From NCBI RefSeq assembly GCF_023973145.1, contig NZ_CP099546.1, positions 1,054,001 to 1,118,000 on the forward strand: a DNA stretch of 64,000 nucleotides, given 5' to 3'. A model generated the notes under the pieces. It was not told where the DNA came from. It did not search any database and worked only from the letters and a program-made list of their open reading frames with translations. Source of the DNA: Natronosalvus vescus. Its GTDB lineage: Archaea > Halobacteriota > Halobacteria > Halobacteriales > Natrialbaceae. Each line of letters begins with the position of its first letter. Positions within the stretch are counted from its first letter, which is position 1. A program made the translations under genes and the position numbers. This document shows, piece after piece, positions 1-64,000 of the stretch.

Positions 1-180
1 CTCGTCGACGATCTCGTCGCCGCTCTTGTCCGTCCACATCTCGGCGCGCTCGAGCGCCGGCGTCCCGATTTCGCGAAAGCCGTACTGGCGGGCGGTCTCC
101 TCGAGCGTGTCGATAGCCGCGCGCCGGGCGGCCATCTCGCCGGGATAGAAGTCACGAAAACCCTTGATTCGGTCGTACAT
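1..180 (-). CDS. hisS: Histidyl-tRNA synthetase, N-terminal part (cut by window edge)
   Basis: The reverse strand from an ATG at 180 reads into the window edge without a stop, giving about 60 residues that begin MYDRIKGFRDFYPGEM. This is the typical start of class II histidyl-tRNA synthetase, which charges tRNA-His in the cytoplasm. The later stretch GFREIGTPALERAEM corresponds to the conserved region leading into class II motif 1 (P of IGTP). The remainder, including motifs 2 and 3 and the histidine-binding loops, lies outside the window. The gene is divergent from nothing obvious; the next gene downstream on the same strand is the hydrolase ending at 442. Confidence 0.92.
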   Translation of the reverse strand, partial: MYDRIKGFRDFYPGEMAARRAAIDTLEETARQYGFREIGTPALERAEMWTDKSGDEIVDE

Positions 181-441
181 GGGAGGTGGTTTGCGGACGG
201 GACACTTCTACTCTTTCGTTCGCTCATCGTGTGTCGTTCGTCTGTGGGATCACATTCGGCATCCCTCTCTCGCAAAAGAGTGGTCACGGTGTCTCTCCAC
301 TTTTACTGCAATCCAAACTTCTACTCGGATTAGGATTAGTGGTTTTCGATGGATGACTGGAACGTAGTTGTTTCCGGGGTATCCGGAAACGTGCAACTAA
401 CCAACCAGGGATCAACGAGTGTCCCATTTTTCCGATCGTCA

Positions 442-1596
442 CTACTGGCCCGTTGACTCGCCGTTTTTGGATTCGTTGCCGGTATCGAACGTCGATTCGA
501 CGATATCGTCGCTCGTGTCCCCCATCCAGTGAAACGTTCGCTGGGCCTGGAATCCAATTTCCTCGAACGCCGACTCGGCTGCATCACGTTCGTCGTCGGT
601 CAGTTCGACCAGGTGAATCAGCGGTCGACCCGGAAGGACTCGTGGATTCGCCGAAATACCGATCAGCAACCCCGTGAACGGCGCTTCAATGACGTGGTTC
701 TCCTCGTCGAAGTGATCGGAGATTACGCACATCTTTTCCCCCGCCTCGACGATGGGATGCGGCCCCCACGTCATCTCTACCAGACCGCCCGTGTCCGCGC
801 GCAACCACGTCTTCTCGCTTTCACTCTCGAGAATTTTCCCGAACGTCGGTGGTCGCGAATCGACCTCCGGCAACAGGTTGTACGTCGCCATGACGTTCTC
901 GACGCCCTCGATGGCCCGCTCAATCAGCACGGGCTGGAACCGATCGGCCTCACCCATCTCGATCGTAGCGGTCGGAACGCCGTCTTCGGTGGCCTCCCGT
1001 CGTAATGACCCTTCGCTACCGGCGCTGGAAAGTACCAGTTCAGCGCCGAACGCCTCGACGAGACGAGCCACGTCGTCATCGTCTATATCGGCCCGTGCGT
1101 GCATGAGCGTCAGTTTGTTCCGGGTCGACGTGTGAAAATCGAGGCCCATGTCGCACCGACTGACGAACTGATCGAATATGTTCTTCGCCATCCGCGACGC
1201 CTCCGAACCGTCAGCCAGGCCGGGAAACGAACGGTTCAGGTCGCGGTCGTAGATCGGCAAATACCGCTGTTCGGCTCGATACCCCGGCACGTTGACGACG
1301 TGGATGCAGACGAGCGTCCCGTGGAGGTCTGCCGGTTCGTACTCGTTCGCTATCCGTTGAAGCACTTTTACCCCATTTATTTCGTCACCGTGAACCGCAG
1401 CAGTCAGAAACAGACGTGGGCCAGGGTGATCGCCGTTAACGATCGTTACTGGCAGTTCGATAGATTGGTCGAGATAGTTCATACCTACCCGATACTCGAA
1501 ATGACGTTTCTCTCCCGGCTTCACTCGCCACTTTTCGTCCGATTCGGACGGTGAATCGAAGACGAATGCCTCCTGATTAGTGTGATTTGACGACAC
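442..1596 (-). CDS. Succinylglutamate desuccinylase/aspartoacylase family zinc hydrolase
   Basis: This 384-residue protein starts at a GTG. It has the zinc carboxypeptidase-like (M14-related) signature of the AstE/aspartoacylase family: AAVHGDEING near residue 67 (first zinc His and Glu), RDLNRSFPG near 118 (Arg/Asn substrate contacts), DFHTS near 154 (second zinc His) and TIEMGE near 212 with the catalytic Glu. The family hydrolyses N-acyl amino acids. In many haloarchaea a member sits beside a RimK-type ligase; here the RimK homologue is about 15 kb away (16903-18258). The substrate cannot be told from sequence. The C-terminal 100 residues form the usual beta-barrel-like extension, followed by an acidic, probably disordered tail. 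Confidence 0.85.
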   Translation of the reverse strand: MSSNHTNQEAFVFDSPSESDEKWRVKPGEKRHFEYRVGMNYLDQSIELPVTIVNGDHPGPRLFLTAAVHGDEINGVKVLQRIANEYEPADLHGTLVCIHVVNVPGYRAEQRYLPIYDRDLNRSFPGLADGSEASRMAKNIFDQFVSRCDMGLDFHTSTRNKLTLMHARADIDDDDVARLVEAFGAELVLSSAGSEGSLRREATEDGVPTATIEMGEADRFQPVLIERAIEGVENVMATYNLLPEVDSRPPTFGKILESESEKTWLRADTGGLVEMTWGPHPIVEAGEKMCVISDHFDEENHVIEAPFTGLLIGISANPRVLPGRPLIHLVELTDDERDAAESAFEEIGFQAQRTFHWMGDTSDDIVESTFDTGNESKNGESTGQ

Positions 1597-1795
1597 GGTT
1601 CCCTCTCAAATGGAGCAGCGATGGCTGGAAATAGCTGTAGCCTGCGATAGAAACGCGTTGTACGAGACACCCACAGTTACGGATATCGAAAGAAATCGTC
1701 CTGTCCAGAAGATGGTAACTGGAAGCGGCCACTTCTGGATCGACTGTGGTGAAGTGTGCAGAAATCAGAACGTGAACCTGTCCGCCGATGTGCTG

Positions 1796-2068
1796 TCACT
1801 GTGAACCGTCGTTCCGAGTGACATTGCGGTTGTCGCTCAACCGCGGGTGAACCGTCTCCCAACCGTTCGGAAGGATCGATCTCTCGAGCAACGGATCGTT
1901 CGTGGTCTCCCTCCACTCGAGCAACTCGTCACGAAGTCGACCCCGAACGGCGACAGTCGCTGGATCGTCCGGTTGCTCGTCGGTCGTGAGGTTCTCTTGC
2001 TCTAGCGGGTCGGCCTCGAGATCGACGACGACCCGGTCTGCGTCGAGAACGCCAGGCTGGCGCATCAA
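1796..2068 (-). pseudogene. Remnant resembling the C-terminus of a sulfatase/alkaline phosphatase superfamily protein
   Basis: An open stretch of 90 codons carries VVDLEADPLEQENL followed by an alpha-helical acidic segment (RGRLRDELLEW). This resembles the C-terminus of sulfatases, which commonly read xDLxxDPxExxNL. There is an in-frame stop at 2083-2081 only five codons upstream of the TTG, and no catalytic sulfatase core (CxPSR or equivalent metal ligands) lies nearby. The stretch is therefore best read as the decayed 3' end of a larger gene. The 1597-1795 and 2069-2411 flanks hold no convincing coding sequence. Confidence 0.4.
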
Positions 2069-2411
2069 AAAGCGTGGTCGCTATCCCGGCCTCTCGAGGG
2101 GAACCTGCGCTTCGCGAGTTGAGGAAACCTGACCAGTGGAGGGCTAGGGAATCTGATACAGCATCCCCCATCGAGCGTTATCCGGAAAGGAAGTGAAAGA
2201 CCGCACCCTCCTCACCAGTAGTAACTGGCTTCTCGAGGGCGCGGCTTCCTGACTCAAATCTCTGGATCTCACTCGAGCCCGATAGCACACCCGCTGATCG
2301 ATACGCAGACCTGATGATCGATAGTTCCACGAGAGGACTGTCCACCGAATGAGTTTCAACAGATCCATACTCGGTTACCAGCACCGGAGAGCCGTTGGCT
2401 GACAAAAAGTA
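2069..2411. other. Intergenic, probably decayed sequence
   Basis: This 343-base stretch lies between the sulfatase-like remnant and the DUF7139-type membrane protein gene. Several short reverse-strand frames are open (for example 2178-2405) but none resembles a protein known to me, and the frames are not consistent with one another. It may be further upstream debris of the same decayed gene. Confidence 0.3.
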
Positions 2412-3374
2412 CTATCGACGGTTCGGCGTCCACTCCTCACAGGCGTCCATATCGTCCATCGTCTCGTCGAATTGGCCACAGTAGGGGGTCATCCCGCCGG
2501 ACGTCCGGACGTACTGGAAGTGCCGGCAGTTGCCGCAGTAACGGTCGGTCGGCTCGCTCGTCGTTTTTGGCTCGTCGACGATCACGCCATCCCGGCCGTC
2601 GCCGTCGTACTCGTCCATCGGCGAGTGGATGTCCTCGGCAACCGCGCCACCGTCGCTCGCTGGCGCGCTCCGGGGCGGGCGCGGCCTCGTTTGCGTGGAT
2701 TTGCCGCTCGTGGAGACGCTCGAGCCGTCGTACGCGGTTGTCGACGTTGATGTCGACTCAGTCTCGCCGCCGTCCGTATCGCCCTTCGCGTTCGTCTGTG
2801 TCTCGACGTCGCCATCGGGCGTCCCCCCGAGGAAACCGATACCGCCCAGGCCGCCACTCGAGGAGTCGACCTCGACCACTTTGGTCTGGTTGCGGCGGGT
2901 GACGTTCATCTCGAGCATGCCGCCAGGGTCGTTGCGGGTTTTGAAGTTGACGACACCGATGAACAGACACCACATGGCCGTAAACAGCCCGAGCAAATAG
3001 ACGACGGACACATGGAGGGTGAGGTTGTCGCCGTGGCCCCGCCAGTGGCCCGGATAGGCGTGCCAGAAGAGGACGACGCCGAGCAGACAGATGCTCGTCC
3101 CGATGACGGCAGCCGCCTGGACGCGCCGACTGGCAGGAAGGACGGCGAAGACGCCCAGCAGCGCGAGTGGAACGCCCGTTCCGGCGAGGATTCCGGCCCA
3201 CAACACGGGTCCGTACTGATCGGTGAACGCACTCGAGAACAGGGTTGTCGTCGCCACGAGCACGGCAACGATACCGAGGAGTGCGCCGACGACGACGAGC
3301 GCCAATCCGGCGTACAGCTGCCGGAGGCTCGTCCCCCCTGTCGCACCGTCGTAGACCTCCGTCAGGCTTGTCAT
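2412..3374 (-). CDS. Four-helix membrane protein with C-terminal cysteine-rich (zinc-binding type) tail, DUF7139-like
   Basis: The ATG at 3374 gives 320 residues beginning MTSLTEVYDG; a TTG nine codons earlier is less likely. The N-terminal 150 residues hold about four hydrophobic segments (around residues 20-45, 55-80, 85-105 and 125-150). A long low-complexity Ser/Thr/Asp-rich linker follows. The last 40 residues carry the cysteines CGNC...YC...C, probably a cytoplasmic zinc-binding module. The architecture matches a conserved haloarchaeal family (DUF7139 by recall) of unknown function. Orientation relative to neighbours suggests a single-gene transcript. Confidence 0.7.
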   Translation of the reverse strand: MTSLTEVYDGATGGTSLRQLYAGLALVVVGALLGIVAVLVATTTLFSSAFTDQYGPVLWAGILAGTGVPLALLGVFAVLPASRRVQAAAVIGTSICLLGVVLFWHAYPGHWRGHGDNLTLHVSVVYLLGLFTAMWCLFIGVVNFKTRNDPGGMLEMNVTRRNQTKVVEVDSSSGGLGGIGFLGGTPDGDVETQTNAKGDTDGGETESTSTSTTAYDGSSVSTSGKSTQTRPRPPRSAPASDGGAVAEDIHSPMDEYDGDGRDGVIVDEPKTTSEPTDRYCGNCRHFQYVRTSGGMTPYCGQFDETMDDMDACEEWTPNRR

Positions 3375-3603
3375 GGCTGTCCACACGGCCTCATTCCACA
3401 AAACGATACGTCAGACACATGTCGGTGGGAAGACACCTTCACGGAGTGCGAGGAACGCTGATGGCTCATCGCGTCTTATGCTCTCGCGTGGGACAGTCCT
3501 TGACTGAGGGCGGCGCGGTGAGGCGTGGGTGTTGTCCTGTGGCGAATTGGAGGTCTGCCGGGGAAACGAAAGCTTGAATCAACGGGCTCACAAACTCTTG
3601 CCC

Positions 3604-3915
3604 ATGAGTGATGAGGAAGCCGACTCTCCCGTCATCGAACTCGGCGAGCAGACACCCGTCGACGGTGCGCCGCTCGCTCGTGTCACCTCCCGGCTGCACT
3701 GGCCGATCCAGAAGAGTGAAATCGACCGTCTCGAGGGCGACAGCGTCATCCGAACCCCCGACGGTTCACGGACGCTCTCGAGTACGCTCGAGCATATCGA
3801 CGAGACGTACTTCCAGCGTCGCCAGGAGTTCGAAGCGTACGTCCGAGACGTGATTGGAACGGGCCCCGTCCAGACAGCGAGTGCGGGGGACGCAACCGAA
3901 TCGGACGACGAGTAA
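3604..3915 (+). CDS. DUF5789-like small haloarchaeal protein
   Basis: This is a 103-residue acidic soluble protein beginning MSDEEADSPVIELGEQ. The ATG at 3604 is preferred over upstream codons because the acidic haloarchaeal-style protein begins there. Its body (VDGAPLARVTSRLHWPIQKSE, then a helical region ending in ETYFQRRQEFEAYVRDV) matches the DUF5789 family as I recall it. Function is unknown. It lies 6 bases before the next gene (GTG at 3922), so the two are probably co-transcribed. Confidence 0.7.
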   Translation: MSDEEADSPVIELGEQTPVDGAPLARVTSRLHWPIQKSEIDRLEGDSVIRTPDGSRTLSSTLEHIDETYFQRRQEFEAYVRDVIGTGPVQTASAGDATESDDE

Positions 3916-3921
3916 GGAATC

Positions 3922-4620
3922 GTGGAACGGCTGGGCGGCACTTCGTGGTTGAATTCGATACGAGCCGTCATTGCTGAGCGGTCGTGGTTTCAGAAATCGT
4001 TACTCGTCGGTGCCGTCTTGACGGCAATCTGGATGGTCTGGGTTCCATCGGAGCTGCACAAACGAACTGTCTTCGATGCCATCGTCCTGATCGGGGGCCC
4101 GCTCGCGCTCGGAGCGACTCACGGCCGACACATCGGGTGGACGATCAACCGCATCGCGATTCGTAACGCAATTTTGCTCTCGCTGTTCGTCCTGCCGTTT
4201 TATCTGATCGGCTCGACGTTGCCGACGATCCGTGCGTACTACCCGATGTGGCAGACGTCGCTGGCCCTGGGAGCGTTTCTCCCGCACGCAGTGCAGTTGT
4301 TCGTCCTCGCGCTGGCCGCAGAGACGTACTACCGGGGGCTGCTCTGTGTCGGGGTGAAAGAGATTGGTTTCAAGGCTGTCTTCATCAGCCCGATCGTCTA
4401 CATGATCCACCACGCCTCGAAGCCGCCGATCGAGTTCCTGCTCTCGGGGCCAACGGACGTCCTCTTCGGAGCCGTCGATTACCACTCGAACTCGATCCTT
4501 CCCTCCGTCATCGCTCACGGGGCCGGCCTCGTCCTGCTCGACTGGCTCGTCTTGCGAGAACCGCTCTTCGATCCGACGGGGCTCCTCGCGTCCCTCGAGT
4601 GGCTTCCGGTGCCGTTGTAG
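3922..4620 (+). CDS. CPBP-family intramembrane glutamic protease homologue
   Basis: This 232-residue protein starts at GTG and has about six hydrophobic segments. Motif 1 of the CPBP (CAAX prenyl protease/bacteriocin-processing, Abi) family appears as AAETYYRGLL near residue 132; the usual form is EExxFRG, so the first Glu is Ala here while the second Glu and the Arg are kept. Motif 2 (H in YMIHHASK) and the late motif 3 (IAHGAGLVLLDW) are present. Family members cleave or bind membrane substrates. With one of the two Glu residues missing, activity is uncertain. It follows the DUF5789 gene closely. Confidence 0.7.
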   Translation: MERLGGTSWLNSIRAVIAERSWFQKSLLVGAVLTAIWMVWVPSELHKRTVFDAIVLIGGPLALGATHGRHIGWTINRIAIRNAILLSLFVLPFYLIGSTLPTIRAYYPMWQTSLALGAFLPHAVQLFVLALAAETYYRGLLCVGVKEIGFKAVFISPIVYMIHHASKPPIEFLLSGPTDVLFGAVDYHSNSILPSVIAHGAGLVLLDWLVLREPLFDPTGLLASLEWLPVPL

Positions 4621-4724
4621 GTGTTTTCTGGTGTTGTTGTCGCTCCCAACTCGTGACCGCCGGTCGCACCGTCGCTGTCGTTTCGAACCCGCGTCGTTTT
4701 TGCCCGTGCTGTCGAAGACGTCAT

Positions 4725-5192
4725 ATGGCACTTCCAATCGATCCAGCGACGATCGATCCCGACGATATCGGCGAGAAACAGGTCGTCCTCGAGCTAGACC
4801 ACGAGGAAGCGATCGAACGCGTTCGTGCAGTCTGCACCGACGTCGGCTTCGGCATCCCGGTTGAGTTCTCACCCTCAGAACTACTCAACGAGAAGGTGGA
4901 CGCAGACCGCGATCCCTACTACGTCCTCGGTGCCTGCAATCCGGCAATCGCCAACCGGGCGCTCGAGGAGACCATGCAAATTGGGGGACTGTTCCCCTGT
5001 AACATAGTCATCTGGGAGGAAGAACCGGGTAGACAGCGCGTGTACCATCTTTCGATCATGCGGGTTGCCCAGTTGCTGGGTATCGCCCCCGAGAACGACG
5101 CCTGGGATGGGATTCTCGCGAAGACGGGCGAACTTACCGCCGAAACGTTCGAGCGACTCGAGGCGGACGACGCGGCGGTATCGGACGCCTAA
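4725..5192 (+). CDS. DUF302 domain protein
   Basis: This 155-residue protein starts at the ATG at 4725 (MALPIDPATIDPDDIGE). The core contains the DUF302 pattern: a helix EEAIERVRAVCTDVGFG, then YYVLGACNPAIANRALEE and LFPCNIVIWE, where the conserved CNP and PCN segments are typical of DUF302. Function is unknown; in other organisms the domain appears alone and near sulfur or metal metabolism genes. The acidic C-terminus is likely disordered. It has a separate context from the upstream protease gene (104-base gap). Confidence 0.8.
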   Translation: MALPIDPATIDPDDIGEKQVVLELDHEEAIERVRAVCTDVGFGIPVEFSPSELLNEKVDADRDPYYVLGACNPAIANRALEETMQIGGLFPCNIVIWEEEPGRQRVYHLSIMRVAQLLGIAPENDAWDGILAKTGELTAETFERLEADDAAVSDA

Positions 5193-5386
5193 ATGTGGCG
5201 CTGATGGCCGTCTAACTGGGACACTGACGGTCGAACCCCCGATCAGTGTTGGTTGGGATGAGTGGTGCGTTGTCGGGTAAGTGTGGGGCCGTAGAACGGA
5301 TCTGAACTCGACTCCATCTCGAGGAAACCCCATCTCTTCATTCGAAAAAGATCAACACTTATGGTGGTGACCCGACAGCACATCGC

Positions 5387-6544
5387 ATGGACGTTCGTAC
5401 CGGGTTTTTTGCGCTCTTGTTGGTGATCCTCGGCTACATCGCCGCGCTGATGGTGTTTCCCCTGTTTCCGTACGTGATGGCGGCCGGTCTTCTCGCGTTC
5501 GTCCTCTACCCGACCCAGAAACGCCTCGAGGCTACCCTCGACTCCGTCCCGCTGGCTGAACGGCATCGCTCGAAACTCGTCGCACTTGTTCTCACCGCTG
5601 TCGCCATGGTTGCAGCCGTCGTTCCCCTGTTTGTCTTTTCAGTGATCGTCTTTCAGACCGTGTTTTCGTTCCTCTCGGAGTTCGACGGCCCGGCCGCCCT
5701 CGATGAACTCGAGGCACTGGGGCGTGACCTGGGACTCGAAGACGAGACGATTGCGGATCTCCAGGGACAGATCCGCTCGACGCTGGAGCCTGACGTCATC
5801 ACCGATGCCATCGACATCGTCGTCGGCGAGTCGCTTCGCCTCCTGAACATGGGGATCGAGATGGGCATCGGCCTGCTCGTGCTCGTGTTTTTGCTCTATT
5901 ACTTGCTGGTCGACGGCGACACGTTCGTCGAGTGGGTCGGCGCCGTCGCACCGATCGATCCCGTCGTCCGAGACGAACTGTTCGACGAAGTCAACGTCGT
6001 CACCTGGGCGGTCATCAAGAGTCACGTGCTGGTCGCCCTCGCCGAGGGAATCCTCGGTGGGATCGGGCTCTGGCTGGTCGGCGTCTCGAACGTGCCGCTC
6101 TGGACGATGGTCATGATCGTCGTCTCGTTCTTGCCGGCGATCGGGGTCTGGCTCGTCTGGGGCCCCGCCGTTGGGTATCTGTTTGCTACCGGCGAACCGA
6201 TGTTGGCAACCGTGCTATTGCTCTACGGAATCGCCGTCCTCTCGATCGTCGACAACTACCTGCGGGCGATTTTCGTCGATCGAAGCTCTGGGCTGCACCC
6301 GGCAGTCGTTCTCATCGGCGTCATCGGCGGTATCTACCTGCTCGGGATCATGGGGCTGTTCCTTGGCCCCGTCCTGCTAGCGGTGTTCAAGGCCGGACTG
6401 AACGTCTTCGGGGAGGCCTATGGAAACCTCGAGCCCAGGGAGGCGCTCGCCGAGGCAGCGCGCGACGAACAACCGATGGTGCAACAGCAACTCGATGGGG
6501 TCGGAACTGATCCTGACGACGGTACAGATGTAGAAACCGGTTGA
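5387..6544 (+). CDS. AI-2E family (UPF0118) membrane transporter
   Basis: This 385-residue polytopic membrane protein shows the AI-2E/UPF0118 layout: two hydrophobic segments at the N-terminus, a TM segment around residues 65-90, a soluble helical region (100-150), and five further TM segments to about residue 350. The motif GGIYLLGIMGLFLGPVLLAV is the typical PxxLG/GLxGPVLAxP-like end of the family. Members export small molecules (AI-2, sodium/proton exchange in some cases); the substrate here is unknown. An AT-rich AACACTTATGG lies about 28-33 nt before the ATG, which suggests a leaderless transcript. Confidence 0.85.
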   Translation: MDVRTGFFALLLVILGYIAALMVFPLFPYVMAAGLLAFVLYPTQKRLEATLDSVPLAERHRSKLVALVLTAVAMVAAVVPLFVFSVIVFQTVFSFLSEFDGPAALDELEALGRDLGLEDETIADLQGQIRSTLEPDVITDAIDIVVGESLRLLNMGIEMGIGLLVLVFLLYYLLVDGDTFVEWVGAVAPIDPVVRDELFDEVNVVTWAVIKSHVLVALAEGILGGIGLWLVGVSNVPLWTMVMIVVSFLPAIGVWLVWGPAVGYLFATGEPMLATVLLLYGIAVLSIVDNYLRAIFVDRSSGLHPAVVLIGVIGGIYLLGIMGLFLGPVLLAVFKAGLNVFGEAYGNLEPREALAEAARDEQPMVQQQLDGVGTDPDDGTDVETG

Positions 6545-6575
6545 GTCCCCGTTCCTCGGGCGTCGTCTCCCGTCT

Positions 6576-7301
6576 TCACTCGAGGCTCGCGTCCGTCACG
6601 CGGATCCGGCCGCGCGTGCCATCCCACTCGGTTTCGTACTCGAGCGCCAGCCGCCGTTGCATGTGTGGGCCGTCGACGACCAGCGTTTCGAACTCGCCGC
6701 CTTCCCCCAGCAGGTGGACACCGTAGCGTTCGTTAAGCGCCTCGAGGTCAGCCACCGCCTCGGCGTCGAGGGTGCGCCCGAGCCAGGATTCGTCAAGGCC
6801 CGCCGCTGCGACCTGTACGATGACGATTTCGAATCCCGCCTCGAGCATCGCGTCGACGAGTTCGCGCGGATCCTCCCGCCAGAGCGGTGCGAACAGATCA
6901 CAGCCGAGGCGCTCACACATCGCTTCGATTCGGCTCGTCTGGAACTCGCTCTCGACGGCCCCAGCGGTGACGCCAGCGATGCCGTCCTCGAGGTTGGCGT
7001 CGAGGGTCTCCAGGGCTGCCTCGAGTGGTTCGAGTTCGTCGTCCCCTTGCTCGCTCGAGGTGATCGCCGACTCGGCCTCGAAGTCGGCGGGTTCGACGTC
7101 GACCAGGGGAATGCCCATGCTCTCGGCAACCAGTCCCGTCAGCTTCGTCTCCGGGACGTGGTACATGTAGGAGTCCCCGACCGGGTGTACCGTGACGAGG
7201 CGGTTCACCGTGAGGCCTCTCTCCAGCGCCTGATAGACTGCCCACGCGGAGTCTTTCCCTCCGGAGAAGAGCCCGACCCACGAGCCACTGTCGTCCGTCA
7301 T
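6576..7301 (-). CDS. dph6: Diphthine--ammonia ligase (PP-loop ATPase)
   Basis: This 241-residue protein carries the PP-loop SGGKDSAW at residues 14-21, which binds ATP pyrophosphate. It also has the Dph6-family stretches EAMCERLGCDLFAPLWR and LLGEGGEFETLVVDGP near the C-terminus (the EGGEFxTxVxDxP signature). Dph6 amidates diphthine on translation elongation factor 2, the last step of diphthamide synthesis. It is convergent with the AI-2E gene, leaving only 31 bases between them. Confidence 0.9.
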   Translation of the reverse strand: MTDDSGSWVGLFSGGKDSAWAVYQALERGLTVNRLVTVHPVGDSYMYHVPETKLTGLVAESMGIPLVDVEPADFEAESAITSSEQGDDELEPLEAALETLDANLEDGIAGVTAGAVESEFQTSRIEAMCERLGCDLFAPLWREDPRELVDAMLEAGFEIVIVQVAAAGLDESWLGRTLDAEAVADLEALNERYGVHLLGEGGEFETLVVDGPHMQRRLALEYETEWDGTRGRIRVTDASLE

Positions 7302-7449
7302 ACCCGTCGTTTTCGGTCTGCGGACAAAGACGTGACGAGTTCACCTCGCTCTGGTCGAACGAGTATTCCCAGTAGTATTCGGCTGGAAAACCCAATCGCC
7401 GCCCGTGATGGACGTGGGTGAGAACGATGGCACTCCCTATTGGTGGCCC

Positions 7450-8787
7450 CTACTCCTCGTCGAGTTCGTCGAGTTCGTCGAGTTCGTCGTGATCCATCAC
7501 ATCGTCTTCGGCTTCCGCTTTCTCACCGTCATCGGATTCTGCTCTGTTGTCCTCGTCGGCTTCCCCTTCTGCTGCCTTCGAGCCACCGTCGGTCAGCTCG
7601 GCCTCGTTTCGCACCGTCTGTGTCTTTTTACCGGACGACGCCCCGCTCAAGTCGTCCTGACGCTCCATGGGTGTCTCCGCATAGCGGGCGGCGATGCGAA
7701 CCCCGATCAAACTCAATGCGAACCCGAAACTGACGAACATGGCCAGCCGCTGGCCGGACGTGAGTGGGAAGCTCTGAATTCCCCACTGTTCGTCCACCAT
7801 TACCTGGGGGATGACGAACGGATCGATCTGCCCCTGTTGCTCGAGGAAAAAGCCACTGAACCCGCGAATGACGAGTCCGACGGCGACGACGAGAAACGGC
7901 AGATGGAGATAGGAACTTCGGAGGGGCTCCTCGCGAATGAGTTCGTCGAACAGCCGCCCCGCACTCGCGGTGAGGGCGGCCGCGGCGAGCCAGGGGACGC
8001 TGTCGAAGACGAACTGCATCGTTGGAACGACCGCTCCCTGTGTCTCTCCGAGGTTCGAGACGCCGAGTGCCCCGATAAATAACCCAACCAGGGAGAGGCC
8101 AATGGCGACCACGTAGGTGACGATGGACACCTGCCCGGAGTACAGCGAGTCTTTGAGCTGTCTCCCCAGGCCGGCGAGCAGTTCGTCGATGCTGAATCCT
8201 TTGTACAGCAAGAACAGACCGATGACTGCCGTGATCGTCGCTGCCCCCTCGGCCGGGCCGACGAACGTCGCCAGCACCGGGAACACGAGCAACGTGAGCC
8301 CGAGCGGAACGAGGATCGTCTGGCGAAGCTCTTCGTCAGCCAGGAACTGCTTGAGCAGATAGTACGTCGATTCGATGTCACGCGCCTGGCGGACGACCAC
8401 GCGATCGACGGCGTCGACCTGCACCCGGCTTTCGACGATCGGAACGAGCCGTTCGTCCTCGGCGCTGTCGATGACGACGATCGCCGAGTCGGGCTGGTAC
8501 TCCGCCATGAGTTCGTCGAGCTGGTGGGCGACGGCCCTGTCGGCCGACACCATCGAGTCTCGATCGCCCGAGACGACCGCGACCACGGTCTCCTCGTCGT
8601 CGTCGCGAAGGCTCTGGGCGACCCGCAGGGACTCGAGGAGCGTGTTCACCCCCGAGTCCTCCGGATCGGCGAGCCCGACGTCGGTCACGAGCGCGCGGAC
8701 GGCTTCCCAGCCGACGATCGGCGTCCGCAACCCGGTTCGGCGGCCGACGTCGTCGGTTCGGTCGAGACAGACCACCAGCGTTGTCAC
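7450..8787 (-). CDS. DUF373 family membrane protein
   Basis: The start is placed at the GTG at 8787 (VTTLVVCLDRTDDVG), 445 residues, rather than the in-frame codon at 8925. The family begins at this point, and a TTTTAT box at 8814-8819 lies about 28 nt upstream, fitting a leaderless transcript. Residues 1-160 form the soluble part with LVVCLDRTDD and VSGDRDSM. Residues 165-390 hold about seven TM segments. The tail ends in repeated Asp-Glu-Leu units encoded by a short 9-base repeat. DUF373 is archaeal and of unknown function. Confidence 0.85.
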   Translation of the reverse strand: MTTLVVCLDRTDDVGRRTGLRTPIVGWEAVRALVTDVGLADPEDSGVNTLLESLRVAQSLRDDDEETVVAVVSGDRDSMVSADRAVAHQLDELMAEYQPDSAIVVIDSAEDERLVPIVESRVQVDAVDRVVVRQARDIESTYYLLKQFLADEELRQTILVPLGLTLLVFPVLATFVGPAEGAATITAVIGLFLLYKGFSIDELLAGLGRQLKDSLYSGQVSIVTYVVAIGLSLVGLFIGALGVSNLGETQGAVVPTMQFVFDSVPWLAAAALTASAGRLFDELIREEPLRSSYLHLPFLVVAVGLVIRGFSGFFLEQQGQIDPFVIPQVMVDEQWGIQSFPLTSGQRLAMFVSFGFALSLIGVRIAARYAETPMERQDDLSGASSGKKTQTVRNEAELTDGGSKAAEGEADEDNRAESDDGEKAEAEDDVMDHDELDELDELDEE

Positions 8788-9074
8788 GGTTGCCGATGCA
8801 TTCTCTGCGACGATAAAACCACTCACTCGTTCGGGTGGTTTCGCCGGTAATCTATCACCATGTGTGGCGCAACGTGACGTACGAGCGGGGGTTTTCGTCG
8901 GGCTGGTATCTCTCCGGGCAGTCATATCTCCGGACTGTCATCTATCTGGGCTGACTTCTCGTCGAAATCTCCTCGAGGACACCGTTGCCACACGAGTATC
9001 CTCTTCCAACCCCGAACCATCGTCCTGGCCGATCGATGTGGCCGTCACCGGATGGAACCCGGCGGGTAATCAGG

Positions 9075-10067
9075 TCAGAGCCGTAGCCTGAATCCACGGT
9101 CGTCGGCGAGACCAGCCACGCCGGCACCGAACGAGTACGCGAGCGACTGGGCACCGCCACCGAGACGGGCCATCAGCGGCCGTTCCGGTTCGAATTCCTC
9201 GACGGCGACTTCCCCGAAATCGATCTCGAGGCGCTCGGCGAGGACGCGTTCGACGTCCTCTCGCGTCCCGAGTGCGTCGACGAGACCGAGTTCGTTGGCG
9301 TCCGTGCCGAGATAGATTCGCGCTTCGGTCTCCCTGATCAGGTCGGGGTCGAGGTCGCGCCCCTCGCTCACCCGTTCGACGAACGAGTCGTAGTAGCCGT
9401 CGACGATTCCCTGCAGGTACTTGCGTTCGTCGTCCTCGAGTTCCTTGATCGGGAGCCCGGCGTCTTTGTACTCGCCGGCGGTGAACTGCTCGTAGGAGAG
9501 CCCTACCTTCTCGGCCAGTTCGGTGGCGTTGACGCGCGAGCCGATGACGCCGATCGAGCCGACGATGCTGGCGTCGCGCGCCCAGAGTTCGTCACAGCCG
9601 CTGGCGATCCAGTAGCCGCCGCTGGCACAGAGGTCGGTCGTGTACGCGACCGTCGGCCCGTCGAACCGTTCGGCAGCGAGTTTGATGTCGTCACTTGGGA
9701 CGACCTCGCCGCCGGGGGTGTTGAGTTTGACCAGGAGAGCGTCGACGTTGCCGTCGTCGTTCGCCCGATCGATCTGCTCGACGATGTCGTCTGCGGGCGT
9801 CGATCGCGGGCTCGTCGGCATCGGGCCACCACCGCCGTTCCGGGTGATCGGCCCCTCGACGGCGACCTCGGCGACGTTGTAGCGTGGAAACAGGGTGGTC
9901 GCGAGGTTCCCGACGAATCGTATGCCGATGCTTACCGTGACGATCGCCAGGACGATGCCGAGCAGTTGTGCGAGCGTGTCCGGGACGATGACGAACACGA
10001 TAACGGCGAGAACGGTGACGAGAAGCGTTCCGATGACGACGAGGGCGACTCGAGCGACTCGATTCAC
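9075..10067 (-). CDS. sppA: Signal peptide peptidase SppA-type serine protease (S49)
   Basis: The protein has 330 residues from the GTG at 10067; the sequence AGGTGG five bases before it is a good Shine-Dalgarno site and decides this start over the codon at 10109. Two TM segments lie within the first 55 residues. The protease domain carries CASGGYWIAS with the catalytic Ser and GEYKDAG with the general-base Lys, the S49 Ser/Lys dyad, and GSIGVIGSRVN between them. The enzyme degrades leftover signal peptides and membrane fragments outside or within the membrane. Confidence 0.9.
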   Translation of the reverse strand: MNRVARVALVVIGTLLVTVLAVIVFVIVPDTLAQLLGIVLAIVTVSIGIRFVGNLATTLFPRYNVAEVAVEGPITRNGGGGPMPTSPRSTPADDIVEQIDRANDDGNVDALLVKLNTPGGEVVPSDDIKLAAERFDGPTVAYTTDLCASGGYWIASGCDELWARDASIVGSIGVIGSRVNATELAEKVGLSYEQFTAGEYKDAGLPIKELEDDERKYLQGIVDGYYDSFVERVSEGRDLDPDLIRETEARIYLGTDANELGLVDALGTREDVERVLAERLEIDFGEVAVEEFEPERPLMARLGGGAQSLAYSFGAGVAGLADDRGFRLRL

Positions 10068-10297
10068 TGAAACCACCTGTGATGCATACGGCGTAGGTGG
10101 GACGCCCATCCCGATAATGATTGGTAGTCCTGGCCTGGCAATCCCGACGGGCCCGGTCGAAACCCACCGCGTTCGAGCGCAGTCGCTCTGTCAGCGGTCG
10201 GCTGAAGCGACCGTCGAACGGCGGCTGTCTGGATCGAGCAACGAGTAGCGCCGCTCGAGGCGTGAAAAACGGAAATCTCGAGAACAGCGAAATCGAC

Positions 10298-11179
10298 CTA
10301 GAGCAGGCCGGTCTTCTGGAGCTTCATCAGGTCTTCGGTGTCGAGGGTCTCGCCCTCCTTGAACTTCTGATAAATCTCCTCGGCCTCTTCCTTGGCCGCC
10401 TCCTTCTTCTTGTCGCGAGCGGACTGGCGCTGTTTCTCCTCTTTCTTGTCCATCTCGCGCAGGCGCTTCTGGACGCGGACGAAGTCCTCGTGGTGACGGT
10501 CGGCGGCCTCCTGGGCCTCGACGAAGGACTCGTGCATCTCGTCGGCCTCGTCGCGGATGTCGTCGGCCTCGCGGTAGGCCTCGATCATCTGGTTGTGGTG
10601 TTCCTGGGCCTTGTCCGCGAGTTCAGTCACCTTCTGGTGGTGCTGAGAGGCGTCCGAGCGTACTTCCTCGGCTTCCTCGACGAGCTCTTCGAGCCCGTCG
10701 TTGTCCTCGAGTTTGTCCTTGCGCTCGGCGTACTCCTCGCGTTTGGACTCGATCTTCTCGATCAGTTCGCGCTCTTCTTCCGAGGAGAGCACTTCGGTCT
10801 GTTGTTTGAACTCGAGCTGTTCGATTTCGGACTCGAGTTCCTCGAGGTCTTTGCCCTCGTCGAGCTCCATGTCCGATTTCAGGGTCTCGACTTTGTCGAA
10901 GAGCTTGTTGGCCTCGGCGTTGAGCTCGTTACGCTTTTCTTTGTGCTCTTGCACCTGCTCGTTGAGCTCGTCGCGTTTCTCGCGGTGTTCCTGGGCCTCG
11001 TCGACTTTCTCGCGCGTCTTTGCGTTGAGCTCGTCGCGCTTGCCGGCGCGCTCGGAGGCCATCTGATTCAGGTCGTTTCGTCGGTCTCGGAGCTGCCCAG
11101 CTTTTTTGATGAGCTGCCCTTTGGAGTCGTTCTCGAGATCTTCGTCTGTAAGGTCGATGTTTTTCGATTCGTCTACCAT
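10298..11179 (-). CDS. Long coiled-coil protein (DUF7121-like)
   Basis: This 293-residue protein is almost wholly charged heptads (for example ELESEIEQLEFKQQ, EEAEEVRSDA) with no TM segment, signal peptide or enzyme motif. The N-terminus MVDESKNIDLTDEDL leads into a Lys-rich region KGQLIKKAGQLRDRRNDL. Similar coiled-coil proteins are conserved in many archaea and have sometimes been labelled phosphoserine phosphatase without support; I see no HAD motif. A scaffold or chromosome/ribosome-associated role is possible but unproven. Confidence 0.75.
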   Translation of the reverse strand: MVDESKNIDLTDEDLENDSKGQLIKKAGQLRDRRNDLNQMASERAGKRDELNAKTREKVDEAQEHREKRDELNEQVQEHKEKRNELNAEANKLFDKVETLKSDMELDEGKDLEELESEIEQLEFKQQTEVLSSEEERELIEKIESKREEYAERKDKLEDNDGLEELVEEAEEVRSDASQHHQKVTELADKAQEHHNQMIEAYREADDIRDEADEMHESFVEAQEAADRHHEDFVRVQKRLREMDKKEEKQRQSARDKKKEAAKEEAEEIYQKFKEGETLDTEDLMKLQKTGLL

Positions 11180-11416
11180 GTGTTGTTACCCTCTGTGCCA
11201 TACCCGCATCGGCCGGCACGACCGCTCACGACTGGCGAAACCCGGTGAATAAGATTTCCTGTCATCGATCGTCGAGCGATACGCGCCCCGATGGCGTTCT
11301 GGTATCGGCTACTACTGCCGCACACCATTTAAATGTACCGGTGTACTCGACTGTGAAAATCGTTAGCAGGGGGCCTGAAACCGTGTGGAGAACCCACATG
11401 GAGGTGCGCGGTGCTC

Positions 11417-13312
11417 TTATAAATCATATCGATTGTGTACCGACCGGTCGTCCAGTTCAACACTGAGTTCGACGGCGTCGGCGTTCGGCGGTACGTCGAC
11501 CGACCCCGCCGAGGCTGCCCCCATCGCGTTTACCGTCACGGACGTGTCACCCGAACGATCCCCTGCACGCCAGGATACCGTCGTCTCGAGCAGTGTCGAC
11601 GTATCGTTGACCAGCGTGATGGGCACCTCTTCACCCCCCTTCGGAAGCCGATCGACAACGGCCTGAACTGGTTCGTAGGCCGACGAGAGGGCATCGAACG
11701 CCGGTTTTGTGGAGTCGTCGTGGGTGACCATCCCTCTCCCGCCTCCCGGCCCCGTATCACGAAGCGTGGCGGCGACGAACAGCGTGCTCTCGTGGCGACG
11801 GAGCGCCTCCGCAACCGTGCGTATCGTCGTCGCCTGATACGCGAGCGAGGCGTCCACGGTATCGGCGTGTCGCTCGAGCAGCGACGGATCGACGCCGGGA
11901 ACGACGCCAGGGTCGACCTCGTCGGTGGTGATCGATGCCGCGCCGAAGGCTCCAACGTACGAACCCAGTGACGGGTAACGACCGAGGAGCCTCTCGATGT
12001 CGGTGGCGTCGAGGTACTGCCAGCCCGGGAAGAGCGTCGTCGCGGTGGCTTCGAGTCCTGGTGCGCCCGTGACCGGTACTGCGACGTACTCGTCGGGAAC
12101 GATGTCGGCGACTGCCGCCGCCGTACTCCCATCGAACCCGGTGCGCCAGGTTCGCCACCGAAACGCCAGCCTCGAGCGGGAGCCACTCCCCAGGGGCTTC
12201 TCGAAGGGATCGACCGGTTCGTTCTGCACACCGACGAGGGCCAGACTCGGATGCGCACCGTAGCGGTCGGTGATCGCCGCCACGTGGCGCTTCCCGCTTT
12301 CGACCTCGAGCGCGGAGGCGCTCACCGGGAGATCCTGCCAGACGAGGAGCCCGAGTTCGTCACACGCTGCGTACAGGGCGGGACGTGGTGCGTGACCACG
12401 CACGCGTAAGAGCGTCGCATTCAGTTCGGCCGCCCGTTCGGCGTCCGCCCGCGTGTCGTTCCCCGGGAGGCGGGAAACACCACGAGCCCGAACCGGACGC
12501 CCGTTGACCACCAGGCCGTCCTCGGTTTCCTCGATCGTTCGCAGTCCGACGACTCGTTCGGTCGAATCGGCCCCGAGTTTTGCTCGCACGGTGTATCGGT
12601 GTTGGTCGCCGTACCCCCGTGGCCACCACAGCGCCGGGTCGCGAACCTCGAGCGTCGTCGAGGCCGTCGCCCGTTCGCCTGCGTCGGCCTCGATCGCTAC
12701 CCGACCCATCGTCCCGCCGCCGCGAAAGCCCTCCGGGCGGAGCGAGAGGGTGATCGAATCGTCGATCGGTTCGTCGCCCACGTCGACGGTGATCTCGACG
12801 TCGATGAACGCGTCTTCGCCCTGCCCCTGTCCCTCGAGCCGCGGTGTGACCGCGAAGTCGCTGATGAACGTCCGTGGCCTGACCTGGAGATCCACGCCCC
12901 ACCAGATCCCGGGGAGTCCGTACGCCGGTGGAACCTCGTCGGTGTCGTAGATCCCGCCGGGCGTTCGAGCCGGATCGAAACACAGGATCAGTTCGTTCTC
13001 CACGTTCGGTTCGAACTCGAGTCGAGTCGGCAGGAAGTACGGCTCGTCCGGATCGACGTCCTGTTCGGTGCCGTTGATCCAGACGCCGGTCAACCCTGCC
13101 GTCCCGCGGAGGGCAAGTAGCGTCCGATCGTCGTCCGTAGTGCGCGGATCCGCGAACGTCGTTCGGTACGCGATCAGCTCGTCGTCGAAATCGTGTTCTC
13201 GAGCCAGCCCCGTCGGTCGACCGGGGACGGAGACGGGGCGAACGTGCTCGAGGGTCGGTGGCCCGCCGTCGACGAACGAGTCGACGATGCCAGCCATCCA
13301 CTTGCCAGCCAT
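11417..13312 (-). CDS. Glycoside hydrolase family 2-like protein
   Basis: The ATG at 13312 (MAGKWMAGIVDSFVD) gives 631 residues. The N-terminal half resembles the GH2 sugar-binding and immunoglobulin-like domains: GTAGLTGVWING, then PALWWPRGYG and VVNGRPVRARGVSRLP. The barrel region has LGLLVWQDLPVS and VGVQNEP, where NE is the usual acid/base pair. A clear nucleophile Glu further on could not be pointed to, and the barrel is short for a beta-galactosidase or beta-mannosidase, so the catalytic status is uncertain. There is no signal peptide, so the protein is probably cytoplasmic. Substrate unknown. Confidence 0.7.
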   Translation of the reverse strand: MAGKWMAGIVDSFVDGGPPTLEHVRPVSVPGRPTGLAREHDFDDELIAYRTTFADPRTTDDDRTLLALRGTAGLTGVWINGTEQDVDPDEPYFLPTRLEFEPNVENELILCFDPARTPGGIYDTDEVPPAYGLPGIWWGVDLQVRPRTFISDFAVTPRLEGQGQGEDAFIDVEITVDVGDEPIDDSITLSLRPEGFRGGGTMGRVAIEADAGERATASTTLEVRDPALWWPRGYGDQHRYTVRAKLGADSTERVVGLRTIEETEDGLVVNGRPVRARGVSRLPGNDTRADAERAAELNATLLRVRGHAPRPALYAACDELGLLVWQDLPVSASALEVESGKRHVAAITDRYGAHPSLALVGVQNEPVDPFEKPLGSGSRSRLAFRWRTWRTGFDGSTAAAVADIVPDEYVAVPVTGAPGLEATATTLFPGWQYLDATDIERLLGRYPSLGSYVGAFGAASITTDEVDPGVVPGVDPSLLERHADTVDASLAYQATTIRTVAEALRRHESTLFVAATLRDTGPGGGRGMVTHDDSTKPAFDALSSAYEPVQAVVDRLPKGGEEVPITLVNDTSTLLETTVSWRAGDRSGDTSVTVNAMGAASAGSVDVPPNADAVELSVELDDRSVHNRYDL

Positions 13313-13458
13313 TACCACAGATCACTGAACGGGGGCCAAATAGGTGTTGCGACGTGTGCGAGCGGTCGTTGCGTGGGCTGACGCGCAGACGGCAACCACT
13401 TTCACTTTCACTCTCCTGTTGGCGAACGTTAAGGGTGCTGTCGATTCTCCACTCGAGT

Positions 13459-13617
13459 ATGCTCGAGTCCATCGCCTGTACGTGCTATCGGTGTGACCAA
13501 CCACTCGCGGACGATCAGCTCCAGTTGACGATGACGACCGCGGGAGGTACCCGTCGCGTGTACGAGTGTTCCTGCGAGGCCGTCACGGTGACTGTGGTCA
13601 ACGAGGAGCGAGTCTAA
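13459..13617 (+). CDS. Small Cys-rich (zinc-finger type) protein
   Basis: This 52-residue protein begins at the ATG at 13459 and contains CTCYRC near the start and ECSC near the end, four to five Cys that could bind one zinc ion, around a short beta-hairpin (QLQLTMTT and VYECSCEAVTV). A TTAAGG box about 30 nt upstream suits a leaderless start. Haloarchaea encode many such small zinc-binding proteins, often regulatory, but this one has no assigned role. Confidence 0.6.
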   Translation: MLESIACTCYRCDQPLADDQLQLTMTTAGGTRRVYECSCEAVTVTVVNEERV

Positions 13618-13720
13618 CGGCGGTGGGGGTTCTCGAGACGATACGCGCTCGAGCGACCGATCCGATTCAGCCGACTTAAGAGGGACGACACCCTCGTTTC
13701 GACCTAGGTGGCCACACGCA

Positions 13721-14416
13721 ATGTCCGACCTACCGGACGACTTCAACTGCACGATCACGAACTGGGAGTACATCTACAGCCTCTGTCGGGACGTCAGCGA
13801 CGACGTCCGGCGGGACGAGTTCGAGCCAGACGTCATCGTCGCACTCGCTCGAGGCGGCTGGTTCGCAGGCCGATGCATCTGTGACTTCCTCGGCCTCGAC
13901 GATTTGACGAGCCTGAAGATGGAACACTACGTCGGTACCGCCGAGAAATCGGGCGAACCGACCATCCGCTATCCGATGCCCGAAGGCAGCGTCCAGGGAA
14001 AGGACGTCCTGATCATCGACGACATCGCCGACACCGGCGGCTCGATCAAGCGCGCTCAGGAGTACGTCGAAGACCGCGAGGCGAACACCGTCCGGACGGC
14101 GACCCTCCAGTTACTCCAGACCAGCGAGTTCGAACCCGACTACGTCGGCGAACAGCTCGAGGAGTGGGCCTGGGTCGTCTACCCGTGGAACTTCATCGAG
14201 GACATGATCGACCTCGTTTCGGGCGTCATGGAGAAGGCCGACCAGGACTCGTTCTCGAAGGCCGACGTCCGCCACTATCTCAACGCGTATCACGACGTCG
14301 ACCGCATCGAGATGGAGATCGCCCAGCCCAACCGCCTCACCGAGGTGCTGACCGAGATGGAACGGCGCGAGGTCGTCGAAATGACCGCCCCCGGCGAGTG
14401 GATGCTGATCGAGTGA
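13721..14416 (+). CDS. Phosphoribosyltransferase (purine/xanthine type) with C-terminal extension
   Basis: This 231-residue protein contains the PRPP-binding motif VLIIDDIADTGGS near residues 91-103 and an early VIVALARGGWFAG loop. Both place it in type I phosphoribosyltransferases, which join a base to PRPP for nucleotide salvage. Residues 150-231 add a helical extension with a winged-helix-like end (EVLTEMERREVVEMTAPGEW), common in haloarchaeal members. The exact base (hypoxanthine, xanthine, guanine) cannot be determined here. It stands alone, with a TTAAGAG box about 44 nt before the ATG. Confidence 0.85.
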   Translation: MSDLPDDFNCTITNWEYIYSLCRDVSDDVRRDEFEPDVIVALARGGWFAGRCICDFLGLDDLTSLKMEHYVGTAEKSGEPTIRYPMPEGSVQGKDVLIIDDIADTGGSIKRAQEYVEDREANTVRTATLQLLQTSEFEPDYVGEQLEEWAWVVYPWNFIEDMIDLVSGVMEKADQDSFSKADVRHYLNAYHDVDRIEMEIAQPNRLTEVLTEMERREVVEMTAPGEWMLIE

Positions 14417-14545
14417 GCTGATTATCGCCGGTTATCACTCGAGTGAGCTGAATTTCTCCCTCTATCGGTTCGATTTTCCGCCCCTCACGTCCACTGACGT
14501 CGATACGGGCCAGCGAGAGGCCGTGACCTCGACTGGAATCGAGAT

Positions 14546-15076
14546 TCAGGAACCGCGCATCCACCGACGAACCAGCCCGAGGCCCGGGCGGCCGTCGTGC
14601 CACCAGAGGACGACGCCGGCGACGAAAATCGCGGCCTCGAGCCACAGCGTCGTGACGGCGACCGAACCGATCGTCCCGAGCGGTTTGACACCGGTGTATT
14701 CGGGCATATTGGTAATCGGCCAGAGGAGGAAGCCGAGTTCGTCGTACTCACCCGCGAGCAGGTGCCACGGCACGTCAGCGGCCAGGTGCGAGGCGTAGCC
14801 GATTGCGAACGCGATTCCGAGTTCCCGCTGATCGACTCGAGTCGCCACCAACCAGACGGCGAGGACGAGCGGGACGGCTGCCACTACCGAGTGGCCGATC
14901 GTTCGCCCGACGTCGACGACACCGACAGCCACGAGTGGTTTGTCGATCAGATCCGGAAGGGTCGCACCGACGAGGGCGGCGAGAACCGGCGCCTCTCGGG
15001 GCGCTTCGCCGGTCGCGAATCGAGCGTACGCTACGTAGCAGAGGTACCCGACGACGGGATGGACGAACGGTTGCAC
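14546..15076 (-). CDS. Membrane-bound metal-dependent hydrolase family protein (YdjM/DUF457-like)
   Basis: This 176-residue membrane protein has about four hydrophobic segments and conserved polar residues at their ends: HPVVGYLCY at the start, ATLPDLIDKP near residue 40, GRTIGHSV near 58 and GYASHLAADVPWHL near 95. The His/Asp pattern (HxxxD and PDxxD) is typical of the YdjM/LexA-regulated family annotated as metal-dependent hydrolases. Substrate unknown. A perfect palindrome lies about 135 bases upstream of its start. Confidence 0.75.
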   Translation of the reverse strand: MQPFVHPVVGYLCYVAYARFATGEAPREAPVLAALVGATLPDLIDKPLVAVGVVDVGRTIGHSVVAAVPLVLAVWLVATRVDQRELGIAFAIGYASHLAADVPWHLLAGEYDELGFLLWPITNMPEYTGVKPLGTIGSVAVTTLWLEAAIFVAGVVLWWHDGRPGLGLVRRWMRGS

Positions 15077-15436
15077 GTTTCGGTGTACGGGGGCGAGTCG
15101 AAAAATGGTATAGCTCTGGAGCGGCGATCCGTTTCAGCCAGCTCGTTTCTCCTCGAGGAAGGAGTCCCGCCCCGAGCGGGAGGCCCATCGCTGATCGTTA
15201 CTGGCTGAAATAACTATACTAAGTATAGTTAATCACTTTAGGTATTGTAGTAAATCGTCCATGTTGCGGGCCAGTGATAGGGACTGTCGTAACAATTTAC
15301 GGCAGAGCGCTCGCCACGGGGTCGCACTCGGCGGTACGTGTCTCCATCTGTCCCGATGAGAGGGGAGGAGACCCGAACCGGGACACGACGAGCGTAGACG
15401 ACAATTGTTTAGTTCCACTTGTGAATTTGAGTGTCC
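15077..15436. other. Intergenic region with palindrome
   Basis: This is a 360-base stretch between divergent genes (14546-15076 on minus, 15437 on plus). It holds the perfect inverted repeat at 15211-15231 described separately and an AT-rich run just after it. The remaining part, to 15436, shows no gene I can support. Confidence 0.6.
15211..15231. promoter_or_regulatory. Perfect 9-bp inverted repeat (candidate operator)
   Basis: The sequence is TAACTATAC, spacer TAA, GTATAGTTA: a perfect palindrome of 9-bp arms. It is strikingly AT-rich for this genome and sits between two divergent genes, about 135 bases from one start and 205 from the other. It looks like a binding site for a dimeric regulator, although a cruciform or terminator-like role is possible. 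Confidence 0.5.
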
Positions 15437-16132
15437 ATGACGAGGAGGGACTCCGAACGACAGGATGGTCTCGAGGCTACTGAGAAACGCATAGCCGAGA
15501 CCGATGGCGGCGGTGAGGGGGTTGCTGTCGAAACGATCGTCGAGCAGTTGCGAAAACTGCAGGACACCGTCGACGAACAGCACCATGGAGAGATCGAGGA
15601 GACGAAACGGATGCTTACACAGCTCCCTGGGTCGCGCACACTCGAACAGCGAATCACGAAGTACACGAGCCGCGACGTCGGGGAAGCAGCCGTGGGCAGC
15701 ATTATCTTCGCACTGCCACTCCTCGTGGAGGATGGCGTCTTCGAGATTGCAGATCACCTGGTCGACGTTCTGGTCGCCGGTATTCCGGTCTTTCTTCTCG
15801 CAAACATCGCGTTCGTGATCGCTCTCACCGCCGGACTGTTGTACGCCGTGGATATCCGCGAAGTCAAGGTCACTAACCCGATTTTCGGCGTTGTCCCGCG
15901 ACGGCTCACCGGCGTGCTGGCCGTCTCGTTGGTCGTCACCACGATCCTTATGGTCGGCTGGGGCCGTCTCTTTGTGGACGACCCCTCCATGCTTGCGATG
16001 GTCGGCCGTATCACCGTCATCTGGGCCGCCGCTGCCCTCGGTGCATCGCTGGGTGATATCCTCCCCGGCGAGAGCAAAGGGACGGATCTAACCGTCGGCA
16101 ATCTGGACGCGTTCGGCGGCAGTGAAAGCTGA
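15437..16132 (+). CDS. DUF2391/TIGR02587-type membrane protein
   Basis: The ATG at 15437 gives 231 residues. The first 80 residues are soluble and charged with a short coiled coil (VEQLRKLQDTVDEQ). Then come about four TM segments: VGSIIFALPLLVEDG, FLLANIAFVIALTAGLLYAV, LTGVLAVSLVVTTILMVGW and ITVIWAAAALGASLGDI. The pattern and the GASLGDILPGE end agree with the DUF2391 family. Function is unknown. It is convergent with the glycosylase gene 69 bases beyond. Confidence 0.7.
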   Translation: MTRRDSERQDGLEATEKRIAETDGGGEGVAVETIVEQLRKLQDTVDEQHHGEIEETKRMLTQLPGSRTLEQRITKYTSRDVGEAAVGSIIFALPLLVEDGVFEIADHLVDVLVAGIPVFLLANIAFVIALTAGLLYAVDIREVKVTNPIFGVVPRRLTGVLAVSLVVTTILMVGWGRLFVDDPSMLAMVGRITVIWAAAALGASLGDILPGESKGTDLTVGNLDAFGGSES

Positions 16133-16200
16133 CAGTGAACGTCGTACCCCCGTAACACGTCAATTGCGTTCCCCAGTCGGGGTCGGATGCGATCGCGACG

Positions 16201-16800
16201 CTACCTATCGGATTCGTAGTACGCCCAGAGATACCGACTCGCCAGGCTCCGATGCGGTCGCCACGGCTCGGCAATTTCTCGCATCGCGTCTCTCGAGAGG
16301 TCGTTCCCGTCGTTGTACAACAACTCGATGGCACGTCGTACCGCCAGATCACCGAGCGGGAGGACGTCCGGTCGCTGGAGGACGAACATGAGGTACATCC
16401 GGGCCGTCCAGTCGCCGACGCCCGTGATGGCCGTCAGCGCCGCTCGCACGTCGTCGTTCGACTGGTCGGCGAGCCCCTCCCGGGTGAAATCGTTCTCGCG
16501 GAACGCCGTGGCGACGTTGCGGACGTACGCGAGTTTCTGCCGGCTCAATCCGGCCTCGAGCAGCGCCTCGTCGTCGGCGTCGAGGACGCGCTGTACCGTC
16601 ACCTCGTGCTCGAGCACGTCGAAGACGCGTTCGCGGACGGCCATCGCCGACGCCGTCGATAGCTGCTGGTTGATGATCGAGACCACGAGTCGCTCGAACT
16701 CGTCGACGTCAGGGTCGAGCGGGTGGGGATCGAATCGGTTCACGATCGGTTCCAGGATGGGATCGTTTCGGAGGACGGTCTTGGGTACGGTGGTGGTCAC
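16201..16800 (-). CDS. alkA: DNA-3-methyladenine glycosylase II-type (HhH-GPD)
   Basis: This 199-residue protein carries the helix-hairpin-helix GPD core: SIINQQLSTASA near residue 43, ITGVGDWTARMYL near 129 and VLPLGDLAVRRA, which holds the catalytic Asp. It removes alkylated purines from DNA in base-excision repair. It lacks the four-Cys iron-sulfur cluster of EndoIII/MutY, which supports AlkA over those. The N-terminal beta domain of E. coli AlkA is absent, as in many archaeal versions. Confidence 0.88.
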   Translation of the reverse strand: MTTTVPKTVLRNDPILEPIVNRFDPHPLDPDVDEFERLVVSIINQQLSTASAMAVRERVFDVLEHEVTVQRVLDADDEALLEAGLSRQKLAYVRNVATAFRENDFTREGLADQSNDDVRAALTAITGVGDWTARMYLMFVLQRPDVLPLGDLAVRRAIELLYNDGNDLSRDAMREIAEPWRPHRSLASRYLWAYYESDR

Positions 16801-16902
16801 TGGTACCGTTCTGGGGCGGCGGGTGCAAAAATCCGTTGTTCGAGGCGGTGCGTGAGGGTGTTACTCGCCCTCTCGGGTCTGAGAACGTCGGCTGGGCGAC
16901 CC

Positions 16903-18258
16903 CTACTCGAGTTGCTCTTCTTCTTCTTCGGGACTGTCTGGAGCGTCCCGGTCGACTCGGCGGCTCACGTCGACCTGGTAGTTCTCGAGGATGTCCCGGC
17001 CGAGGATGACTGGATAGTCCATGTGGCTTCGGTCTTCGACACTGGCGGTGACGGTGTGCTGGTTCCCGCCGACGCCGACGACGATGTCGACGACGGGCCG
17101 GCTCTTGGAGGTCTTTCGACTACCGGATTTCACGCGCGTGATGGACTTGATCGGGCCGGCACCGATGTCGGCTGCCAGGCGGGTGTCGATGCTCGTCCGG
17201 GTCGCTCCCGTGTCGGATTTGGCGTAGACGGTCTTCGACCCGCTCGTTCCCGAGAGGACGATCTCCTCGGTGTAGCCGATGATCGCCGGTTCGCCGGTAC
17301 CGGGTCGGGTGACGTCCGGCATCGCCGTCGGCGTGGAGTCGTCGAGGTTCGCCGAGAGTTCCCAGACGCGACCCTCGTCTACCTCGCCGCCCGCTCGTTC
17401 GATAGCGAGTTTCGCGATATAGGGCGCGGGACTGACGTGGGTCGCCTCGAAGAGGCCTTTGAAGCCGGCCGTGGGGTTCACCTCGAGGACGAACCAGCCG
17501 TCCTCGCCCTCGACGATGTCGACGCCGGCGTAATCGAGCCCGATCACCTGGGAGGCATCGACGGCGATTTCTGCGACCTCGTCGGGGAGGGAATCGGTCG
17601 CATCTTCGACCGACCCGCCGACGGCGACGTTCGTCCGCCAGTCGTTGTCGGGTGCGTAGCGGTACATCGCGCCGACGACCTCGTCGCCGACGACGTAGAC
17701 GCGGAGGTCGCGATGTCGCTCGCCGTCCCGATCGATGAGTTTCTGCAAGAACGCATACCGGTTGCCGACCTTGGCGTTGACGTGTTCGTTCGGGCCGACC
17801 TTCCAGGTACCCCCGCCGTGCGTGCCGATCGCCGTCTTGTAGACGGCCTCCTCGCCAAAACGGTCTCGAGCTGCGTTCAGCTTCTCGGTACTGAGCGAGA
17901 GGTAGACGTCCGGCACCTGAATATCTGCGGTGGTGAGTGCGGCCGCGGTCGCCAGTTTGTGCGAGGCGGTCAGCGTCGTCGCTGGCTCGTTGAGCATCGG
18001 GACGAGACGGCTGAGCGTGTCCGCCAGTCCGAGTTCCTCACAGGGCTGTTCCGTATTCGAGAGTAGCATGCGATTCGCGACCACGTCGACGTCCGGATCG
18101 ATGACGACCTCGTTCCCCTCGACGCTAAGCGTGGTGTTTTCCTCGCGAAGCCACGCCGTGTCGTGACCCAGTGCTTCGACTGCGTTGAGAATCGCCTTCG
18201 ACTCCTTGCTCGTGTGCAAGCTCAGTACCCCCACTGTGACGGACTCGTCGACTGTCAT
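16903..18258 (-). CDS. rimK: RimK-type ATP-grasp ligase fused to a retropepsin-like (RimK-associated protease) domain
   Basis: The ATG at 18258 (MTVDESVTVGVLSLHTS) gives 451 residues. Residues 1-280 are an ATP-grasp ligase: AVYKTAIGTHGGGTW for the ATP lysine and glycine loop, LRVYVVGDEVVGAMYR, GLDYAGVDIVEG and VLEVNPTAGFKG for magnesium binding. Residues 325-440 match the DUF785/RimB retropepsin-like domain: YAKSDTGATRTSIDTR, with the aspartic protease DTGA signature, and DYPVILGRDIL. The family adds glutamate to proteins or small molecules. Both functions in one chain are common in haloarchaea. The last 12 residues are acidic. Confidence 0.88.
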   Translation of the reverse strand: MTVDESVTVGVLSLHTSKESKAILNAVEALGHDTAWLREENTTLSVEGNEVVIDPDVDVVANRMLLSNTEQPCEELGLADTLSRLVPMLNEPATTLTASHKLATAAALTTADIQVPDVYLSLSTEKLNAARDRFGEEAVYKTAIGTHGGGTWKVGPNEHVNAKVGNRYAFLQKLIDRDGERHRDLRVYVVGDEVVGAMYRYAPDNDWRTNVAVGGSVEDATDSLPDEVAEIAVDASQVIGLDYAGVDIVEGEDGWFVLEVNPTAGFKGLFEATHVSPAPYIAKLAIERAGGEVDEGRVWELSANLDDSTPTAMPDVTRPGTGEPAIIGYTEEIVLSGTSGSKTVYAKSDTGATRTSIDTRLAADIGAGPIKSITRVKSGSRKTSKSRPVVDIVVGVGGNQHTVTASVEDRSHMDYPVILGRDILENYQVDVSRRVDRDAPDSPEEEEEQLE

Positions 18259-18703
18259 AGATTCATACTCTCTGGGCACCCGGAAAAGCGTTATCAGTTA
18301 TCGGCGGGATCCGTGGGCGTTGCGGACAATAAAGCTGCGGTTCTTGGCGATTTCACCTGTTCTCACTGACTGCTCGAGTGAGGGGAGCGCAGTCAGCTGA
18401 AATGGGCCGTGCCCTGATTGTAGTGTGGTCGTCTGGGGAGGTAGTGGGAGTTGTGGCGATGATGATTAGCGTGGAGGGGAGGGTCGGTGTCGAGGTGAAT
18501 TCGGTGCGGAAGTGACGAACTCGCCTCGACGAAGCGTCAACGGGGTGGTGTAATGGATCAACCGATTTGCGTAATCGGTGTCGATTCGCCTGAAAGCGGT
18601 CGTCGCTGCCGCGGTGGCGGCTTCCCCGACCACTGCGGGACTCGAGCGACGACACAATATCGTCGAACTCGAGACGTCCACCATCGCGGGACTCGGGTCT
18701 GGC
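18259..18703. other. Intergenic, no gene seen
   Basis: A 445-base gap separates the RimK gene start from the stop of the next minus-strand gene. Open frames on both strands give proteins with unlikely composition (Arg/Ser/Thr rich). I see no RNA gene or strong repeat. Confidence 0.5.
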
Positions 18704-19282
18704 TCATTGCTCTGTGCATCCACCCTCCTCCGCAGGATGAACCAGGGCGTACAGCTCGGTGCCGAGTCGCGCCATCTCGAGGTCGGCCTCGAGGCGCTCG
18801 ATGTGGGTCTCGAGCGTCGCCTGGTCGATCCGGTCGAGGGGCTGCTCGAGGAGCGACGCGAGTGCCGGGTCGAGCCCCTCCAGTGAGCTGCCGGGGCGAG
18901 ACGGGGCGTTCGTTCGGCCCGCCTCGATCATGGCGTGGATCTCGCGGAGGGTGATGACCGCTCGGCGGAGGGTTCTTATTTCACCCTCGTCCGCTGGCGG
19001 CTGAAGCGTCGCCGACAGCGTCGCTTTCGCACGGGTCACGTCCGCTGGTTCGACCGAAAACTCGCGGCAGGCAGCCTCGAGATCGAACGACCCATGGCGG
19101 CCGCGAGTAGCAGCAAGTCGGAAGGCGGCGACCGTGAGCACCGCTCGATCGTACTCACAATCGAGTACCGTATCGGCGTGGTCGGCGACCGCTCGAGCGA
19201 CCTCGGTGACGTCCGGACAGCCCAGTTGCTGGGCAACCTGCTCGACGGACGACCCGTTTTGGGGTGCGGTGTTCCGCGTCAT
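18704..19282 (-). CDS. Unrecognised helical protein
   Basis: The ATG at 19282 gives 192 residues (MTRNTAPQNGSSVEQVAQQL). The sequence is all-helical with no TM segment. An early part (VLTVAAFRLAATRGRHG, then FDLEAACREFSVEPADV) resembles a cyclin or TFB-like repeat pattern in which a helix pair precedes a short recognition-type helix, but identity is not convincing. The C-terminal half holds a coiled coil (LETHIERLEADLEMARLG). I do not recognise the family; a DNA-binding or regulatory role is only a guess. Confidence 0.5.
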   Translation of the reverse strand: MTRNTAPQNGSSVEQVAQQLGCPDVTEVARAVADHADTVLDCEYDRAVLTVAAFRLAATRGRHGSFDLEAACREFSVEPADVTRAKATLSATLQPPADEGEIRTLRRAVITLREIHAMIEAGRTNAPSRPGSSLEGLDPALASLLEQPLDRIDQATLETHIERLEADLEMARLGTELYALVHPAEEGGCTEQ

Positions 19283-19467
19283 ACGAGACGATAGGGAACC
19301 CAATTCCTTAGTGACATCTGGGAAAGTATCGTTACTATGATTACTATCATTACTAACGGGATTTTATACACAAACGCACCGCTTTCGAACATCCGTCGCT
19401 ACGGAAGACGATGGCGAGGCCTGACAAATCCGCCACGTTCAAGCCACTTCCCTTCGAGAGTCGAGCT

Positions 19468-20646
19468 ATGACCAGAGCTGTCTGGGTGAAAGCCGACGAC
19501 ACCGTTGGTGACTGGGACGCCCGACGCAAGCGGATCACGACCGCCCTCGAGGCCGGCGCTGACTGGGTGCTCGTCGACGAACAGGACACCGAACGAGTAC
19601 GCGAGCTTGGCGACATCTCCGTCGCTGCCTTCCGTACCGACGGGGACGTTACCCTGATCGACGACGCAGAGGATCCGGAACCGGAGAGCCAGCCGGACGC
19701 ATTCGTCACCGGCAAGGAGGGCGAAGGTGACGGCACCATCGACCTCCCCAACGACTTTTCCGGATCGGCGGATCTCTCGACGCTCCGTCGCAGTAGCCCC
19801 GTCGCTCACGGCGCGTACGTCCGCATCCGGGGGAAGGACTACGAAACGTTCGCCGAGGCCGCCGCTGAGGTGGCCGACTACACGATCGTCATCGGCGAGG
19901 ACTGGACGATCATCCCGCTCGAGAACCTGATCGCCCGCATCGGCGAGGAAACGACGCTCGTCGCCGGCGTCACGACCGCCGAAGAGGCGAAGACGGCGTT
20001 CGAAACGCTCGAGATCGGAGCAGACGCCGTCCTTGTCGATACGGACGACCCGGACGAAATCCGCCGTACGGTCGACGTTCGCGACGCCGCCGAACGGGAA
20101 TCGCTCGACCTCGAGTGGGGAACGGTGACCGAGATCGAACCCGTCGGCTCGGCCGACCGCGTCTGCGTGGATACCGGGAGCCTGTTCGACCACGACGAGG
20201 GGATGCTCGTGGGGTCGATGTCACGCGGCCTGGTGTTCGTCCACGCCGAAACGGCCGAGTCGCCGTACGTTGCCTCCCGCCCGTTCCGGGTCAACGCGGG
20301 GGCCGTCCACGCGTACGTCCGGACGCCCGAGGGCGGTACGAAGTACCTCTCCGAGCTCAGAAGCGGCGACGAGGTTCAGGTCATCGACACCGCCGGCCAC
20401 ACCCGCGAAGCGATCGTTGGCCGGGTCAAAATCGAGAAACGGCCGATGTTCCGCGTGGCGCTCGAGACCGACGGTGGCGATCACATCGAGACGCTCCTGC
20501 AGAACGCCGAGACGATCAAAGTCTCGACGAAAGACGGCCGCCGTGCGGTTACCGATCTCTCACCAGGCGACGCGGTTCGCCTCTACTACGACGACACGGC
20601 CCGACACTTCGGCGAAGCCGTCGAAGAGAGCATCATCGAAAAGTAG
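19468..20646 (+). CDS. aroB': 3-dehydroquinate synthase type II
   Basis: The ATG at 19468 ([16 protein letters not shown]) gives 392 residues. The sequence agrees with the archaeal AroB' family: [80 protein letters not shown] and [13 protein letters not shown]. The enzyme makes 3-dehydroquinate from 2-amino-3,7-dideoxy-threo-hept-6-ulosonate using NAD, the archaeal entry to the shikimate pathway for aromatic amino acids. The next pathway gene, aroD, is at 30521-31195, beyond the accessory block. Confidence 0.92.
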
Positions 20647-20974
20647 TTCTCGATAGTCGAATCGGGCTCGAGTCGGTTATTTTCCTCGTTTCGGGCCAGA
20701 ACTCGAGGCATCGGAGTGGTGGTGCGGTCAGGAGTTGGTGGTGCGACCCTGGGTTGGTGTCGTGGCAACGAGTTGGTGGTGGTACCTCGAGGTGGTGCCG
20801 TGGCAACGAGGTGGTGTCGTGCCCCCGAGTGGTAGATGTGATGGTGGCGTAGACGACGCTGGCGACACGTATGAGGTACTGATATCGATTGTGACGAGTA
20901 TCTGGACTGACAGGAGAAGAGACGACACTCCGATGATGCTGCTGACTGGGTGACAGCACTCGTGACGAAACCAG
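20647..20974. other. Intergenic region with 19-bp tandem repeats
   Basis: A 328-base region between two convergent genes. A six-copy degenerate repeat occupies 20718-20831 and is described separately. Nothing else was found. Confidence 0.6.
20718..20831. repeat. Six-copy 19-bp degenerate tandem repeat
   Basis: Six consecutive 19-base units start at 20718, 20737, 20756, 20775, 20794 and 20813. Each begins GGTG; the consensus is roughly GGTGNCGTGGCACCGAGTT. Units 3 and 5 share GTGGCAACGAG. The period is not a multiple of three, so it does not encode a peptide repeat. The block lies between the ends of two convergent genes. Confidence 0.75.
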
Positions 20975-21388
20975 CTACGGTGACACCGATTCGTCCTCCG
21001 CCGGCGGCTCGAGTCGGGTCGTACACCAGTGACAGAACTCGAGTTCCTCATCGAGCGGGCGGTTGCAGTGGGGGCACGTTGGCCCATCGTGGTCGCCGCT
21101 CCCACCGACGGCACCGAGACCCCGAAAGAGCGCGTCGGTCGCGGTAAACAGGGCGAGAAACGCCAGGAGGAATCGATCGACGCTGCTGGTTTCCTCGGTG
21201 AGAATCGTCCACGTTGCGTCGAATGACGTCATCGCGCTCAACTGCGTCGTCGAAAACGAGATGGCGACCGCCGTGACGAACAACCCGGCGAAGAACAGCG
21301 CACGTATCCAGTCACGGAGCACGGCGTGGCCGATGCCGGGGAACACCAGCGAGAGCGAGGCGGCGACGAGCGCACGAACCAGCGTCAT
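20975..21388 (-). CDS. Small membrane protein with zinc ribbon
   Basis: The protein has 137 residues. Two or three TM segments (LVAASLSLVFPGIGHAVL, ALFFAGLFVTAVAIS and RFLLAFLALFTATDALF) precede a C-terminal zinc ribbon with CPHC and CHWC spaced by 14 residues. This arrangement is common among haloarchaeal small membrane proteins (DUF7575-like by recall). Function unknown. It lies between aroB' and the regulator gene and points the same way as the latter. Confidence 0.7.
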   Translation of the reverse strand: MTLVRALVAASLSLVFPGIGHAVLRDWIRALFFAGLFVTAVAISFSTTQLSAMTSFDATWTILTEETSSVDRFLLAFLALFTATDALFRGLGAVGGSGDHDGPTCPHCNRPLDEELEFCHWCTTRLEPPAEDESVSP

Positions 21389-21520
21389 ACCTGTAGCGAG
21401 TCGTTAGTGACCGACACCCTTAACGTTCCGTTTTCGAGTTGGGTACGGAGTCACCACCCGATTGGCTTTCGGTTCGTCGACGTTCTGCACACGATACTCG
21501 CCGCACCACACACAGCGCGA

Positions 21521-22111
21521 TCACCGCGGTGGCTCGTCACGTGCACCCAGCGCACTCCGGCGCAGGTGAGAGTGGTGAACCAGCGAGGAGACGCCAAACA
21601 TCAGGAGGATGATCGCCGAAAGCACCTGTCCGGACAACCCCTGAAACGGGTACACCGAGGCCCAGACGAGTGCGATCAACAGCGTTCCAACCGCGCTCAA
21701 CCCGAGATAGTACTGACTCCATGGAATGTCGTGTGCGGGGACGTACTCGAGGTACATCTGTACCTCCCGTGCATCCTCCGTCAACTCGACCGTCCCCCTC
21801 GAGCGGTCGTACTCGATGATGCCTGCGTCGGCCAGTTTCGGCAGGTGTGACTGGCGCAACGCCGTGTAGATGCGCTTGCGCTTCTTCCAGGAAATGTCCT
21901 CGATTGGCATCTCGTACTCCCACGCGGTGAGCGCATCGACGAGTGTTCGCAAGTCGGTTTGTCCCGTTTCGTCACGTTTGAGATAATAGAGAACCCATCG
22001 CCTGCGCTGATTGCTCAGCACGGTGAATACCTCGTCTCGAGACGGTGAATCCTCCGGAATCTGTTCTGCAGTACCCCCCAGTGTGTCAATGGCGTGTGGA
22101 ATATTCGTCAC
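21521..22111 (-). CDS. DUF7344-type winged-helix regulator with two TM segments
   Basis: The protein has 196 residues from a GTG. Residues 25-110 form a haloarchaeal DUF7344-like winged helix-turn-helix (DEVFTVLSNQRRRWVLYYL, then LRQSHLPKLADAGIIEYD). Two TM segments follow (YYLGLSAVGTLLIALVWAS and VLSAIILLMFGVSSLVHH), so it is membrane-tethered. In haloarchaea such regulators often sit beside the exported DUF1102-type gene clusters and probably control them. It is transcribed divergently from that cluster, with a 407-base gap containing the shared promoter element. Confidence 0.75.
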   Translation of the reverse strand: MTNIPHAIDTLGGTAEQIPEDSPSRDEVFTVLSNQRRRWVLYYLKRDETGQTDLRTLVDALTAWEYEMPIEDISWKKRKRIYTALRQSHLPKLADAGIIEYDRSRGTVELTEDAREVQMYLEYVPAHDIPWSQYYLGLSAVGTLLIALVWASVYPFQGLSGQVLSAIILLMFGVSSLVHHSHLRRSALGARDEPPR

Positions 22112-22518
22112 GTGAACCCCCCCAAATGATTCCCATCGTGACGCTCTCTCTTAGATAAGTTAATTAATTGGAACGTAGCCGTGGGTAGCCTCTTGCTGTC
22201 CACGAACAGGGAGTCATTATTCGCTCGAGGACGTCGGTTCCTGTCCTGTTTCCCGCTACCCACCGTCGTCGGAGGATCGAACGACCCATTCCACTGGCTG
22301 CTCATCTCACCTCCTGTTCGTTGTGTGAGCACGCTTGTCGGTCGTCGAAAGCCCTCCCTGCGTCTCGGTCGCAGAGAAGGTCGTGCCTGCAGGCGCTACC
22401 TGTCGCCCCTCCTTGGAGTGTATACACAAACCCGGTTCCATCGATGACAGAGCCAAGCGCGCCCCATGTCGGTCAGTCGGTGTGACCGCACACGGGATCC
22501 GCCGGAGAGTACACAGTT
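22112..22518. other. Divergent intergenic region with promoter of the DUF1102 cluster
   Basis: A 407-base gap. It contains a TAAGTTAATTAATTGG AT-rich stretch about 45-65 bases before the regulator start at 22111 and the conserved promoter element at 22401-22429 for the forward cluster. No additional gene was seen. Confidence 0.6.
22401..22429 (+). promoter_or_regulatory. Conserved promoter element of a DUF1102 gene (copy 1)
   Basis: TGTCGCCCCTCCT, three variable bases, then AGTGTATACACAA. The TATACA core is the TATA box, about 98 bases before the ATG at 22519. The same 29-base element recurs at 26806-26834, matching at 26 of 29 positions; the following GGT.CC...GATG pattern is also shared. 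A shorter version precedes the gene starting at 28375. Confidence 0.65.
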
Positions 22519-23136
22519 ATGAAACGACGACAGTTCGTTCTCGGAACCGGTGTGGCAGCGATCGGCGGTGCAACGCTCATCGGCACCGGGGCCTTTTCGG
22601 GTGTGGTATCGAAGCGGTCGACGAAAATCAGCGTCGCCCACGACAGGGACGCGTACCTGGGACTGAAACGCAGCGACAGCCCCAATCGAAGCTACGTCGA
22701 CTACGACGACAAAAAGCACCTGCGGGTTCGGATGGACAAGAAAAACCCCACCGAAGGCGGTGGTCAGGGCGTCAACTCGGATTCGATCTCCTGGTTCGAC
22801 AACCTCTTTCACATCTGTAACCAGGGGAAAGAGCCGTCGAAGATTTTCGTGCTTAAATCCGGTGACGAACCCGACCGGGTGACGTTCTACCACGGCAACT
22901 TCAGCAACGGGTACGAGATCGTCAGCGGCCAGACGCTCGCGGTGAGTGAGTGTCTGGAGGTCGGTCTGTACACGTACACGAAGGATATCGAGGCGCACAC
23001 GCAGCTGCTCAGGAACGTCATCATCGTCGCCATCGCCGAGAGCGCCTTCACGAAGGAGATGAAACCGGACAATCTGCTCGAGGCGGTCGAGATGCCCGAC
23101 CGAAAATCCGAGGAGTGGGTGCTCAACGGCGCATGA
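22519..23136 (+). CDS. Exported DUF1102-type protein (paralogue 1)
   Basis: The protein has 205 residues. The N-terminus KRRQFVLGTG is a twin-Arg-like signal ending in GTGAFSG near residue 27. The mature part carries VAHDRDAYLGL and the cluster-wide motif VNSDSISWFDNLFHICNQGK. Two paralogues (23133 and 26933) share the NSDS...CNxGK pattern; 27857 keeps only the FxxCNxGK part. The family is of unknown function; mature domains of this kind are predicted all-beta and extracellular. Its stop overlaps the next ATG (ATGA). Confidence 0.75.
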   Translation: MKRRQFVLGTGVAAIGGATLIGTGAFSGVVSKRSTKISVAHDRDAYLGLKRSDSPNRSYVDYDDKKHLRVRMDKKNPTEGGGQGVNSDSISWFDNLFHICNQGKEPSKIFVLKSGDEPDRVTFYHGNFSNGYEIVSGQTLAVSECLEVGLYTYTKDIEAHTQLLRNVIIVAIAESAFTKEMKPDNLLEAVEMPDRKSEEWVLNGA

Positions 23137-23696
23137 CCGATCCGTCCACGCTGAACCGACGGCAGACGCTGGCTGGGCTCGGCAGCATCGGCCTCGGTGC
23201 GCTCGCGCTCGTTGGCGTGTCCTATTGGCGACAGACGTCCGAGACCGCTGTTCGGTCGAACGACGACGATACCACCGTTCACTCGCCGGGGACGTCGAAC
23301 GGAACCGACGACGACGGAACGGACGACGGTGGCGATCCCATCGACACGGAAAAAAAGCGGAAAATCACTATTCAGCTACCGAAGGGCGACCACGACCGCT
23401 TCAACTCCGATTCCATCTCGTTCGTCCACGACGGCTTTTACGTCTGTAACCGGGGGAAATCGGCTGCCAGCGTCTGGATCGACGCGGATCCGGTGACGAA
23501 CGACCGAGGCGAACCCGCCGTCAGGTTCTATCGTGATGGGAATCTCGGTGACCGAATCGACAGTTCCGACCAGGCGGCCCACCTCGAGGCTGACTCCTGC
23601 CTCCGCGTTGGCGTCATGACTCGCACGTTTGGGATTGCCGGCGAGACGACCCTGGTCGAGAAGGTCGACGTTCGAACCGAACGGAAGGATCCTTGA
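23133..23696 (+). CDS. Exported DUF1102-type protein (paralogue 2)
   Basis: The protein has 187 residues and overlaps the previous stop by four bases, so the pair is co-translated. The signal region has NRRQTLAGLGSIGLGALALVG. A long Asp/Thr-rich linker (residues 40-75) follows. The mature domain repeats the family motif FNSDSISFVHDGFYVCNRGK. It lacks the AYLGL region of paralogue 1, so it may be a specialised subunit. There is no lipobox. Confidence 0.65.
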   Translation: MTDPSTLNRRQTLAGLGSIGLGALALVGVSYWRQTSETAVRSNDDDTTVHSPGTSNGTDDDGTDDGGDPIDTEKKRKITIQLPKGDHDRFNSDSISFVHDGFYVCNRGKSAASVWIDADPVTNDRGEPAVRFYRDGNLGDRIDSSDQAAHLEADSCLRVGVMTRTFGIAGETTLVEKVDVRTERKDP

Positions 23697-24112
23697 CGAC
23701 ACCCGGTTCGAAGCGGGGTGGGAACGCTGTCGTCGGTGGTGGGATATCACAGTCTGTTCGTCCGTCGGTTCCGCTGTCCTAGACGCTCTTCCTTTTCGTG
23801 TCTCTATCCCTGCTCCGACTCCTCGAGAACTGATCACACGAGAAGACAGTCACTACTTGGTGTCAGTCACTCATTACTTACCATCACGGATGTTGCCCAC
23901 TCGTCCGTGATCCGTTTCGCCGCTATCGAGACACGTACCGGCGCGGATCGGGGGTGGGGGACGTTTAGTGTTCGTCGCACAGCGGAACCAGCCGTCGATC
24001 GGTGTCACGCAGCAGTGGCTATCGACACCTGGGCCGACCGACACTCCCTGCGCTGTGACCGGATAGATCTCGAGGGACGTGCGCTGGTGGGAAGGGGTGT
24101 GACGACACACCA
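23697..24112. other. Intergenic, no gene seen
   Basis: A 416-base gap between the DUF1102 pair and the signal peptidase gene. No coding sequence of plausible composition was found on either strand. It may hold the promoter for 24113, but no strong TATA box stands out near the start. Confidence 0.5.
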
Positions 24113-25264
24113 ATGACGATTCGTGGGTCTCTCAGCAGCGTCCTCACCGTCGTCGTCGGACTCATTGTCGTGTTGTTGCTCGTTGGTGCTCTCCTTGGCC
24201 AGCCGGTGTTGCTGTCGTACGTCGAGACGGGGAGCATGGAGCCGACGATCGAATCGGGCGACGGCTTCATCGCGATTCCGACGGCTGTCAGTGGCCCGGT
24301 CGAAACGGGAGACGTCGTCGTCTTCGAGGCCCAGGAGATCGACGGCGGCGGCCTGACGACACACCGTGTCGTCGCGGAGACTGATCACGGCTACGTGACG
24401 CGCGGTGATGCAAATATGGTCACCGACCAGGACGGTGCCGAACCGCACGTCACCGACGGCCAGGTCGTCGCCAAAGCGCTCCAGGTGAACGGCGAGGTGG
24501 TCACGATCCCGCACCTTGGAACGGCGGTGATGGGCATCCAGAGCGGCCTCGAGGCGACCCAGCTACGCCTGGCCTCGCTGTTGGGGACGGGGGCACTGCT
24601 GGGATCGTCCGGCCTGTCGGCGCTCCTGCTCGGGTTCGGCATCGCCGTACTCGCCGTCTCGTTCCTGCTCGAGCGCGGCGCTCGAACCGAGCGCTCTCGA
24701 AGTCGCCAACGGCGGCCGCGGCGAGACGTCTTCGACGCGAAGCGAGTCGTCCTCGCACTGGCGCTCGTGATCGCGCTCGTCTCCGCGGGGACGATGGCGA
24801 CCATGTCGGGGTCGACCGAGACCGGGATCGTCAGCAGCGAGTACGATTCCGGTGCGCACCACGTCATCGCGGCCGGTGAGACCGAGACTCAAACCTACGA
24901 AGTGGCCCACAACGGCCCCGTCCCGGTGGTGACGATGTTCGAGCCCTCGAGCGACGGCGTGACCGTCGACGAGGAGCCGAAGCGCCTCGAGCGTGGCGAC
25001 GCGGTCAACGTAACCGTCGGCGTTACGGCACCACCGGAGACAGGGTACTACCTCCGGTCGTTCTCGGAGTATCGCTACTTCGCGGTGCTTCCCACGCCGG
25101 TGATTGCGACGCTGCATACGATCCACCCGTGGCTGGCGGCCGGAGCCGTGACGGTGGTCGTGACGGGGGTGTTCGTGCTCCCGTTCGCGCTGCTCATCGG
25201 CACGGGGACAATTCGGACGCGGGAGCGACGGCGAACGGGGCACGGGAAACGTACCTTGTGGTGA
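24113..25264 (+). CDS. Signal peptidase I, archaeal type (S26B), with large C-terminal extension
   Basis: The protein has 383 residues. The catalytic part (1-150) holds TM1, then ETGSMEPTI (Ser nucleophile), LTTHRVV (His in place of the bacterial Lys, typical of archaeal/ER enzymes) and VTRGDANMV. Residues 150-190 hold two hydrophobic segments. Residues 200-350 form an extra region: a TM segment (RVVLALALVIALVSAG), an extracytoplasmic domain with YEVAHNGPVPVVTMFEP, and a final TM segment. Sitting in the middle of the DUF1102 cluster, it is the likely maturation peptidase for those proteins. Confidence 0.85.
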   Translation: MTIRGSLSSVLTVVVGLIVVLLLVGALLGQPVLLSYVETGSMEPTIESGDGFIAIPTAVSGPVETGDVVVFEAQEIDGGGLTTHRVVAETDHGYVTRGDANMVTDQDGAEPHVTDGQVVAKALQVNGEVVTIPHLGTAVMGIQSGLEATQLRLASLLGTGALLGSSGLSALLLGFGIAVLAVSFLLERGARTERSRSRQRRPRRDVFDAKRVVLALALVIALVSAGTMATMSGSTETGIVSSEYDSGAHHVIAAGETETQTYEVAHNGPVPVVTMFEPSSDGVTVDEEPKRLERGDAVNVTVGVTAPPETGYYLRSFSEYRYFAVLPTPVIATLHTIHPWLAAGAVTVVVTGVFVLPFALLIGTGTIRTRERRRTGHGKRTLW

Positions 25265-25322
25265 TTTTCATGGAGACGATAACGCACACACACGACAGAT
25301 CCGAATTCGGGGGGTATCGACG

Positions 25323-26528
25323 ATGAACGGCGAGCGAGCGATTCTCAGAGCGCGATCGGCGCTCGACCAGTGGTTCGTCCTCGTGGTCGTGGTGCTGGTC
25401 GCGCTGAGTGCGTTCGGGGGCTGGATGGCCTACTCCGCGTACGCGGCCGATCCTGCCCCGGACGACGAGCGGACGGTTGAAGTGTGGTCGACCACTGCCG
25501 GCTACCACCACAGCGCCGAGGTGCAGGTCGACAACCCGGTGTTCGACGTCGGTGACGAACTGTCGAACCAGCCGGTGTACTACACGCGCATCGCCCCGGA
25601 GCTCGAGGGCGAGTTCAGACACCGCTACGACGGCACCGATGGTGTCGTCACCCTCGACGTCGAACTCGAGCGGGTCGTCCGATCGGTCGACGGTGACGCT
25701 GGCGAGTACTGGTCGGTGTCCGAATCGCTCGGATCGAGCACGGTCGACGACCTCGAGGCCGGCGAAACGCACACCACGGCGTTCACGCTCGACGTCCCCG
25801 GCCTGGCAAACGAAACCGACGAGATCGACTCGAGCCTCGGTAGCACGCCTGGAACCACGGAGACCGTCGTCGTCGCTTACGTCACGCTCGAGGGCACTGT
25901 GGACGGCGAGTCGGTGAACCAGACCAATCGATACGAACTGGTAGTCGACCCAGACGGCGACACCTACACCGTCGAGGGGCCAGAAAACGATCGATACGCC
26001 GAAGAGCGGACGGAGGCGGTCGAGAGCGATGCGGCGGCCGGGGCCGGCTTCGATCTCGGCGAATCCCTGGGTGGACTGGTGTTGCTCGTCCTCTCGCTGT
26101 CGGCGCTTGGCGCTACGACGGTCGCGAAACGACGGGGAGCGCTCACTCCCTCGGCGGCCGACCTCGAGCGCGCCCGTGCCAGACACGAGCGCGAGCAGTT
26201 CGACGACTGGATCACTCGCGGCGTGCTTCCCGACGCGGTACTCGATCGCCCGCGGGTGGACGTCGACACGCTCGAGGGGCTGGTCGACGTGGCGATCGAT
26301 TGTGAGAAGCGGGTGATCGAAGAACAGACCGAGGACGGGCCGTCCTACTGGGTGCTCGACGGGGGGCTGCTGTACGTTTACGAGCCCGTGGAGCCGGTGC
26401 TGGAGGGATCCGAAGACGTGCGACCCGGCGACGATGGCGACGCACCACCCGAGGAACCTGTAGTAGAGGGCGTCGAGGTGGACGGCCTCGAGGAAGGGGA
26501 CGGGACGATTTCGTCCGGGAACGACTGA
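25323..26528 (+). CDS. DUF5305-type membrane protein
   Basis: The protein has 401 residues. A TM segment lies at 19-42 (FVLVVVVLVALSAFGGWMAYSAY). An extracytoplasmic domain (60-220) follows with VEVWSTTAGYHHSAEV and QPVYYTRIAPELEGEF, the usual DUF5305 landmarks. A second TM segment lies near 245-262, and a cytoplasmic acidic part ends in EEGDGTISSGND. The gene follows the signal peptidase with 58 bases between. DUF5305 genes are commonly found beside S26B peptidases in archaea, and the protein probably helps assemble or anchor the exported proteins. Confidence 0.75.
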   Translation: MNGERAILRARSALDQWFVLVVVVLVALSAFGGWMAYSAYAADPAPDDERTVEVWSTTAGYHHSAEVQVDNPVFDVGDELSNQPVYYTRIAPELEGEFRHRYDGTDGVVTLDVELERVVRSVDGDAGEYWSVSESLGSSTVDDLEAGETHTTAFTLDVPGLANETDEIDSSLGSTPGTTETVVVAYVTLEGTVDGESVNQTNRYELVVDPDGDTYTVEGPENDRYAEERTEAVESDAAAGAGFDLGESLGGLVLLVLSLSALGATTVAKRRGALTPSAADLERARARHEREQFDDWITRGVLPDAVLDRPRVDVDTLEGLVDVAIDCEKRVIEEQTEDGPSYWVLDGGLLYVYEPVEPVLEGSEDVRPGDDGDAPPEEPVVEGVEVDGLEEGDGTISSGND

Positions 26529-26932
26529 TAGGGATCGTTGTCGTCTCTTCTCGAGAAGCGGCGACACGCGACGGCAATCATCGGGAAACCGTTCAAACCG
26601 GTTCGATCGCTCGTTTAATGATGGGAGCGGCAGTGCCGCTCGGCTTACTCGGACTGTCTCGAGATCGACCCCCACGGGTGGCGACGGTCTCGAGGCCGGT
26701 AGGATGTCGTTCCCGGTTGGTACTGCTTGGTATCCAATTCCCGACAGATCGTAGCCGGACGCTTCGGCGTCTCACGAGGTGCCTGTCACTACTGCAGGAG
26801 GGGGATGTCGCCCCTCCTGTCAGTGTATACACAAGGGTGGTACCGGTGATGGTGGAGATACATGCGTTCAGGTGTGGCGACTGGTTGGTGGTGTGGATGG
26901 GGTGTCGGGGGCTGAACGCACTGGAGACACTC
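26529..26932. other. Intergenic with promoter of the next DUF1102 gene
   Basis: A 404-base gap. It holds the 29-base promoter element (26806-26834) about 100 bases before the next ATG at 26933. An open frame upstream of this ATG (from 26618) has no family resemblance and is not translated in my view. Confidence 0.6.
26806..26834 (+). promoter_or_regulatory. Conserved promoter element of a DUF1102 gene (copy 2)
   Basis: TGTCGCCCCTCCT, GTC, then AGTGTATACACAA, followed by GGGTGGTACCGGTGAT. It is the second copy of the element at 22401-22429, 99 bases before the start at 26933. The conservation of the TATA box and the flanking C-rich block points to a shared regulator site. Confidence 0.65.
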
Positions 26933-27595
26933 ATGGAACGACGCAAATTCCTGATCGGTGCTGGGAGTACAGCAATCGGCGCAAGCGCAATCATCGGCTC
27001 GGGCGCGTTCAGTCGAATCGAATCGCAGCGGCACGTTTCGATAGCCGTAGCAGAGGATTCGGAGGCGTATCTCGGATTGGAACCGCTCGATACGCTCAAC
27101 AGCCAGAATTACGTAGCACTCGATGATAACGGGCATCTCTACGTCCAGATCGACGGTGAGGGTGATCAGCAGGACAATGGTGGAGATGGGCCTGAAGGGG
27201 TGGGTGTCAACTCTGACTCATCCACTTGGTTCGACGGAATGTTCGATATCTGTAACAACGGCAAGGCAGAAGCAACCGTGAGGATCGACGTTGCTGGTCT
27301 GCAGTTCCACTCTTCCTCTGAAGATGGAATCGAACCAGACGACGATTATGGGCGTCCGATCGTCGACGTATTCTATTACGACGACGAAGGAAATGAAGTT
27401 TCGATCCTTACAGACTCGGAGGATGAATCATGGGATTATGGTGAAGATCTAACCCTCGATGTAGGCGAGTGTGAAACGATGAACATCCGAACGAACACGA
27501 AGGGTATTGATGCGACAATGGATGACGAACCTCTCGTGGAAGGTGATGCAACCGTCGTCGCCGACGCGCCTGGAGCGGGTGAAGTGAACGACTGA
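26933..27595 (+). CDS. Exported DUF1102-type protein (paralogue 3)
   Basis: The ATG at 26933 (MERRKFLIGAGSTAIGASA) gives 220 residues. The signal ends in GSGAFSRIESQR, and the mature part begins HVSIAVAEDSEAYLGLEPL. The NSDSSTWFDGMFDICNNGK motif is near residue 93. The C-terminal part is rich in Asp/Glu. Its DNA is noticeably less GC-rich than neighbouring genes, which may indicate transfer. It is convergent with the next DUF1102 gene. Confidence 0.75.
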   Translation: MERRKFLIGAGSTAIGASAIIGSGAFSRIESQRHVSIAVAEDSEAYLGLEPLDTLNSQNYVALDDNGHLYVQIDGEGDQQDNGGDGPEGVGVNSDSSTWFDGMFDICNNGKAEATVRIDVAGLQFHSSSEDGIEPDDDYGRPIVDVFYYDDEGNEVSILTDSEDESWDYGEDLTLDVGECETMNIRTNTKGIDATMDDEPLVEGDATVVADAPGAGEVND

Positions 27596-27856
27596 TTACC
27601 CTTCACTATATCAGTGAGAATCGACAAACGAATTCGTTTTTGTTCGAACTAAGGGGTCGGTAGTAAACCTACTTTCAAGGGGATCGAAATCTGTTTATCT
27701 ATCGAAAGCAAAGAATCGTATCTGTTTTGTTAGTCGTCTTGATTGGGGATGGCTATGGGATCCTTTCGAGTGATCACTCGCTTTATTGAGAGGTATCACG
27801 ACTATACTATCTAAGAGATTATAGAAATAGCCGGTCTCAACGTTCTTGAACAGTTC

Positions 27857-28375
27857 TCAGTCTTCGTATTTGTCGACGTCGGCGTGAATCACGATCTCGT
27901 CGTCGAACAGCGTGAGATCCTCGAGCCCCTCTGCGTCGACGCCGATACCGATGCACGCACACTCACCAACGTCGAGATCGAACCCGTTCGATTCGCTATC
28001 GACAGGGTCGTCCGGGTCGTCTCCCAGGTAGAACCACAGCCGGTCTTCGTACTCGTCAATCTCGAACTCTATCCAGATTCTTGCTCCTTCCTTGCCGTGG
28101 TTACAGACCTGGAAGACGTTGTCGAACTCGCCCGTCCGAATCGCCTCCGCCAGTCCCTCGACTTCGAGGTGGCCGTGGTCGTCGAGAGTAACGGTAATCT
28201 CGTCGCTGTCCAGTGCTGGACACTCGTCCATCGCGAGGTAAGCGCTCGGGTCTTCGGCCAGCGCGATCGACACGTGTCGTTGTGATTCGGCTCTGCTGAA
28301 CGCGCCGCTGCCGATCACCACGGTACTCGCGAGCCCAGCTGTACCAACGCCAGTCAGGAATGTTCTCCGTTCCAT
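27857..28375 (-). CDS. Exported DUF1102-type protein (paralogue 4)
   Basis: The protein has 172 residues. MERRTFLTGVGTAGLAS is a twin-Arg-like start, followed by GSGAFSRAESQRHVSIALAED, almost identical to paralogue 3 at the processing region. The FDNVFQVCNHGKEG motif aligns with the family core, but the NSDS part before it is not kept. The gene is read toward paralogue 3, with an AT-rich 261-base gap between their stops. A shortened form of the cluster promoter lies upstream at 28439-28465. Confidence 0.75.
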   Translation of the reverse strand: MERRTFLTGVGTAGLASTVVIGSGAFSRAESQRHVSIALAEDPSAYLAMDECPALDSDEITVTLDDHGHLEVEGLAEAIRTGEFDNVFQVCNHGKEGARIWIEFEIDEYEDRLWFYLGDDPDDPVDSESNGFDLDVGECACIGIGVDAEGLEDLTLFDDEIVIHADVDKYED

Positions 28376-28767
28376 GTGAAATCACCCGGTGACGACGGGT
28401 GGGTCGCCGTTTGCGACCGCCTCCGGGATACGCGAAGTATCACCGCACCCACCCTTTTGTATATGGAGGCAGACGTCGGGTAAGGAGAGCCTGTTCTCTA
28501 TGGCGGCGGCTCGTTGCTGGATCTATTCGTATTCACAGAAATTTCCGTAACCGCTTCTGGCTGTTCGTGTACTCGAACACCAAAACGGTCGTGGGTCAGG
28601 TGCTGAGTGCCGAATGCTGCGTTCCGAGTGTCGAGTGTATGCCCGTGAAACGGCTCGAGCAGCCGGCCGCACAGACAGACGACTGGATCCTGGTAAAACC
28701 GGGTGAAATGGATGAAAAGAGCGTCGTATGGCGTGCAATTGACGCTCCAGAGGATGGCGCCGATGTG
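28376..28767. other. Intergenic with promoter of paralogue 4
   Basis: A 392-base gap between two genes on the minus strand. The reverse strand carries TATACAAAAGGGTGGGTGCGGTGAT at its 28439-28463 end, resembling the TATA-proximal part of the other two promoter copies. The rest shows no gene. Confidence 0.55.
28439..28465 (-). promoter_or_regulatory. Partial promoter element shared with the other DUF1102 genes
   Basis: On the minus strand: TATACAAAAGGGTGG followed by GTGCGGTGAT. It matches TATACACAAGGGTGG and the CGGTGAT tail of copy 2 at most positions but lacks the TGTCGCCCCTCCT block. It lies 64 bases before the start at 28375. Confidence 0.5.
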
Positions 28768-29343
28768 TTACGGCAATAGCGTTACGCAGTACGTGTACAG
28801 CTCGGACAGGTTGTTACCCGGTTCGATGTTCCGAGCATGCATTCGAACGTAGTACTCGCCGTTGAGGCCGCTGACGTCGAGATACTCGGTCGTATCGAAC
28901 TTCTCGTTGTTGACCAGTCGAACCTCGTAATCGTCGTGATTCCCCATCTGATTCTCGGAAACGACGAGGTAACTGCGGTTTCTCGTGCTGTTGTCCCCTG
29001 TATTCTCCCAGATTATTTCGATCTCGTTCCAGTCGGTGAGGTCGACGGCTTCCATCGTGACCCACGTCTCCTCGACGACGTGGTTCCCGGGTCTGATCGC
29101 CTGGACGTACAGGTAGGTGTCTCCTTTCTCGTGTGTCGGTTCGTTGCCGTCACCCTGACTGAACCCCTCTATCCAGAAATCCTCGTTTCGCCCTTCACAG
29201 TAGAGTTCCTCGCCGACCCGTTCGTCCACGTCGATGGTCACTCGACGCTGTGACTCGACCCGGGTGAACCCACTGGTCGCGGTTATCGTTCCTGCACCCA
29301 CGAGAACGGTTCCAGTTGCCTGTAACAGTCGACGTCGTTTCAT
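28768..29343 (-). CDS. Exported DUF1102-like protein (divergent paralogue 5)
   Basis: The protein has 191 residues. The signal region MKRRRLLQATGTVLVGAG is followed by SGFTRVESQRRVTIDV, matching the FSRxESQRxVSI processing region of paralogues 3 and 4. The rest (YLYVQAIRPGNH, IEIIWENTGDNSTRN) differs and lacks the NSDS/CNxGK motif. It has a beta-rich composition with aromatic residues. It may be a distinct exported component sharing only the leader. Confidence 0.6.
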   Translation of the reverse strand: MKRRRLLQATGTVLVGAGTITATSGFTRVESQRRVTIDVDERVGEELYCEGRNEDFWIEGFSQGDGNEPTHEKGDTYLYVQAIRPGNHVVEETWVTMEAVDLTDWNEIEIIWENTGDNSTRNRSYLVVSENQMGNHDDYEVRLVNNEKFDTTEYLDVSGLNGEYYVRMHARNIEPGNNLSELYTYCVTLLP

Positions 29344-29430
29344 CGATACCCCCTCTCACGTTTCCGGCGACACACCACGGTCACGGACATACACGAACCA
29401 AGAACTACAACGTCCATTGTAATCACGCAA

Positions 29431-30352
29431 CTACCCAACCGACAGGCAGTTGCAGTCGTGAACGTTGGCTTCCCATACTGGTTCGAATGCTGTACGAACG
29501 GCGGGAATAGTGTCGCTGTGAACGACAAGACGGGGTTCTGGAGGTTGCCAGCACCGATTCGTACTGCTCGTCACCAGCACGGCGTGACACTCGGCGCATT
29601 CGAGTCTCGCCTGAGTAATTTCGGTACAACAAGTGTCTCGAACCTCCTCGCGTGCAGTGATTGCCCCATCACACTCCGGACACGCTTCGAGAAACACCCG
29701 TAACCCGGCAACGACAGCCCCTTGCTGGTCGTCTTCGAGACGTTCCCACCCGGAACAGTACGCATCCAGCACGGGCACAATCCCCAGATCTGCCAGAAAC
29801 GCGGCCTCCGAGGGCCACAGGCCGATCCGTTCGCTCTCGTAGGAGGCGGTGTACCTACCAGACGACTCCTCGAGCGCCAGCGCCGACGCTTCGACCTCGA
29901 GACGAGCTGCCAGTCGCTCGAGTCGATCGCCTGCCCGCTGAATCGCCGCGATTTCGCCCCGCCAGGCCGTCCGGAAGTCAGGGTCGAGACAGAGGTCGTC
30001 TTCGTCGGGACACTCCTCGACGATGGTCGACTCGAGGAGGAACGTCTCGAGGTCGAATGTGTCCACGTCCTCATCATTTGTCTCGAGTACAGCCGTCGAC
30101 TCTCCGTACTGCGTGCCGAACAGCCGATGGATCGGGGAGGTACCGTTTCGTCAGTTCCGGCGTCCCCGGGACGAGATACCCGCGAAGGACGATCGCTGTC
30201 AGACAGCCGACGAACACAACCACACCAGCGAGTGGTGTCACGAGCACCCAGACGACTCCGGTCACGCCGAGCGCGATGAGCGTGTTCACCACCGTACAGG
30301 GCAGACAGTGATTCTCGCCCGTGTACTCAGGTTGTCGAATCGACTCGAGCGT
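29431..30352 (-). pseudogene. Disrupted haloarchaeal membrane/zinc protein (start codon lost, 1-base frameshift)
   Basis: Two adjacent reverse reading frames make one recognisable protein. The first part reads LESIRQPEYTGENHCLPC and ends in LRGYLVPGTPELTKRYLP; the second begins IHRLFGTQYGES and holds CPECD...CCTE...CAEC. They join if one G is removed from the GGGG run at 30134-30137. The codon where ATG is expected is ACG (30350-30352), and no usual start lies between it and the upstream stop at 30358. Intact relatives are single proteins with N-terminal TM segments and a C-terminal zinc-binding module (recalled). Either sequencing error or decay could explain it. Confidence 0.7.
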
Positions 30353-30520
30353 CGCTCACTCCAGCGTGCATATCCGTCCGTTTCACGAATGGCGCTATTG
30401 GTATGGATTCGTTACTGTCCGGGAAACCGAACTTTTCACTTCAACTTCTCATTCCAATTTTTACTCCGCTTTTGTCACTTCGGACACCAGCCCGGTCGCC
30501 TGTGCCTTGCCGTCAACGAG

Positions 30521-31195
30521 TCACTCGAGGTTCGTCACCAGCTCGGCCAGGGTCTCGAGGTCGTACTGTCCGGGCGCGGTCGCATTCGCGGGATCCACCG
30601 GCGCGTAGCCGATCTTCGAGCCGTACACAGGCGCGACGGCTCGCGTGTGCCGCCCGACTTCGCCCATTGCCATCGTCGCCACCCGATCGCCGTGAGCGGT
30701 CAACTGCTCTGTGGCTGAGAGTAGAGCCAGCGTATCCGCCGTCGTCTGCGCCGTCACCGCGAGCTTCGCCACGTCGGCGTACTTCCCCGCTTCCGTCAGC
30801 GTCCGTACCAGCTCCGGACGCGGCGGCGCCCCCTCGAAATCGTGGCTCGAGGCGACCACCACGACTCCCACTTCGTCGGCCACCTCGAGCACCCCGTCGG
30901 CGTCGCCCTCGAGAATCGCCTCGAGTTCCACGTCGACAGCTTCCACGGCATCGAACCGGGCGGCTTCGGCGAGCGCCTCGAGCCGCCCTGCATCGGTTGC
31001 CTCACCACCCTCCCACATAGCGCGATTGGTCGCCAGAATCGGCAGGACGCCGTCGTAACGCTCGAGCGCTGGCAGCGGCTCGTCGGCCAGATCCATTCGG
31101 AACTCGAGGCAGTCGGCGTGGGCACGCGCTTCGGGTTCGTCGTCGAGGTCGGCTGTTGAGGCAGCGAGTGAAAACGAGTCGAACGCCAGGGTCAT
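30521..31195 (-). CDS. aroD: 3-dehydroquinate dehydratase type I
   Basis: The protein has 224 residues. It is a short TIM barrel with CLEFRMDLAD near residue 29, VVVVASSHDFEG near 110 (catalytic His) and ADVAKLAV near 139 with the Schiff-base Lys, then SKIGYAPVDPANATAPGQ close to the C-terminus. It converts 3-dehydroquinate to 3-dehydroshikimate, directly following AroB' in the shikimate pathway. Its neighbour on the minus strand is TFB, which is transcribed toward it. Confidence 0.9.
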   Translation of the reverse strand: MTLAFDSFSLAASTADLDDEPEARAHADCLEFRMDLADEPLPALERYDGVLPILATNRAMWEGGEATDAGRLEALAEAARFDAVEAVDVELEAILEGDADGVLEVADEVGVVVVASSHDFEGAPPRPELVRTLTEAGKYADVAKLAVTAQTTADTLALLSATEQLTAHGDRVATMAMGEVGRHTRAVAPVYGSKIGYAPVDPANATAPGQYDLETLAELVTNLE

Positions 31196-31317
31196 ACCCG
31201 TTGATCGTAGTCGAACGGGAAAAAGTATCCGTCAGCGTCGGTTTTCACACCCATTTGACCGAGGAGCCAGCCCGGTTCGCTCTCGAGCGCGAAAAACGGT
31301 CGAAAACGGCAGTCCGA

Positions 31318-32298
31318 TCAGGCGCCGCCGAGGGTATCTTCGGCTTCGAGCAGCTCGTGGTACCGGTTGCGGATCGTTACTTCGGAAATGTCGGCAACGT
31401 CGCTCACGGCGGCCTGGGTGGTCTTCTCGTTGGTCAACAGCGCCGCGGCGTACACCGCGGCGGCGGCGAGGCCGACCGGCGACTTGCCGCTGTGGACGCC
31501 CTTCTCCTTGGCGTTGCGAAGCAGGCTGCGCGCGCGGTGTTCGGCTTCGTCCGACAGCTCGAGCCCCGACGCGAAGCGGGGGACGTAGCTCTCGGGGTCG
31601 GCCGGCTGAACCTCGAGGCCGAGTTCGCGGACGACGTAGCGGTAGGTGCGTGCGATCTCGTTCTTCTCGACGCGGCTCACTTCGGCGATTTCGTCGAGAC
31701 TTCGCGGGACGCCGGCCTGCCGGGCGGCGGCGTAGACACACGAGGTCGAGACGCCCTCGATCGAGCGGCCGGGGAGGAGATCCTCGTTGAGCGCCCGGCG
31801 GTAGATCACGCTGGCGGTCTCGCGGACGTTGTTCGGTAGGCCGAGCGCGCTCGCCATGCGGTCGATCTCGCCGAGGGCCTGCTTGAGGTTGCGCTCTTTG
31901 CTGTCGCGGGTGCGGAAGCGCTCGTTCCACTTGCGAAGGCGCTGCATCTTCTCGCGCTGGCGGCTGCCGAGGGAGTTCCCGTAGGCGTCCTTGTTTCGCC
32001 AGTCGATGTTCGTCGACAGCCCTTTGTCGTGCATCGTGTTCGTCGTCGGGGCACCGACGCGGGACTTCTTGTTCTTCTCGGCGGAGTCGAACGCGCGCCA
32101 CTCGGGGCCGCGATCGACGGAGTCTTCCTCGACGACGAGGCCACAGTCCTCACAGATAGTTTCGCCGTGTTCGTCGTCGACGACGAGCTGGCCGGTACAC
32201 TCCGGACATGCGAGGTCGTTCGCCTCGTTCGCCTGCTCGTTTTCGGTCGTCTGGGGATCGCTGCGTCGGGCTCTGGTGGATAGTCGTGTGTTAGTCAT
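31318..32298 (-). CDS. tfb: Transcription initiation factor TFB (archaeal TFIIB)
   Basis: The ATG at 32298 gives 326 residues. It is preceded on the same strand by a GGAGG Shine-Dalgarno sequence about 10 bases upstream and a TTATATA box at 32375-32381, so this mRNA has a leader. Residues 29-50 hold the zinc ribbon (CPEC and CEDC). The B-finger follows, then two cyclin repeats (QRLRKWNERFRTRDSKERNL and CVYAAARQAGVPRSLDEIAEVS; VYAAALLTNEKTTQAAVSDVA). It recruits RNA polymerase to TBP-bound promoters. Haloarchaea usually carry several TFBs. Confidence 0.93.
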   Translation of the reverse strand: MTNTRLSTRARRSDPQTTENEQANEANDLACPECTGQLVVDDEHGETICEDCGLVVEEDSVDRGPEWRAFDSAEKNKKSRVGAPTTNTMHDKGLSTNIDWRNKDAYGNSLGSRQREKMQRLRKWNERFRTRDSKERNLKQALGEIDRMASALGLPNNVRETASVIYRRALNEDLLPGRSIEGVSTSCVYAAARQAGVPRSLDEIAEVSRVEKNEIARTYRYVVRELGLEVQPADPESYVPRFASGLELSDEAEHRARSLLRNAKEKGVHSGKSPVGLAAAAVYAAALLTNEKTTQAAVSDVADISEVTIRNRYHELLEAEDTLGGA

Positions 32299-32374
32299 GA
32301 TGACAGCTCCTCCGGGCCAAAGCAATACGAAGACGCTCGGACGGAGTCGTTACCTACTGCCTTCAGACAGTCAG

Positions 32375-32381
32375 TATATAA
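32375..32381 (-). promoter_or_regulatory. TATA box of the TFB gene
   Basis: TTATATA on the minus strand, about 80 bases before the TFB ATG. It implies a roughly 50-base leader, consistent with the GGAGG site seen just before the start. Confidence 0.5.
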
Positions 32382-32528
32382 GCATTACGAAAAAATACGG
32401 CTACAGTCCTCGAAACCTGGTTATTCGTCGGAAATAGCATTAACAATCCAAACATTAAAATAGATCCGTGTGTGCACCTCGCACGGATTTCGGTTCTTCT
32501 TTGGGGGGTTCCGACGAGGGTTCCCGGC

Positions 32529-33047
32529 ATGAACCTCGCGGTTGGGAGTACGAATCCGGTGAAAGTGCAGGCGGTGACCCGTGGTCTCGAGCGATTCTCG
32601 CCGACAGTGACCTCGATCGACGTCGAATCCGGCGTCGCCGAACAGCCGTTTGGTCACGACGAGACGATAGCCGGTGCGAAAACACGGGCGAAACGAGCAT
32701 TCGAGCAAACGGATGCGACCTACGGCGTTGGGCTTGAGGGCGGCGTCGGGAGGTTCGGCGACCCTGGCCAGTTGCATCTCATCATGTGGGCCGCCGTTAC
32801 CGACGGCGACCGACTCTGCTGTGGAAGTGGCCCGAGTCTCCCGTTACCGGAACCGATCACGGTTCGCCTCGAGGCTGGTGGGGAACTCGGCCCGATCATG
32901 GACGACCACCTCGGGACGACCAATATCGCCACGAACGAGGGGGCTGCTGGCGCACTTACTGATGGGTTGATCGACCGAACCGATGCGCTCGCGACCGCAG
33001 TCGCCTGTGCGATAGGGCCGTTCGTAACCCCGTATTACGGGGAGTAA
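32529..33047 (+). CDS. Inosine/xanthosine triphosphate phosphatase (YjjX family)
   Basis: The ATG at 32529 (MNLAVGSTNPVKVQAV) gives 172 residues. The motifs VGSTNPVK at the N-terminus, EQPFGHDETIAGAKTRA near residue 38 and DATYGVGLEGGVG near 65 are the family signature. The NTPase removes non-canonical ITP and XTP to protect nucleic acids. It is divergent from TFB, with a gap of about 230 bases. Confidence 0.85.
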   Translation: MNLAVGSTNPVKVQAVTRGLERFSPTVTSIDVESGVAEQPFGHDETIAGAKTRAKRAFEQTDATYGVGLEGGVGRFGDPGQLHLIMWAAVTDGDRLCCGSGPSLPLPEPITVRLEAGGELGPIMDDHLGTTNIATNEGAAGALTDGLIDRTDALATAVACAIGPFVTPYYGE

Positions 33048-33469
33048 GTCCATCCTAGCGCGGACTAGTTGTCTGGGGAGAGTGCATCGGCGTGAAAATC
33101 CTCAATTAGCCTCTCGAGAAATAGACTGTTACCGACTGTCTCCACCGAATGTACGGATCTCGACCCCGGTGTTGCCTCCACGAGTCGGTTCGTAATTTCC
33201 GTTCGATACGGACGAACACGTGCTCGAAACAGCCGATTTCGATTGAGTCGAACGGTATCGGTGACGACGACCGGAAACACGTTCGGTGCTGCGTTGCTAC
33301 ACGTTCGATCCTGCGTGACTGTACCGTGAAAGAATGTATTAACCGGGCGTACCAACGTCAGGGGTCGGGTGGTGAGGTGGGACGCTCCCGGGTCGAAAAA
33401 CCGGCAGACGTAATCGGGTTAACTGCCTGTACCAAATCCCCTAAGTCGGCGCCTGTGTTCGCTCCTAGC
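33048..33469. other. Intergenic region, no clear gene
   Basis: A 422-base gap. A reverse frame of 96 codons (33065-33355) is open but has no family I know, no ribosome site I could see, and atypical composition for this genome. I do not support it as a gene. Confidence 0.4.
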
Positions 33470-33703
33470 ATGAGCACGGCACTGGCTCCTGACTTGACGA
33501 GCAAACAATCGCAGATTTTGCAGTATCTTCGAGAACGCGCTGCGACCAAGACCTATTTCAAATCGCGGCTGATCGGCGAGGAACTCGGGATGACGGCGAA
33601 GGAAGTCGGCGCGAACATCACGGCCTTGCAAGAGGGCGATTATGACATCGAGATCGAAAAGTGGGGCTACTCCTCGAGTACGACCTGGAAAGTCGTCGTG
33701 TAA
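33470..33703 (+). CDS. Small DUF7123-like haloarchaeal protein
   Basis: The ATG at 33470 gives 77 residues. The fold looks like a small winged helix: LTSKQSQILQYLRERAATKTYFKSRLIGEEL, then LGMTAKEVGANI and a beta hairpin ending STTWKVVV. DUF7123 proteins are common in haloarchaea and of unknown function; a DNA-binding role is plausible from the helix pattern. Confidence 0.75.
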   Translation: MSTALAPDLTSKQSQILQYLRERAATKTYFKSRLIGEELGMTAKEVGANITALQEGDYDIEIEKWGYSSSTTWKVVV

Positions 33704-34023
33704 TCTGCAGCGGCAGGTTTGCTCGCAGTCTCCATTTTGCGATACGCTCTCTGTTTGTGATACGCAGAGTCGAAATCCACGGTTTCTTCGCCGATCGATC
33801 CGTCGTCACTCGAGTCTCCCTACTCGAGGCCGGTGTGAGTGAGAAGGGGCAGTACAGCTGTCCCTCAGTACGATGAGTACAGCTGTCCCTCAGTACGATG
33901 AGTACAGCTGTCCCTCAGCTCCTCACCTGGTCGTCAGTAGATTCCCATTGGGGCGATGGATATGTCACCCGGACGACCCATCACTCTCGCTAGAGTGTAA
34001 TGCGCTCCACCAAACCGAGGGTT
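33704..34023. other. Intergenic with a 25-bp tandem repeat
   Basis: A 320-base gap between two convergent genes. It contains the near-perfect 25-base tandem repeat at 33851-33919. No gene was seen. Confidence 0.6.
33851..33919. repeat. 25-bp tandem repeat (2.8 copies)
   Basis: The unit AGTACAGCTGTCCCTCAGTACGATG occurs at 33851-33875, exactly again at 33876-33900, and for 18 further bases to 33919. The unit contains the palindrome ACAGCTGT and two AGTAC words. Exact copies suggest recent expansion. The region is between convergent genes, so it could hold a terminator or a protein-binding array. Confidence 0.8.
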
Positions 34024-34641
34024 TCAGCCGTCGTAGCTAATCAACCCGTTGGCGTCCTGTGCCAGCGAGACCGTCCGGTCGTCGAACGAATCGGCGTAGC
34101 GAACGAGCAACAACAGCACCGTCTCAGGCCGTTCGACGGCGTAGCCGTTCTCCCGGGAGAGCAATCCGGCCTCCTCGAGTTCGCCCGCGTACTTGCTTAC
34201 CGTCGGTGCCGACACCTCGAGCGCCCCGGCCAGATCGCTCGCCGTCGCCGAGGGGTTCGCGAGCAGTTCGACGAGCATCCCCCGTGGGGTGCCACGGCGC
34301 AGGTAGCCGAGCGCGTTCTTTTCGAACTCGTCGAACCGTGCTGTGGGGACGAACCGCTTGTAATCGCCGTCGCTGTAGGATTCGACGACCTCGAGTTCCT
34401 CGAGTCGGCGGAGGTGGTGTTGGGTCTCCCCCGTGCCGAGCTGGAGGTCGTCCCTGATCTTCGAGAAGTGAGCGCCCGGGGTCGTCGAGAGATAGCCAGC
34501 GATCGCATCACGGGCGTCGCTCTCGCCCGCATCGGCTTCGGCGGACTCCGAAAAGCGTGCAAGCGGAGAAACGGCTCCGACGGCCGCGAACCGGCGGAGT
34601 GTCGACCGTTTCTCCTCGTCGACCCCATCAGAACCTGTCAT
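34024..34641 (-). CDS. Transcriptional regulator with two winged helix-turn-helix domains
   Basis: The protein has 205 residues. Domain 1 is RDAIAGYLSTTPGAHFSKIRDDLQLGTGETQHHLRRL, a MarR/ArsR-like helix-turn-helix with a recognition helix. Domain 2 (ALGYLRRGTPRGMLVELLANPSATASDLAGALEVSAPTVSKY) is a second one. The N-terminal 40 residues are acidic and disordered. It lies directly beyond the SPFH gene on the same strand (34642-34806 gap) but its target is unknown. Confidence 0.75.
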   Translation of the reverse strand: MTGSDGVDEEKRSTLRRFAAVGAVSPLARFSESAEADAGESDARDAIAGYLSTTPGAHFSKIRDDLQLGTGETQHHLRRLEELEVVESYSDGDYKRFVPTARFDEFEKNALGYLRRGTPRGMLVELLANPSATASDLAGALEVSAPTVSKYAGELEEAGLLSRENGYAVERPETVLLLLVRYADSFDDRTVSLAQDANGLISYDG

Positions 34642-34806
34642 ACTGTTCGTATCACCCGAAAAGCGGTGGAGGGTAAAACGCGTTTCGCTGTCGTTCGTTC
34701 TGTGAGGCCAACCAGTTTCGCCGTGGAAAAACGGGTTGGGTCGCTCGAACCGATGCGGATCCGGGAACGGAAGTCTCGAATGAAAACCGGCCGACGTGAA
34801 GTCGGA

Positions 34807-35967
34807 CTACTTGCTCGAGGATTCGTCAGGTGTCGTCGATCCCTCGGGTGCCTCCTCGAACTCCTGGCTCATCTCGTCGACCACGTCCTCCCCGCTCGAG
34901 ATGGTAGCCGTATCCTTGCCCTCCTTGATCGCCTGGGCCTGCTGTTCCATCGCCTCGAGATCCATCTCGGCCTCCTCGTCGATTTCGCCGATGATCTCGG
35001 CGATGTCGTCGAGGCCGATGAGTTCGCGGGTCTCCTCGTCGAACGCGAGGCTCTCGAGTTCGGTGCCGTCTTCTTTCACGTCACTGCCCTGGAGGTGTTT
35101 GCCGTAGCGCCCGATCATCGAGGAGAGCTCCTGTGGCAGGACGAACGTCGTCGACTCGCTCTGGCCGATTTCGGAAAGGGTGTCCATTCCGCGGTCGATG
35201 ATGGCACGCTCGCCCATCGACTCGGCCGAACGGGCTCGCAGCACGGTCGAGATGGAATCACCCTGTGCCTCGAGGATCTGGCTCTGTTTCTCACCCTGGG
35301 CGCGGATGATCTGGCTCTGTTTGTCACCTTCTGCCTTCTCGACGGCGCTGCGGCGTTCACCCTGTGCCTCGAGGATCATGGCACGACGTTTCCGCTCAGC
35401 GGAGGTCTGTTGCTCCATCGCGCGCTGGACGTCCTTCGATGGGTTGACCTCGCGCACTTCGACGCTCTCGACGCGGATCCCCCACTCGTCAGTGGGTTCG
35501 TCGAGTTCAGTGCGGATGCGCGCGTTGATCGCCTGACGTTTGTTCAGCGTCTCGTCGAGTTCCATGTCGCCCAACACGGCCCGCAGGGTGGTCTGGGCGA
35601 GGTTCGAGACGGCGGTCTTGTAGTCGTCGACCTCGAGGAACGCCTTCTTGGCGTCCATCACGCGGATGTAGACGACGGCGTCGGCGGTCACCGGCGAGTT
35701 GTCGCGCGTGATCGCTTCCTGCCGAGGAACGTCGAGCGTCTGGGTTCGCATGTCGAACGTGAACGTCCGCGAAACGAACGGCGGGATCACGTTGATCCCC
35801 GGCTCGAGTAGTTTTCTGTACTCCCCGAAGACGGTCAGCGCCCGTTTCTCGTACGCATTAACGATTTCGATGGCGCTCAAGAGCGCAGCGAGCACGACCA
35901 CGAGGACGAGGGCCCCGATGAAGAGGCCGAACGTTGCCGCCTGTGTGAGTATCAACTCTGGGACCAT
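34807..35967 (-). CDS. SPFH/band 7 (stomatin-like) protein
   Basis: The ATG at 35967 gives 386 residues; GGTGG sits four bases before it. A hydrophobic segment (VPELILTQAATFGLFIGALVLVVVLAALLSAI) is the membrane anchor. The SPFH domain runs 45-200 (EKRALTVFGEYRKLLEPGINVIPPF, and DDYKTAVSNLAQTTLRAVLGDMELDETL). A coiled coil follows (AERKRRAMILEAQGERRSAVE). The C-terminus is acidic. These proteins form membrane rafts or complexes and usually work with an NfeD protein, which is next upstream (36040-36618). A near-identical 3' copy lies at the right edge. Confidence 0.88.
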   Translation of the reverse strand: MVPELILTQAATFGLFIGALVLVVVLAALLSAIEIVNAYEKRALTVFGEYRKLLEPGINVIPPFVSRTFTFDMRTQTLDVPRQEAITRDNSPVTADAVVYIRVMDAKKAFLEVDDYKTAVSNLAQTTLRAVLGDMELDETLNKRQAINARIRTELDEPTDEWGIRVESVEVREVNPSKDVQRAMEQQTSAERKRRAMILEAQGERRSAVEKAEGDKQSQIIRAQGEKQSQILEAQGDSISTVLRARSAESMGERAIIDRGMDTLSEIGQSESTTFVLPQELSSMIGRYGKHLQGSDVKEDGTELESLAFDEETRELIGLDDIAEIIGEIDEEAEMDLEAMEQQAQAIKEGKDTATISSGEDVVDEMSQEFEEAPEGSTTPDESSSK

Positions 35968-36039
35968 ACGCCACCCTTGCGGTGGTGGTACCAAAAACGT
36001 TCCCTTATTTCACTAACATATCTGCCGGGAGCATCGTCC

Positions 36040-36618
36040 TCAACTCGACTTCTCGGTTTCGGAGAGGGTTTCGTCGGTGGTGTCTCCGTCATCCGATTCC
36101 GCTTGCTCAGTCGCGTCTCGAGCCAGTTCCCGATCGATGCTGTCGGTCTCGAGGTCGCCCAGGGCGGCGACGGTGACGACGTTTCCGCCACCGGGATCGA
36201 GCACGATGACCTCTTCGCCCTCGTCGATCGTTCCTTCGTACGACCGCGCCGAGTAGTACGGCGAGAATCCGCCGCTGTCGAGTTTGACCTCGCCGTCCCG
36301 ATTGGTGACGGTTTCGGTGACGTAGCCGGTAGTTCCGGAGAGCGAGTCCGAATCTCGCGTCTGTGCCGTTCCTTTTCCGCCGTAGAAGTCGAACTCGCGG
36401 TAGACGTACGTTGCCGCCGCTCCGATCAGGAGCGTCAACCCGGCGAGGATGAACGGGCTAAGGGGCGCTGGAAACAGCACGCCGATGAGTCCAGCGCCGA
36501 CGAGTGCGACGCCGATGACGATGAGGTGCGCCCCGGGTGAGACCGCCTCGAGTGCCATCAACACGAGTCCGGCGGCCAGAAGTGCCACGGGGAGATTGTC
36601 GACGAGGAGTTCGAGCAT
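36040..36618 (-). CDS. NfeD-family membrane protein
   Basis: The protein has 192 residues. Three to four TM segments in the first 85 residues (VALLAAGLVLMALEAVSPG, LIVIGVALVGAGLIGVLF, FILAGLTLLIGAAATYVY) are followed by a small OB-like beta-barrel (GTTGYVTETVTNRDGEVKLDSG, VIVLDPGGGNVVTVAAL). NfeD proteins pair with stomatin/SPFH proteins. The stop lies 73 bases from the SPFH start, so they are likely one operon. Confidence 0.85.
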   Translation of the reverse strand: MLELLVDNLPVALLAAGLVLMALEAVSPGAHLIVIGVALVGAGLIGVLFPAPLSPFILAGLTLLIGAAATYVYREFDFYGGKGTAQTRDSDSLSGTTGYVTETVTNRDGEVKLDSGGFSPYYSARSYEGTIDEGEEVIVLDPGGGNVVTVAALGDLETDSIDRELARDATEQAESDDGDTTDETLSETEKSS

Positions 36619-36703
36619 ATCCGACTGTTGGGTCTCAGCCCGATTAAATGTTTACCGACCTAGACCACGGGTCGGGTGACCCGTGGAACCCACGCTGAAT
36701 CCG

Positions 36704-37075
36704 TTAGACCACGAGCACTGAACCGAGTCGGTACATGACGAGCACCATAGCGATCGCCCCCAGGACGACGAAAGCCGCGTTTTCGAGTGAGACGTTCCCC
36801 GAATCGATCACCTGGTTGTTCGGTTCCGGCCGGTAGGTGTCGTCGGTGTCGTTCGGGGCCGCGGTCTGAATCGACTCGCTCGCGGTCGCCTCCTCGTGCT
36901 GGTCGGCCCCCTGTGAGATCGGGATTCGCCCCCACTCGTCCTGATCATCGTGCCCTCGAGGCGGATTGGAGTCGCCATCGGTGACGTCCTCATCGACCAG
37001 TGTATCCGGCCCCTCGATGGCTGAGTCGGACGGCCGTGTTTCGTCCGAACGAACGTCTGATGCGTCGTCGCTCAT
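36704..37075 (-). CDS. Acidic protein with C-terminal TM anchor (DUF7312-like)
   Basis: The ATG at 37075 (MSDDASDVRSDETRP) gives 123 residues. About 85 residues are acidic and disordered, and a single TM segment ends the protein (LENAAFVVLGAIAMVLVMYRLGSVLVV). Such tail-anchored proteins are common in haloarchaea. Function unknown. It lies just before the NfeD gene on the same strand. Confidence 0.7.
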   Translation of the reverse strand: MSDDASDVRSDETRPSDSAIEGPDTLVDEDVTDGDSNPPRGHDDQDEWGRIPISQGADQHEEATASESIQTAAPNDTDDTYRPEPNNQVIDSGNVSLENAAFVVLGAIAMVLVMYRLGSVLVV

Positions 37076-37183
37076 ACCCATACGTCGGGTTCCGACGGCA
37101 AAAATGCGCGGATCCGTCGAACGTCCTGGCGAATCGCATTCCCTCCGGGTGTAACCGGATTCCCTCCAGGCGTAACCGGATGA

Positions 37184-38941
37184 TCACACGCGTGTGTTTC
37201 GATCGTGAACGTTCCCATCGTAGACGACGCCCCGTTCGCCGTCGATCGTGACGATCTGGCCGTCCTCGAGGCCGTCGATCCCTGCATCGCTGACCATCGG
37301 AACACGAGTTTCGCGGGCGATGAGCGCCGGGTAGCCTGTCATCCCGGGACGTTCGTCGATAATTCCGCCAATTGTTCCGACGTCGCCCGTGAACTCGGCA
37401 TCGAAGTGTTCGTCCAGGACGAGAATCGCCCCTGCTGGCACGTCGGTCAGATCCCCATCGTGGACGCGTGTAGCGGCCCCCGTCGCTCGACCGTCGACGA
37501 CGACGCGGCCGGTCGTCACGGCGTCGGCGGCGACGTGCACCTTCAGCATGTTCGTCGTGTTCGCGCCCTCGAGTTCGGTCATCATCCCACAGAGAACCAC
37601 GACGGTGTCCCCGCTTTCAGCCGCCCCGGCGTCGAGGGCCGCCTGCACGGCTTTCTCGACGACGGCGTCGGCACCCTGGTTGGAGACACGGGCGTATACG
37701 GGCGTTACACCCCACGAGAGAGCGAGTTGTCGTCGCACCCGATGGCTCTGTGTCGACGCGACGACGGGAACGCCGGGTCGGTACTTCGCCGTTTTTCGAG
37801 CGGTGTAGCCGGACTCGGTCGCCGCTACGACGGCGTCAGCGCCGATGTCGCGAGCCAGATAGCGCGCCGATCGAGCCAGTGCGTCGGTTCGGGCGTCGCC
37901 CGCCGTCGGGACGCGTTGCTCGAGCAACTCGCGATACTCCCCGGAGGATTCGACCTGTCTGACGATGCTGTCCATCGTCTCGACGACGGCCGTCGGATGA
38001 TCGCCGACGGCTGTCTCCGCCGAGAGCATCACCGCGTCGGTGCCGTCGAGGACGGCGTTTGCCACATCGGAGGCCTCGGCGCGCGTCGGTCGTCGGGAGT
38101 GTACCATCGAATCGAGCATCTCGGTCGCCGTGATAACCGGGCTACCGGCGGCTTTGGCCTGGCGGATGATCCGTTTCTGAATCATCGGTACGTCCTCCAT
38201 CGGACATTCGACGCCGAGGTCGCCTCGAGCCACCATGATCCCGTAGGAGGCGTCGATGATCTCCTCGAGGTTTTCGACGGCTCCCGCGCGTTCGATCTTC
38301 GAGATGATGGGAATCTCGGCGTCGAACTCCTCGAGCGTCTCGCTGACCTCGTAGACGTCGTCGGCGTCCCGGACGAAACTCGCGGCGACGAAGTCGGCCT
38401 CCGTTTCGGCTGCGAGCTCGAGGTCGCGGCGATCCTTCTCGGTAACGATGTCGAGGTCGAGCGCGACGCCGGGCAGGTTGACGCCTTTTCGTCCTCCGAG
38501 ATCGCCCCCGGTTTCGACGGTGGCGTGAACCGTCTCACCGTCGGTTTCGGTGACGACTGTCTCGATCAGTCCGTCGTCCAGGAGGATCCGATCGCCCGGT
38601 TCGACGGCCCTGATCGACATCGAGAGGCCGACTTCGGTGGGCGACGTCTCGCCGCCCTCGACGAAGCGAATCTCGGTGCCGCTCTCGAGTGGTACCGTCT
38701 TGCCGGTCGGGAGCGGCGCGGTTCGAATCTCCGGCCCCTGCGTGTCCAGCATGGTTGCGACGGGGCTGTCAGTATCCTGGTCGACGTCCTTGACCCGCTC
38801 GATCAACTCGGCTCGATCCTTGATGGTGCCATGGCTCGCGTTCAGCCGGGCAACGGCCATCCCGGCCTCCGACAGATCGCGAATCGCCGAGCGACTGTTC
38901 GTCGCCGGCCCCAGTGTACAGACGATCTTCGCGTTTCTCAT
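37184..38941 (-). CDS. pyk: Pyruvate kinase
   Basis: The protein has 585 residues. N-terminal MRNAKIVCTLGPATNSRSAI, MAVARLNASHG and ATMLDTQGPEIRTAP are typical. The catalytic region has IISKIERAGAVENLEEII, IMVARGDLGVECPMEDVP and ATEMLDSMVHSRRPTRAEASDVANAVLDGTDAVML. The C-terminal extra 100 residues (GGIIDERPGMTGYPALIARE and the VIDGLEDGQIVTIDG part) match the PEP-utilising-enzyme-like phosphohistidine domain found fused to pyruvate kinase in haloarchaea and some bacteria. It makes ATP and pyruvate at the end of glycolysis. Confidence 0.93.
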   Translation of the reverse strand: MRNAKIVCTLGPATNSRSAIRDLSEAGMAVARLNASHGTIKDRAELIERVKDVDQDTDSPVATMLDTQGPEIRTAPLPTGKTVPLESGTEIRFVEGGETSPTEVGLSMSIRAVEPGDRILLDDGLIETVVTETDGETVHATVETGGDLGGRKGVNLPGVALDLDIVTEKDRRDLELAAETEADFVAASFVRDADDVYEVSETLEEFDAEIPIISKIERAGAVENLEEIIDASYGIMVARGDLGVECPMEDVPMIQKRIIRQAKAAGSPVITATEMLDSMVHSRRPTRAEASDVANAVLDGTDAVMLSAETAVGDHPTAVVETMDSIVRQVESSGEYRELLEQRVPTAGDARTDALARSARYLARDIGADAVVAATESGYTARKTAKYRPGVPVVASTQSHRVRRQLALSWGVTPVYARVSNQGADAVVEKAVQAALDAGAAESGDTVVVLCGMMTELEGANTTNMLKVHVAADAVTTGRVVVDGRATGAATRVHDGDLTDVPAGAILVLDEHFDAEFTGDVGTIGGIIDERPGMTGYPALIARETRVPMVSDAGIDGLEDGQIVTIDGERGVVYDGNVHDRNTRV

Positions 38942-39053
38942 ACCGGGTGGTTAGCAGACCGCTGTCAAAAAAGGCACGTCCCGAATCGAGCGTTTCGAGC
39001 CTGTGGCACCTGCTGGCCCAACGATTTTGTCCGCGGGTGCGATCACGGACGGT

Positions 39054-39341
39054 ATGCCACAGTACGCGTCGTACGTCGACGTCGGCGACCGGAACGTCCA
39101 GAACGCCCAGGAACTCGCGTCGATCTGGGGTGAGATTCGGAACGAACTCGAGAGTCACGACGCCGAACTGATCGACTCCTACGCCATCCTCGGGAGCCAC
39201 GATTTTCTGGTCATCTTCGAAGCACCGGATACGGAGGCCGCGTTTACGGCGGCGTTGACGCTGCACCGTCATGGACTGGATGCCGAGACGATGGTGCTGT
39301 TAGATACCGACGACTTTGCGACTATCGTCGACGAAATCTGA
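39054..39341 (+). CDS. GYD domain protein
   Basis: The ATG at 39054 gives 95 residues. The family core is seen in MPQYASYVDVGDRNVQNAQELASIWGEI and SYAILGSHDFLVIFEAPDTEAAFTAALTLHRHG. GYD proteins form small dimers of the ferredoxin-like type and are of unknown function. It is divergent from pyruvate kinase, only 112 bases apart. Confidence 0.8.
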   Translation: MPQYASYVDVGDRNVQNAQELASIWGEIRNELESHDAELIDSYAILGSHDFLVIFEAPDTEAAFTAALTLHRHGLDAETMVLLDTDDFATIVDEI

Positions 39342-39515
39342 CGAATGCACGAGGGCGATTAAAGGGGTAGCTGCTCGTCCGTCTGTCATCGTGAGCCTCC
39401 CGGATCCTCGATTCAGTCGTGTCTCGAGGTTCCTTGGGTGCGTCTCGAGGGTTCCTGGACACGATTTTCCATCTCGAGGTCGACTATCCCACGAATCTTT
39501 CCTGATGCGATCCCG

Positions 39516-40004
39516 TTACGACGCGATAACCGGATACCGAAGGAGATACCGGATCACCCCGAGCAGGTATGCGAGAATCCAGAAAAAGACGTAGCCAAAG
39601 ACGCCGACGCGGAGTCGCCGCCGCCAGGCCGGCATGTGCTCGTGGAGGTCGTCGAGATCGACGTCCTGAGTCGGATCGCCGTACAGGTCGTGGGCGAGTT
39701 TGACCTGCAAAATGCGGACGATCCCTGTCAGCCCAACAAGTAACATCGCGTACGCCTGAAGGCCGAAAAAGGCGTGAACGGCGACGATCCCACCGATCTG
39801 ATTCGCCACTCGAGGAATCATCCAGGTGACGACGGGGATCGTGTTCAACGCCAGGCCGATACCGATCACTTGCAGGTGGTAAACGAGGACGTCCCAGCTG
39901 ACGACGTCGGCGTCGATCATGATCCACGCCCCGTACAGGTAGAACGGAAAGCTGGCGGTAACCATTACGAGCGCCACGGTTGCGACCGCCAGCTCAGACA
40001 CCAT
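39516..40004 (-). CDS. Integral membrane protein (DUF7321-like)
   Basis: The protein has 162 residues and about four TM segments: SELAVATVALVMVTASFPFYLYG, WDVLVYHLQVIGIGLAL, VAVHAFFGLQAYAMLLVGLTGI and GVFGYVFFWILAYLLGV. It has two conserved His (YHLQV and VHAFFG) near the membrane, which may bind haem. It lies just beside, but on the opposite strand from, the cytochrome bc cluster. The DUF7321 family commonly accompanies that cluster (recalled). Confidence 0.65.
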   Translation of the reverse strand: MVSELAVATVALVMVTASFPFYLYGAWIMIDADVVSWDVLVYHLQVIGIGLALNTIPVVTWMIPRVANQIGGIVAVHAFFGLQAYAMLLVGLTGIVRILQVKLAHDLYGDPTQDVDLDDLHEHMPAWRRRLRVGVFGYVFFWILAYLLGVIRYLLRYPVIAS

Positions 40005-40273
40005 ACTCGAGATGTCGGGAGGGGTGAGGAATAAACGAAGCGAAACGCTCGTGAACGGCGGTCGGCCAGGGGATAGCAGCTGTCTCGTTCCACCTGGATG
40101 TCACGAAACTCCATTCAACGTAGTACGATTCGACGCAATACGATTGAGCACTCGTCGGCTGCCTTCGCTCGAGACAGCGACAGCACGGGACGATCCCCTG
40201 TGTCAGGATGTCTCGACTCACGTGTGAGTCGCAACCGTCACGCTAAGGGAGCCCCAACACGAAGGAGGACGTA

Positions 40274-41098
40274 ATGAGCGACGCTTCCGAGGAGGGTGCC
40301 GGCGAACACGTTGGAGACGCATCCACGCCGCCGGACGCGACGGGGGCCACAGCCCACACAGACGAAGACGACCTCGAGGAGCTTCGCAAACGGGTCGAAG
40401 AGAAGTACGACTTCGAGAATTTCGGCGCTGCCGACATGGCCGAAATGTCCCCGGAGGAGTGGGACGTCGCCTTCGACCCGGATACCTGGATCACCGGCGA
40501 CGACCTGCTCGAGCGGGTCGAAAAGGAGCTCAAGGCCAGAGTCGCCGATCGAGAGGTGTTTGCGACCCTCGAGTACGCCGAGGTTGAGGGGCGACGGAGC
40601 CTGGTTGCCTACTCCGACACCGACTACGCTATCGTGTACCCCAACGGAACCGTCGAAGGGCGCGGAACGGTCGTCCGGGACGTGAAACCAACTGTCGCAC
40701 TGTGTTCGATGGACAGCTACGACGTCGAAGAGCCACCCGAGAACTGGCAGCTCCCGGATCCCGGTGAACTTCCGGAAGAACAGAGTGAGTTGGGGAACTG
40801 GATGCTCCAGTTGCTGGCGTTTTCGCAGTTGATTATCGGGCTCGTCGCGATCGGTATCTGGATCTACCAGGGACTCGGGTCACAGCTCGTCCTCGGCGTC
40901 GCCGGGATGATTCTGATCGTCATTTCGTTCCTCCTGTTTCTGATGGTGGCCAACGCCCGCCTCTCCGATCGGTTCCGAACCGAGGAGTACGAGAGTCGGC
41001 TCCGGTCGATCGGTTCCGGTTCGCGCCCGTCGTTTCTGCCGATCGACGACGAGGCGTTCGAAACCACTCGGACAGATCGCTCACAGCTCGAGGAGTAG
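40274..41098 (+). CDS. DUF7319-like protein with two TM segments
   Basis: The protein has 274 residues; GGAGG five to nine bases before the ATG is a strong ribosome site. The soluble N-terminal 170 residues are acidic with a helical part (DDLEELRKRVEEKYDFE) and a beta part (VEGRGTVVRDVKPTVALCSM). Two TM segments follow near 180-230. The C-terminal 40 residues are cytoplasmic. It opens the bc cluster block and precedes halocyanin. Confidence 0.7.
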   Translation: MSDASEEGAGEHVGDASTPPDATGATAHTDEDDLEELRKRVEEKYDFENFGAADMAEMSPEEWDVAFDPDTWITGDDLLERVEKELKARVADREVFATLEYAEVEGRRSLVAYSDTDYAIVYPNGTVEGRGTVVRDVKPTVALCSMDSYDVEEPPENWQLPDPGELPEEQSELGNWMLQLLAFSQLIIGLVAIGIWIYQGLGSQLVLGVAGMILIVISFLLFLMVANARLSDRFRTEEYESRLRSIGSGSRPSFLPIDDEAFETTRTDRSQLEE

Positions 41099-41246
41099 CT
41101 CCGTCTGTGAGATGGTGCGTCGGGAGTAGCGATTCGTTTCGGATCGAGAATCGACGCTGTACTGGACTCGAGCCGATCACCAGCGTCGCCGCCTGGGCCG
41201 TGTAGTAACTGCTCGTTGTCGATGGCTGGCCAACGGCGGCATCGGT

Positions 41247-41262
41247 GGGTTTAAGCAAACCC
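41247..41262 (+). promoter_or_regulatory. Inverted repeat with TATA-like core before halocyanin
   Basis: GGGTTT, spacer AAGC, AAACCC: a perfect 6-bp-arm inverted repeat. The TTTAAG core is about 30 nt before the halocyanin ATG at 41282, where a TATA box is expected in a leaderless gene, so the repeat may both set and control transcription. Confidence 0.45.
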
Positions 41263-41281
41263 GTTCCTGAGTCCACATTGT

Positions 41282-41947
41282 ATGAAGAGGCGGGAGTTTA
41301 TGGTAGCGGCCAGCGGCGTTTCCGGGGGTGCCGTAGCCGCAACTGCTGCGACACCCGTCGCGGCTCAAGACGATGAGAACGGTGACGGCACCGAAACGAA
41401 CGGTGACGAGGAGACCGAAGACGGCGAGAACGGCGATGCCGAAAATGGTGAGAACGGCGACACCGAGAACGGTAACGGCAACGGTGCCGCTACTGGTGGC
41501 GGCACCGAGTACGTCGAGGTCGGTGACAACTACTACGAACCAGACGAGCTGACCATCGAACCCGGAACCACTGTCGTCTGGGAGTGGGTCGGACAGGCCG
41601 ATCACAACGTCGAACCAACCGAACAGCCGGAAGGAGCCGACTGGGAGGGACACACGGATCTGAAAGCCGACGGCGACTACGAACACACGTTCGACGTCGA
41701 AGGGACGTACGATTACGTCTGCACCCCCCACGTCGGCGTCGGTATGGTCGCTTCTATCGACGTCACAGAAGATGCTGACGAAGCCGCTGCGATGGCGGAC
41801 GTCGACATCGACGAACTCGGCGTACCGATCCAGAAGCACTTCGTCGGCATCGCATCGTTCCTCGCGATTTTCGTCTCGCTCGTCTTCACGTTCTACTTGC
41901 TGAAATACGGTGAATCAGCGAACACCAGTAGTCCAGGGAGGAAATAA
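41282..41947 (+). CDS. Halocyanin-type blue copper protein with C-terminal membrane anchor
   Basis: The protein has 221 residues. The signal (MKRREFMVAASGVSGGAVAA) is a twin-Arg start. A long acidic linker (residues 30-75) follows. The cupredoxin domain has VEVGDNYYEPDELTIEPG, the Cu ligand His in QADHNVEP and the C...H...M set in YVCTPHVGVGM. A C-terminal TM segment (FVGIASFLAIFVSLVFTFYLL) anchors it. It takes electrons from the bc-type complex encoded downstream. Confidence 0.88.
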   Translation: MKRREFMVAASGVSGGAVAATAATPVAAQDDENGDGTETNGDEETEDGENGDAENGENGDTENGNGNGAATGGGTEYVEVGDNYYEPDELTIEPGTTVVWEWVGQADHNVEPTEQPEGADWEGHTDLKADGDYEHTFDVEGTYDYVCTPHVGVGMVASIDVTEDADEAAAMADVDIDELGVPIQKHFVGIASFLAIFVSLVFTFYLLKYGESANTSSPGRK

Positions 41948-41949
41948 AC

Positions 41950-42354
41950 ATGTCATCGTCAGGAAGCACGTACGGCGATATTCATCGGTACGAACCGCCT
42001 CGAGAGAGTACGGCGGCAGCGATCGCGATCGTCCTGTTGACGTTCGTGCAGATCATCTTCGTCTCCCTGTTCGTCTACGGCCTCGCCGCAAACTGGGCGA
42101 TCGGTGGCCTCGACGCAGGCACCGGCAACATGCTCCTCGGATTCCTGCTGTCGGCGATTTTCATCAACCTCGGATTCATCCTCTTGCTCTACCGCAAGGA
42201 GTTTCTGCCGGACGTGATGATCGTCAAGAAGCGCCGTCGCAAGTGGGAAGACCTCTACATTCGCGAGGAGGACGTCGAAGGAACGACGATCGTGGATGGC
42301 ACAGGTGCATGGGACACGGTCAAACGCGCAATCTACCCCTATTACAAACGATAA
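41950..42354 (+). CDS. Small membrane protein in cytochrome bc cluster (DUF7318-like)
   Basis: The protein has 134 residues; the Shine-Dalgarno GGAGG sits in the end of the halocyanin gene. Two TM segments (AIAIVLLTFVQIIFVSLFVYGL and MLLGFLLSAIFINLGFILLLY) are followed by a cytoplasmic basic/acidic tail ending AIYPYYKR. It is conserved in this gene order in haloarchaea; likely an accessory subunit. Confidence 0.7.
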   Translation: MSSSGSTYGDIHRYEPPRESTAAAIAIVLLTFVQIIFVSLFVYGLAANWAIGGLDAGTGNMLLGFLLSAIFINLGFILLLYRKEFLPDVMIVKKRRRKWEDLYIREEDVEGTTIVDGTGAWDTVKRAIYPYYKR

Positions 42355-42357
42355 ACA

Positions 42358-43230
42358 ATGGCTAACGACGACAAATACCCAGTCGAATCGGATCGTCGAC
42401 GCTTCGTGAAAGGCGTGGTCGGCGGATCCGTCCTTTCGGGCGTGATGGCGACCGGTGCAGTCACCGTCTCCAGCGCGACCAACCCGACCGGTGGCGGTGG
42501 CGGTGTGATGAACTACTTCGGTGCGAACCGAACCCTCGGGCCGGCCCCACGCGGCCTCCCCCAGATCCCAATGGAGATCAACGACGACGGGGAATTGCTC
42601 GGCGTATGGCCGGAACCCGAGAGCGAAACGCTCGCCGACGGTTCCGAGTACGTCAGATCCGAAGCCGAAATCGGTGGCGTCGAGTACACGACCGAGTGGT
42701 ACCAGTACTGTGGCCTCCAGACCTTCGATGGTGTCAATCCGGAAGCGGACGGCGAGGACGCCGTGTTCCGCTACGACGCTGGGACGTACGACTGGATGGA
42801 CGACGTGGGCCAGGGCGAACCGATGCTGACCGAAGACTTCGAGGATTATGCCGAGTGGGACACCCAGATCGGTGACCCCGGACTCGGCAAGCCAGCCACC
42901 GGAACCTGGCGCTCCCAGAACGTCCCACCGGAACAGACGGTGCCGATCCTGGTCATCAAAACCGACCAGATCGAACTGGACGAGATGGACGACCGAGCCA
43001 GAGAGTGGGTCGAAGCCGCCTGTCCCGAAGACGACGACGGTGGTCGATACATCGCGTTCGTCAACAAGTGTACGCACTTCTGTTGTGTCCCGGGCTACCG
43101 GAACCTGGCAGGTGCACCCGACTTCGGGGCCGACAACAAGATTTACTGTAACTGCCACAACTCGGTGTACGACCCGTTCGACATCGTCGAAGAACAGTTC
43201 GTGTCGCTACCGCGACCGGAGGACAACTGA
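42358..43230 (+). CDS. Rieske iron-sulfur protein of a cytochrome bc-type complex
   Basis: The protein has 290 residues. An N-terminal signal/anchor (RRRFVKGVVGGSVLSGVMA) is followed by an extracytoplasmic region and a C-terminal Rieske domain: KCTHFCCVPGYRN and YCNCHNSVYDP give two Cys and two His ligands for a [2Fe-2S] cluster. The usual second glycine of CTHxGC is a Cys here. It passes electrons from quinol to the copper protein. Its stop overlaps the next start as TGATG. Confidence 0.88.
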   Translation: MANDDKYPVESDRRRFVKGVVGGSVLSGVMATGAVTVSSATNPTGGGGGVMNYFGANRTLGPAPRGLPQIPMEINDDGELLGVWPEPESETLADGSEYVRSEAEIGGVEYTTEWYQYCGLQTFDGVNPEADGEDAVFRYDAGTYDWMDDVGQGEPMLTEDFEDYAEWDTQIGDPGLGKPATGTWRSQNVPPEQTVPILVIKTDQIELDEMDDRAREWVEAACPEDDDGGRYIAFVNKCTHFCCVPGYRNLAGAPDFGADNKIYCNCHNSVYDPFDIVEEQFVSLPRPEDN

Positions 43231-44024
43231 TGAGTCTCGAGCGCAAAGACGAACACGACCACGGTGCCTGGCTCGCCGAGCGGGATCTCTCACTCATCGA
43301 GAAGACGTACCTGATGAGTCTGATCTGGCTCGACAAACGCTTCAGGCTCGTCGACTACCTCGAGTTGCTGGAGGACATGTACTACAAGATCAACCTCCAG
43401 ATGCCAAAGAGCCACACCGAACAGTACAATCTTGACAACAAGTTCTGGTACTGGTACCCGCTGTACGCACTCGGATCGTTCTCCGTGGTCGCGTATATCG
43501 TGGCGGCGATTAGTGGTGCCTTGCTCGGCTTCTACTACGCGCCGTCGACGGCGGGCGAGACGCCCGAAGCCTACCAGACCATCGTTGCGATCATGAAGGA
43601 TCTGAACTTCGGATTCATGCTCCGGAGTATCCACCGCTGGTCGGCCCAGGTCATGACCGCCGCGGTGTTCTTGCACATGCTCCGGGTGTACTTCACCGGC
43701 GCGTACAAGGAACCCCGCGAGGTCAACTGGCTGATCGGCATCATCCTGCTCAGCCTGACGATGGTCTTCGGGTACACCGGCTACCTGCTGCCGTGGAATC
43801 AGCTGGCGTTCTGGGCCGGCCAGATCGGCGTCGAGATGGCGCTCGTCGTCCCGTTCGTCGGCGAATGGACGGCACAGCTGCTGTTCGGTGGCTTCAGTCT
43901 CGGGCAGCCAACACTCCAGCGGATGTACATCCTGCACGTGTTCGTGTTGCCGTTCGTCGTCACAGCCCTGATCGCACTGCACATTGGCATCGTCTGGATG
44001 CAAGGAATCGCGGAACCACACTGA
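43230..44024 (+). CDS. Cytochrome b, N-terminal part
   Basis: The protein has 264 residues and four to five TM segments. The haem-binding motifs are MLRSIHRWSAQVMTAAVFLHMLRVY (two His) and VLPFVVTALIALHIGIVWM (a further His). WNQLAFWAGQIG and TGYLLPWN match cytochrome b around the Qo site. It corresponds to b6-like N-terminal half of the bc1/b6f complex. It overlaps the Rieske stop and is followed six bases later by the C-terminal half. Confidence 0.9.
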   Translation: MSLERKDEHDHGAWLAERDLSLIEKTYLMSLIWLDKRFRLVDYLELLEDMYYKINLQMPKSHTEQYNLDNKFWYWYPLYALGSFSVVAYIVAAISGALLGFYYAPSTAGETPEAYQTIVAIMKDLNFGFMLRSIHRWSAQVMTAAVFLHMLRVYFTGAYKEPREVNWLIGIILLSLTMVFGYTGYLLPWNQLAFWAGQIGVEMALVVPFVGEWTAQLLFGGFSLGQPTLQRMYILHVFVLPFVVTALIALHIGIVWMQGIAEPH

Positions 44025-44030
44025 TCGACC

Positions 44031-44792
44031 ATGAGCGACACAGACAACGACGTCCGAACCGATGGAAGCGGCCCCGGCATCGTCGCCCCCGACGACGAGG
44101 TGCCGACCTGGAGCGAGCGCAAGGAGCGAACCACGGGTCTCTCGAGGCTCACCTACGAGTACTTCGAGCGGGCTCGCCGGGAGGATCAGGATCTCCGCCA
44201 GGAGTCGAGTTACGTCGAGCGTGACGTGCTCGGCTTCCCGACCTGGCCACACGAGACGATACGCAATCTCGCGCTGGCGAGTTTCTTCACCGGCATGTTG
44301 CTGTTTCTGTCCGCGATGTTGCCACCCCACCTCGGGGATCCGGCGAATCCGGCGGAGACGCCCTCGGTGATCTTGCCCGACTGGTATCTGTACTGGTCGT
44401 TCGGACTGCTCCACCTCGAGCCGCTGAACCCAGAGCTGGCAATCGCCGGTGGGGATAAGATCATGTCCGACGAACTGTACGGCGTGCTGGCGAACGTCGT
44501 CGTCGTCGGGGCTATCGCAATCGTCCCGTTCCTGAACAAGGGGAGCGCTCGCCGTCCCGTCGAGGAGCCCTTCTGGGCTGCCGTCGGCGTCGGCGGTGTC
44601 GTCTTCGCGTTCACCATGAGTATCCTGCCGATCCAGGACATGTTCCCGTGGGGGGTCGCCATTACGTTCGACCTGGCGTTCTTCCTGCCGCTGGTCGCCG
44701 CCGCGATCACCTATGCGGTGTTGAAGACGATGCGGGAGGGGTACATGTACGACCTGAACAAGCGGTACTATCGGTTGCGGCCGCCGCGGTAG
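44031..44792 (+). CDS. Cytochrome b, C-terminal part (subunit IV-like)
   Basis: The protein has 253 residues. A soluble N-terminal part precedes the membrane part: SFFTGMLLFLSAMLPPHLGDPANP, PDWYLYWSFGLLHLEPLNPE (PDWY is the conserved Qo-site PEWY-like motif), and three TM segments. It completes the cytochrome b of the two-piece form. Confidence 0.88.
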   Translation: MSDTDNDVRTDGSGPGIVAPDDEVPTWSERKERTTGLSRLTYEYFERARREDQDLRQESSYVERDVLGFPTWPHETIRNLALASFFTGMLLFLSAMLPPHLGDPANPAETPSVILPDWYLYWSFGLLHLEPLNPELAIAGGDKIMSDELYGVLANVVVVGAIAIVPFLNKGSARRPVEEPFWAAVGVGGVVFAFTMSILPIQDMFPWGVAITFDLAFFLPLVAAAITYAVLKTMREGYMYDLNKRYYRLRPPR

Positions 44793-44958
44793 GGTCGTCG
44801 CGTTTTCCGATTTCCCGTGTTCGTGGTTTCGGGTATCCAGGCTGTTAGGCTTCGAACTGCCCTCGAGCATGCCGAGAACGATTGCCTGTCCTCGAGCGTG
44901 CCGGAGGACGCCACGGGCAAGTCACAGTACTCTTCTCCCGTCACGCTGTAGGAGTGGT

Positions 44959-45327
44959 ATGAGCGGTTCAGATTCGGACACAGATCCACCGGCGGCTGCC
45001 GATGAAGCCGACACCGATCCCGAGGACGGCCCTCGAGTCGGTGCGTCGGGCAAGCGCGAGGTGATCGTGCCGATGCGGTTGTACAAGACGATTACCGTGT
45101 TCTCGACGATCATCGCGGTCGTCGGTGTCCTCGGTGGGTTCATCCTCCTTGACGTGGCGACTGACCGGACGCAGGCGGCCGCGTCGGACGTGAGCATCGG
45201 AGTGGCACTACTCGGTGTCGGATTGATCGCCGGCGGCGCCGCTACCTACGCCTTTTCGACGCGGTTTCGGACGGCAGGAATGGGAAACGCTAAAGACGAC
45301 GCCGACGAAGGATCACACAATGGCTGA
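44959..45327 (+). CDS. Small membrane protein DUF7315-like
   Basis: The ATG at 44959 gives 122 residues; GGAG sits near the start. The N-terminal 35 residues are acidic, and two TM segments follow (ITVFSTIIAVVGVLGGFILLDVAT and IGVALLGVGLIAGGAATYAF). Its stop overlaps the next start by eight bases, so they are co-translated. Probably an accessory subunit of the bc-type complex. Confidence 0.7.
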   Translation: MSGSDSDTDPPAAADEADTDPEDGPRVGASGKREVIVPMRLYKTITVFSTIIAVVGVLGGFILLDVATDRTQAAASDVSIGVALLGVGLIAGGAATYAFSTRFRTAGMGNAKDDADEGSHNG

Positions 45328-45580
45328 CGAATTCATCAAAGGATTCGCCATCTTCACCGCGGGCATCCTGGTGTGGATGACGTTTGCAGGCTGGTACAAC
45401 ACGCCGTCGTTCTACGACACCCAACTCGTTGGGCCGAATCCAGAAGATCCCGGGACGTACACTGCAATGGCACTGGTCGTCAAAGACGCCGCCCTCTATT
45501 TCGCACTGCTCGGTGCGCTCACCTTCTGGGTCGTGATTCCGGCCGGTCGACGCGCTCGAGCACACTACGCGGGTAACTGA
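45320..45580 (+). CDS. Small membrane protein DUF7314-like
   Basis: The protein has 86 residues and two TM segments (FIKGFAIFTAGILVWMTFAGW and ALYFALLGALTFWVVIPAG). It overlaps the previous gene, and the pair ends the bc cluster. Function unknown, presumed accessory subunit. Confidence 0.7.
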   Translation: MADEFIKGFAIFTAGILVWMTFAGWYNTPSFYDTQLVGPNPEDPGTYTAMALVVKDAALYFALLGALTFWVVIPAGRRARAHYAGN

Positions 45581-45725
45581 CGCCCGTTGATCCCTTCTTT
45601 CGTTTTCCAGACCGTGAGCACCGGCTGGCACTGGTGCGAGTGGTGACCCCCCGTCCTCGTCTACCGAATCCACCGAGGAGCACAACTCGAGGAGTGCGCT
45701 GACGCCAAGGAGAACCGCCGCTGGG

Positions 45726-47246
45726 TCACCGGTTGAACAGGCTCGAGGGGAGCCACTTCTGCATCCCGGGGCCGAACTCCCCGGCCAGTTGGGCGTCTTT
45801 CTCGGTAAACGAATCCGTCAGGACGAGCGTGCCGACGTAGGTCGCGAGGACGACGATCGGGAGGGTGGCGACGATCACCAGATCCGAATTGACGAAGACG
45901 ACGATCGGGATGCCTACGACCGTCGCGGGGACGCCAGCGAAGACGACTTTGGCGAAGTCTCGAGTGAACGGGTGGATCCTGTCGAGGTAGTAGAGTTCGC
46001 CCAGCGTGAGGAACCCGACCACAAAGAGTGCTGTCGCCGATCCGATTGCGGCACCGTTGATGCCGTAGATGGGAACGAGGAGGAAAGAGACGACGAAGTT
46101 GGTCACGAAGAGGGTGAGCGTGTTGGCGAAGACGATCCGTGAGTAGCCCATGCCCTGCAACAGCGTGCCGTCGGGGCCGCCGAAGGTGACGTTGAACAGG
46201 AACGCGGCCGCGAGCAGGGCAACGACCGCGCTCGCTGCCGTGTACTGTGGCGTGTACATCACCGCGAGGAACGAACTCGCGCCCAACCCGACGATGATCG
46301 CAAACGGGAGGGTGATCCCGGCGATCCATCGTGCGGCGACGCGAAACCGCTCCTGGACGAGCGCGGTGTCGTCTCTCGTTTCGGCGATGAGCGGTTTGAA
46401 CACCGGTGAGAGCGAGTTGAAGATGATCATCAGACCGGAGCCGAGCATGTAGCCGACGCGATAGAAGCCGACGTCTTCGGAGTCGAGGAAGAAGCCGAGT
46501 ACGAAGTAATCGACGTGACCCATGAGGACGAACACGACGCTCGTCATCGCCAGCGGCACCGAGTACTTGACGAGCGGGCCAGGAGCAACGGGTTCGAACG
46601 TTGCGGACATTATTTGCCAGGCCCGGTAGGTGAAGAGTATGGCCCCGACCGTGATCGCGACGAACAACCCGACGACGTAGCCGGCGACGAGACCGAGTAG
46701 CCCGAACCCGGCGAGCAACATTACGGCCGTGACGACGAAGCGAACGATTGGACGAACCAGGTCGCGCATGATCACCCGATACTGCAGCTTCTTGATGCTG
46801 TAGAAGGATTTCAACAGCACGTTGTAGATGGCGAGCAGCGGAATCGTGACGGTCAACAACAGGAGCGCAACCTGCAGCGACGGTTCACGGAAGAACACGC
46901 TGATTTGCTCCGCCGCAATCGCGAGAAACAGCGCGACCAGCGCGGAGGTGACGAGAACGGTGGCGGTGACCTGGACGACGACACCCTTGGCTTTGCCCGG
47001 CTCGTCGTCCTCGAGATACTGGGGGACGAAGTAATCGATCGCCAGCGGCAATCCGAGGTTCGCAAACACCTGTAGAAACAGGATTACGGACGTCGCGAGT
47101 ACCCAGAGGCCGTACACCGATGGGCTCACGAACCGCGTCATCAGCATGACGATGGCAAACGCGAGGACGCCGTTTATCACGTTGCCGACGAACGTGATGC
47201 TTCCCTGTTTTGCCAGCGTCGAAACGCCTTCGTCGTGTTCGGTCAT
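45726..47246 (-). CDS. Polysaccharide/oligosaccharide flippase (MOP superfamily)
   Basis: The protein has 506 residues and 12-14 TM segments. The N-terminal LAKQGSITFVGNVINGVLAFAIVMLMTRFV and the central region VPLAMTSVVFVLMGHVDYFVLGFFLDSEDVGFYRVGYML match the flippase branch (RfbX/Wzx-like). Such proteins flip lipid-linked glycans, for example for S-layer N-glycosylation. No glycosyltransferase is adjacent, so the pathway role is open. Confidence 0.87.
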   Translation of the reverse strand: MTEHDEGVSTLAKQGSITFVGNVINGVLAFAIVMLMTRFVSPSVYGLWVLATSVILFLQVFANLGLPLAIDYFVPQYLEDDEPGKAKGVVVQVTATVLVTSALVALFLAIAAEQISVFFREPSLQVALLLLTVTIPLLAIYNVLLKSFYSIKKLQYRVIMRDLVRPIVRFVVTAVMLLAGFGLLGLVAGYVVGLFVAITVGAILFTYRAWQIMSATFEPVAPGPLVKYSVPLAMTSVVFVLMGHVDYFVLGFFLDSEDVGFYRVGYMLGSGLMIIFNSLSPVFKPLIAETRDDTALVQERFRVAARWIAGITLPFAIIVGLGASSFLAVMYTPQYTAASAVVALLAAAFLFNVTFGGPDGTLLQGMGYSRIVFANTLTLFVTNFVVSFLLVPIYGINGAAIGSATALFVVGFLTLGELYYLDRIHPFTRDFAKVVFAGVPATVVGIPIVVFVNSDLVIVATLPIVVLATYVGTLVLTDSFTEKDAQLAGEFGPGMQKWLPSSLFNR

Positions 47247-47335
47247 GTCGGGTTCAGGTGGGTGTCCTCAGCCGCTATCGGTCAACACGGGAACGCAAAC
47301 TATTCTCGCTCGTTCATGTGTCCTGGATGCCACGG

Positions 47336-47728
47336 TCAGACGCTGGTCGCCGGCTCGAGTTCGTAGTCGCTGACTTCCCGTGCTGACTCGCCAAAGGATG
47401 GAAACTCCACCTCGAACGGCCAGTCGTCGCCTTCGCTGGTGTCATCGACGTGTTCGATGACGGTGTCGAGTTCCTCGCCCTCGGCGTCGAAGAACGTCGC
47501 TCGAATTTCGACGTACGTCGGTTGACGCTCGCCCTCGTTTCTGACCACGCCCCAGATGGAGATGCGTTCGTCTTCGGTTCCCGGATTCTCTCGGATGAGG
47601 TCGGACCAGAGGATGACCAGCGACGCCGGTTCGATGATCCCCTCACCGTTTTCCGTGAAATAATCGAGACAGCCCGAGAGTGTCGCCGACCCGAGGGCCG
47701 CGAGTGTGAGGAGGGAGCGACGTTTCAT
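47336..47728 (-). CDS. Lipoprotein with FxLYD-like domain
   Basis: The protein has 130 residues. MKRRSLLTLAALGSATLSGC is a haloarchaeal signal with a lipobox (LSGC), so Cys20 is likely lipid-modified. The mature part has WGVVRNEGERQPTYVEIRATFFDAEGEEL, a beta-sandwich like FxLYD. Extracellular, unknown role. Confidence 0.75.
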   Translation of the reverse strand: MKRRSLLTLAALGSATLSGCLDYFTENGEGIIEPASLVILWSDLIRENPGTEDERISIWGVVRNEGERQPTYVEIRATFFDAEGEELDTVIEHVDDTSEGDDWPFEVEFPSFGESAREVSDYELEPATSV

Positions 47729-47886
47729 ACGCTGGGTGGTTCTTCAACTGGTTCCATCTTCAGCCTTCGGGACACGTTTTGTCACACTGGCAACCACTGT
47801 GGCCCCTGCGTGTACTGACAATTTCCTCTTCTGGATCGGTAACTGGTTTCGACACGTTTTACTACTAGGTCGTACCACTGGGTAGT

Positions 47887-48813
47887 ATGAACGAGTTCGA
47901 ACCGTTCAGCGAGGCTGGTGAAGCGGACGTGACGCGCGCAATCGGTCAGGAGTGGACAGCGGAGTTCATGGACTTCTCCGATTCGGACGTCATCATCGTC
48001 GGTGGCGGCCCGTCTGGGCTGACGGCGGCGAAAGAACTCGCCGAGCGTGGCGTGAAGACGATGGTCGTCGAGAAGAACAACTACCTCGGCGGCGGTTTCT
48101 GGCTCGGTGGCTTCCTGATGAACAAGGTGACCGTTCGCTCCCCGGCACAGGCAGTGCTCGAGGAACTGGACGTCGACTACAAGCAAGCCCAGGACACAGA
48201 GGGGCTGTACGTTGCAAACGGCCCACACGCTTGTTCGGCACTGATCAAAGCTGCCTGTGACGCCGGCGCGAAGATGCAGAACATGACGGAGTTCACCGAC
48301 ATCGTCATCCGCGAGGATCACCGCGTTGCCGGCATCGTCATGAACTGGACGCCGGTACACGCGCTCCCGCGAGAGATCACCTGCGTCGACCCCATCGCCG
48401 TCGAAGCCGACCTCGTGATCGACGCGACGGGTCACGACGCTATGGCGGTCACCAAACTGGACGAACGCGGTGTGCTCGAGGCACCTGGTGTCAGGGACGC
48501 CCGTGACCGTGGACGGGTCATGGATCAGACCGAGTCCGGCCAGTACGGTGCTCCCGGCCACGACTCGCCCGGCCACGACTCGATGTGGGTCGGCCGCTCG
48601 GAGGACGCTATCGTCGAACACACCGGCCTCGTCCACGACGGTCTGATCGCGACCGGGATGGCGACGGCGACCGCCTACGGCCTCCCGCGGATGGGGCCGA
48701 CCTTCGGCGCCATGCTCGTCTCCGGCAAGCGCGCCGCCCAGGTCGCCCTCGAGGAACTCGAGGTCGACGCCGATCCCGTGGAGTTGACGAGTCGGGTTCC
48801 CGCTGACGACTGA
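47887..48813 (+). CDS. thi4: Thiazole synthase Thi4 (Cys-containing)
   Basis: The protein has 308 residues. It has the NAD-binding [21 protein letters not shown] near residue 36, the GGGFWLGG loop and the EITCVDP segment around Cys166. By alignment this Cys corresponds to the sulfur-donating Cys of yeast Thi4 rather than the His of sulfide-dependent methanogen enzymes. The enzyme makes the thiazole moiety of thiamine. The Cys form is a single-turnover (suicide) enzyme in yeast. Confidence 0.88.
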
Positions 48814-48954
48814 CCACCTCCTTGCTTCTCGAGGACGGACGTTCGCGACGACCGAACCGATTACTCGTCAGAGCGTTCCGACGACTTGATCAGCGATGCA
48901 GCGGCGTTTCGCCGGAAACTACACCGTTTTCAGGCTCCTCGAGAAATCCCCGGC

Positions 48955-49842
48955 ATGACCGTTCTCGTAACCGGCGCCACCGGTGGCGCTGGCAGCTGGA
49001 TCGTCGACGCATTCGCTCGAGATGGGCACGACGTCGTCGGAATCGACCTCGAGCGACCCCCACGAAAACGCGAGGGCGTCACGTTTCTCGAGGCAGATCT
49101 CACCGACCAGGGCCAGACCTGGGAGCTGATTCAGACGTACGACCCCGATGCAGTCGTTCACTTCGCCGCGATTCCACGCGTCGAGATCACGTCGGGAACG
49201 GAGACGTTCCTGACGAACGTCGAGAGCACCTACCACGTCTTCGAGGCGGCTGGCCAGGCCGGGGCCGACGTCGTCTGGGCCTCGAGCGAGAGCATCTACG
49301 GCTCGGTGTTCGCCAACGAACCGTGGCTGCCGGAGTATTTCCCGGTCGACGAGGCACATCCCCTCCGTCCGGAGGATCCGTACGCGACCTCGAAACTCGT
49401 CGGCGAGGAACTGGCGGGAATGGCCGCCCGAAAACACGGGATTTCCGTGACCTCGATTCGCCCCTCCTGGATCACGTACCCCGGAAGTCAGCTGATGGCC
49501 AGGGTTCGTGAGACGTTCGACCCGGAGACGGCCGATCCCAACGGGAACTTCTGGTCGTACGTCGACGTTCGGGACGTCGTTTCGATCGTCCAGGCGGCCC
49601 TCGAGTCGCCCCCGGAGGGTCACGAAAGGTATCTCGCTGCCGCCGAGGACAACTTTCTCGGACGTCCGACGGCCGAGGTTATCGAAGCGGTGTTCGATGG
49701 GCTTCCCGAGGACTGTTCGCTCGAGGGTACCCAGTCGGCGTTTTCGACGGCGAAAGCCCAGCGCGAACTCGGTTGGCAGGCCCAGCACACCTGGGAGGAG
49801 AGCGAGCTCGAGTCCGTCGACGGGCCGCTGTTTCTCGACTGA
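48955..49842 (+). CDS. NAD-dependent epimerase/dehydratase
   Basis: The ATG at 48955 gives 295 residues. The Rossmann motif TGATGGAGSWI opens the protein, and ASSESIYG with DPYATSKLVGEEL is the extended SDR catalytic set (Ser, Tyr, Lys). The enzymes modify nucleotide sugars. The substrate is unknown; the ends SYVDVRDVVSIV and ELGWQAQHTW are typical. Confidence 0.82.
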   Translation: MTVLVTGATGGAGSWIVDAFARDGHDVVGIDLERPPRKREGVTFLEADLTDQGQTWELIQTYDPDAVVHFAAIPRVEITSGTETFLTNVESTYHVFEAAGQAGADVVWASSESIYGSVFANEPWLPEYFPVDEAHPLRPEDPYATSKLVGEELAGMAARKHGISVTSIRPSWITYPGSQLMARVRETFDPETADPNGNFWSYVDVRDVVSIVQAALESPPEGHERYLAAAEDNFLGRPTAEVIEAVFDGLPEDCSLEGTQSAFSTAKAQRELGWQAQHTWEESELESVDGPLFLD

Positions 49843-49979
49843 ATCGTCCCGGTTTGGGTAACCGACGACGACCGTTCGGCTTGGATACCGAGTCGCCCGA
49901 TTTGCTGGACGGCGCGATGATACTGAGTGACCGATCGCGATGACAACGGCTACACTGGATGGTACCACTATGTTGTTCT

Positions 49980-50726
49980 ATGGTCGAACACGTCTTCCTC
50001 TATCGATCACCGACCGCAGTCGGCGACGTCGACGCCGTCGCCGAGTGGCTCGAGCCCCGGATTGATGCGCCTGTCATCGTTCGAGACCGGTTTCTCGCCG
50101 GCGATCACGGCGAGGAACTCCCGGAGAAGTTCGTCCGAGCGCGCGTACGGTCGCCCACCGATCCGGAGACTGGAAACACGATGCTGGGAACTGTTCGATA
50201 CGAATAACGGGCTCTCGAGCAGCCCGAACGGGAGGGTGGCGTCCTCTACGACGGCGTCCAGGTTGGGCGGGCGCTAAACGCTGAACTCCCGGCGGACGAA
50301 CGGGGACTCGAGTACGCCCACGTAATCGTGCTCGACCGAGCGCTCGCCACCTGGGGCGACCACGATGGGCGATGGCACAAACGGGTGACCGTCCCTGGGC
50401 AGCCTGCACTCGTCTCGGTGCCGGGGCTGTACGAAGCGCCGGCGAAACCGGGAGCCTACTACCGGGCCAAGCAACGCGGGGCGCTGGTGTCGGGCGATGC
50501 ACCGGCCAGGGAAGTGCTCGAACGCGACCTCGAGGGCGACATTTTGATCGAGAACGATCCGCGAACCACCGACGCCCTGTGCGGATACGTGCTGCAGGCG
50601 ATCCACTACCTCGAGACGGGGGAGTCGTTCTGTTCGGAGCCGACCTGTCGCCTTTACAATGCGCACCGCCACGAGGAACTCATCGCGGCCCAGCTCGAAG
50701 CACCCGAGTTTGCCCCGACACGCTGA
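49980..50726 (+). pseudogene. DUF6775-type putative metallopeptidase gene with in-frame stop
   Basis: One frame is open from ATG 49980 to the TAA at 50205-50207 (75 residues), and the same frame continues from 50208 to 50726 with no further stop. The joined product reads GTVRYE, stop, RALEQPEREGGVLYDG and has late motifs EPTCRLYNAHRHEEL and GYVLQAIHYLETGESFC that match the DUF6775 (archaeal putative metallopeptidase) family as I recall it. The stop most simply arose from GAA or CAA to TAA. Sequencing error is possible. Confidence 0.7.
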
Positions 50727-50889
50727 TCGCTACGGATCGAGCGCCACAGCCGTCGATGAGTAGGGGCAGCCGTCGTGGCTTTATCTGGTGATGCGTGGAT
50801 TCCCTCGAGCGCCGTCAAGACTCCACCAGGTACCGGCTCGAGCAGCAGCTCTCCACCTGCGGGGTGTGTTCAGGAGATGTGTCGAGGCG

Positions 50890-51219
50890 CTAGTTCGTCA
50901 CGCCGTACTCGACGTGGACGGTGGGAACGCTCGTCGAATCCGGCGCAGCGTTTCCGTTCCAGTCGACGACGTGGACGTTCGCCAGTTGCCCGGAGAAGCG
51001 GAACCGCTGGACGCCGACGTCGATCGTCCCTTCTGCCGCGTTGCCGGAAAGAATCGTCGCGGTCTCGTCAGGCGTTTCGCCGACCATCATGAGATCGCCA
51101 TCGACCGTGATCTCGAACGCCGAGGGAACGCCTCGGCCGACGATCGTGACGCGGTTTGGAAGTGGTTCTGTGTGCTGTGCCGCTTGCGACGTCTCGTGTA
51201 CCGGAGTATCGCGTGCCAT
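50890..51219 (-). CDS. Small unrecognised protein
   Basis: The ATG at 51219 gives 109 residues (MARDTPVHETSQAAQ). The body is beta-rich: NRVTIVGRGVPSAFEITVDGDLMMVG, ATILSGNAAEGTID and FSGQLANVHVVDWNG. It has no TM, signal or known motif. Similar small proteins exist in haloarchaea. Unknown function. Confidence 0.6.
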   Translation of the reverse strand: MARDTPVHETSQAAQHTEPLPNRVTIVGRGVPSAFEITVDGDLMMVGETPDETATILSGNAAEGTIDVGVQRFRFSGQLANVHVVDWNGNAAPDSTSVPTVHVEYGVTN

Positions 51220-51345
51220 ATCCGTTAACCCGAGTATGCAGGCATAAGCTTTCTTGTCGACACATTGGTAGGATTGGTGGACAGTGATGGATTCGAAACT
51301 GTTCACGACAATGATCAAACCCACGGGAGAACGGTTCTGTGGGCG

Positions 51346-51762
51346 TCAGAGGACGTCTAACTCGCGGGCGTACCACAGCGATGCAACCGGAATCACGGCG
51401 GAGACGAGAAGTGTAACCCACCGGTGGTGTTCGAACCAGGCCACGTCGCCCGCCTCGAGTATCACGTTCGAGGGAACCGACACCGCCCAGTGGAGGGTCA
51501 CGACGGTGAGAACGAGCCCCAGTATGAGCGTCAGCCCGGCAACCAGTTCCGGCTCGGTACGCTGCTGTCGACCGGCGGCAAAGAGGACGATGGCGACGAA
51601 CGCAAACAGCGAGAGTACCTGTGGCCCGGCGAGCCCTGCGGCATAATAGAACTCGAGGACGCCCGCCGGCGCTTCGAGGACGAAATACGGCACGAACGCA
51701 GCGATTACGTACGCGACCGCGGCGACGATGCCGAGCGTCGGTGGCCGCTGGTGGGGACGCAT
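51346..51762 (-). CDS. Membrane protein DUF7548-like
   Basis: The ATG at 51762 (MRPHQRPPTLGIVAAV) gives 138 residues and four TM segments: LGIVAAVAYVIAAFVPYFVL, YYAAGLAGPQVLSLFAFVAIVLF, LVAGLTLILGLVLTVVTLHW and HRWVTLLVSAVIPVASLWY. Unknown function. Confidence 0.65.
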   Translation of the reverse strand: MRPHQRPPTLGIVAAVAYVIAAFVPYFVLEAPAGVLEFYYAAGLAGPQVLSLFAFVAIVLFAAGRQQRTEPELVAGLTLILGLVLTVVTLHWAVSVPSNVILEAGDVAWFEHHRWVTLLVSAVIPVASLWYARELDVL

Positions 51763-51887
51763 GCTCGAGGGATTGTGTGGAGACGGTTTAATCCCGACGA
51801 TTGCCTGGATGGGTACCGCTGCGTCGGTTCGGACAGCCACGGAGACGGACAACAACACTCAACACGCTGGATGACTCATCAGCCCAC

Positions 51888-52211
51888 ATGGGACTTGGCA
51901 GCACCGCAAAGAAGATCCAGGGACTCTCAGACCGCGCTGAAGCGATGTACCGCCAGGTGCAAGAGCTTCAGCAGCGAATCATCAACCTCGAGGACGAAGT
52001 CGACGATACCCACGACACGGTGAAAAAGCTCGATCACAACATCACCGAACAACGGGCACTGTTGCTCGCCATCGCCGACGAACACGGGATCGACGGCGAA
52101 CAGATCCTCGCGGAGGCGGCCATCGACGAGGCCGAAGCTGACGAAGATGGGGACGAAACCGACGACGTCGACGCCGACTCGGACGCTGAGGCTGCGACCA
52201 CCTCTGAGTAA
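51888..52211 (+). CDS. DUF5798-like coiled-coil protein
   Basis: The ATG at 51888 (MGLGSTAKKIQGLSDRAEAMY) gives 107 residues. A coiled coil (VQELQQRIINLEDEVDDTHDTVKKLDHNI) fills the middle, and the tail is very acidic. Function unknown. Confidence 0.75.
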   Translation: MGLGSTAKKIQGLSDRAEAMYRQVQELQQRIINLEDEVDDTHDTVKKLDHNITEQRALLLAIADEHGIDGEQILAEAAIDEAEADEDGDETDDVDADSDAEAATTSE

Positions 52212-52311
52212 TCTTCCGCGAGTTGTGGGCCGTCTGGTCTGGCGACCGGGAACGACTGGCGGTCGCACCTGATGGGAAGACCTAACAACAGGGGCAACAT
52301 TTGCCCGCACA

Positions 52312-53292
52312 ATGACGACCCACGAGCAGCCGTTGGATTCGGTGCTCGAGACGATCGGTGAAACGCCACTGGTACGGATCCACGACGCTCCCTCCGGCGT
52401 CCCAATCTACGCGAAACTCGAGTCGTTCAATCCCGGTGCCAGCGTCAAAGACCGCATCGGCCGCTACATGCTCGAGCGGATGCTCGAACGCGGCGACCTC
52501 GTCGCTGGCGGCACGGTGATCGAACCCACAGCTGGAAACACCGGAATTGGCCTCGCAATCGCCGCCGCCCAGCTGGGACTCGAGGCGATTTTCGTCGTCC
52601 CCGAGCGATTCAGCGTCGAAAAACAACAGCTGATGGAGGCCCTCGGCGCGACCATCATTAACACACCCACTTCCGACGGCATGGGCGGTGCCATCGACCG
52701 TGCCCACGAACTGGCCGCAGAAATCGACGATGCCGTCGTCCCCCAGCAGTTCTCGAACCCGCTCAACACCGAAGCCCACTACGAGACAACCGCACCGGAG
52801 ATCTACGACGCTCTCGACGGCAAAGTGGGTGCTGTCGTCGCTGGCTGTGGCACCGCAGGAACACTCATGGGCCTCGCTCGATACGCCCGCGAACAGGATG
52901 CCGAGACGTACGTCGCCGCCGTGGAACCGGAGGGATCGCTGTACGGCGAATTCCTCGACCTCGAGCGCGAGGAAGACGAGTACAAGATCGAAGGCATCGG
53001 CACCCACAACATCGAGACGAACGAGCTGTTCGACCCCGACTACGTCGACGAGGTCTATGCCGTCGCCGACGAGTCCGCCCACGAGGAACTCAAACGACTC
53101 GCCGCCGAGGAAGGCCACCTCGTCGCCTCGAGTGCGAGCGCGGCGAGCCTCGCGGCGAAACACGTTGCGAAGGGGATTGCCACCGGTGAGATCGACGCAC
53201 CATTCGACTCGGTGGTGACCGTCTTCCCCGACTCGAGCGAGCGGTATCTCTCGAAGGGGATCTATCGGTCGTTCGAGGAGTGGGACAACTGA
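52312..53292 (+). CDS. PLP-dependent cysteine synthase-like enzyme
   Basis: The protein has 326 residues. The family signature PGASVKDRIGRYM holds the PLP Lys, PTAGNTGIGLAIAAA binds the phosphate/substrate, and GCGTAGTLMGLARY matches the GTGGT loop. Family includes O-acetylserine sulfhydrylase and cystathionine beta-synthase; the exact reaction is not decided by sequence. It probably makes cysteine or cystathionine. Confidence 0.88.
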   Translation: MTTHEQPLDSVLETIGETPLVRIHDAPSGVPIYAKLESFNPGASVKDRIGRYMLERMLERGDLVAGGTVIEPTAGNTGIGLAIAAAQLGLEAIFVVPERFSVEKQQLMEALGATIINTPTSDGMGGAIDRAHELAAEIDDAVVPQQFSNPLNTEAHYETTAPEIYDALDGKVGAVVAGCGTAGTLMGLARYAREQDAETYVAAVEPEGSLYGEFLDLEREEDEYKIEGIGTHNIETNELFDPDYVDEVYAVADESAHEELKRLAAEEGHLVASSASAASLAAKHVAKGIATGEIDAPFDSVVTVFPDSSERYLSKGIYRSFEEWDN

Positions 53293-53373
53293 GCGCCAGT
53301 TTTCTCGTCCGTCAAGGTCTGTTTCGGGCTCCGAACGTGTCCTCGGTCTTCACAATCACCTCCAGCTGCACCC

Positions 53374-53784
53374 CTACAGCTGCAACCGCTGGTGCTCGAC
53401 CTTCAGACACCGATCCTGCACCACGAGTCGGCCCGCCGCTTCGGCTCGACGTGCCGCCTCGTCGTCGACGATCCCCACTTGCGTCCAGATGACGGCGTCG
53501 TCGTCGCGCTCGAGCGCCGCGTCCACGACGTCGGCGACCTCCTCACTCGGGCGGAACACGCAGACGATCTCGACCGGATCGTCCAGGTCGGCAAGCGAGT
53601 CGACTGCCTGGCGGTCGAATATCTCCTCGGCAAACGGGTTGACCGGAAGGATTTCGTACCCGTGCTCGAGCATATACGCTGGCACGTAGTGGGCGGGTTT
53701 CCCTACCGTATCCGAACAGCCGACTACGGCGATCGTCTCCCGCTCGAGGATCTCGCGCAGCGTCGTATCATCGGTTACTGGCAT
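53374..53784 (-). CDS. CoA-binding domain protein
   Basis: The protein has 136 residues. The Rossmann-type CoA-binding core: TIAVVGCSDTVGKPAHYVPAYML, YEILPVNPFAEEIFDRQAV and VEIVCVFRPSEEVADVV, then VIWTQVGIVDDEAARRAEAAG. These YccU-like proteins bind CoA; role in the cell is uncertain. Confidence 0.87.
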   Translation of the reverse strand: MPVTDDTTLREILERETIAVVGCSDTVGKPAHYVPAYMLEHGYEILPVNPFAEEIFDRQAVDSLADLDDPVEIVCVFRPSEEVADVVDAALERDDDAVIWTQVGIVDDEAARRAEAAGRLVVQDRCLKVEHQRLQL

Positions 53785-53971
53785 ACCGGGTGGTTTACAC
53801 TCGAGCGTAGTGAATCCACGGACTATAGCTGCAACTGAAACGGTTCACACACTGATCACCGACACAACTGGCGATCAGGTGTACAATGACGTGCAGTGGC
53901 TACGATAGCTCATCGGTAACGGTTTGCTCGTCACCCGACGTCTCGAGCGGGCTAAATTGGCCGGGTCGGTC

Positions 53972-54595
53972 TCAGGAGAGGCCAGCCGTCCTGATCTGCT
54001 GTTCACCGTCCTCCGTCTCGTCGATCTCGACGACGCCGTCGAACAGCTGTTTGAGCGTGTTCATCGTCTGATCATCGTGAGCTGTTGAGTCGATGACGTA
54101 GACGCCGAGGGCATCTGCACTCTGTATTCGGCCCGTGAACACGTGCAGGAACCGGAATACCGTCTGTAAGTTCGAGTACATAAGCAGCGTCGAGACGGAG
54201 TGGAGCAGAATTCGGTTTTCGGTTAGCCCACGCCCGTCGTAGAACTCCTGCAGGAACTCGGAGAGTTTGATACCGATACCGGTCATATCGACCGGGGAGG
54301 ACGCGTATTTGATCCGTGGATCGTCGTCTACCGTTCCAATTCCGCGCTGTTTAGTGACACAGTCGACGACGCCAACATCGGGTTTCGGCATGACGGTTCG
54401 AGTGGAAAAGTCCCTGAGTACCTTATCAGCGCTATCTTTCGTCGTAACGATGATCGTCCCCTCACTTTCGTCGGCACCGCTGGCAAGGACGTCAAGCGCG
54501 AGGTTGCGCTTGCCCGTAAGTGGGGGGCCAGCGATCAGAACGTTTGTTCCCGGGGCAATCGACTCGTCCGGGAGGACTCCAGGGAGGTCGTACAT
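53972..54595 (-). CDS. KaiC/RecA-like ATPase (DUF7504-like)
   Basis: The protein has 207 residues. The Walker A appears as GPPLTGKRNLAL near residue 24. The Walker B-like segment is near ADALGVYVIDST, and EGTIIVTTKDSADKVL is the typical haloarchaeal RecA-superfamily signature. Small KaiC-like ATPases of this type often act in signalling or regulation. The target is unknown. Confidence 0.75.
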   Translation of the reverse strand: MYDLPGVLPDESIAPGTNVLIAGPPLTGKRNLALDVLASGADESEGTIIVTTKDSADKVLRDFSTRTVMPKPDVGVVDCVTKQRGIGTVDDDPRIKYASSPVDMTGIGIKLSEFLQEFYDGRGLTENRILLHSVSTLLMYSNLQTVFRFLHVFTGRIQSADALGVYVIDSTAHDDQTMNTLKQLFDGVVEIDETEDGEQQIRTAGLS

Positions 54596-54765
54596 ACCAG
54601 ATACTCACATCCATCGACAGTCACGGCCGACGGCTCCCGCCTCGTGACTGCGTAGTCGTATGGTAAGTAGATGAAGGAAGCAGGTTATAGTACTTTTGAT
54701 TACTCAGTTCCACAGTATGGTTCTTCTGGCCGATCAGCAGGTGGGCTACCGGCGACTCGTGACTG

Positions 54766-55611
54766 TTATCCCAGGGTGATCGCGGCTCGCCCAGCGATAA
54801 ATGCTGCTGCGGCCAGGAACATCCCGTATTTAAGATGCGATTGGCCAGCAGTCGGGTCGTCGAAGCTTTCGACAGCCGCATACAGCATCACCAGATCGGC
54901 CGGGATTACAACGAGCAGATACACCACACCGAAGTCCCCACGCAGATACGGCAGCGGACTCGCCAGCACAGCTACGACCAGCAACCCCGCCGCGAGCTGT
55001 ACAGACCGGCGTTTGCCGATGGCGATCGGTAACGTGTTCAGTCCCTCCTCTCGGTCGCCCTCGATGTCCTCGACGTCCTTGATGATCTCTCGAGTGAGCG
55101 TCGCAATTGCGGCGAGCACGAACAGGACGAACGCCGTCCAGAGATCGCCGACGGCCGCGGCCCCGAACAGAAACGTGCTCCCGACGAGGTAAGCGACGAG
55201 TGCGTTCCCCACCCCGGGCAGCCCCTTGAAATACTCCGTGTAGGTGACGAGCGCCACGAGGTTGATCGCCGCAATCGTGATCGCCGTGGCCGGGAGCGTC
55301 AGCGCGAGCGCAACGGCACCGAGAAACAGGGCGATGCTGAAGACCAGCGCTCCCCGGGGGCTGATTGCCCCCCGTGGAATCGCTCGCTGGGGCTGATTGA
55401 TGCGGTCGATCTCCCGATCGAAGTAGTCGTTGATCGCGTTTCCAGCACCGACAGCGAGCGCCGTTGCTCCGACCGCCGCAGCCACCTGGGTCGGTGCGTC
55501 GGCGACACCACCGGCAACGAACGCACCGATGAACGTCAGTACCGACGCCGCCACGACGTTCAGCGGACGCGTCAACTCGAGTGCGCCGCGACCCGTCTCC
55601 CTCATCGTCAT
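54766..55611 (-). CDS. UbiA-type prenyltransferase (geranylgeranylglyceryl phosphate geranylgeranyltransferase type)
   Basis: The protein has 281 residues and 7-8 TM segments. The first Asp-rich motif is NAINDYFDREIDRINQP; the second is VEDIEGDREEGLNTLPI. Closest family role: adding the second geranylgeranyl chain to GGGP to make DGGGP, a core step in archaeal lipid synthesis. Other UbiA substrates cannot be excluded by sequence alone. Confidence 0.87.
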   Translation of the reverse strand: MTMRETGRGALELTRPLNVVAASVLTFIGAFVAGGVADAPTQVAAAVGATALAVGAGNAINDYFDREIDRINQPQRAIPRGAISPRGALVFSIALFLGAVALALTLPATAITIAAINLVALVTYTEYFKGLPGVGNALVAYLVGSTFLFGAAAVGDLWTAFVLFVLAAIATLTREIIKDVEDIEGDREEGLNTLPIAIGKRRSVQLAAGLLVVAVLASPLPYLRGDFGVVYLLVVIPADLVMLYAAVESFDDPTAGQSHLKYGMFLAAAAFIAGRAAITLG

Positions 55612-55879
55612 ACTCCTGACTGTCTAGTGAGCAGGTATAAACGGTGCGATACCCTGTTTTGGCTTCCTGCTGGTCGCTCTCGAGGCCAGGTCTCGAGGGG
55701 GTCGAAAACGATACGTGAGCCAATAACGGATACGGGAGCGCACGATCAGGGGCACTGGGAACGTGGCCATACCGTCCTCCCGAGGATCAGTACCATATTT
55801 ATCCGCTTCAAAAACAACCCCCTGAGCCCCCGTTCACCGTGTCCGTTGTGATCGGTATCGATCACATGCTCACGGACAC

Positions 55880-56062
55880 CTACCGCATCTCTTTGAGATC
55901 ACAGAGCGTCGCACCTTCGACCGTGATCCAGTGGGTCATCCGCTCGTCGCCGGTCGCACCGGTCGGGACGACAGTCCAGGTGTCGTTCCCATCGGTCAGC
56001 AACTCGAGTGCGTCGTCTACTGGGGTGGGCGTTGGCTCGGTAGGGGACTCGGTTACGGTCAT
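55880..56062 (-). CDS. Small DUF7511-like protein
   Basis: The protein has 60 residues: MTVTESPTEPTPTPVDDALE, then a beta-rich part with TWTVVPTGATGDERMTHWITV. Small proteins of this pattern are found throughout haloarchaea. Function unknown. Confidence 0.65.
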   Translation of the reverse strand: MTVTESPTEPTPTPVDDALELLTDGNDTWTVVPTGATGDERMTHWITVEGATLCDLKEMR

Positions 56063-56230
56063 GGCTCTACCTGTATGGAGGACACGTACATTACTACACC
56101 TACTGGTGATTTTCAGGCTCTGGGAACAGCCTCGATAGCCGGAACGAATGGGCTCGAGACGAGTGTTATCGCGTGACTCGAGGAACCCAAATCGAGTGAC
56201 TTATACGGGGCGGCAGGAAATCTGGGGTGA

Positions 56231-56305
56231 GGGCGCTTAGCTCAGTCTGGACAGAGTGCTTGGCTTCGGACCAAGTTGTCGCGGGTTCAAATCCTGCAGC
56301 GCCCA
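56231..56305 (+). tRNA. tRNA-Arg (anticodon TCG)
   Basis: The 75-base sequence folds as a cloverleaf: acceptor arms GGGCGCT and AGCGCCC, a D-stem near AGCTC, the anticodon stem CTTGG/CCAAG with loop CTTCGGA, and a T-arm with GGTTCAAATCC. The anticodon TCG (56266-56268) reads CGA, coding for arginine. No intron is seen, and CCA is not encoded. Confidence 0.95.
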
Positions 56306-56471
56306 TTCGTTTTTGTATGGTTGGAATCCAACACCTGGAAGTGACCCGTTTTTATCCCATCATCGCCTGGTTCCACGCCGACGACCATCTGGGTCTGTAG
56401 CCGGGGCCGTGAGCCCTTATCAGTAGGGAATACCGTTAACCCCGTGTGACGCCCAACATGACAATGTAGTC

Positions 56472-57326
56472 ATGAAACCGACCGAATTACTGGCAGCGAC
56501 CGCACAGGACATCGTCCTACAGGCACCGGAGACCCAGCGGGAGATCTTCGAGTTCGTGTTCGAGGACACGCTGCTCGTACTCTCGTTCGTGACGAACATC
56601 GCCCTTGCGGGCCTGACGATCCTCTTCATCGTCGCGATGGCCCGGGGGGTAACCGACCCGCGCACGAAACTGATCATCGTCGCGACGATGCTGATCTCGG
56701 TCGTCTCGATCTCGAGTTACACCGGGCTTCTTTCGGGACTGACGTTGAGCTTCATCGAAATGCCCGCTGGGCACCCGCTCGCGGGCGAGGAGGTTCTCAC
56801 GATGTGGGGTCGGTATCTCACCTGGACGTTCTCGACCCCGTTCATCCTGATCGTCCTCGGGATGATCGCCGGCTCGAACCTCACGAAGATCACGACCACC
56901 GTCGCGATGACGATCGCGATGTGCGTCACCGGCCTGGCCGCTGCGCTGACGACCTCGTCGTACCTCTTGCGCTGGTGGTGGTTCGTGCTCAGTTCGAGCT
57001 TCTTCCTGGTGATCGTCTACGTCATCCTGGTCGACTGGACCCGCGAGGCGGAGCGAACCGGCACCGCGGATCTATTCACGACGCTGAAGATCCTGACGGT
57101 CGTCGGCTGGTTCGGCTACCCGATCCTCTGGGCGCTCGGCGTCGAGGGCTTCGCCCTGCTCGAGGTCTGGATGACCTCCTGGGGGTACAGCGTACTCGAT
57201 ATCATCACCAAGTACATCGTCACCGTGCTGATCGTAATGTACGTCGTCGACGAACCAGAGACAATCACCGCCGGCGCCGATTACGGCACCACGCTGAAGG
57301 GCGTCGGTTCCCCTACCGACGACTAA
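56472..57326 (+). CDS. hop: Halorhodopsin (light-driven chloride pump)
   Basis: The protein has 284 residues and seven TM segments. It follows the halorhodopsin pattern: SISSYTGLLSGLTLSFIEMPAGH, then MWGRYLTWTFSTPFILIVLG, and the retinal Lys in VLDIITKYIV. Key pump positions (bacteriorhodopsin D85, T89, D96) are T, S and V; the known haloarchaeal motif is T-S-A, so the third residue differs. The chloride pump helps halophiles keep high internal chloride and membrane potential. Confidence 0.92.
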   Translation: MKPTELLAATAQDIVLQAPETQREIFEFVFEDTLLVLSFVTNIALAGLTILFIVAMARGVTDPRTKLIIVATMLISVVSISSYTGLLSGLTLSFIEMPAGHPLAGEEVLTMWGRYLTWTFSTPFILIVLGMIAGSNLTKITTTVAMTIAMCVTGLAAALTTSSYLLRWWWFVLSSSFFLVIVYVILVDWTREAERTGTADLFTTLKILTVVGWFGYPILWALGVEGFALLEVWMTSWGYSVLDIITKYIVTVLIVMYVVDEPETITAGADYGTTLKGVGSPTDD

Positions 57327-57486
57327 GCGGCCGGATTCGGGAAACTTCAGGTCGGTTGCTCGAAAGAGTGGGTGACCATGCTGCGCGAAGCCCGTCCCGA
57401 TCGCCGGCACGAATCTATCGGTCGGTTGTTTCGAACTGCATTGTGGGCGACGACCCAACCGACCTACGATTCCGTAGAGGGCCACG

Positions 57487-57900
57487 TCACTCTCTCCTCT
57501 CACCTAATTGGTGAGCTATATCGCCACCGACCGGTGGAAGAACAGTCCGTAGTGGATACGAGCGGTCGTTATCGGAATTGTCACGTTTCGGGTACATTTC
57601 CAACAGCTTCTCGATGATAGTGGGCAGGTAGACGATTTCGTTGTCGATTTCTTCGATGATCTGGTCGTGGAACTCGCCCAGGACGAGCGGGGCCTTGTGT
57701 GTCGTGGTGAACCCGTGGAACAGCTCGGAGTCGCTGAACTACGAGAGGAACCGCTCGACCGGCTGGTAGGGGTCGTCGGGTTCGGCCGGGGTAACCGTCG
57801 CGTCCACGAACGGGCCGAGAACGAACTTCTGGTGCACCCATACATTTGTGGGCCGATAATCGCCTGCCTTCGAGGGGATTATCGACTGAACGACTACCAT
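57487..57900 (-). pseudogene. Unknown ORF with an in-frame stop (TAG)
   Basis: From an ATG at 57900 the reverse strand reads 53 residues to a TAG at 57741-57739, and the same frame continues to a TGA at 57489. The joined sequence has plausible haloarchaeal codon use, including VWVHQKFVLGPFVDATVTP and, after the stop, FHGFTTTHKAPLVLGEFHDQ. I do not recognise the family. The ORF is downstream of halorhodopsin on the opposite strand. Confidence 0.4.
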
Positions 57901-58139
57901 CGGTGTAGCGTTCGATGATTGAGCAGTGGAGTGGTTTTAATCGGGATTCGCACACAGTCAAACCAACCGTAATCGAGAAAATCAATCTCCGATCGAGACA
58001 CAGTCATCGGCTCTACCGAAAAGTGAGTCTCGAATCAGAATCGTTTCGATCACTAGAGTAGCCACTCCAAGTCATTTTACACCTGGTCGGCAGACGTGTC
58101 GGTGATCTGTGTGTAGTCCGATGCAGTTGTTACTTTAGA

Positions 58140-59318
58140 TCAGTCGTCGGTTGTTTCCGGGGTTGCGTCCGCTGGCGCTGGTGATATCTCGAGGTGGCCG
58201 GTATCGTAGCCAGCCCAGTCGAACTTCTCCTGGAAGTAGATGGCCACGTGAACCAGTGCGAGCAGGACGGGAACCTCGATCAGCGGGCCAACGACGGTCG
58301 CGAAGGCGACGCCGGAGCCGACACCGAAGACGACGACCGCGACGGCGATAGCGAGTTCGAAGTTATTCGAGGCGGCGGTGAACCCGATGGCGGTCGTCGT
58401 CGAATAGTCGGCACCGATTCCGCGCCCCATCCCGAAGCTCACGAGGAACATGACGATGAAGTAGATAGTCAGGGGGACGGCAATCCAGAGCACGTCGGTC
58501 GGCTGTGCGAGGATGGTGTCACCTTGCGTGGCAAACATCACGATTACCGTGAAGAGGAGCGCGATCAGCGTAACGGGGCTTATCTTGGGAACGAACTCCG
58601 CTTCGTACCATTCTTCTCCTCTAGTGTGTACGCCACCAAGGCGGGTGAGTATGCCGCCCACGAAGGGGATGCCGAGGAAGATCGCGATCGCCCAGAATAC
58701 CTGTTCGACCGTGATGTCGAACGTGCCGATGCCGGCAACCAGCGCGTCCATCCCCAGCAGCGGCGGCAGAAACAGCGCAAAGAACCAGATGTACACCCCA
58801 TAGGTGATAATCTGGAAGACGCTGTTGAACGCAACCAGTCCAGCAGCGTACTCGCTCGAACCCTCGGCGAGGTCGTTCCATACGAGCACCATCGCGATGC
58901 AGCGAGCCATCCCGATGAAGATCAGCCCGAGGAAGTATTCTGGATGGGCCGGGAGCCGTGGGACGAACCCACTGAAGAAGACGACGGCGAGCGCGAACAT
59001 CAGCGTCGGCCCGATGAGCCAGTTCTGGATGAGGCTCAGACTGAGCACACGCCACTGACTGAACACGCGCGGTAATTGGCGGTAGTTGACCTTCGCCAGT
59101 GGCGGATACATCATTGCGATCAGGCCGATTTCGACGAGATAGTAGCTCTGTATCGGCTCGACGACGGACGGGGCGACGTATCCGAGTCCGACGCCGACCG
59201 CCATAGCGGCGAAGATCCACACGGTGAGATACTTATCGAGGAAGTCCATCGACCGTGGGTCGCCACAGCTTTTGCACTCACAGTTCGATCCGTGTTCGTG
59301 TGCGTCGATGTCACTCAC
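58140..59318 (-). CDS. acr3: Arsenite efflux permease ACR3
   Basis: The protein has 392 residues and ten TM segments. The ACR3 signature FIGMARCIAMVLVWNDLAEGS includes the conserved Cys for arsenite transport. A cysteine-rich N-terminus (CECKSCGDP) is unusual and may help bind arsenite. It overlaps the ArsM stop by eight bases and is the last gene of the ars operon. Confidence 0.92.
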   Translation of the reverse strand: MSDIDAHEHGSNCECKSCGDPRSMDFLDKYLTVWIFAAMAVGVGLGYVAPSVVEPIQSYYLVEIGLIAMMYPPLAKVNYRQLPRVFSQWRVLSLSLIQNWLIGPTLMFALAVVFFSGFVPRLPAHPEYFLGLIFIGMARCIAMVLVWNDLAEGSSEYAAGLVAFNSVFQIITYGVYIWFFALFLPPLLGMDALVAGIGTFDITVEQVFWAIAIFLGIPFVGGILTRLGGVHTRGEEWYEAEFVPKISPVTLIALLFTVIVMFATQGDTILAQPTDVLWIAVPLTIYFIVMFLVSFGMGRGIGADYSTTTAIGFTAASNNFELAIAVAVVVFGVGSGVAFATVVGPLIEVPVLLALVHVAIYFQEKFDWAGYDTGHLEISPAPADATPETTDD

Positions 59319-60192
59319 CTGTGGCCTCCGGCTTCCGACCCGTGATACTCGCAGAAACGAGGAACTCGCTTACGTCGACTTCGTCGTCCCACTCGCGGAT
59401 GAACTGTTCGCTGTCGTCTTTTGGCGAGATGTCGACGTGTTCGAACCCAGCGTCGGTGAGCATCTCCTCGAGTCGGCCGATCGTGGTAGCGCCGGCGACA
59501 CAGGTTGCAACGGAGTCTGGATCGGCGCGAAGTCCGTCGGGCACGTCTGCGGTTAACACGACGTCCGAGATGGCGAGTCGTCCACCCGGTCGGAGCACTC
59601 GAAACGACTCCTGGAAGACCTGTGGCTTGTCCGGTGAGAGGTTCACCACGCAGTTCGAGATGATGACGTCGACGGTCTCGTCTGCGACAGGGAGGTGTTC
59701 GATCTCTCCCAGCCGGAAATCGACGTTCACAGTTTCGTTCTCCCTCGCGTTTTCTCGGGCTTTTTCGACCATTTTGGGCGTCATATCGACTCCGATGACC
59801 TGTCCGGTCTCACCGACCTGTTGGGCGGCCAGGAAACAGTCGAAGCCACCACCGGATCCGAGATCCACGACCGTCTCGCCTTCGGTGAGCGATGCGAGCG
59901 CCTGCGGGTTGCCACAGCCCAGTCCGAGATTTGCCTCACCCTGGACGCTCTCGACGTCGCCCCTCGAGTAGCCAAGTTGTGCTGCCGTCTCGGCAGCACC
60001 TTCTGTTTCAGTCTCCTCAGCACCCTCGTCAGCACAACAGCTACCCGGCGAACTGCACTCACTCTTCCCTGTCCCCGCCTCCGCTGCAATTCGGGCGTAC
60101 CGTTCACGAACGATGCGGCGCTGGGTCGGGTCGTCGAGAGACTCGTCAGCCTCGTCCGTCTTACCCGTGTCGCCCGTCTCGAAATCAGACAC
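59311..60192 (-). CDS. arsM: Arsenite S-adenosylmethionine methyltransferase
   Basis: The protein has 293 residues. Motif I is VVDLGSGGGFDCFLAAQQVG, followed by GVDMTPKMVEKARENA and SNCVVNLSPDKPQVFQE; Cys of NCVVNL and of ATCVAGAT match the conserved ArsM cysteines that bind arsenite. An N-terminal CSSPGSCCADEG adds extra Cys. It methylates arsenite. Starts just before the ArsC stop. Confidence 0.92.
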   Translation of the reverse strand: MSDFETGDTGKTDEADESLDDPTQRRIVRERYARIAAEAGTGKSECSSPGSCCADEGAEETETEGAAETAAQLGYSRGDVESVQGEANLGLGCGNPQALASLTEGETVVDLGSGGGFDCFLAAQQVGETGQVIGVDMTPKMVEKARENARENETVNVDFRLGEIEHLPVADETVDVIISNCVVNLSPDKPQVFQESFRVLRPGGRLAISDVVLTADVPDGLRADPDSVATCVAGATTIGRLEEMLTDAGFEHVDISPKDDSEQFIREWDDEVDVSEFLVSASITGRKPEATGE

Positions 60193-60628
60193 GTTGAGTC
60201 ACCTCCTGTTCGATTTCGTCGAACAATCCACGAACTCGTTGTCTGACCGCATCTCGGATCTCGCGTACCTCCTCGAGGGGCTTCCCATCCGGGTCGTCGA
60301 GCGCCCAGTCTCGATTCTCGCCTGCCCAGATTGCTGGACAGATGTTCGACGCTGAACAGCCCATCGTAACGACGATGTCCGTTTGCTCCAGTTCCTCCGG
60401 AGTGATGGCTCGCGGCGTCCGCTCATTGAGGTCGAACCCAGCCTCGTCCATCACGTCGACGACGACCTCGTGGACGTGATCCGCCGGTTGGGTTCCGCCA
60501 GTAAGAATTTCGACCTCGTCCCCCAATCCCCGGTCTCCTCGTTCCTGTTCGGCAAAGGCCGTGGCCATCTGACTCCGGCCAGCGTTCTGAACGCACACGA
60601 ACGCCACGCGAAGGCCGGGTGACCTCAT
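60185..60628 (-). CDS. arsC: Arsenate reductase (low-MW phosphatase type)
   Basis: The ATG at 60628 (MRSPGLRVAFVCVQNAGRSQMA) gives 147 residues. The P-loop CVQNAGR (CX5R) holds the catalytic Cys. The later redox part has VVTMGCSASNICP, with Cys pair typical of thioredoxin-coupled ArsC. It reduces arsenate to arsenite. It overlaps ArsR (ATGA) and ArsM. Confidence 0.9.
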   Translation of the reverse strand: MRSPGLRVAFVCVQNAGRSQMATAFAEQERGDRGLGDEVEILTGGTQPADHVHEVVVDVMDEAGFDLNERTPRAITPEELEQTDIVVTMGCSASNICPAIWAGENRDWALDDPDGKPLEEVREIRDAVRQRVRGLFDEIEQEVTQRV

Positions 60629-61023
60629 CGAGATCCCTCCCGGGTGTGATCGAGCGCATCGAGAAGTGAAGTCGCTCGCTTGGTCGCTTCGTAGTAGCGC
60701 CACGTGCCATCCTTGCGGCGCATGACGAGGCCAGCGTCGTATAGGTCGGAGAGCGCGTGGCTCACCGCGCTGTCGCTGACCTCGACGACGGGCGTGATTT
60801 CACAGACGCACAGTTCCCGCCCGGCGGTGGCGAGCAGTCGAACGATCGTGTACCGGGTGTCGTTGCTGAGCGTCTTGAGTGCCGCTTGATCGCGTGCGGT
60901 ATCGGATGGAACGTCCCCAACGTGCCGTTCGAGGTTTTCGATGCGCTCGTCGATATCGGCCGCACAACAGTCGCCCTCTTGATCGGCGATGAGGCGCTCG
61001 AGTCGCTCTGACTGACGGTTCAT
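60625..61023 (-). CDS. arsR: ArsR-family arsenic-responsive repressor
   Basis: The ATG at 61023 (MNRQSERLERLIADQ) gives 132 residues. The winged helix: ALKTLSNDTRYTIVRLLATAG, then ELCVCEITPVVEVSDSAVSHALSDL. The CVC pair in ELCVCE is the usual arsenite sensor site on the recognition-helix side. An N-terminal EGDCCAADID adds another Cys pair. The operator lies directly upstream. Confidence 0.92.
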   Translation of the reverse strand: MNRQSERLERLIADQEGDCCAADIDERIENLERHVGDVPSDTARDQAALKTLSNDTRYTIVRLLATAGRELCVCEITPVVEVSDSAVSHALSDLYDAGLVMRRKDGTWRYYEATKRATSLLDALDHTREGSR

Positions 61024-61031
61024 AGTTGTAC

Positions 61032-61051
61032 ATCTGAACAACCATTCAGAT
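61032..61051 (-). promoter_or_regulatory. ArsR operator and TATA region
   Basis: ATCTGAA, spacer CAACCA, TTCAGAT: a perfect 7-bp-arm inverted repeat. The CTTATC TATA-like box lies just beyond it, about 30 nt before the arsR ATG at 61023, so the transcript would be leaderless and the operator would lie between the TATA box and start, where a bound ArsR blocks transcription. Confidence 0.7.
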
Positions 61052-61184
61052 AAGTCTTCTGAACCCTCTCTGCCCACTTGTCGAGCGCCAGGCAGAGACA
61101 GTCGCAATAGGGTTCCTTGCCAGTTGGATGGTGGCTCAGTACCGGAGCCGTAGGGTAGTGACGGTCGATCGAATCGCGCAGTCG

Positions 61185-62573
61185 TCACTCAGTCTCCTCG
61201 CCTTGAGCGTTCGCGACGGCCAGTTCCAGCGCGAAACTCGAGGCAGAGACGATATCGCCGATGCCGACGGTTCCGGCCGGATTGGCGACGACGCGATTCG
61301 GACAGGCGACGGCGGTCGGTGTACATAGCGTTCCGTCCGCCGTGGGCTTGCCGATGTCGTCGGCGAGGTGTGTAATCGCATCTCGGCCTTCCTTCGACGG
61401 CTCGTACTCGAGCCCGGTCTCGAGATCCGTGGGGGATTTAATGTGTCCACGGGCCGCCTTCGTCGCGGCGTTGATCGCGGCGAACTCCAGTCCGCGTCGA
61501 ACTGCCTCCGGAGGCAGGTGATCCTCCATAACGGCGAGGTGGTACTCCATAGCGTGGAGTCTGAGACAGTCGGCGCCAAGACGTTTCCGGAGCGATTCGA
61601 GCTGTCGGTACTGCGCACGAATCACCTGTTCGGGGTCAGCATCGGCACTCCTCATCGACTCATCAGCGCCCAGACCAGCATCCGACTGGAGCAAGTGGAG
61701 TTCGTGTTCGTCAAGGCCAATCACGGTGGCCTCCGGCAGAATCCACTCGGCGATGCTTTCCCGGAGAGCGTCGTCGTGGGTCACGACGTATTCGACGTGG
61801 ACGTCCAGCCCATCCTTACTCCCGGATCGCAGGCGACGGATAACGTCTCGAGCGTGACGATGGGCTCGTTCGTAGTCGCCGCTGTGTTCGGGCGTGAGGG
61901 TGTGATAGCCTGCCAGTAACGCACCGTCGACAACTGCGCCGACCTGGTCGATCACTGCATCGAGATTGCCGGCGTACAGGTCGAACTCGGGCGGTCTCGA
62001 GGCGGCGATGAACCGCGACCCCTCCGGTGTGCGGACATCGAAGAGGTCGTCGCCGGCCGCGAATTCGAACACCCAGTTGATCTTCGTCCGATCGGCCGTG
62101 GGGGCCTCGTTCAGGGGCACGGGTCGAACCGCCCCGTCCTCGACGAGCGGGTATCGAACTCGCTCCGGGTGGTCGAACTGCGACCGCTGGCGTTCCGACA
62201 GCAGGTAGGTGTACAGAATTGGGGCAGCGCCGTAGGCAGAGAGAAGGTTGCTCATGATTCCGGCCTGTCCGCCCAGTTGCTGTGTGTCGGGCGTCAGCGT
62301 TGCCTCGAGCGTGGCCGCGAACTCGTCGGTCAACGTCAGTTCGTCGCCCCGACCAGTCGCCATCGCGTGGGTCATCGCCAACGCGAGGTCGCTAAGCGTG
62401 TCCAGACGACCTTGTGGCCGGTTCTCACCCGGTGCTTCCGGGCGGTCGAGGGCTGCCTCGAGGTAGTCGTCGACCCGGACGATGGCGTCGACGTTGGCGT
62501 TGTACGCGACGAACACTGGCAGATTCTCGAGGGCCTCGAGTGCGGTCTCGAGGTGGGCGTGGCCCCACTCCAT
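61185..62573 (-). CDS. ADP-dependent glucokinase/phosphofructokinase family (PfkC-like)
   Basis: The ATG at 62573 (MEWGHAHLETALEAL) gives 462 residues; an in-frame ATG at 62633 is possible. LPVFVAYNANVDAIVRVD and LGGQAGIMSNLLSAYG match the family N-terminus and substrate site; VGIGDIVSASSFALEL carries the GXGD catalytic Asp at the C-terminus. The family phosphorylates sugars with ADP; the sugar is unknown in haloarchaea. Confidence 0.85.
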   Translation of the reverse strand: MEWGHAHLETALEALENLPVFVAYNANVDAIVRVDDYLEAALDRPEAPGENRPQGRLDTLSDLALAMTHAMATGRGDELTLTDEFAATLEATLTPDTQQLGGQAGIMSNLLSAYGAAPILYTYLLSERQRSQFDHPERVRYPLVEDGAVRPVPLNEAPTADRTKINWVFEFAAGDDLFDVRTPEGSRFIAASRPPEFDLYAGNLDAVIDQVGAVVDGALLAGYHTLTPEHSGDYERAHRHARDVIRRLRSGSKDGLDVHVEYVVTHDDALRESIAEWILPEATVIGLDEHELHLLQSDAGLGADESMRSADADPEQVIRAQYRQLESLRKRLGADCLRLHAMEYHLAVMEDHLPPEAVRRGLEFAAINAATKAARGHIKSPTDLETGLEYEPSKEGRDAITHLADDIGKPTADGTLCTPTAVACPNRVVANPAGTVGIGDIVSASSFALELAVANAQGEETE

Positions 62574-62747
62574 TACCTGTTGGTCTTCGACGACCAGGGA
62601 GTTAATCCGCCAGGGTGCCTCGGGAATTGGCACCCGGCATTATGGGAGGACGGCCTCGAGGAGTCGAACTGGAGCGAATATTGTCTCGAGGGTGCGTGTA
62701 GAACAGCTCTCGTCTGACTCTCTCCGCAGGATGGGGGTGCTGAGAAC

Positions 62748-63254
62748 CTAGAGATATCGTTCCATCTCGTAGTCGCCGCGGTTACGTGCCGTCGTCTCGA
62801 AACCGGTCGACCGGTAGAGATTCATCGCGATGCGGTTGGTTCGAGAGACGGTTAGCCAGACGTGAGTCACCCCGTTCGCTCGTCCCTGACCGAGCAAGCC
62901 CCGGATGAGTCGAGTTCCGATTCCCGCCGACTGATACGCGGGCTTGACGAAAATGGCCAGTTCGGCCTGCTCGTCGTACGGGACGAGGACGGCGTGGCCG
63001 ATCACGTCATCCCGGTGGCGTGCGACGGTGTGGAGGCCATCCTCGAGGAGCCCACTGATCCACTGACGTATGCGGGAGTCCCCTCGTGGTGGCAACCCCT
63101 GTGATCGCGAGTCATCGCCGAAATGGGTGTACATGTCCACCAGCGGGTGGGAGTCACCGGCGTACGTACTGACCGTGATCGTTCTTCCATCCCGATCGGT
63201 GAACGTCGTCGGCGGGAGTGGAAATCGTGATCGCTGGTCGGCTGAGGTGGCCAT
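62748..63254 (-). CDS. GNAT-family acetyltransferase
   Basis: The protein has 168 residues. Motif A is AIFVKPAYQSAGIGTRLIRGLLGQG, which binds acetyl-CoA; the later VSRTNRIAMNLYRSTGFE is motif B. The N-terminal part has VSTYAGDSHPLVDMY. Substrate unknown. Confidence 0.85.
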   Translation of the reverse strand: MATSADQRSRFPLPPTTFTDRDGRTITVSTYAGDSHPLVDMYTHFGDDSRSQGLPPRGDSRIRQWISGLLEDGLHTVARHRDDVIGHAVLVPYDEQAELAIFVKPAYQSAGIGTRLIRGLLGQGRANGVTHVWLTVSRTNRIAMNLYRSTGFETTARNRGDYEMERYL

Positions 63255-63462
63255 ACGTGAGTTTCGGGACGTATCGTCCTAAGCCTGTCTCGCATTCCCA
63301 GTCGCTGGGAGTGGCCCAGACTCGGGGAAGTGTTCATCTGCGCTCTTCCAGAACTGGGTGGGGTTCGGTTGGCTTCAGGCGTTCAGCCACCTCGAGGTCG
63401 GCCGGTACGTCATCCGGTACGGATCGTCAGGGAAAAGCCTCGTGCTTTACGGGAAGATGATG

Positions 63463-64000
63463 TCAACGCTCGCCTGGATTCTGAGACGCTGAAGTGGACG
63501 TCACATCGTCCCCTTCCTGGATCGCTTTGGCTTGCTGTTCCATCTCCTCGAGATCTACGTCGACCTCTGCTTCGATTTCGCCGATGATCTCGGCGATGTC
63601 GTCCAGGCCGATGAGTTCACGGGTCTCCTCGTCGAACGCGAGGCTCTCGAGTTCCGTACCGTCTTCTTTCACGTCACTGCCCTGGAGGTGTTTGCCGTAG
63701 CGCCCGATCATTGAGGACAGCTCCTGTGGCAGGACGAACGTCGTCGACTCGCTCTGGCCGATCTCGGAGAGGGTGTCCATCCCGCGGTCGATGATGGCGC
63801 GCTCGCCCATCGATTCGGCCGAGCGGGCTCGCAACACGGTCGAGATGGAATCACCTTGTGCCTCGAGGATCTGACTCTGTTTCTCACCCTGGGCGCGGAT
63901 GATCTGGCTCTGCTTTTCCCCCTCCGCACGCTCAACGGCACTGCGGCGTTCACCCTGGGCCTCGAGAATCATGGCACGACGTTTCCGCTCGGCGGAGGTC
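63463..64000 (-). CDS. SPFH/band 7 protein, C-terminal part (second copy, cut by window edge)
   Basis: The frame runs off the right edge. It holds the coiled-coil part (SAERKRRAMILEAQGERRSAV) and the C-terminal region of an SPFH protein. Over 427 aligned bases (63574-64000 against 34981-35407, no gaps) it differs at about 28 sites by eye, nearly all silent. The C-terminal tail (VTSTSASQNPGER) is shorter than in the other copy. Confidence 0.9.
   Translation of the reverse strand, partial: TSAERKRRAMILEAQGERRSAVERAEGEKQSQIIRAQGEKQSQILEAQGDSISTVLRARSAESMGERAIIDRGMDTLSEIGQSESTTFVLPQELSSMIGRYGKHLQGSDVKEDGTELESLAFDEETRELIGLDDIAEIIGEIEAEVDVDLEEMEQQAKAIQEGDDVTSTSASQNPGER

Follow-up and report, generated by a model that had tools for sequence, protein, structure and literature searches.

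The locus lies at positions 21521 to 29343 of the window, by which we mean the whole 64,000-nucleotide stretch of the Natronosalvus vescus genome that was analyzed. Its eight genes stand where a preliminary description of this DNA had placed them, as judged by open reading frame coordinates and translations. A DUF7344 winged-helix regulator on the reverse strand (21521..22111) is followed by a forward run of p2 (22519..23136), p3 (23133..23696), an ER-type signal peptidase I with an extra beta-domain (24113..25264), a DUF5305 membrane protein (25323..26528) and p6 (26933..27595), and then by p7 (27857..28375) and p8 (28768..29343), both again on the reverse strand. We annotate p2, p6 and p7 as predicted Tat-leader fimbrial subunits, p6 being of TafE type and p7 having a shorter head, p3 as a probable anchored base subunit, and p8 as a divergent protein whose likeness to the others is confined to the leader region. 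The start of p3 overlaps the end of p2 by ATGA. The genome holds three such clusters, the other two being cluster A (184–198 kb) and cluster B (222–227 kb), and each cluster has one of the genome's three DUF5305 genes and one of its three over-threshold archaeal signal peptidases. The neighboring open reading frame beside p8 (29431–30066) encodes a cysteine-rich, cytoplasmic-looking protein with no apparent relation to the locus.

All five small proteins (p2, p3, p6, p7 and p8) carry a twin-arginine motif at the N-terminus and are therefore probably Tat rather than Sec substrates, as far as their sequences indicate. The preliminary description had given them a common leader and a common GxGAFSR processing region. 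The exact string occurs in just two of the five, p6 and p7; GTGAFSG stands at this point in p2 and the degenerate version TSGFTR in p8, and p3 has nothing resembling the motif, reading VSYWRQ instead. A second motif, NSDS..CNxGK, is present as described in p2, p3 and p6, with p7 keeping CNxGK alone. Among ten paralogs the leader is better conserved than the body, with mean pairwise identities of 52% and 29% respectively. Searching the whole genome with a GxGA[FY]S DNA pattern yielded nine leader genes, all of them in the window cluster or in clusters A and B; when the four remaining matches closest to the motif were translated, none proved to be a leader. The TafE match of p8 (25 bits) covers residues 1–42, the same segment to which partial relatives in two genomes are confined, and its body had no relative in 125 genomes of the family.

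A profile built from seven family members matched one solved structure, 9p0a (E=7.8e-19), named in the fold search as the Tafi pilus subunit of Natrinema sp. J7-2. Mature p6 is predicted to form a beta-sandwich (mean pLDDT 78.6), and the best three of 730 Foldseek matches to this model were the Tafi pilus (6.6e-6), the Pyrobaculum bundling pilus (3.2e-4) and the Sulfolobus thread (4.0e-4). By VIA the same three folds scored Z 9.4 for 9p0a (rmsd 3.9 over 143 residues), 7.9 for AbpA of Pyrobaculum calidifontis (7ueg) and 7.0 for the Sulfolobus acidocaldarius thread (Saci_0406, 7pnb), of which the first alone exceeds the level reached by common arrangements. Sequence and fold both indicate homology of the window subunits to a solved pilin. 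No sequence match to AbpA was found, and the likeness to it is one of fold. Both the bundling-pilus and the thread kinds of archaeal fiber have been described as donor-strand fibers (PMC9674648, PMC9715654). The thread subunits of Sulfolobus are exported by Sec, a co-expressed partner has been proposed as a cap, and none of the nearby genes could be assigned as a chaperone or usher (PMC9715654).

In 9p0a, 188 of 215 residues are modeled and the aligned range ends at residue 215, which places the mature start at F28, directly after GTGA, provided that there is no internal gap. Alignment with this structure suggests F26 as the mature start of p6. The first ~15 mature residues (SRVESQRxVxIxVA) are conserved and beta-patterned yet fall below pLDDT 50 in the p6 model, a combination that fits a donor strand modeled without its partner. 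As the model is of a monomer, polymerization is beyond what it can show.

TafA is the core component of haloarchaeal Tat-fimbriae, which were published in 2025 (Galeva et al., iScience 28:111793, as cited in PMC12687288), and we compared the locus with ten reference loci around strong TafA matches. In 10 of 10 reference loci the match to the peptidase spanned almost the entire protein and took in the extra domain, and the DUF7344 regulator was present in 9 and the DUF5305 protein in 8; in the window, all three adjoin the subunits, and p2, p6 and p7 have a twin-arginine leader with a GxGA/F site. The subunits themselves are another matter. One reference locus (L122) has TafA, TafC and TafE all over their cut-offs, whereas no window subunit passes the NCBIfam cut-off for TafA (best 30 versus 190 bits) or TafE (155 bits, against 57 for p6, 45 for p7 and 41 for p2), and TafC has no match among the window proteins. 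The window locus thus has the same machine without the standard subunits, and its proteins represent a divergent tafi-type variant as opposed to TafA or TafE equivalogs. More widely, the DUF5305 family is present in 239 of 292 genomes of the class, with the peptidase alongside in 25 of the best-scoring 30 DUF5305 loci. Orthologs of p2 are 74–77% identical, and p6 has a 65% identical paralog in cluster A.

The preliminary description had assigned the small proteins to DUF1102 (PF06510), a label that does not hold for the window, where p2 (20.6 bits), p6 (17.8 bits) and p7 (15.1 bits) all remain under the cut-off of 22.2. Three relatives in cluster A do pass it. A literature search for DUF1102 by name found no mention of it, and another for haloarchaeal TasA or donor-strand cryo-EM found nothing relevant.

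Although p3 is homologous to p2 along the head (hhalign E=1.1e-17), p3 and its orthologs lack the processing motif, the donor strand and the first head strand. At its N-terminus p3 has a hydrophobic segment at residues 12–31, followed by an acidic linker. A p3 profile had no significant match among solved structures. This arrangement of segments suggests that p3 is probably a membrane-anchored base subunit. Strong matches to p3 occur in 6 of 125 family genomes, a rarity indicating that a p3-type anchor is not general. The picture of exported fiber subunits in several variants served by a dedicated, possibly SipW-like peptidase, put forward in the preliminary description, is supported, with the correction that p3 is without the shared processing site.

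Two of the membrane proteins proved to be as first described. The peptidase is an archaeal signal peptidase (TIGR02228, 53 bits, over cut-off) with ~230 extra residues, and the DUF5305 assignment is strong (PF17231, 7.5e-54). Residues S41, H84 and D99 of the peptidase fall in invariant columns, and an extra beta-domain at about residues 233–323 sits between further transmembrane segments. Against solved structures, the catalytic part of the peptidase profile alone found a match, to SEC11. The structural model of the peptidase is poor overall (mean pLDDT 62), with residues 251–360 mostly at 74–91. In this low-confidence model, the extra domain resembled PapD-like, MSP and ASH domains and pilus chaperones, with a best Foldseek value of 1.8e-3 and Z values of up to 7.9, inside the range given by common arrangements. 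Likeness to the PapD of chaperone-usher systems is accordingly a weak lead. A domain common to the extra part of the peptidase and to DUF5305 was also considered and ruled out (hhalign probability 2%).

Upstream of p2 and p6 lies a palindromic element, GTGTATACAC-AA, which is a candidate operator or TATA region and may overlap the TATA box. On the forward strand, one copy (22418..22429) is 101 bp upstream of the p2 start codon and the other (26823..26834) 110 bp upstream of that of p6; before p7, a possible degenerate element, CATATACAAAAGGGTGG (28449..28465, reverse strand), resembles the p6 element by eye. The sequence GTGYATACACAA has two copies in the whole 3.84-Mb genome, namely those upstream of p2 and p6, and the palindrome is absent from clusters A and B. 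Across 372 kb of loci we counted 11 palindromes, as against 0–1 in shuffles. The element is conserved upstream of p2 in three loci (L046, L049 and L051) in which orthologs of the regulator adjoin p2, and it occurs 80–115 bp upstream of leader genes in several genera (in a few pieces the next gene could not be scored). The regulator combines a DUF7344 winged helix (PF24035, 4.9e-28) with hydrophobic segments at residues 134–181 in its C-terminus, in accord with its earlier description as membrane-tethered. The palindrome was found in 4 of 4 loci whose regulator scores >220 bits to that of the window and in 0 of 19 with a weaker one, a co-occurrence confounded by relatedness.

Taken together, these observations lead us to conclude, with a probability of roughly 0.8, that these genes specify a divergent pilus of the Tat-fimbria (tafi) type. 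The locus shares with the known haloarchaeal Tat-fimbriae, among them the Tafi pilus of Natrinema sp. J7-2 (9p0a), the Tat leader ending in GxGA/FS, the pilin head, the peptidase with an extra domain, DUF5305 and DUF7344; it differs in its sub-cut-off subunits and missing TafC match, in the p2–p3 pair with p3 as an apparently uncleaved anchor, and in the locus-specific palindrome. This haloarchaeal system, which the preliminary description did not name, is a much closer relative than TasA and has both a solved subunit and matching loci. As a type, the tafi system has been known since 2025; what sets this version apart is its divergence, the probable anchor subunit and the dedicated promoter element, a palindrome first described here. 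A single haloarchaeon can on this evidence carry three tafi-type loci differing in their subunit sets.

We propose a model in which p2, p6 and p7 would be exported folded via Tat, in keeping with their twin-arginine motif, and cut by the signal peptidase of the locus after GxGA and before FSR/FSG, at the site indicated by where the solved relative begins. Once released, this N-terminal strand, which is unstructured on its own, would slot into the groove of the next subunit to build a donor-strand fiber, as fold and predicted disorder suggest. With a head that lacks both processing site and donor strand, p3 would stay in the membrane, receive the donor strand from its neighbor in the fiber and act as the anchor. 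DUF5305 may help at the membrane, and the membrane-tethered regulator would control the p2 and p6 promoters via the GTGTATACAC palindrome with which it co-occurs. The locus bears on the assembly and anchoring of donor-strand pili in archaea, and it offers testable candidates for an anchor (p3), an assembly factor (the extra domain of the peptidase, DUF5305) and a switch (the regulator with its palindrome). A bolder version, which we consider improbable, has the peptidase double as a pilin chaperone whose PapD-like extracellular domain passes cut subunits to the fiber, with uncleaved p3 as the membrane base. Were it true, it would amount to a one-membrane, usher-free pilus assembly that unites peptidase and chaperone in one protein, with a membrane-tethered regulator acting as its switch through a dedicated palindrome.

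We are less certain that the locus makes a fiber of its own and does not serve that of cluster B. With every window subunit below the TafA and TafE cut-offs, and no clear major subunit (TafA) among them, part of the set may serve as minor or tip components of a fiber whose rod another cluster supplies. Carried to its end, this argument would make all of them accessory or tip proteins on fibers whose TafA-like rod comes from cluster B (226 kb), a locus without a separate fiber and still tafi-type. The better match of the window proteins to TafE, named a fimbrial adapter, than to TafA is consistent with such a role, as are the long extra bodies on the adapters of cluster A and the stronger match of a cluster B protein to 9p0a (1.6e-17 versus 1e-7 for p6). 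However, the locus owns a peptidase, a DUF5305 protein and a regulator, and its promoter element has no counterpart in clusters A and B, and we therefore hold a purely accessory role to be a tentative, rather doubtful alternative.

A separate fiber also competes with the idea that the proteins are monomeric, non-polymerizing surface adhesins with a common export leader. Some relatives have the head fused to VWA or beta-helix domains, and p8 has just the leader in common with the others; the match in fold and sequence to a solved polymerized pilin and the conserved but unstructured N-terminal strand make this quite unlikely. The Bacillus tapA-sipW-tasA operon resembles the tafi-type locus in that it includes a dedicated signal peptidase as well as a partner subunit that is co-expressed, and its leaders are Sec, not Tat. 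Of the two likenesses drawn in the preliminary description, kinship with the Pyrobaculum bundling pilus is borne out by the fold matches, and the one with TasA is without sequence support; TasA entries are not among the fold matches listed for p6, an absence that excludes nothing. A secreted and bundled biofilm matrix fiber of TasA/TapA type, as opposed to a cell-fixed pilus, could draw on the SipW model match of the peptidase (NF046067, E 4.4e-8, 33 bits versus a cut-off of 190), on the fold match to a bundling pilus and on the p2/p3 overlap, reminiscent of that between tapA and sipW (PMC10151520), but is the least probable reading, as the TasA/camelysin and SipW-dependent leader models of Pfam and NCBIfam had no match among window proteins at E up to 0.5 and the Tafi pilus is much closer in sequence, structure and gene content, for which reasons we set TasA aside as nearest relative in favor of tafi.

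Beyond the divergent tafi-type locus of the window, the related clusters vary in composition. Two Halorubrum contigs (L036:7645-20158 and L037:7695-18509) carry arrays of ~8–9 leader proteins with several DUF7344-like regulators. In cluster A (L023:9487-16812, 187–195 kb) the leader and head are fused to long extra bodies, for totals of 342–573 aa, and relatives carry a VWA domain (L036:10001-11563) or a beta-helix (L044:7227-8594) in the position of the body; the set has the look of tip adhesins in which one body has been exchanged for another. A 374-aa protein of cluster B (L024:10909-12033), possibly a different kind of anchor, begins with a Sec-like leader and ends in a hydrophobic C-terminus; it matches DUF1102 and contains a CARDB/Ig-like domain.

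Follow-up and report, generated by a model that had tools for sequence, protein, structure and literature searches.

The gene block at positions 39,516 to 45,580 of the window (the whole 64,000-nucleotide stretch of Natronosalvus vescus DNA that was analyzed) most likely encodes a menaquinol:halocyanin oxidoreductase. We consider it probable that its product is a haloarchaeal Q-cycle complex III with a split cytochrome b, a circularly permuted Rieske head, a tethered halocyanin in the role of cytochrome c1 or f, and DUF7318 beside cytochrome b. A fuller version, which we give about an even chance of being right, holds that the permuted Rieske protein is stapled by a disulfide, that a tethered copper protein has replaced c1/f, that a QcrA-type anchor is present as the separate subunit DUF7318, and that the complex includes as many as four further membrane subunits specific to the lineage. 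All nine genes lie where an earlier note on this DNA had placed them, and Pfam matches bore out its names for DUF7314, DUF7315, DUF7318, DUF7319 and DUF7321. The features are as follows.

39516..40004, minus strand: DUF7321, four-helix membrane protein (PF24007, E 6.2e-76)
40274..41098, plus strand: DUF7319, soluble alpha/beta part then two membrane helices (PF24003, E 8.5e-91)
41282..41947, plus strand: halocyanin, type-1 copper domain and C-terminal hydrophobic helix (PF00127, E 6.2e-14)
41950..42354, plus strand: DUF7318, two-helix membrane protein (PF24002, E 4.2e-67)
42358..43230, plus strand: Rieske [2Fe-2S] protein (PetA), apparently circularly permuted (profile, hhalign and blastp comparisons)
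42520..42600, plus strand: Rieske residues 55-81, GPAPR/Pro-loop strand segment (usual-order profile positions 171-197)
42709..42711, plus strand: Rieske Cys118 codon (WYQYCG), one of an extra conserved cysteine pair (cysteine survey)
43045..43182, plus strand: Rieske residues 230-275, cluster loops CTHFCC and CNCHNS (usual-order profile positions 134-170)
43081..43083, plus strand: Rieske Cys242 codon (CTHFCC), partner of Cys118 in the extra pair (cysteine survey)
43230..44024, plus strand: cytochrome b N-terminal half, PetB (PF00033, E 1.5e-45)
44031..44792, plus strand: cytochrome b C-terminal half, PetD, with Qo motif PDWY and four hydrophobic segments (PF00032, E 6.6e-9)
44959..45327, plus strand: DUF7315, two-helix membrane protein (PF23997, E 2.4e-30, longer start used)
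45320..45580, plus strand: DUF7314, two-helix membrane protein (PF23996, E 6.2e-38)

The start of DUF7315 was moved from 44869 to 44959, where an ATG stands behind a ribosome-binding-like AGGAG. From halocyanin through DUF7318, Rieske and the two cytochrome b halves the genes are spaced by 2, 3, -1 and 6 nt, and DUF7315 and DUF7314 overlap by 8 nt. The tight overlaps that had been claimed for the block thus hold for these two runs, but not for the gaps between DUF7319 and halocyanin (183 nt) and between PetD and DUF7315 (166 nt), nor for DUF7321, which lies on the opposite strand, divergent from the operon. PF00033 and PF00032 match the N and C parts of the split cytochrome b. Candidate heme ligands in the window PetB are His 135, 149, 236 and 251, and this histidine pattern and the PDWY Qo motif were found in all loci of a 74-locus set, which comprises the window and the 73 of 80 named loci in which seven or more of the nine families occur (L182 was left out because its DUF7319 looks broken).

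To follow the block across the class, 116 genomes were surveyed. Its cytochrome b was found in 82 and lacking in the other 34; DUF7318, DUF7314, DUF7315 and Rieske occurred in 82 genomes each, DUF7319 and DUF7321 in 81 each, and a single genome (G021) was without both of the latter yet retained the rest of the block. Neither the block DUFs nor its Rieske protein were listed for any of the 34 genomes that lack the block cytochrome b. The named loci keep a single gene order, with or without Rieske, and this recurrent order, together with the joint gain and loss in 116 genomes, puts the arrangement far beyond chance. Rieske lies outside the block in 24 of the 80 loci, and in every one of these 24 DUF7318 still adjoins cytochrome b, at a gap of 1-7 nt. 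Our results support that the DUF genes are part of the bc-complex gene set, nearly all-or-none in these genomes. In H. volcanii, an eight-ORF transcript begins at HVO_0845 (excerpts of PMC6490895) and petB is HVO_0842 (excerpts of PMC8305020); going by this numbering and by how the genes are ordered in nine Haloferax loci, the HVO_0845 transcript should be the block operon. The H. volcanii Rieske protein is HVO_2620.

The halocyanin carries a Tat-type signal (recognized by eye), the copper motif H..C-x2-H-x4-M and a C-terminal hydrophobic helix at residues 183-210; the NCBIfam halocyanin domain matched the window protein below its cut-off. The motif was present in 66 of 73 block halocyanins; five of the other seven have Met at a different spacing and two are shortened by start choice. 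Within the 74-locus set, halocyanin lies no more than 60 nt from DUF7318 in 73 loci, with the C-terminal helix in all 73, and the same distance holds in 79 of the 80 named loci (gap -4 to 6 nt). The heme-binding motif CxxCH was absent from all nine families in the loci examined. The halocyanin slot of the operon in G310, a genome of the same phylum and another class (loci L191/L195), holds a cytochrome c that is anchored C-terminally, by a hydrophobic segment, which suggests that halocyanin probably took over the position of a cytochrome c. The earlier proposal that an anchored halocyanin replaces cytochrome c1 thereby gained support from one distant relative. That case comes from one contig of one draft genome that is 73% complete; the G+C of the contig is 0.682 and that of twelve others 0.655-0.688, and block-type cytochrome b was found in 1 of the 58 genomes of G310's class. 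A fused DUF7318-Rieske gene, suspected in G310 from open frame length, turned out to be separate genes.

In sequence, DUF7318 is related to a protein from the other bc complex of haloarchaea (NarA-NarB-NarC), the one in the NarA position. The Pfam DUF7318 model matched nine of nine NarA-position proteins at E up to 0.1, hhalign aligned the two groups at E 8.5e-8, and both share a hairpin ending F-[LIM]-P-x-[VI]-x-[VI]-[VA]-[KE]-x-R (pattern found by eye). It is probably also related to the N-terminal membrane hairpin of actinobacterial QcrA. The NCBIfam QcrA model matched 32 of 32 DUF7318 members at E up to 1 (best 8.9e-6), below its cut-off, and 16 of the 32 also had a match to another NCBIfam family (best E 0.0021). 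Single comparisons showed the QcrA link weakly. Direct comparison of DUF7318 with two QcrA proteins by hhalign gave a probability of 12.6% and E 0.0023, and the PDB profile of QcrA gave E 1.8. The G310 relative matched DUF7318 at E 2.8e-10 and QcrA_N (PF19297) at 0.034, and had no match to the NCBIfam QcrA model at E 0.01; the window DUF7318 had no PF19297 match at E 0.001. NarA-position proteins aligned with QcrA at E 0.13, and none of ten matched the NCBIfam QcrA model at E 0.1. Thermus FbcD may be a further relative. No Thermus-type bc operon was seen among the plasmid-collection matches examined, nor was the term fbcD found among the literature matches listed. The second non-halobacterial DUF7318 match, in G352, was dismissed as chance, as the surrounding ORFs show no bc complex.

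The Rieske domain appears to be circularly permuted, with the start and the end of the domain exchanged. In 53 of 54 haloarchaeal Rieske proteins (the members of the 74-locus set with Rieske inside the fetched stretch) the GPAPR/Pro-loop stretch precedes loop 1, and in none does it follow loop 2, whereas it follows loop 2 in 26 of 27 comparison proteins and the 27th (L098) has a close spelling, GGPAPSPLPQLP, by eye. The figure of 26 was obtained with a wider pattern; a crude motif search had placed the Pro loop after the cluster in 8 of the 27 usual-order proteins, because its spelling varies. A usual-order profile matched 53 of the 54 in reversed order, and a profile free of G310 gave the reversed order in 49 by a strict rule and in 4 more on inspection, with 1 cut short. 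By hhalign, Rieske residues 195-282 aligned with template positions 123-198 (E 2.3e-12) and residues 54-82 with positions 183-211 (E 4.5e-8), in reversed order relative to the cluster-loop match. Comparison with the G310 Rieske protein by blastp paired residues 232-281 with 144-189, but 52-120 with 193-235, and in the solved QcrA 7q21_A residues 223-271 corresponded to 322-363 and 61-81 to 370-390. Single-stretch matches to solved structures were weak, and the transposed segment spans only about 27 profile positions. The C-terminal tail measures 18-37 residues in 52 of the 54 haloarchaeal proteins, the two longer tails being low-complexity, versus 46-63 in the 27 usual-order proteins.

The cluster motifs C-x-H and C-x-C-H are present in 54 of 54, and C238, H240, C243, C264, C266 and H267, which cover the cluster ligands and the disulfide cysteines, are invariant in a 17-sequence alignment. 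The window Rieske had no Pfam match at E 0.001, PF00355 included, its NCBIfam matches were weak, and a PF00355 search of its own genome found three other loci, not the block Rieske. Two extra cysteines, 118 and 242, both occur in all 54 haloarchaeal proteins and in G310, and neither occurs in the other 26 of the 27 comparison proteins; a Cys118-Cys242 staple may join the transposed segment to the cluster loop. No described Rieske rearrangement of this kind was found in the literature searched.

DUF7314 and DUF7315 are probably small subunits, and DUF7319 and DUF7321 could be subunits or assembly factors. The earlier note had suggested that the DUF proteins are real subunits; co-occurrence upheld their place in the gene set of the complex, but the absence of DUF7319 and DUF7321 from G021 leaves room for an assembly role for these two. 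AlphaFold2 models (mean pLDDT 86.3 for DUF7321 and 82.2 for DUF7319) were used for structure searches, in which the best Foldseek E was 0.83 for DUF7321 and 0.33 for DUF7319, with no significant fold match for the latter. DUF7321 matched generic helical bundles only: VIA-align gave Z up to 11.6, a level that unrelated bundles of helices also reach, oxidase subunit III and cytochrome b561 came up at Z about 9, too low to carry meaning for such bundles, and a match to Rcf2 (E 0.98) is at chance level. A cytochrome b561-type heme-b protein was rejected for DUF7321, whose His 43 and 77, invariant in the alignment examined, sit near the starts of successive helices, with no invariant His on the other two helices.

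Other explanations were weighed against these readings. It is possible, though doubtful, that the DUF proteins are not subunits and instead serve, as a linked kit, the assembly and maintenance of an ordinary complex of three or four subunits, with tasks such as heme or copper insertion or Tat-dependent assembly of Rieske and halocyanin. G021 keeps the core without DUF7319 and DUF7321, DUF7321 is transcribed divergently, and the G310 contig is without DUF7314, DUF7315, DUF7319 and DUF7321, all of which would suit such a kit; DUF7318, however, lies among the core genes, stays next to cytochrome b in the 24 Rieske-less loci, and has relatives located in bc-complex operons. We regard it as quite unlikely that the block halocyanin is a mere electron shuttle or a nearby-encoded partner of an oxidase and that the true c1 replacement is an unrecognized heme protein, such as the purified haloarchaeal "cytochrome bc". 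Haloarchaea have yielded purified c-type heme proteins for which no gene had been identified (excerpts of PMC4429474 and PMC8305020), but in PMC8305020 the purified protein is speculated to be SdhD, and the lack of CxxCH, the closeness of halocyanin to DUF7318 and the resemblance of its C-terminal helix to that of the G310 cytochrome c argue for halocyanin itself.

The complex III assignment could also stand with a Rieske protein that is not permuted, in which residues 55-121 form an inserted module whose GPAPR arose by convergence or was borrowed, and in which the domain is shortened, with the LPRP of the tail as its genuine Pro loop. The hhalign alignment does carry the tail (query to 282) to template position 198, so that LPRP overlaps Pro-loop positions 183-198, and rotation scoring of permuted sequences and controls gave no clear preference for the un-permuted order: scores changed from 19.7 to 20.1 bits for the window, from 25.2 to 28.6 for L107, from 19.1 to 25.3 for L124, from 13.9 to 14.2 for L133 and from 18.8 to 19.1 for L156, and among usual-order controls from 29.8 to 30.1 for G310 and from 146.8 to 148.5 for a QcrA, with no gain for L102. 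Against this, the N-terminal segment also matches the next strand, to template position 211, and in G310 the match extends to W-Y-x-Y-C-G at the C-terminus of the protein; the tail is shorter than in usual-order proteins, and an overlap at the seam is the expected trace of duplication followed by end trimming. We therefore consider a non-permuted Rieske protein unlikely and favor circular permutation.

In the mechanism that we propose, the split cytochrome b (PetB and PetD) would oxidize menaquinol at its Qo site (PDWY). One electron would pass through the Rieske cluster to the dedicated halocyanin, tethered by its C-terminal helix, and the other would reach the Qi site by way of the b hemes. 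The halocyanin would stand in for cytochrome c1 or f, with electrons going onward to an oxidase. The Rieske chain is predicted to run from a Tat-type anchor through a Gly-rich hinge to the segment that is C-terminal elsewhere, and to end soon past the second cluster loop. DUF7318 would be a free-standing hairpin, probably packed against cytochrome b.

Few respiratory or photosynthetic machines are as conserved as the Rieske/cytochrome b complexes, whose usual mechanism depends centrally on the Rieske head swinging about an N-terminal hinge. If the reading is right, a class-wide permuted head offers a natural test of the roles of hinge and termini, and its new attachment point would change the way the head travels between cytochrome b and the acceptor, if it travels at all. 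The presence of a copper protein where a cytochrome c would sit is relevant to the "haloarchaea paradox", in which c-type heme is observed and its gene not found (excerpts of PMC4429474 and PMC8305020). DUF7318, a family of unknown function, acquires a likely role from its grouping with QcrA and the NarA-position proteins.

Previously, a haloarchaeal petABD complex III was described, with a split cytochrome b resembling that of b6f and a Rieske protein, and with menaquinone and probably halocyanin as partners; it is missing in about a third of haloarchaea, Natrialbales especially (excerpts of PMC8305020). Its split cytochrome b and Rieske genes are the same as those of the window block. Baymann et al. 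(2012) reportedly also treat this complex. The novel composition claimed by the earlier note is therefore half right: the petABD complex was known and the block is common to most haloarchaea sampled, hence not peculiar to the N. vescus genome, but the consulted part of PMC8305020 holds no mention of DUF proteins, a C-terminally anchored operon halocyanin or a permuted Rieske protein, and no mention of DUF7314, DUF7315, DUF7318, DUF7319 or DUF7321 was found in the literature searched. The rearranged Rieske and the recognizable relatives of DUF7318 went unnoticed in the earlier note.

The other haloarchaeal bc complex (L064-L067, L084-L103, L184) has the same order of small membrane protein, Rieske and cytochrome b, and its small membrane protein holds a DUF7318-like hairpin with two helices more than DUF7318. 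It differs in its unsplit cytochrome b and in a usual-order Rieske protein without the CC motif; in L184 a molybdopterin oxidoreductase gene comes after the bc genes. In actinobacterial QcrCAB (7q21, 6hwh, 6adq), QcrA has membrane helices ahead of Rieske, and DUF7318 aligns with one of these helices and the stretch after it; there, however, the hairpin is fused to a Rieske domain in usual order, and a diheme QcrC takes the place of halocyanin. The G310 operon shares the series of anchored carrier, DUF7318 relative, Rieske with CxHxCC and split cytochrome b, but its carrier is a cytochrome c, its Rieske protein has the usual order, and its cytochrome b C part bears a 4Fe-4S dicluster domain. 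Cytochrome b6f, whose outside acceptor is a blue copper protein and whose PetB has a cysteine for covalent heme ci, likewise has a split cytochrome b; in the block, PetD has four hydrophobic segments, the window PetB has no cysteine, cytochrome f is missing and the copper protein is anchored. Compared with cytochrome bc1 and b6f proper, the loci examined have halocyanin in place of a CxxCH carrier.

The 3.84-Mb genome of Natronosalvus vescus (G000), whose cytochrome b matches that of Natronosalvus hydrolyticus, the nearest named relative found, at 94%, carries a block of nine genes. An earlier note had given five DUF names for its products (DUF7314, DUF7315, DUF7318, DUF7319 and DUF7321), all of which were borne out by Pfam.

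39516-40004, minus strand, DUF7321
40274-41098, plus strand, DUF7319
41282-41947, plus strand, halocyanin
41950-42354, plus strand, DUF7318
42358-43230, plus strand, Rieske protein
43230-44024, plus strand, cytochrome b N half
44031-44792, plus strand, cytochrome b C half
44959-45327, plus strand, DUF7315 (start re-set from sequence)
45320-45580, plus strand, DUF7314

Across the window and 79 named loci, 80 in all, where DUF7318 occurs together with an N half of cytochrome b, median gaps were 0 nt for halocyanin-DUF7318, 2 nt for both DUF7318-Rieske and Rieske-cytochrome b, 4 nt between the cytochrome b halves, 31 nt for C half-DUF7315 and -8 nt for DUF7315-DUF7314, with looser DUF7319-halocyanin spacing (median 82 nt). 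The Rieske gene lay outside the block in 24 of the 80 loci, and in all 24 DUF7318 directly adjoined cytochrome b (gap 1-7 nt). Linkage was broken in genome G068, with DUF7321 ~16 kb off, and in G074, with DUF7314/7315 on a different contig. PMC6490895 reports that in Haloferax volcanii eight ORFs, largely for hypothetical proteins, share a transcript "starting at HVO_0845", and PMC8305020 identifies petB and petD, the cytochrome b halves, as HVO_0842 and HVO_0841. Based on this numbering and the gene order in nine Haloferax loci, the transcript should correspond to this operon. In one Haloferax locus (L153:10413-10856), DUF7313 (PF23995), another unstudied protein, directly follows DUF7314 and may belong to the gene set; the window's block lacks it. 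A GYD-domain protein (PF08734; 39003-39341, plus strand) lies immediately beyond the block, close to DUF7321 and a pyruvate kinase (37184-38941), and gave no sign of membership in the complex; a Thi4-family protein (PF01946; 47887-48813) is an unrelated neighbour.

The Pfam Rieske model did not match the window Rieske protein. When this protein was compared by blastp with that of G310, a distant relative from another class of the phylum, residues 232-281 aligned with 144-189 but residues 52-120 aligned with 193-235, in swapped order. We compared 54 haloarchaeal Rieske proteins with a profile of 27 usual-order proteins (24 from unsplit-cytochrome-b loci, two actinobacterial QcrA proteins and the G310 protein), in which the Pro-loop segment is C-terminal to the cluster loops. 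The results showed that the N-terminal segment aligned later in the profile than the C-terminal part in 53 of 54, the exception (L137) being a sequence shortened by the chosen start. Window residues 55-81 aligned with profile positions 171-197 and residues 230-275 with 134-170, so that the profile ranges abut. With G310 left out and a strict rule applied, 49 of 54 were reversed; four scored as "collinear" are, judged by their alignments, also reversed, because their N-terminal segment starts at profile position 179-180 and their core at 112-136. By hhalign, the core (195-282 to 123-198) gave a probability of 97.7 (E 2.3e-12) and the N-terminal segment (54-82 to 183-211) 94.9 (E 4.5e-8). In Corynebacterium QcrA (7q21_A), residues 322-363 aligned with 223-271 and residues 370-390 with 61-81 (E 2.4e-5 over the whole sequence, single stretches weak), and for 7rh5_Y, 6hwh_A and 6adq_A the top stretch paired the N-terminal segment with the chain's C-terminal part, none passing alone.

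The Pro-loop motif reads GPAPRGxPQIP in the haloarchaeal set, where it precedes loop 1 in 53 of 54 and follows loop 2 in none, and GGPxxRxLPQLP in the 27 others, where it always follows loop 2 (26 matched by pattern, one by eye) and never precedes loop 1. The tail after loop 2 has 18-37 residues in 52 of the 54 (the two longer tails are low-complexity) versus 46-63 in the 27. Furthermore, two additional cysteines, Cys242 (in CTH[FY]CC) and Cys118 (in [YF]CG of the transposed segment), both have equivalents in 54/54 and in G310, and neither has one in the other 26 of the 27 usual-order proteins. Because profile and motif order are reversed, tails are short and the cysteine pair is present, we read this Rieske protein as a circular permutation that would have arisen by duplication followed by end trimming, of which a tail LPRP overlapping Pro-loop positions may be the scar. 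Counting against permutation, rescoring of rotated sequences showed little gain from un-permuting, and small gains also in two of three usual-order controls.

The Rieske match spanned residue ≤5 to ≥287 of the window protein in all 82 block-carrying genomes; therefore, they share the swapped order. Across the phylum, the window Rieske protein was matched in 36 of 294 genomes, full-length in 35, all of the window's class, and by the core alone (223-277) in the 36th, G310. A second full-length permuted Rieske gene, away from the first, was found at G012:C1:1399942-1400778, G016:C17:96690-97538, G050:C69:385241-386089, G055:C1:327281-328117 and G108:C1:1011758-1012636, and a partial second copy in G003. 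No paper on a permuted Rieske protein was found among the matches listed, judged partly by title; Baymann et al. 2012, reportedly the key phylogeny of haloarchaeal Rieske/cytochrome b complexes, could mention it.

All 32 members of a DUF7318 alignment matched the NCBI actinobacterial QcrA model at E ≤1, below cut-off (best 8.9e-6, window 1.7e-4); a second, unrelated family also matched 16 of the 32 (best E 0.0021). The QcrA model matched none of ten NarA-position proteins, the small membrane proteins before the Rieske gene of the other haloarchaeal bc complex, nor the G310 DUF7318 relative, which touches QcrA_N at E 0.034. Pfam DUF7318 matched Nonomuraea QcrA (E 0.075) and nine of nine NarA-position proteins (E 1.1e-4 to 0.093), the weakest being that of L102, for which NapE is the better match (0.013), and hhalign of DUF7318 against the NarA-position alignment gave a probability of 94.4 (E 8.5e-8). 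Beyond close members, a DUF7318 scan of 12,417 ORFs of all loci, overlapping loci counted repeatedly, recovered at E <0.1 the G310 protein, Nonomuraea QcrA, two ORFs of L192 that are unrelated and, at 20 of the 25 loci with the other bc complex, the ORF that precedes the Rieske gene. On sequence similarity, we consider the relationship of DUF7318 to NarA-position proteins firm, and that to QcrA probable, since the similarity, weak in single tests but in register, is bridged by the G310 protein. According to PMC8795186, the QcrA subunit of the Corynebacterium complex is fixed; DUF7318 may play a comparable part.

A Tat-type signal can be recognized by eye in halocyanin, which also has the ligands of a type-1 copper site and, in 73 of 73 loci examined, a C-terminal hydrophobic helix; CxxCH was absent from all members of the nine families in the loci examined. 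The G310 contig encodes, in order, a cytochrome c (PF00034, E 1.3e-12) that has a hydrophobic segment at its C-terminus, a DUF7318 relative (PF24002, E 2.8e-10), Rieske, a cytochrome b N half sharing 48% identity with that of the window, and a C half. From this order and the hydrophobic segment, the place of halocyanin is taken in G310 by a cytochrome c of like topology, a case of one contig of one draft genome, 73% complete. The contig carries an archaeal shikimate kinase above NCBI cut-off, its G+C fits the bin, and block-type cytochrome b occurs in 1 of 58 genomes of that class. At its C-terminus the G310 C half (L191:10096-11067) carries a fused 4Fe-4S dicluster domain, which is unusual for cytochrome b of the bc type; the best NCBIfam matches were QmoC- and HdrC-like, below cut-off. 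Separately, five unsplit cytochrome b loci (L098-L102; 38-43% identical to the N half in the window) lie beside halocyanin genes and are perhaps a further bc-type variant.

DUF7321 was modeled as a four-helix membrane protein (86.3 pLDDT) and DUF7319 as a small alpha/beta domain plus two helices (82.2 pLDDT), neither model with a significant match among solved folds; DUF7314 and DUF7315 are two-helix proteins. None of these four was found on the G310 contig. Block-type cytochrome b, DUF7318, DUF7314, DUF7315 and Rieske each occurred in 82 of 116 genomes of the class, and DUF7319 and DUF7321 each in 81, the small genome G021 keeping DUF7314/7315 without them; these counts are raw, uncorrected for shared ancestry. 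The remaining 34 had none of the set among the matches listed, and G001, G002, G010 and G039 had solely the other, unsplit cytochrome b. Presence was mixed within at least three families (f1, f2, f3); therefore, these genes have been lost or acquired jointly on more than one occasion. The window's genome is an exception within its family, f1, because most sampled f1 genera lack the block (among them genomes G004, G005 and G020) and three carry it (g1, g7, g12). According to PMC8305020, about one third of haloarchaea, Natrialbales especially, lack the complex with their electron flow unresolved, and onward electron transfer in f1 genera without the block is an open question there.

Altogether, the block is best supported as a predicted menaquinol:halocyanin oxidoreductase with a Q cycle; the partners that PMC8305020 gives for haloarchaeal petABC are menaquinone and "probably halocyanin". 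The existence of the complex, its split cytochrome b and halocyanin as carrier were already known. Within the literature searched, the permuted Rieske protein, the cytochrome c-to-halocyanin swap at a single operon position, the placing of DUF7318 with NarA/QcrA-type proteins and the presence or absence of the DUF proteins as a nearly complete set are apparently new.
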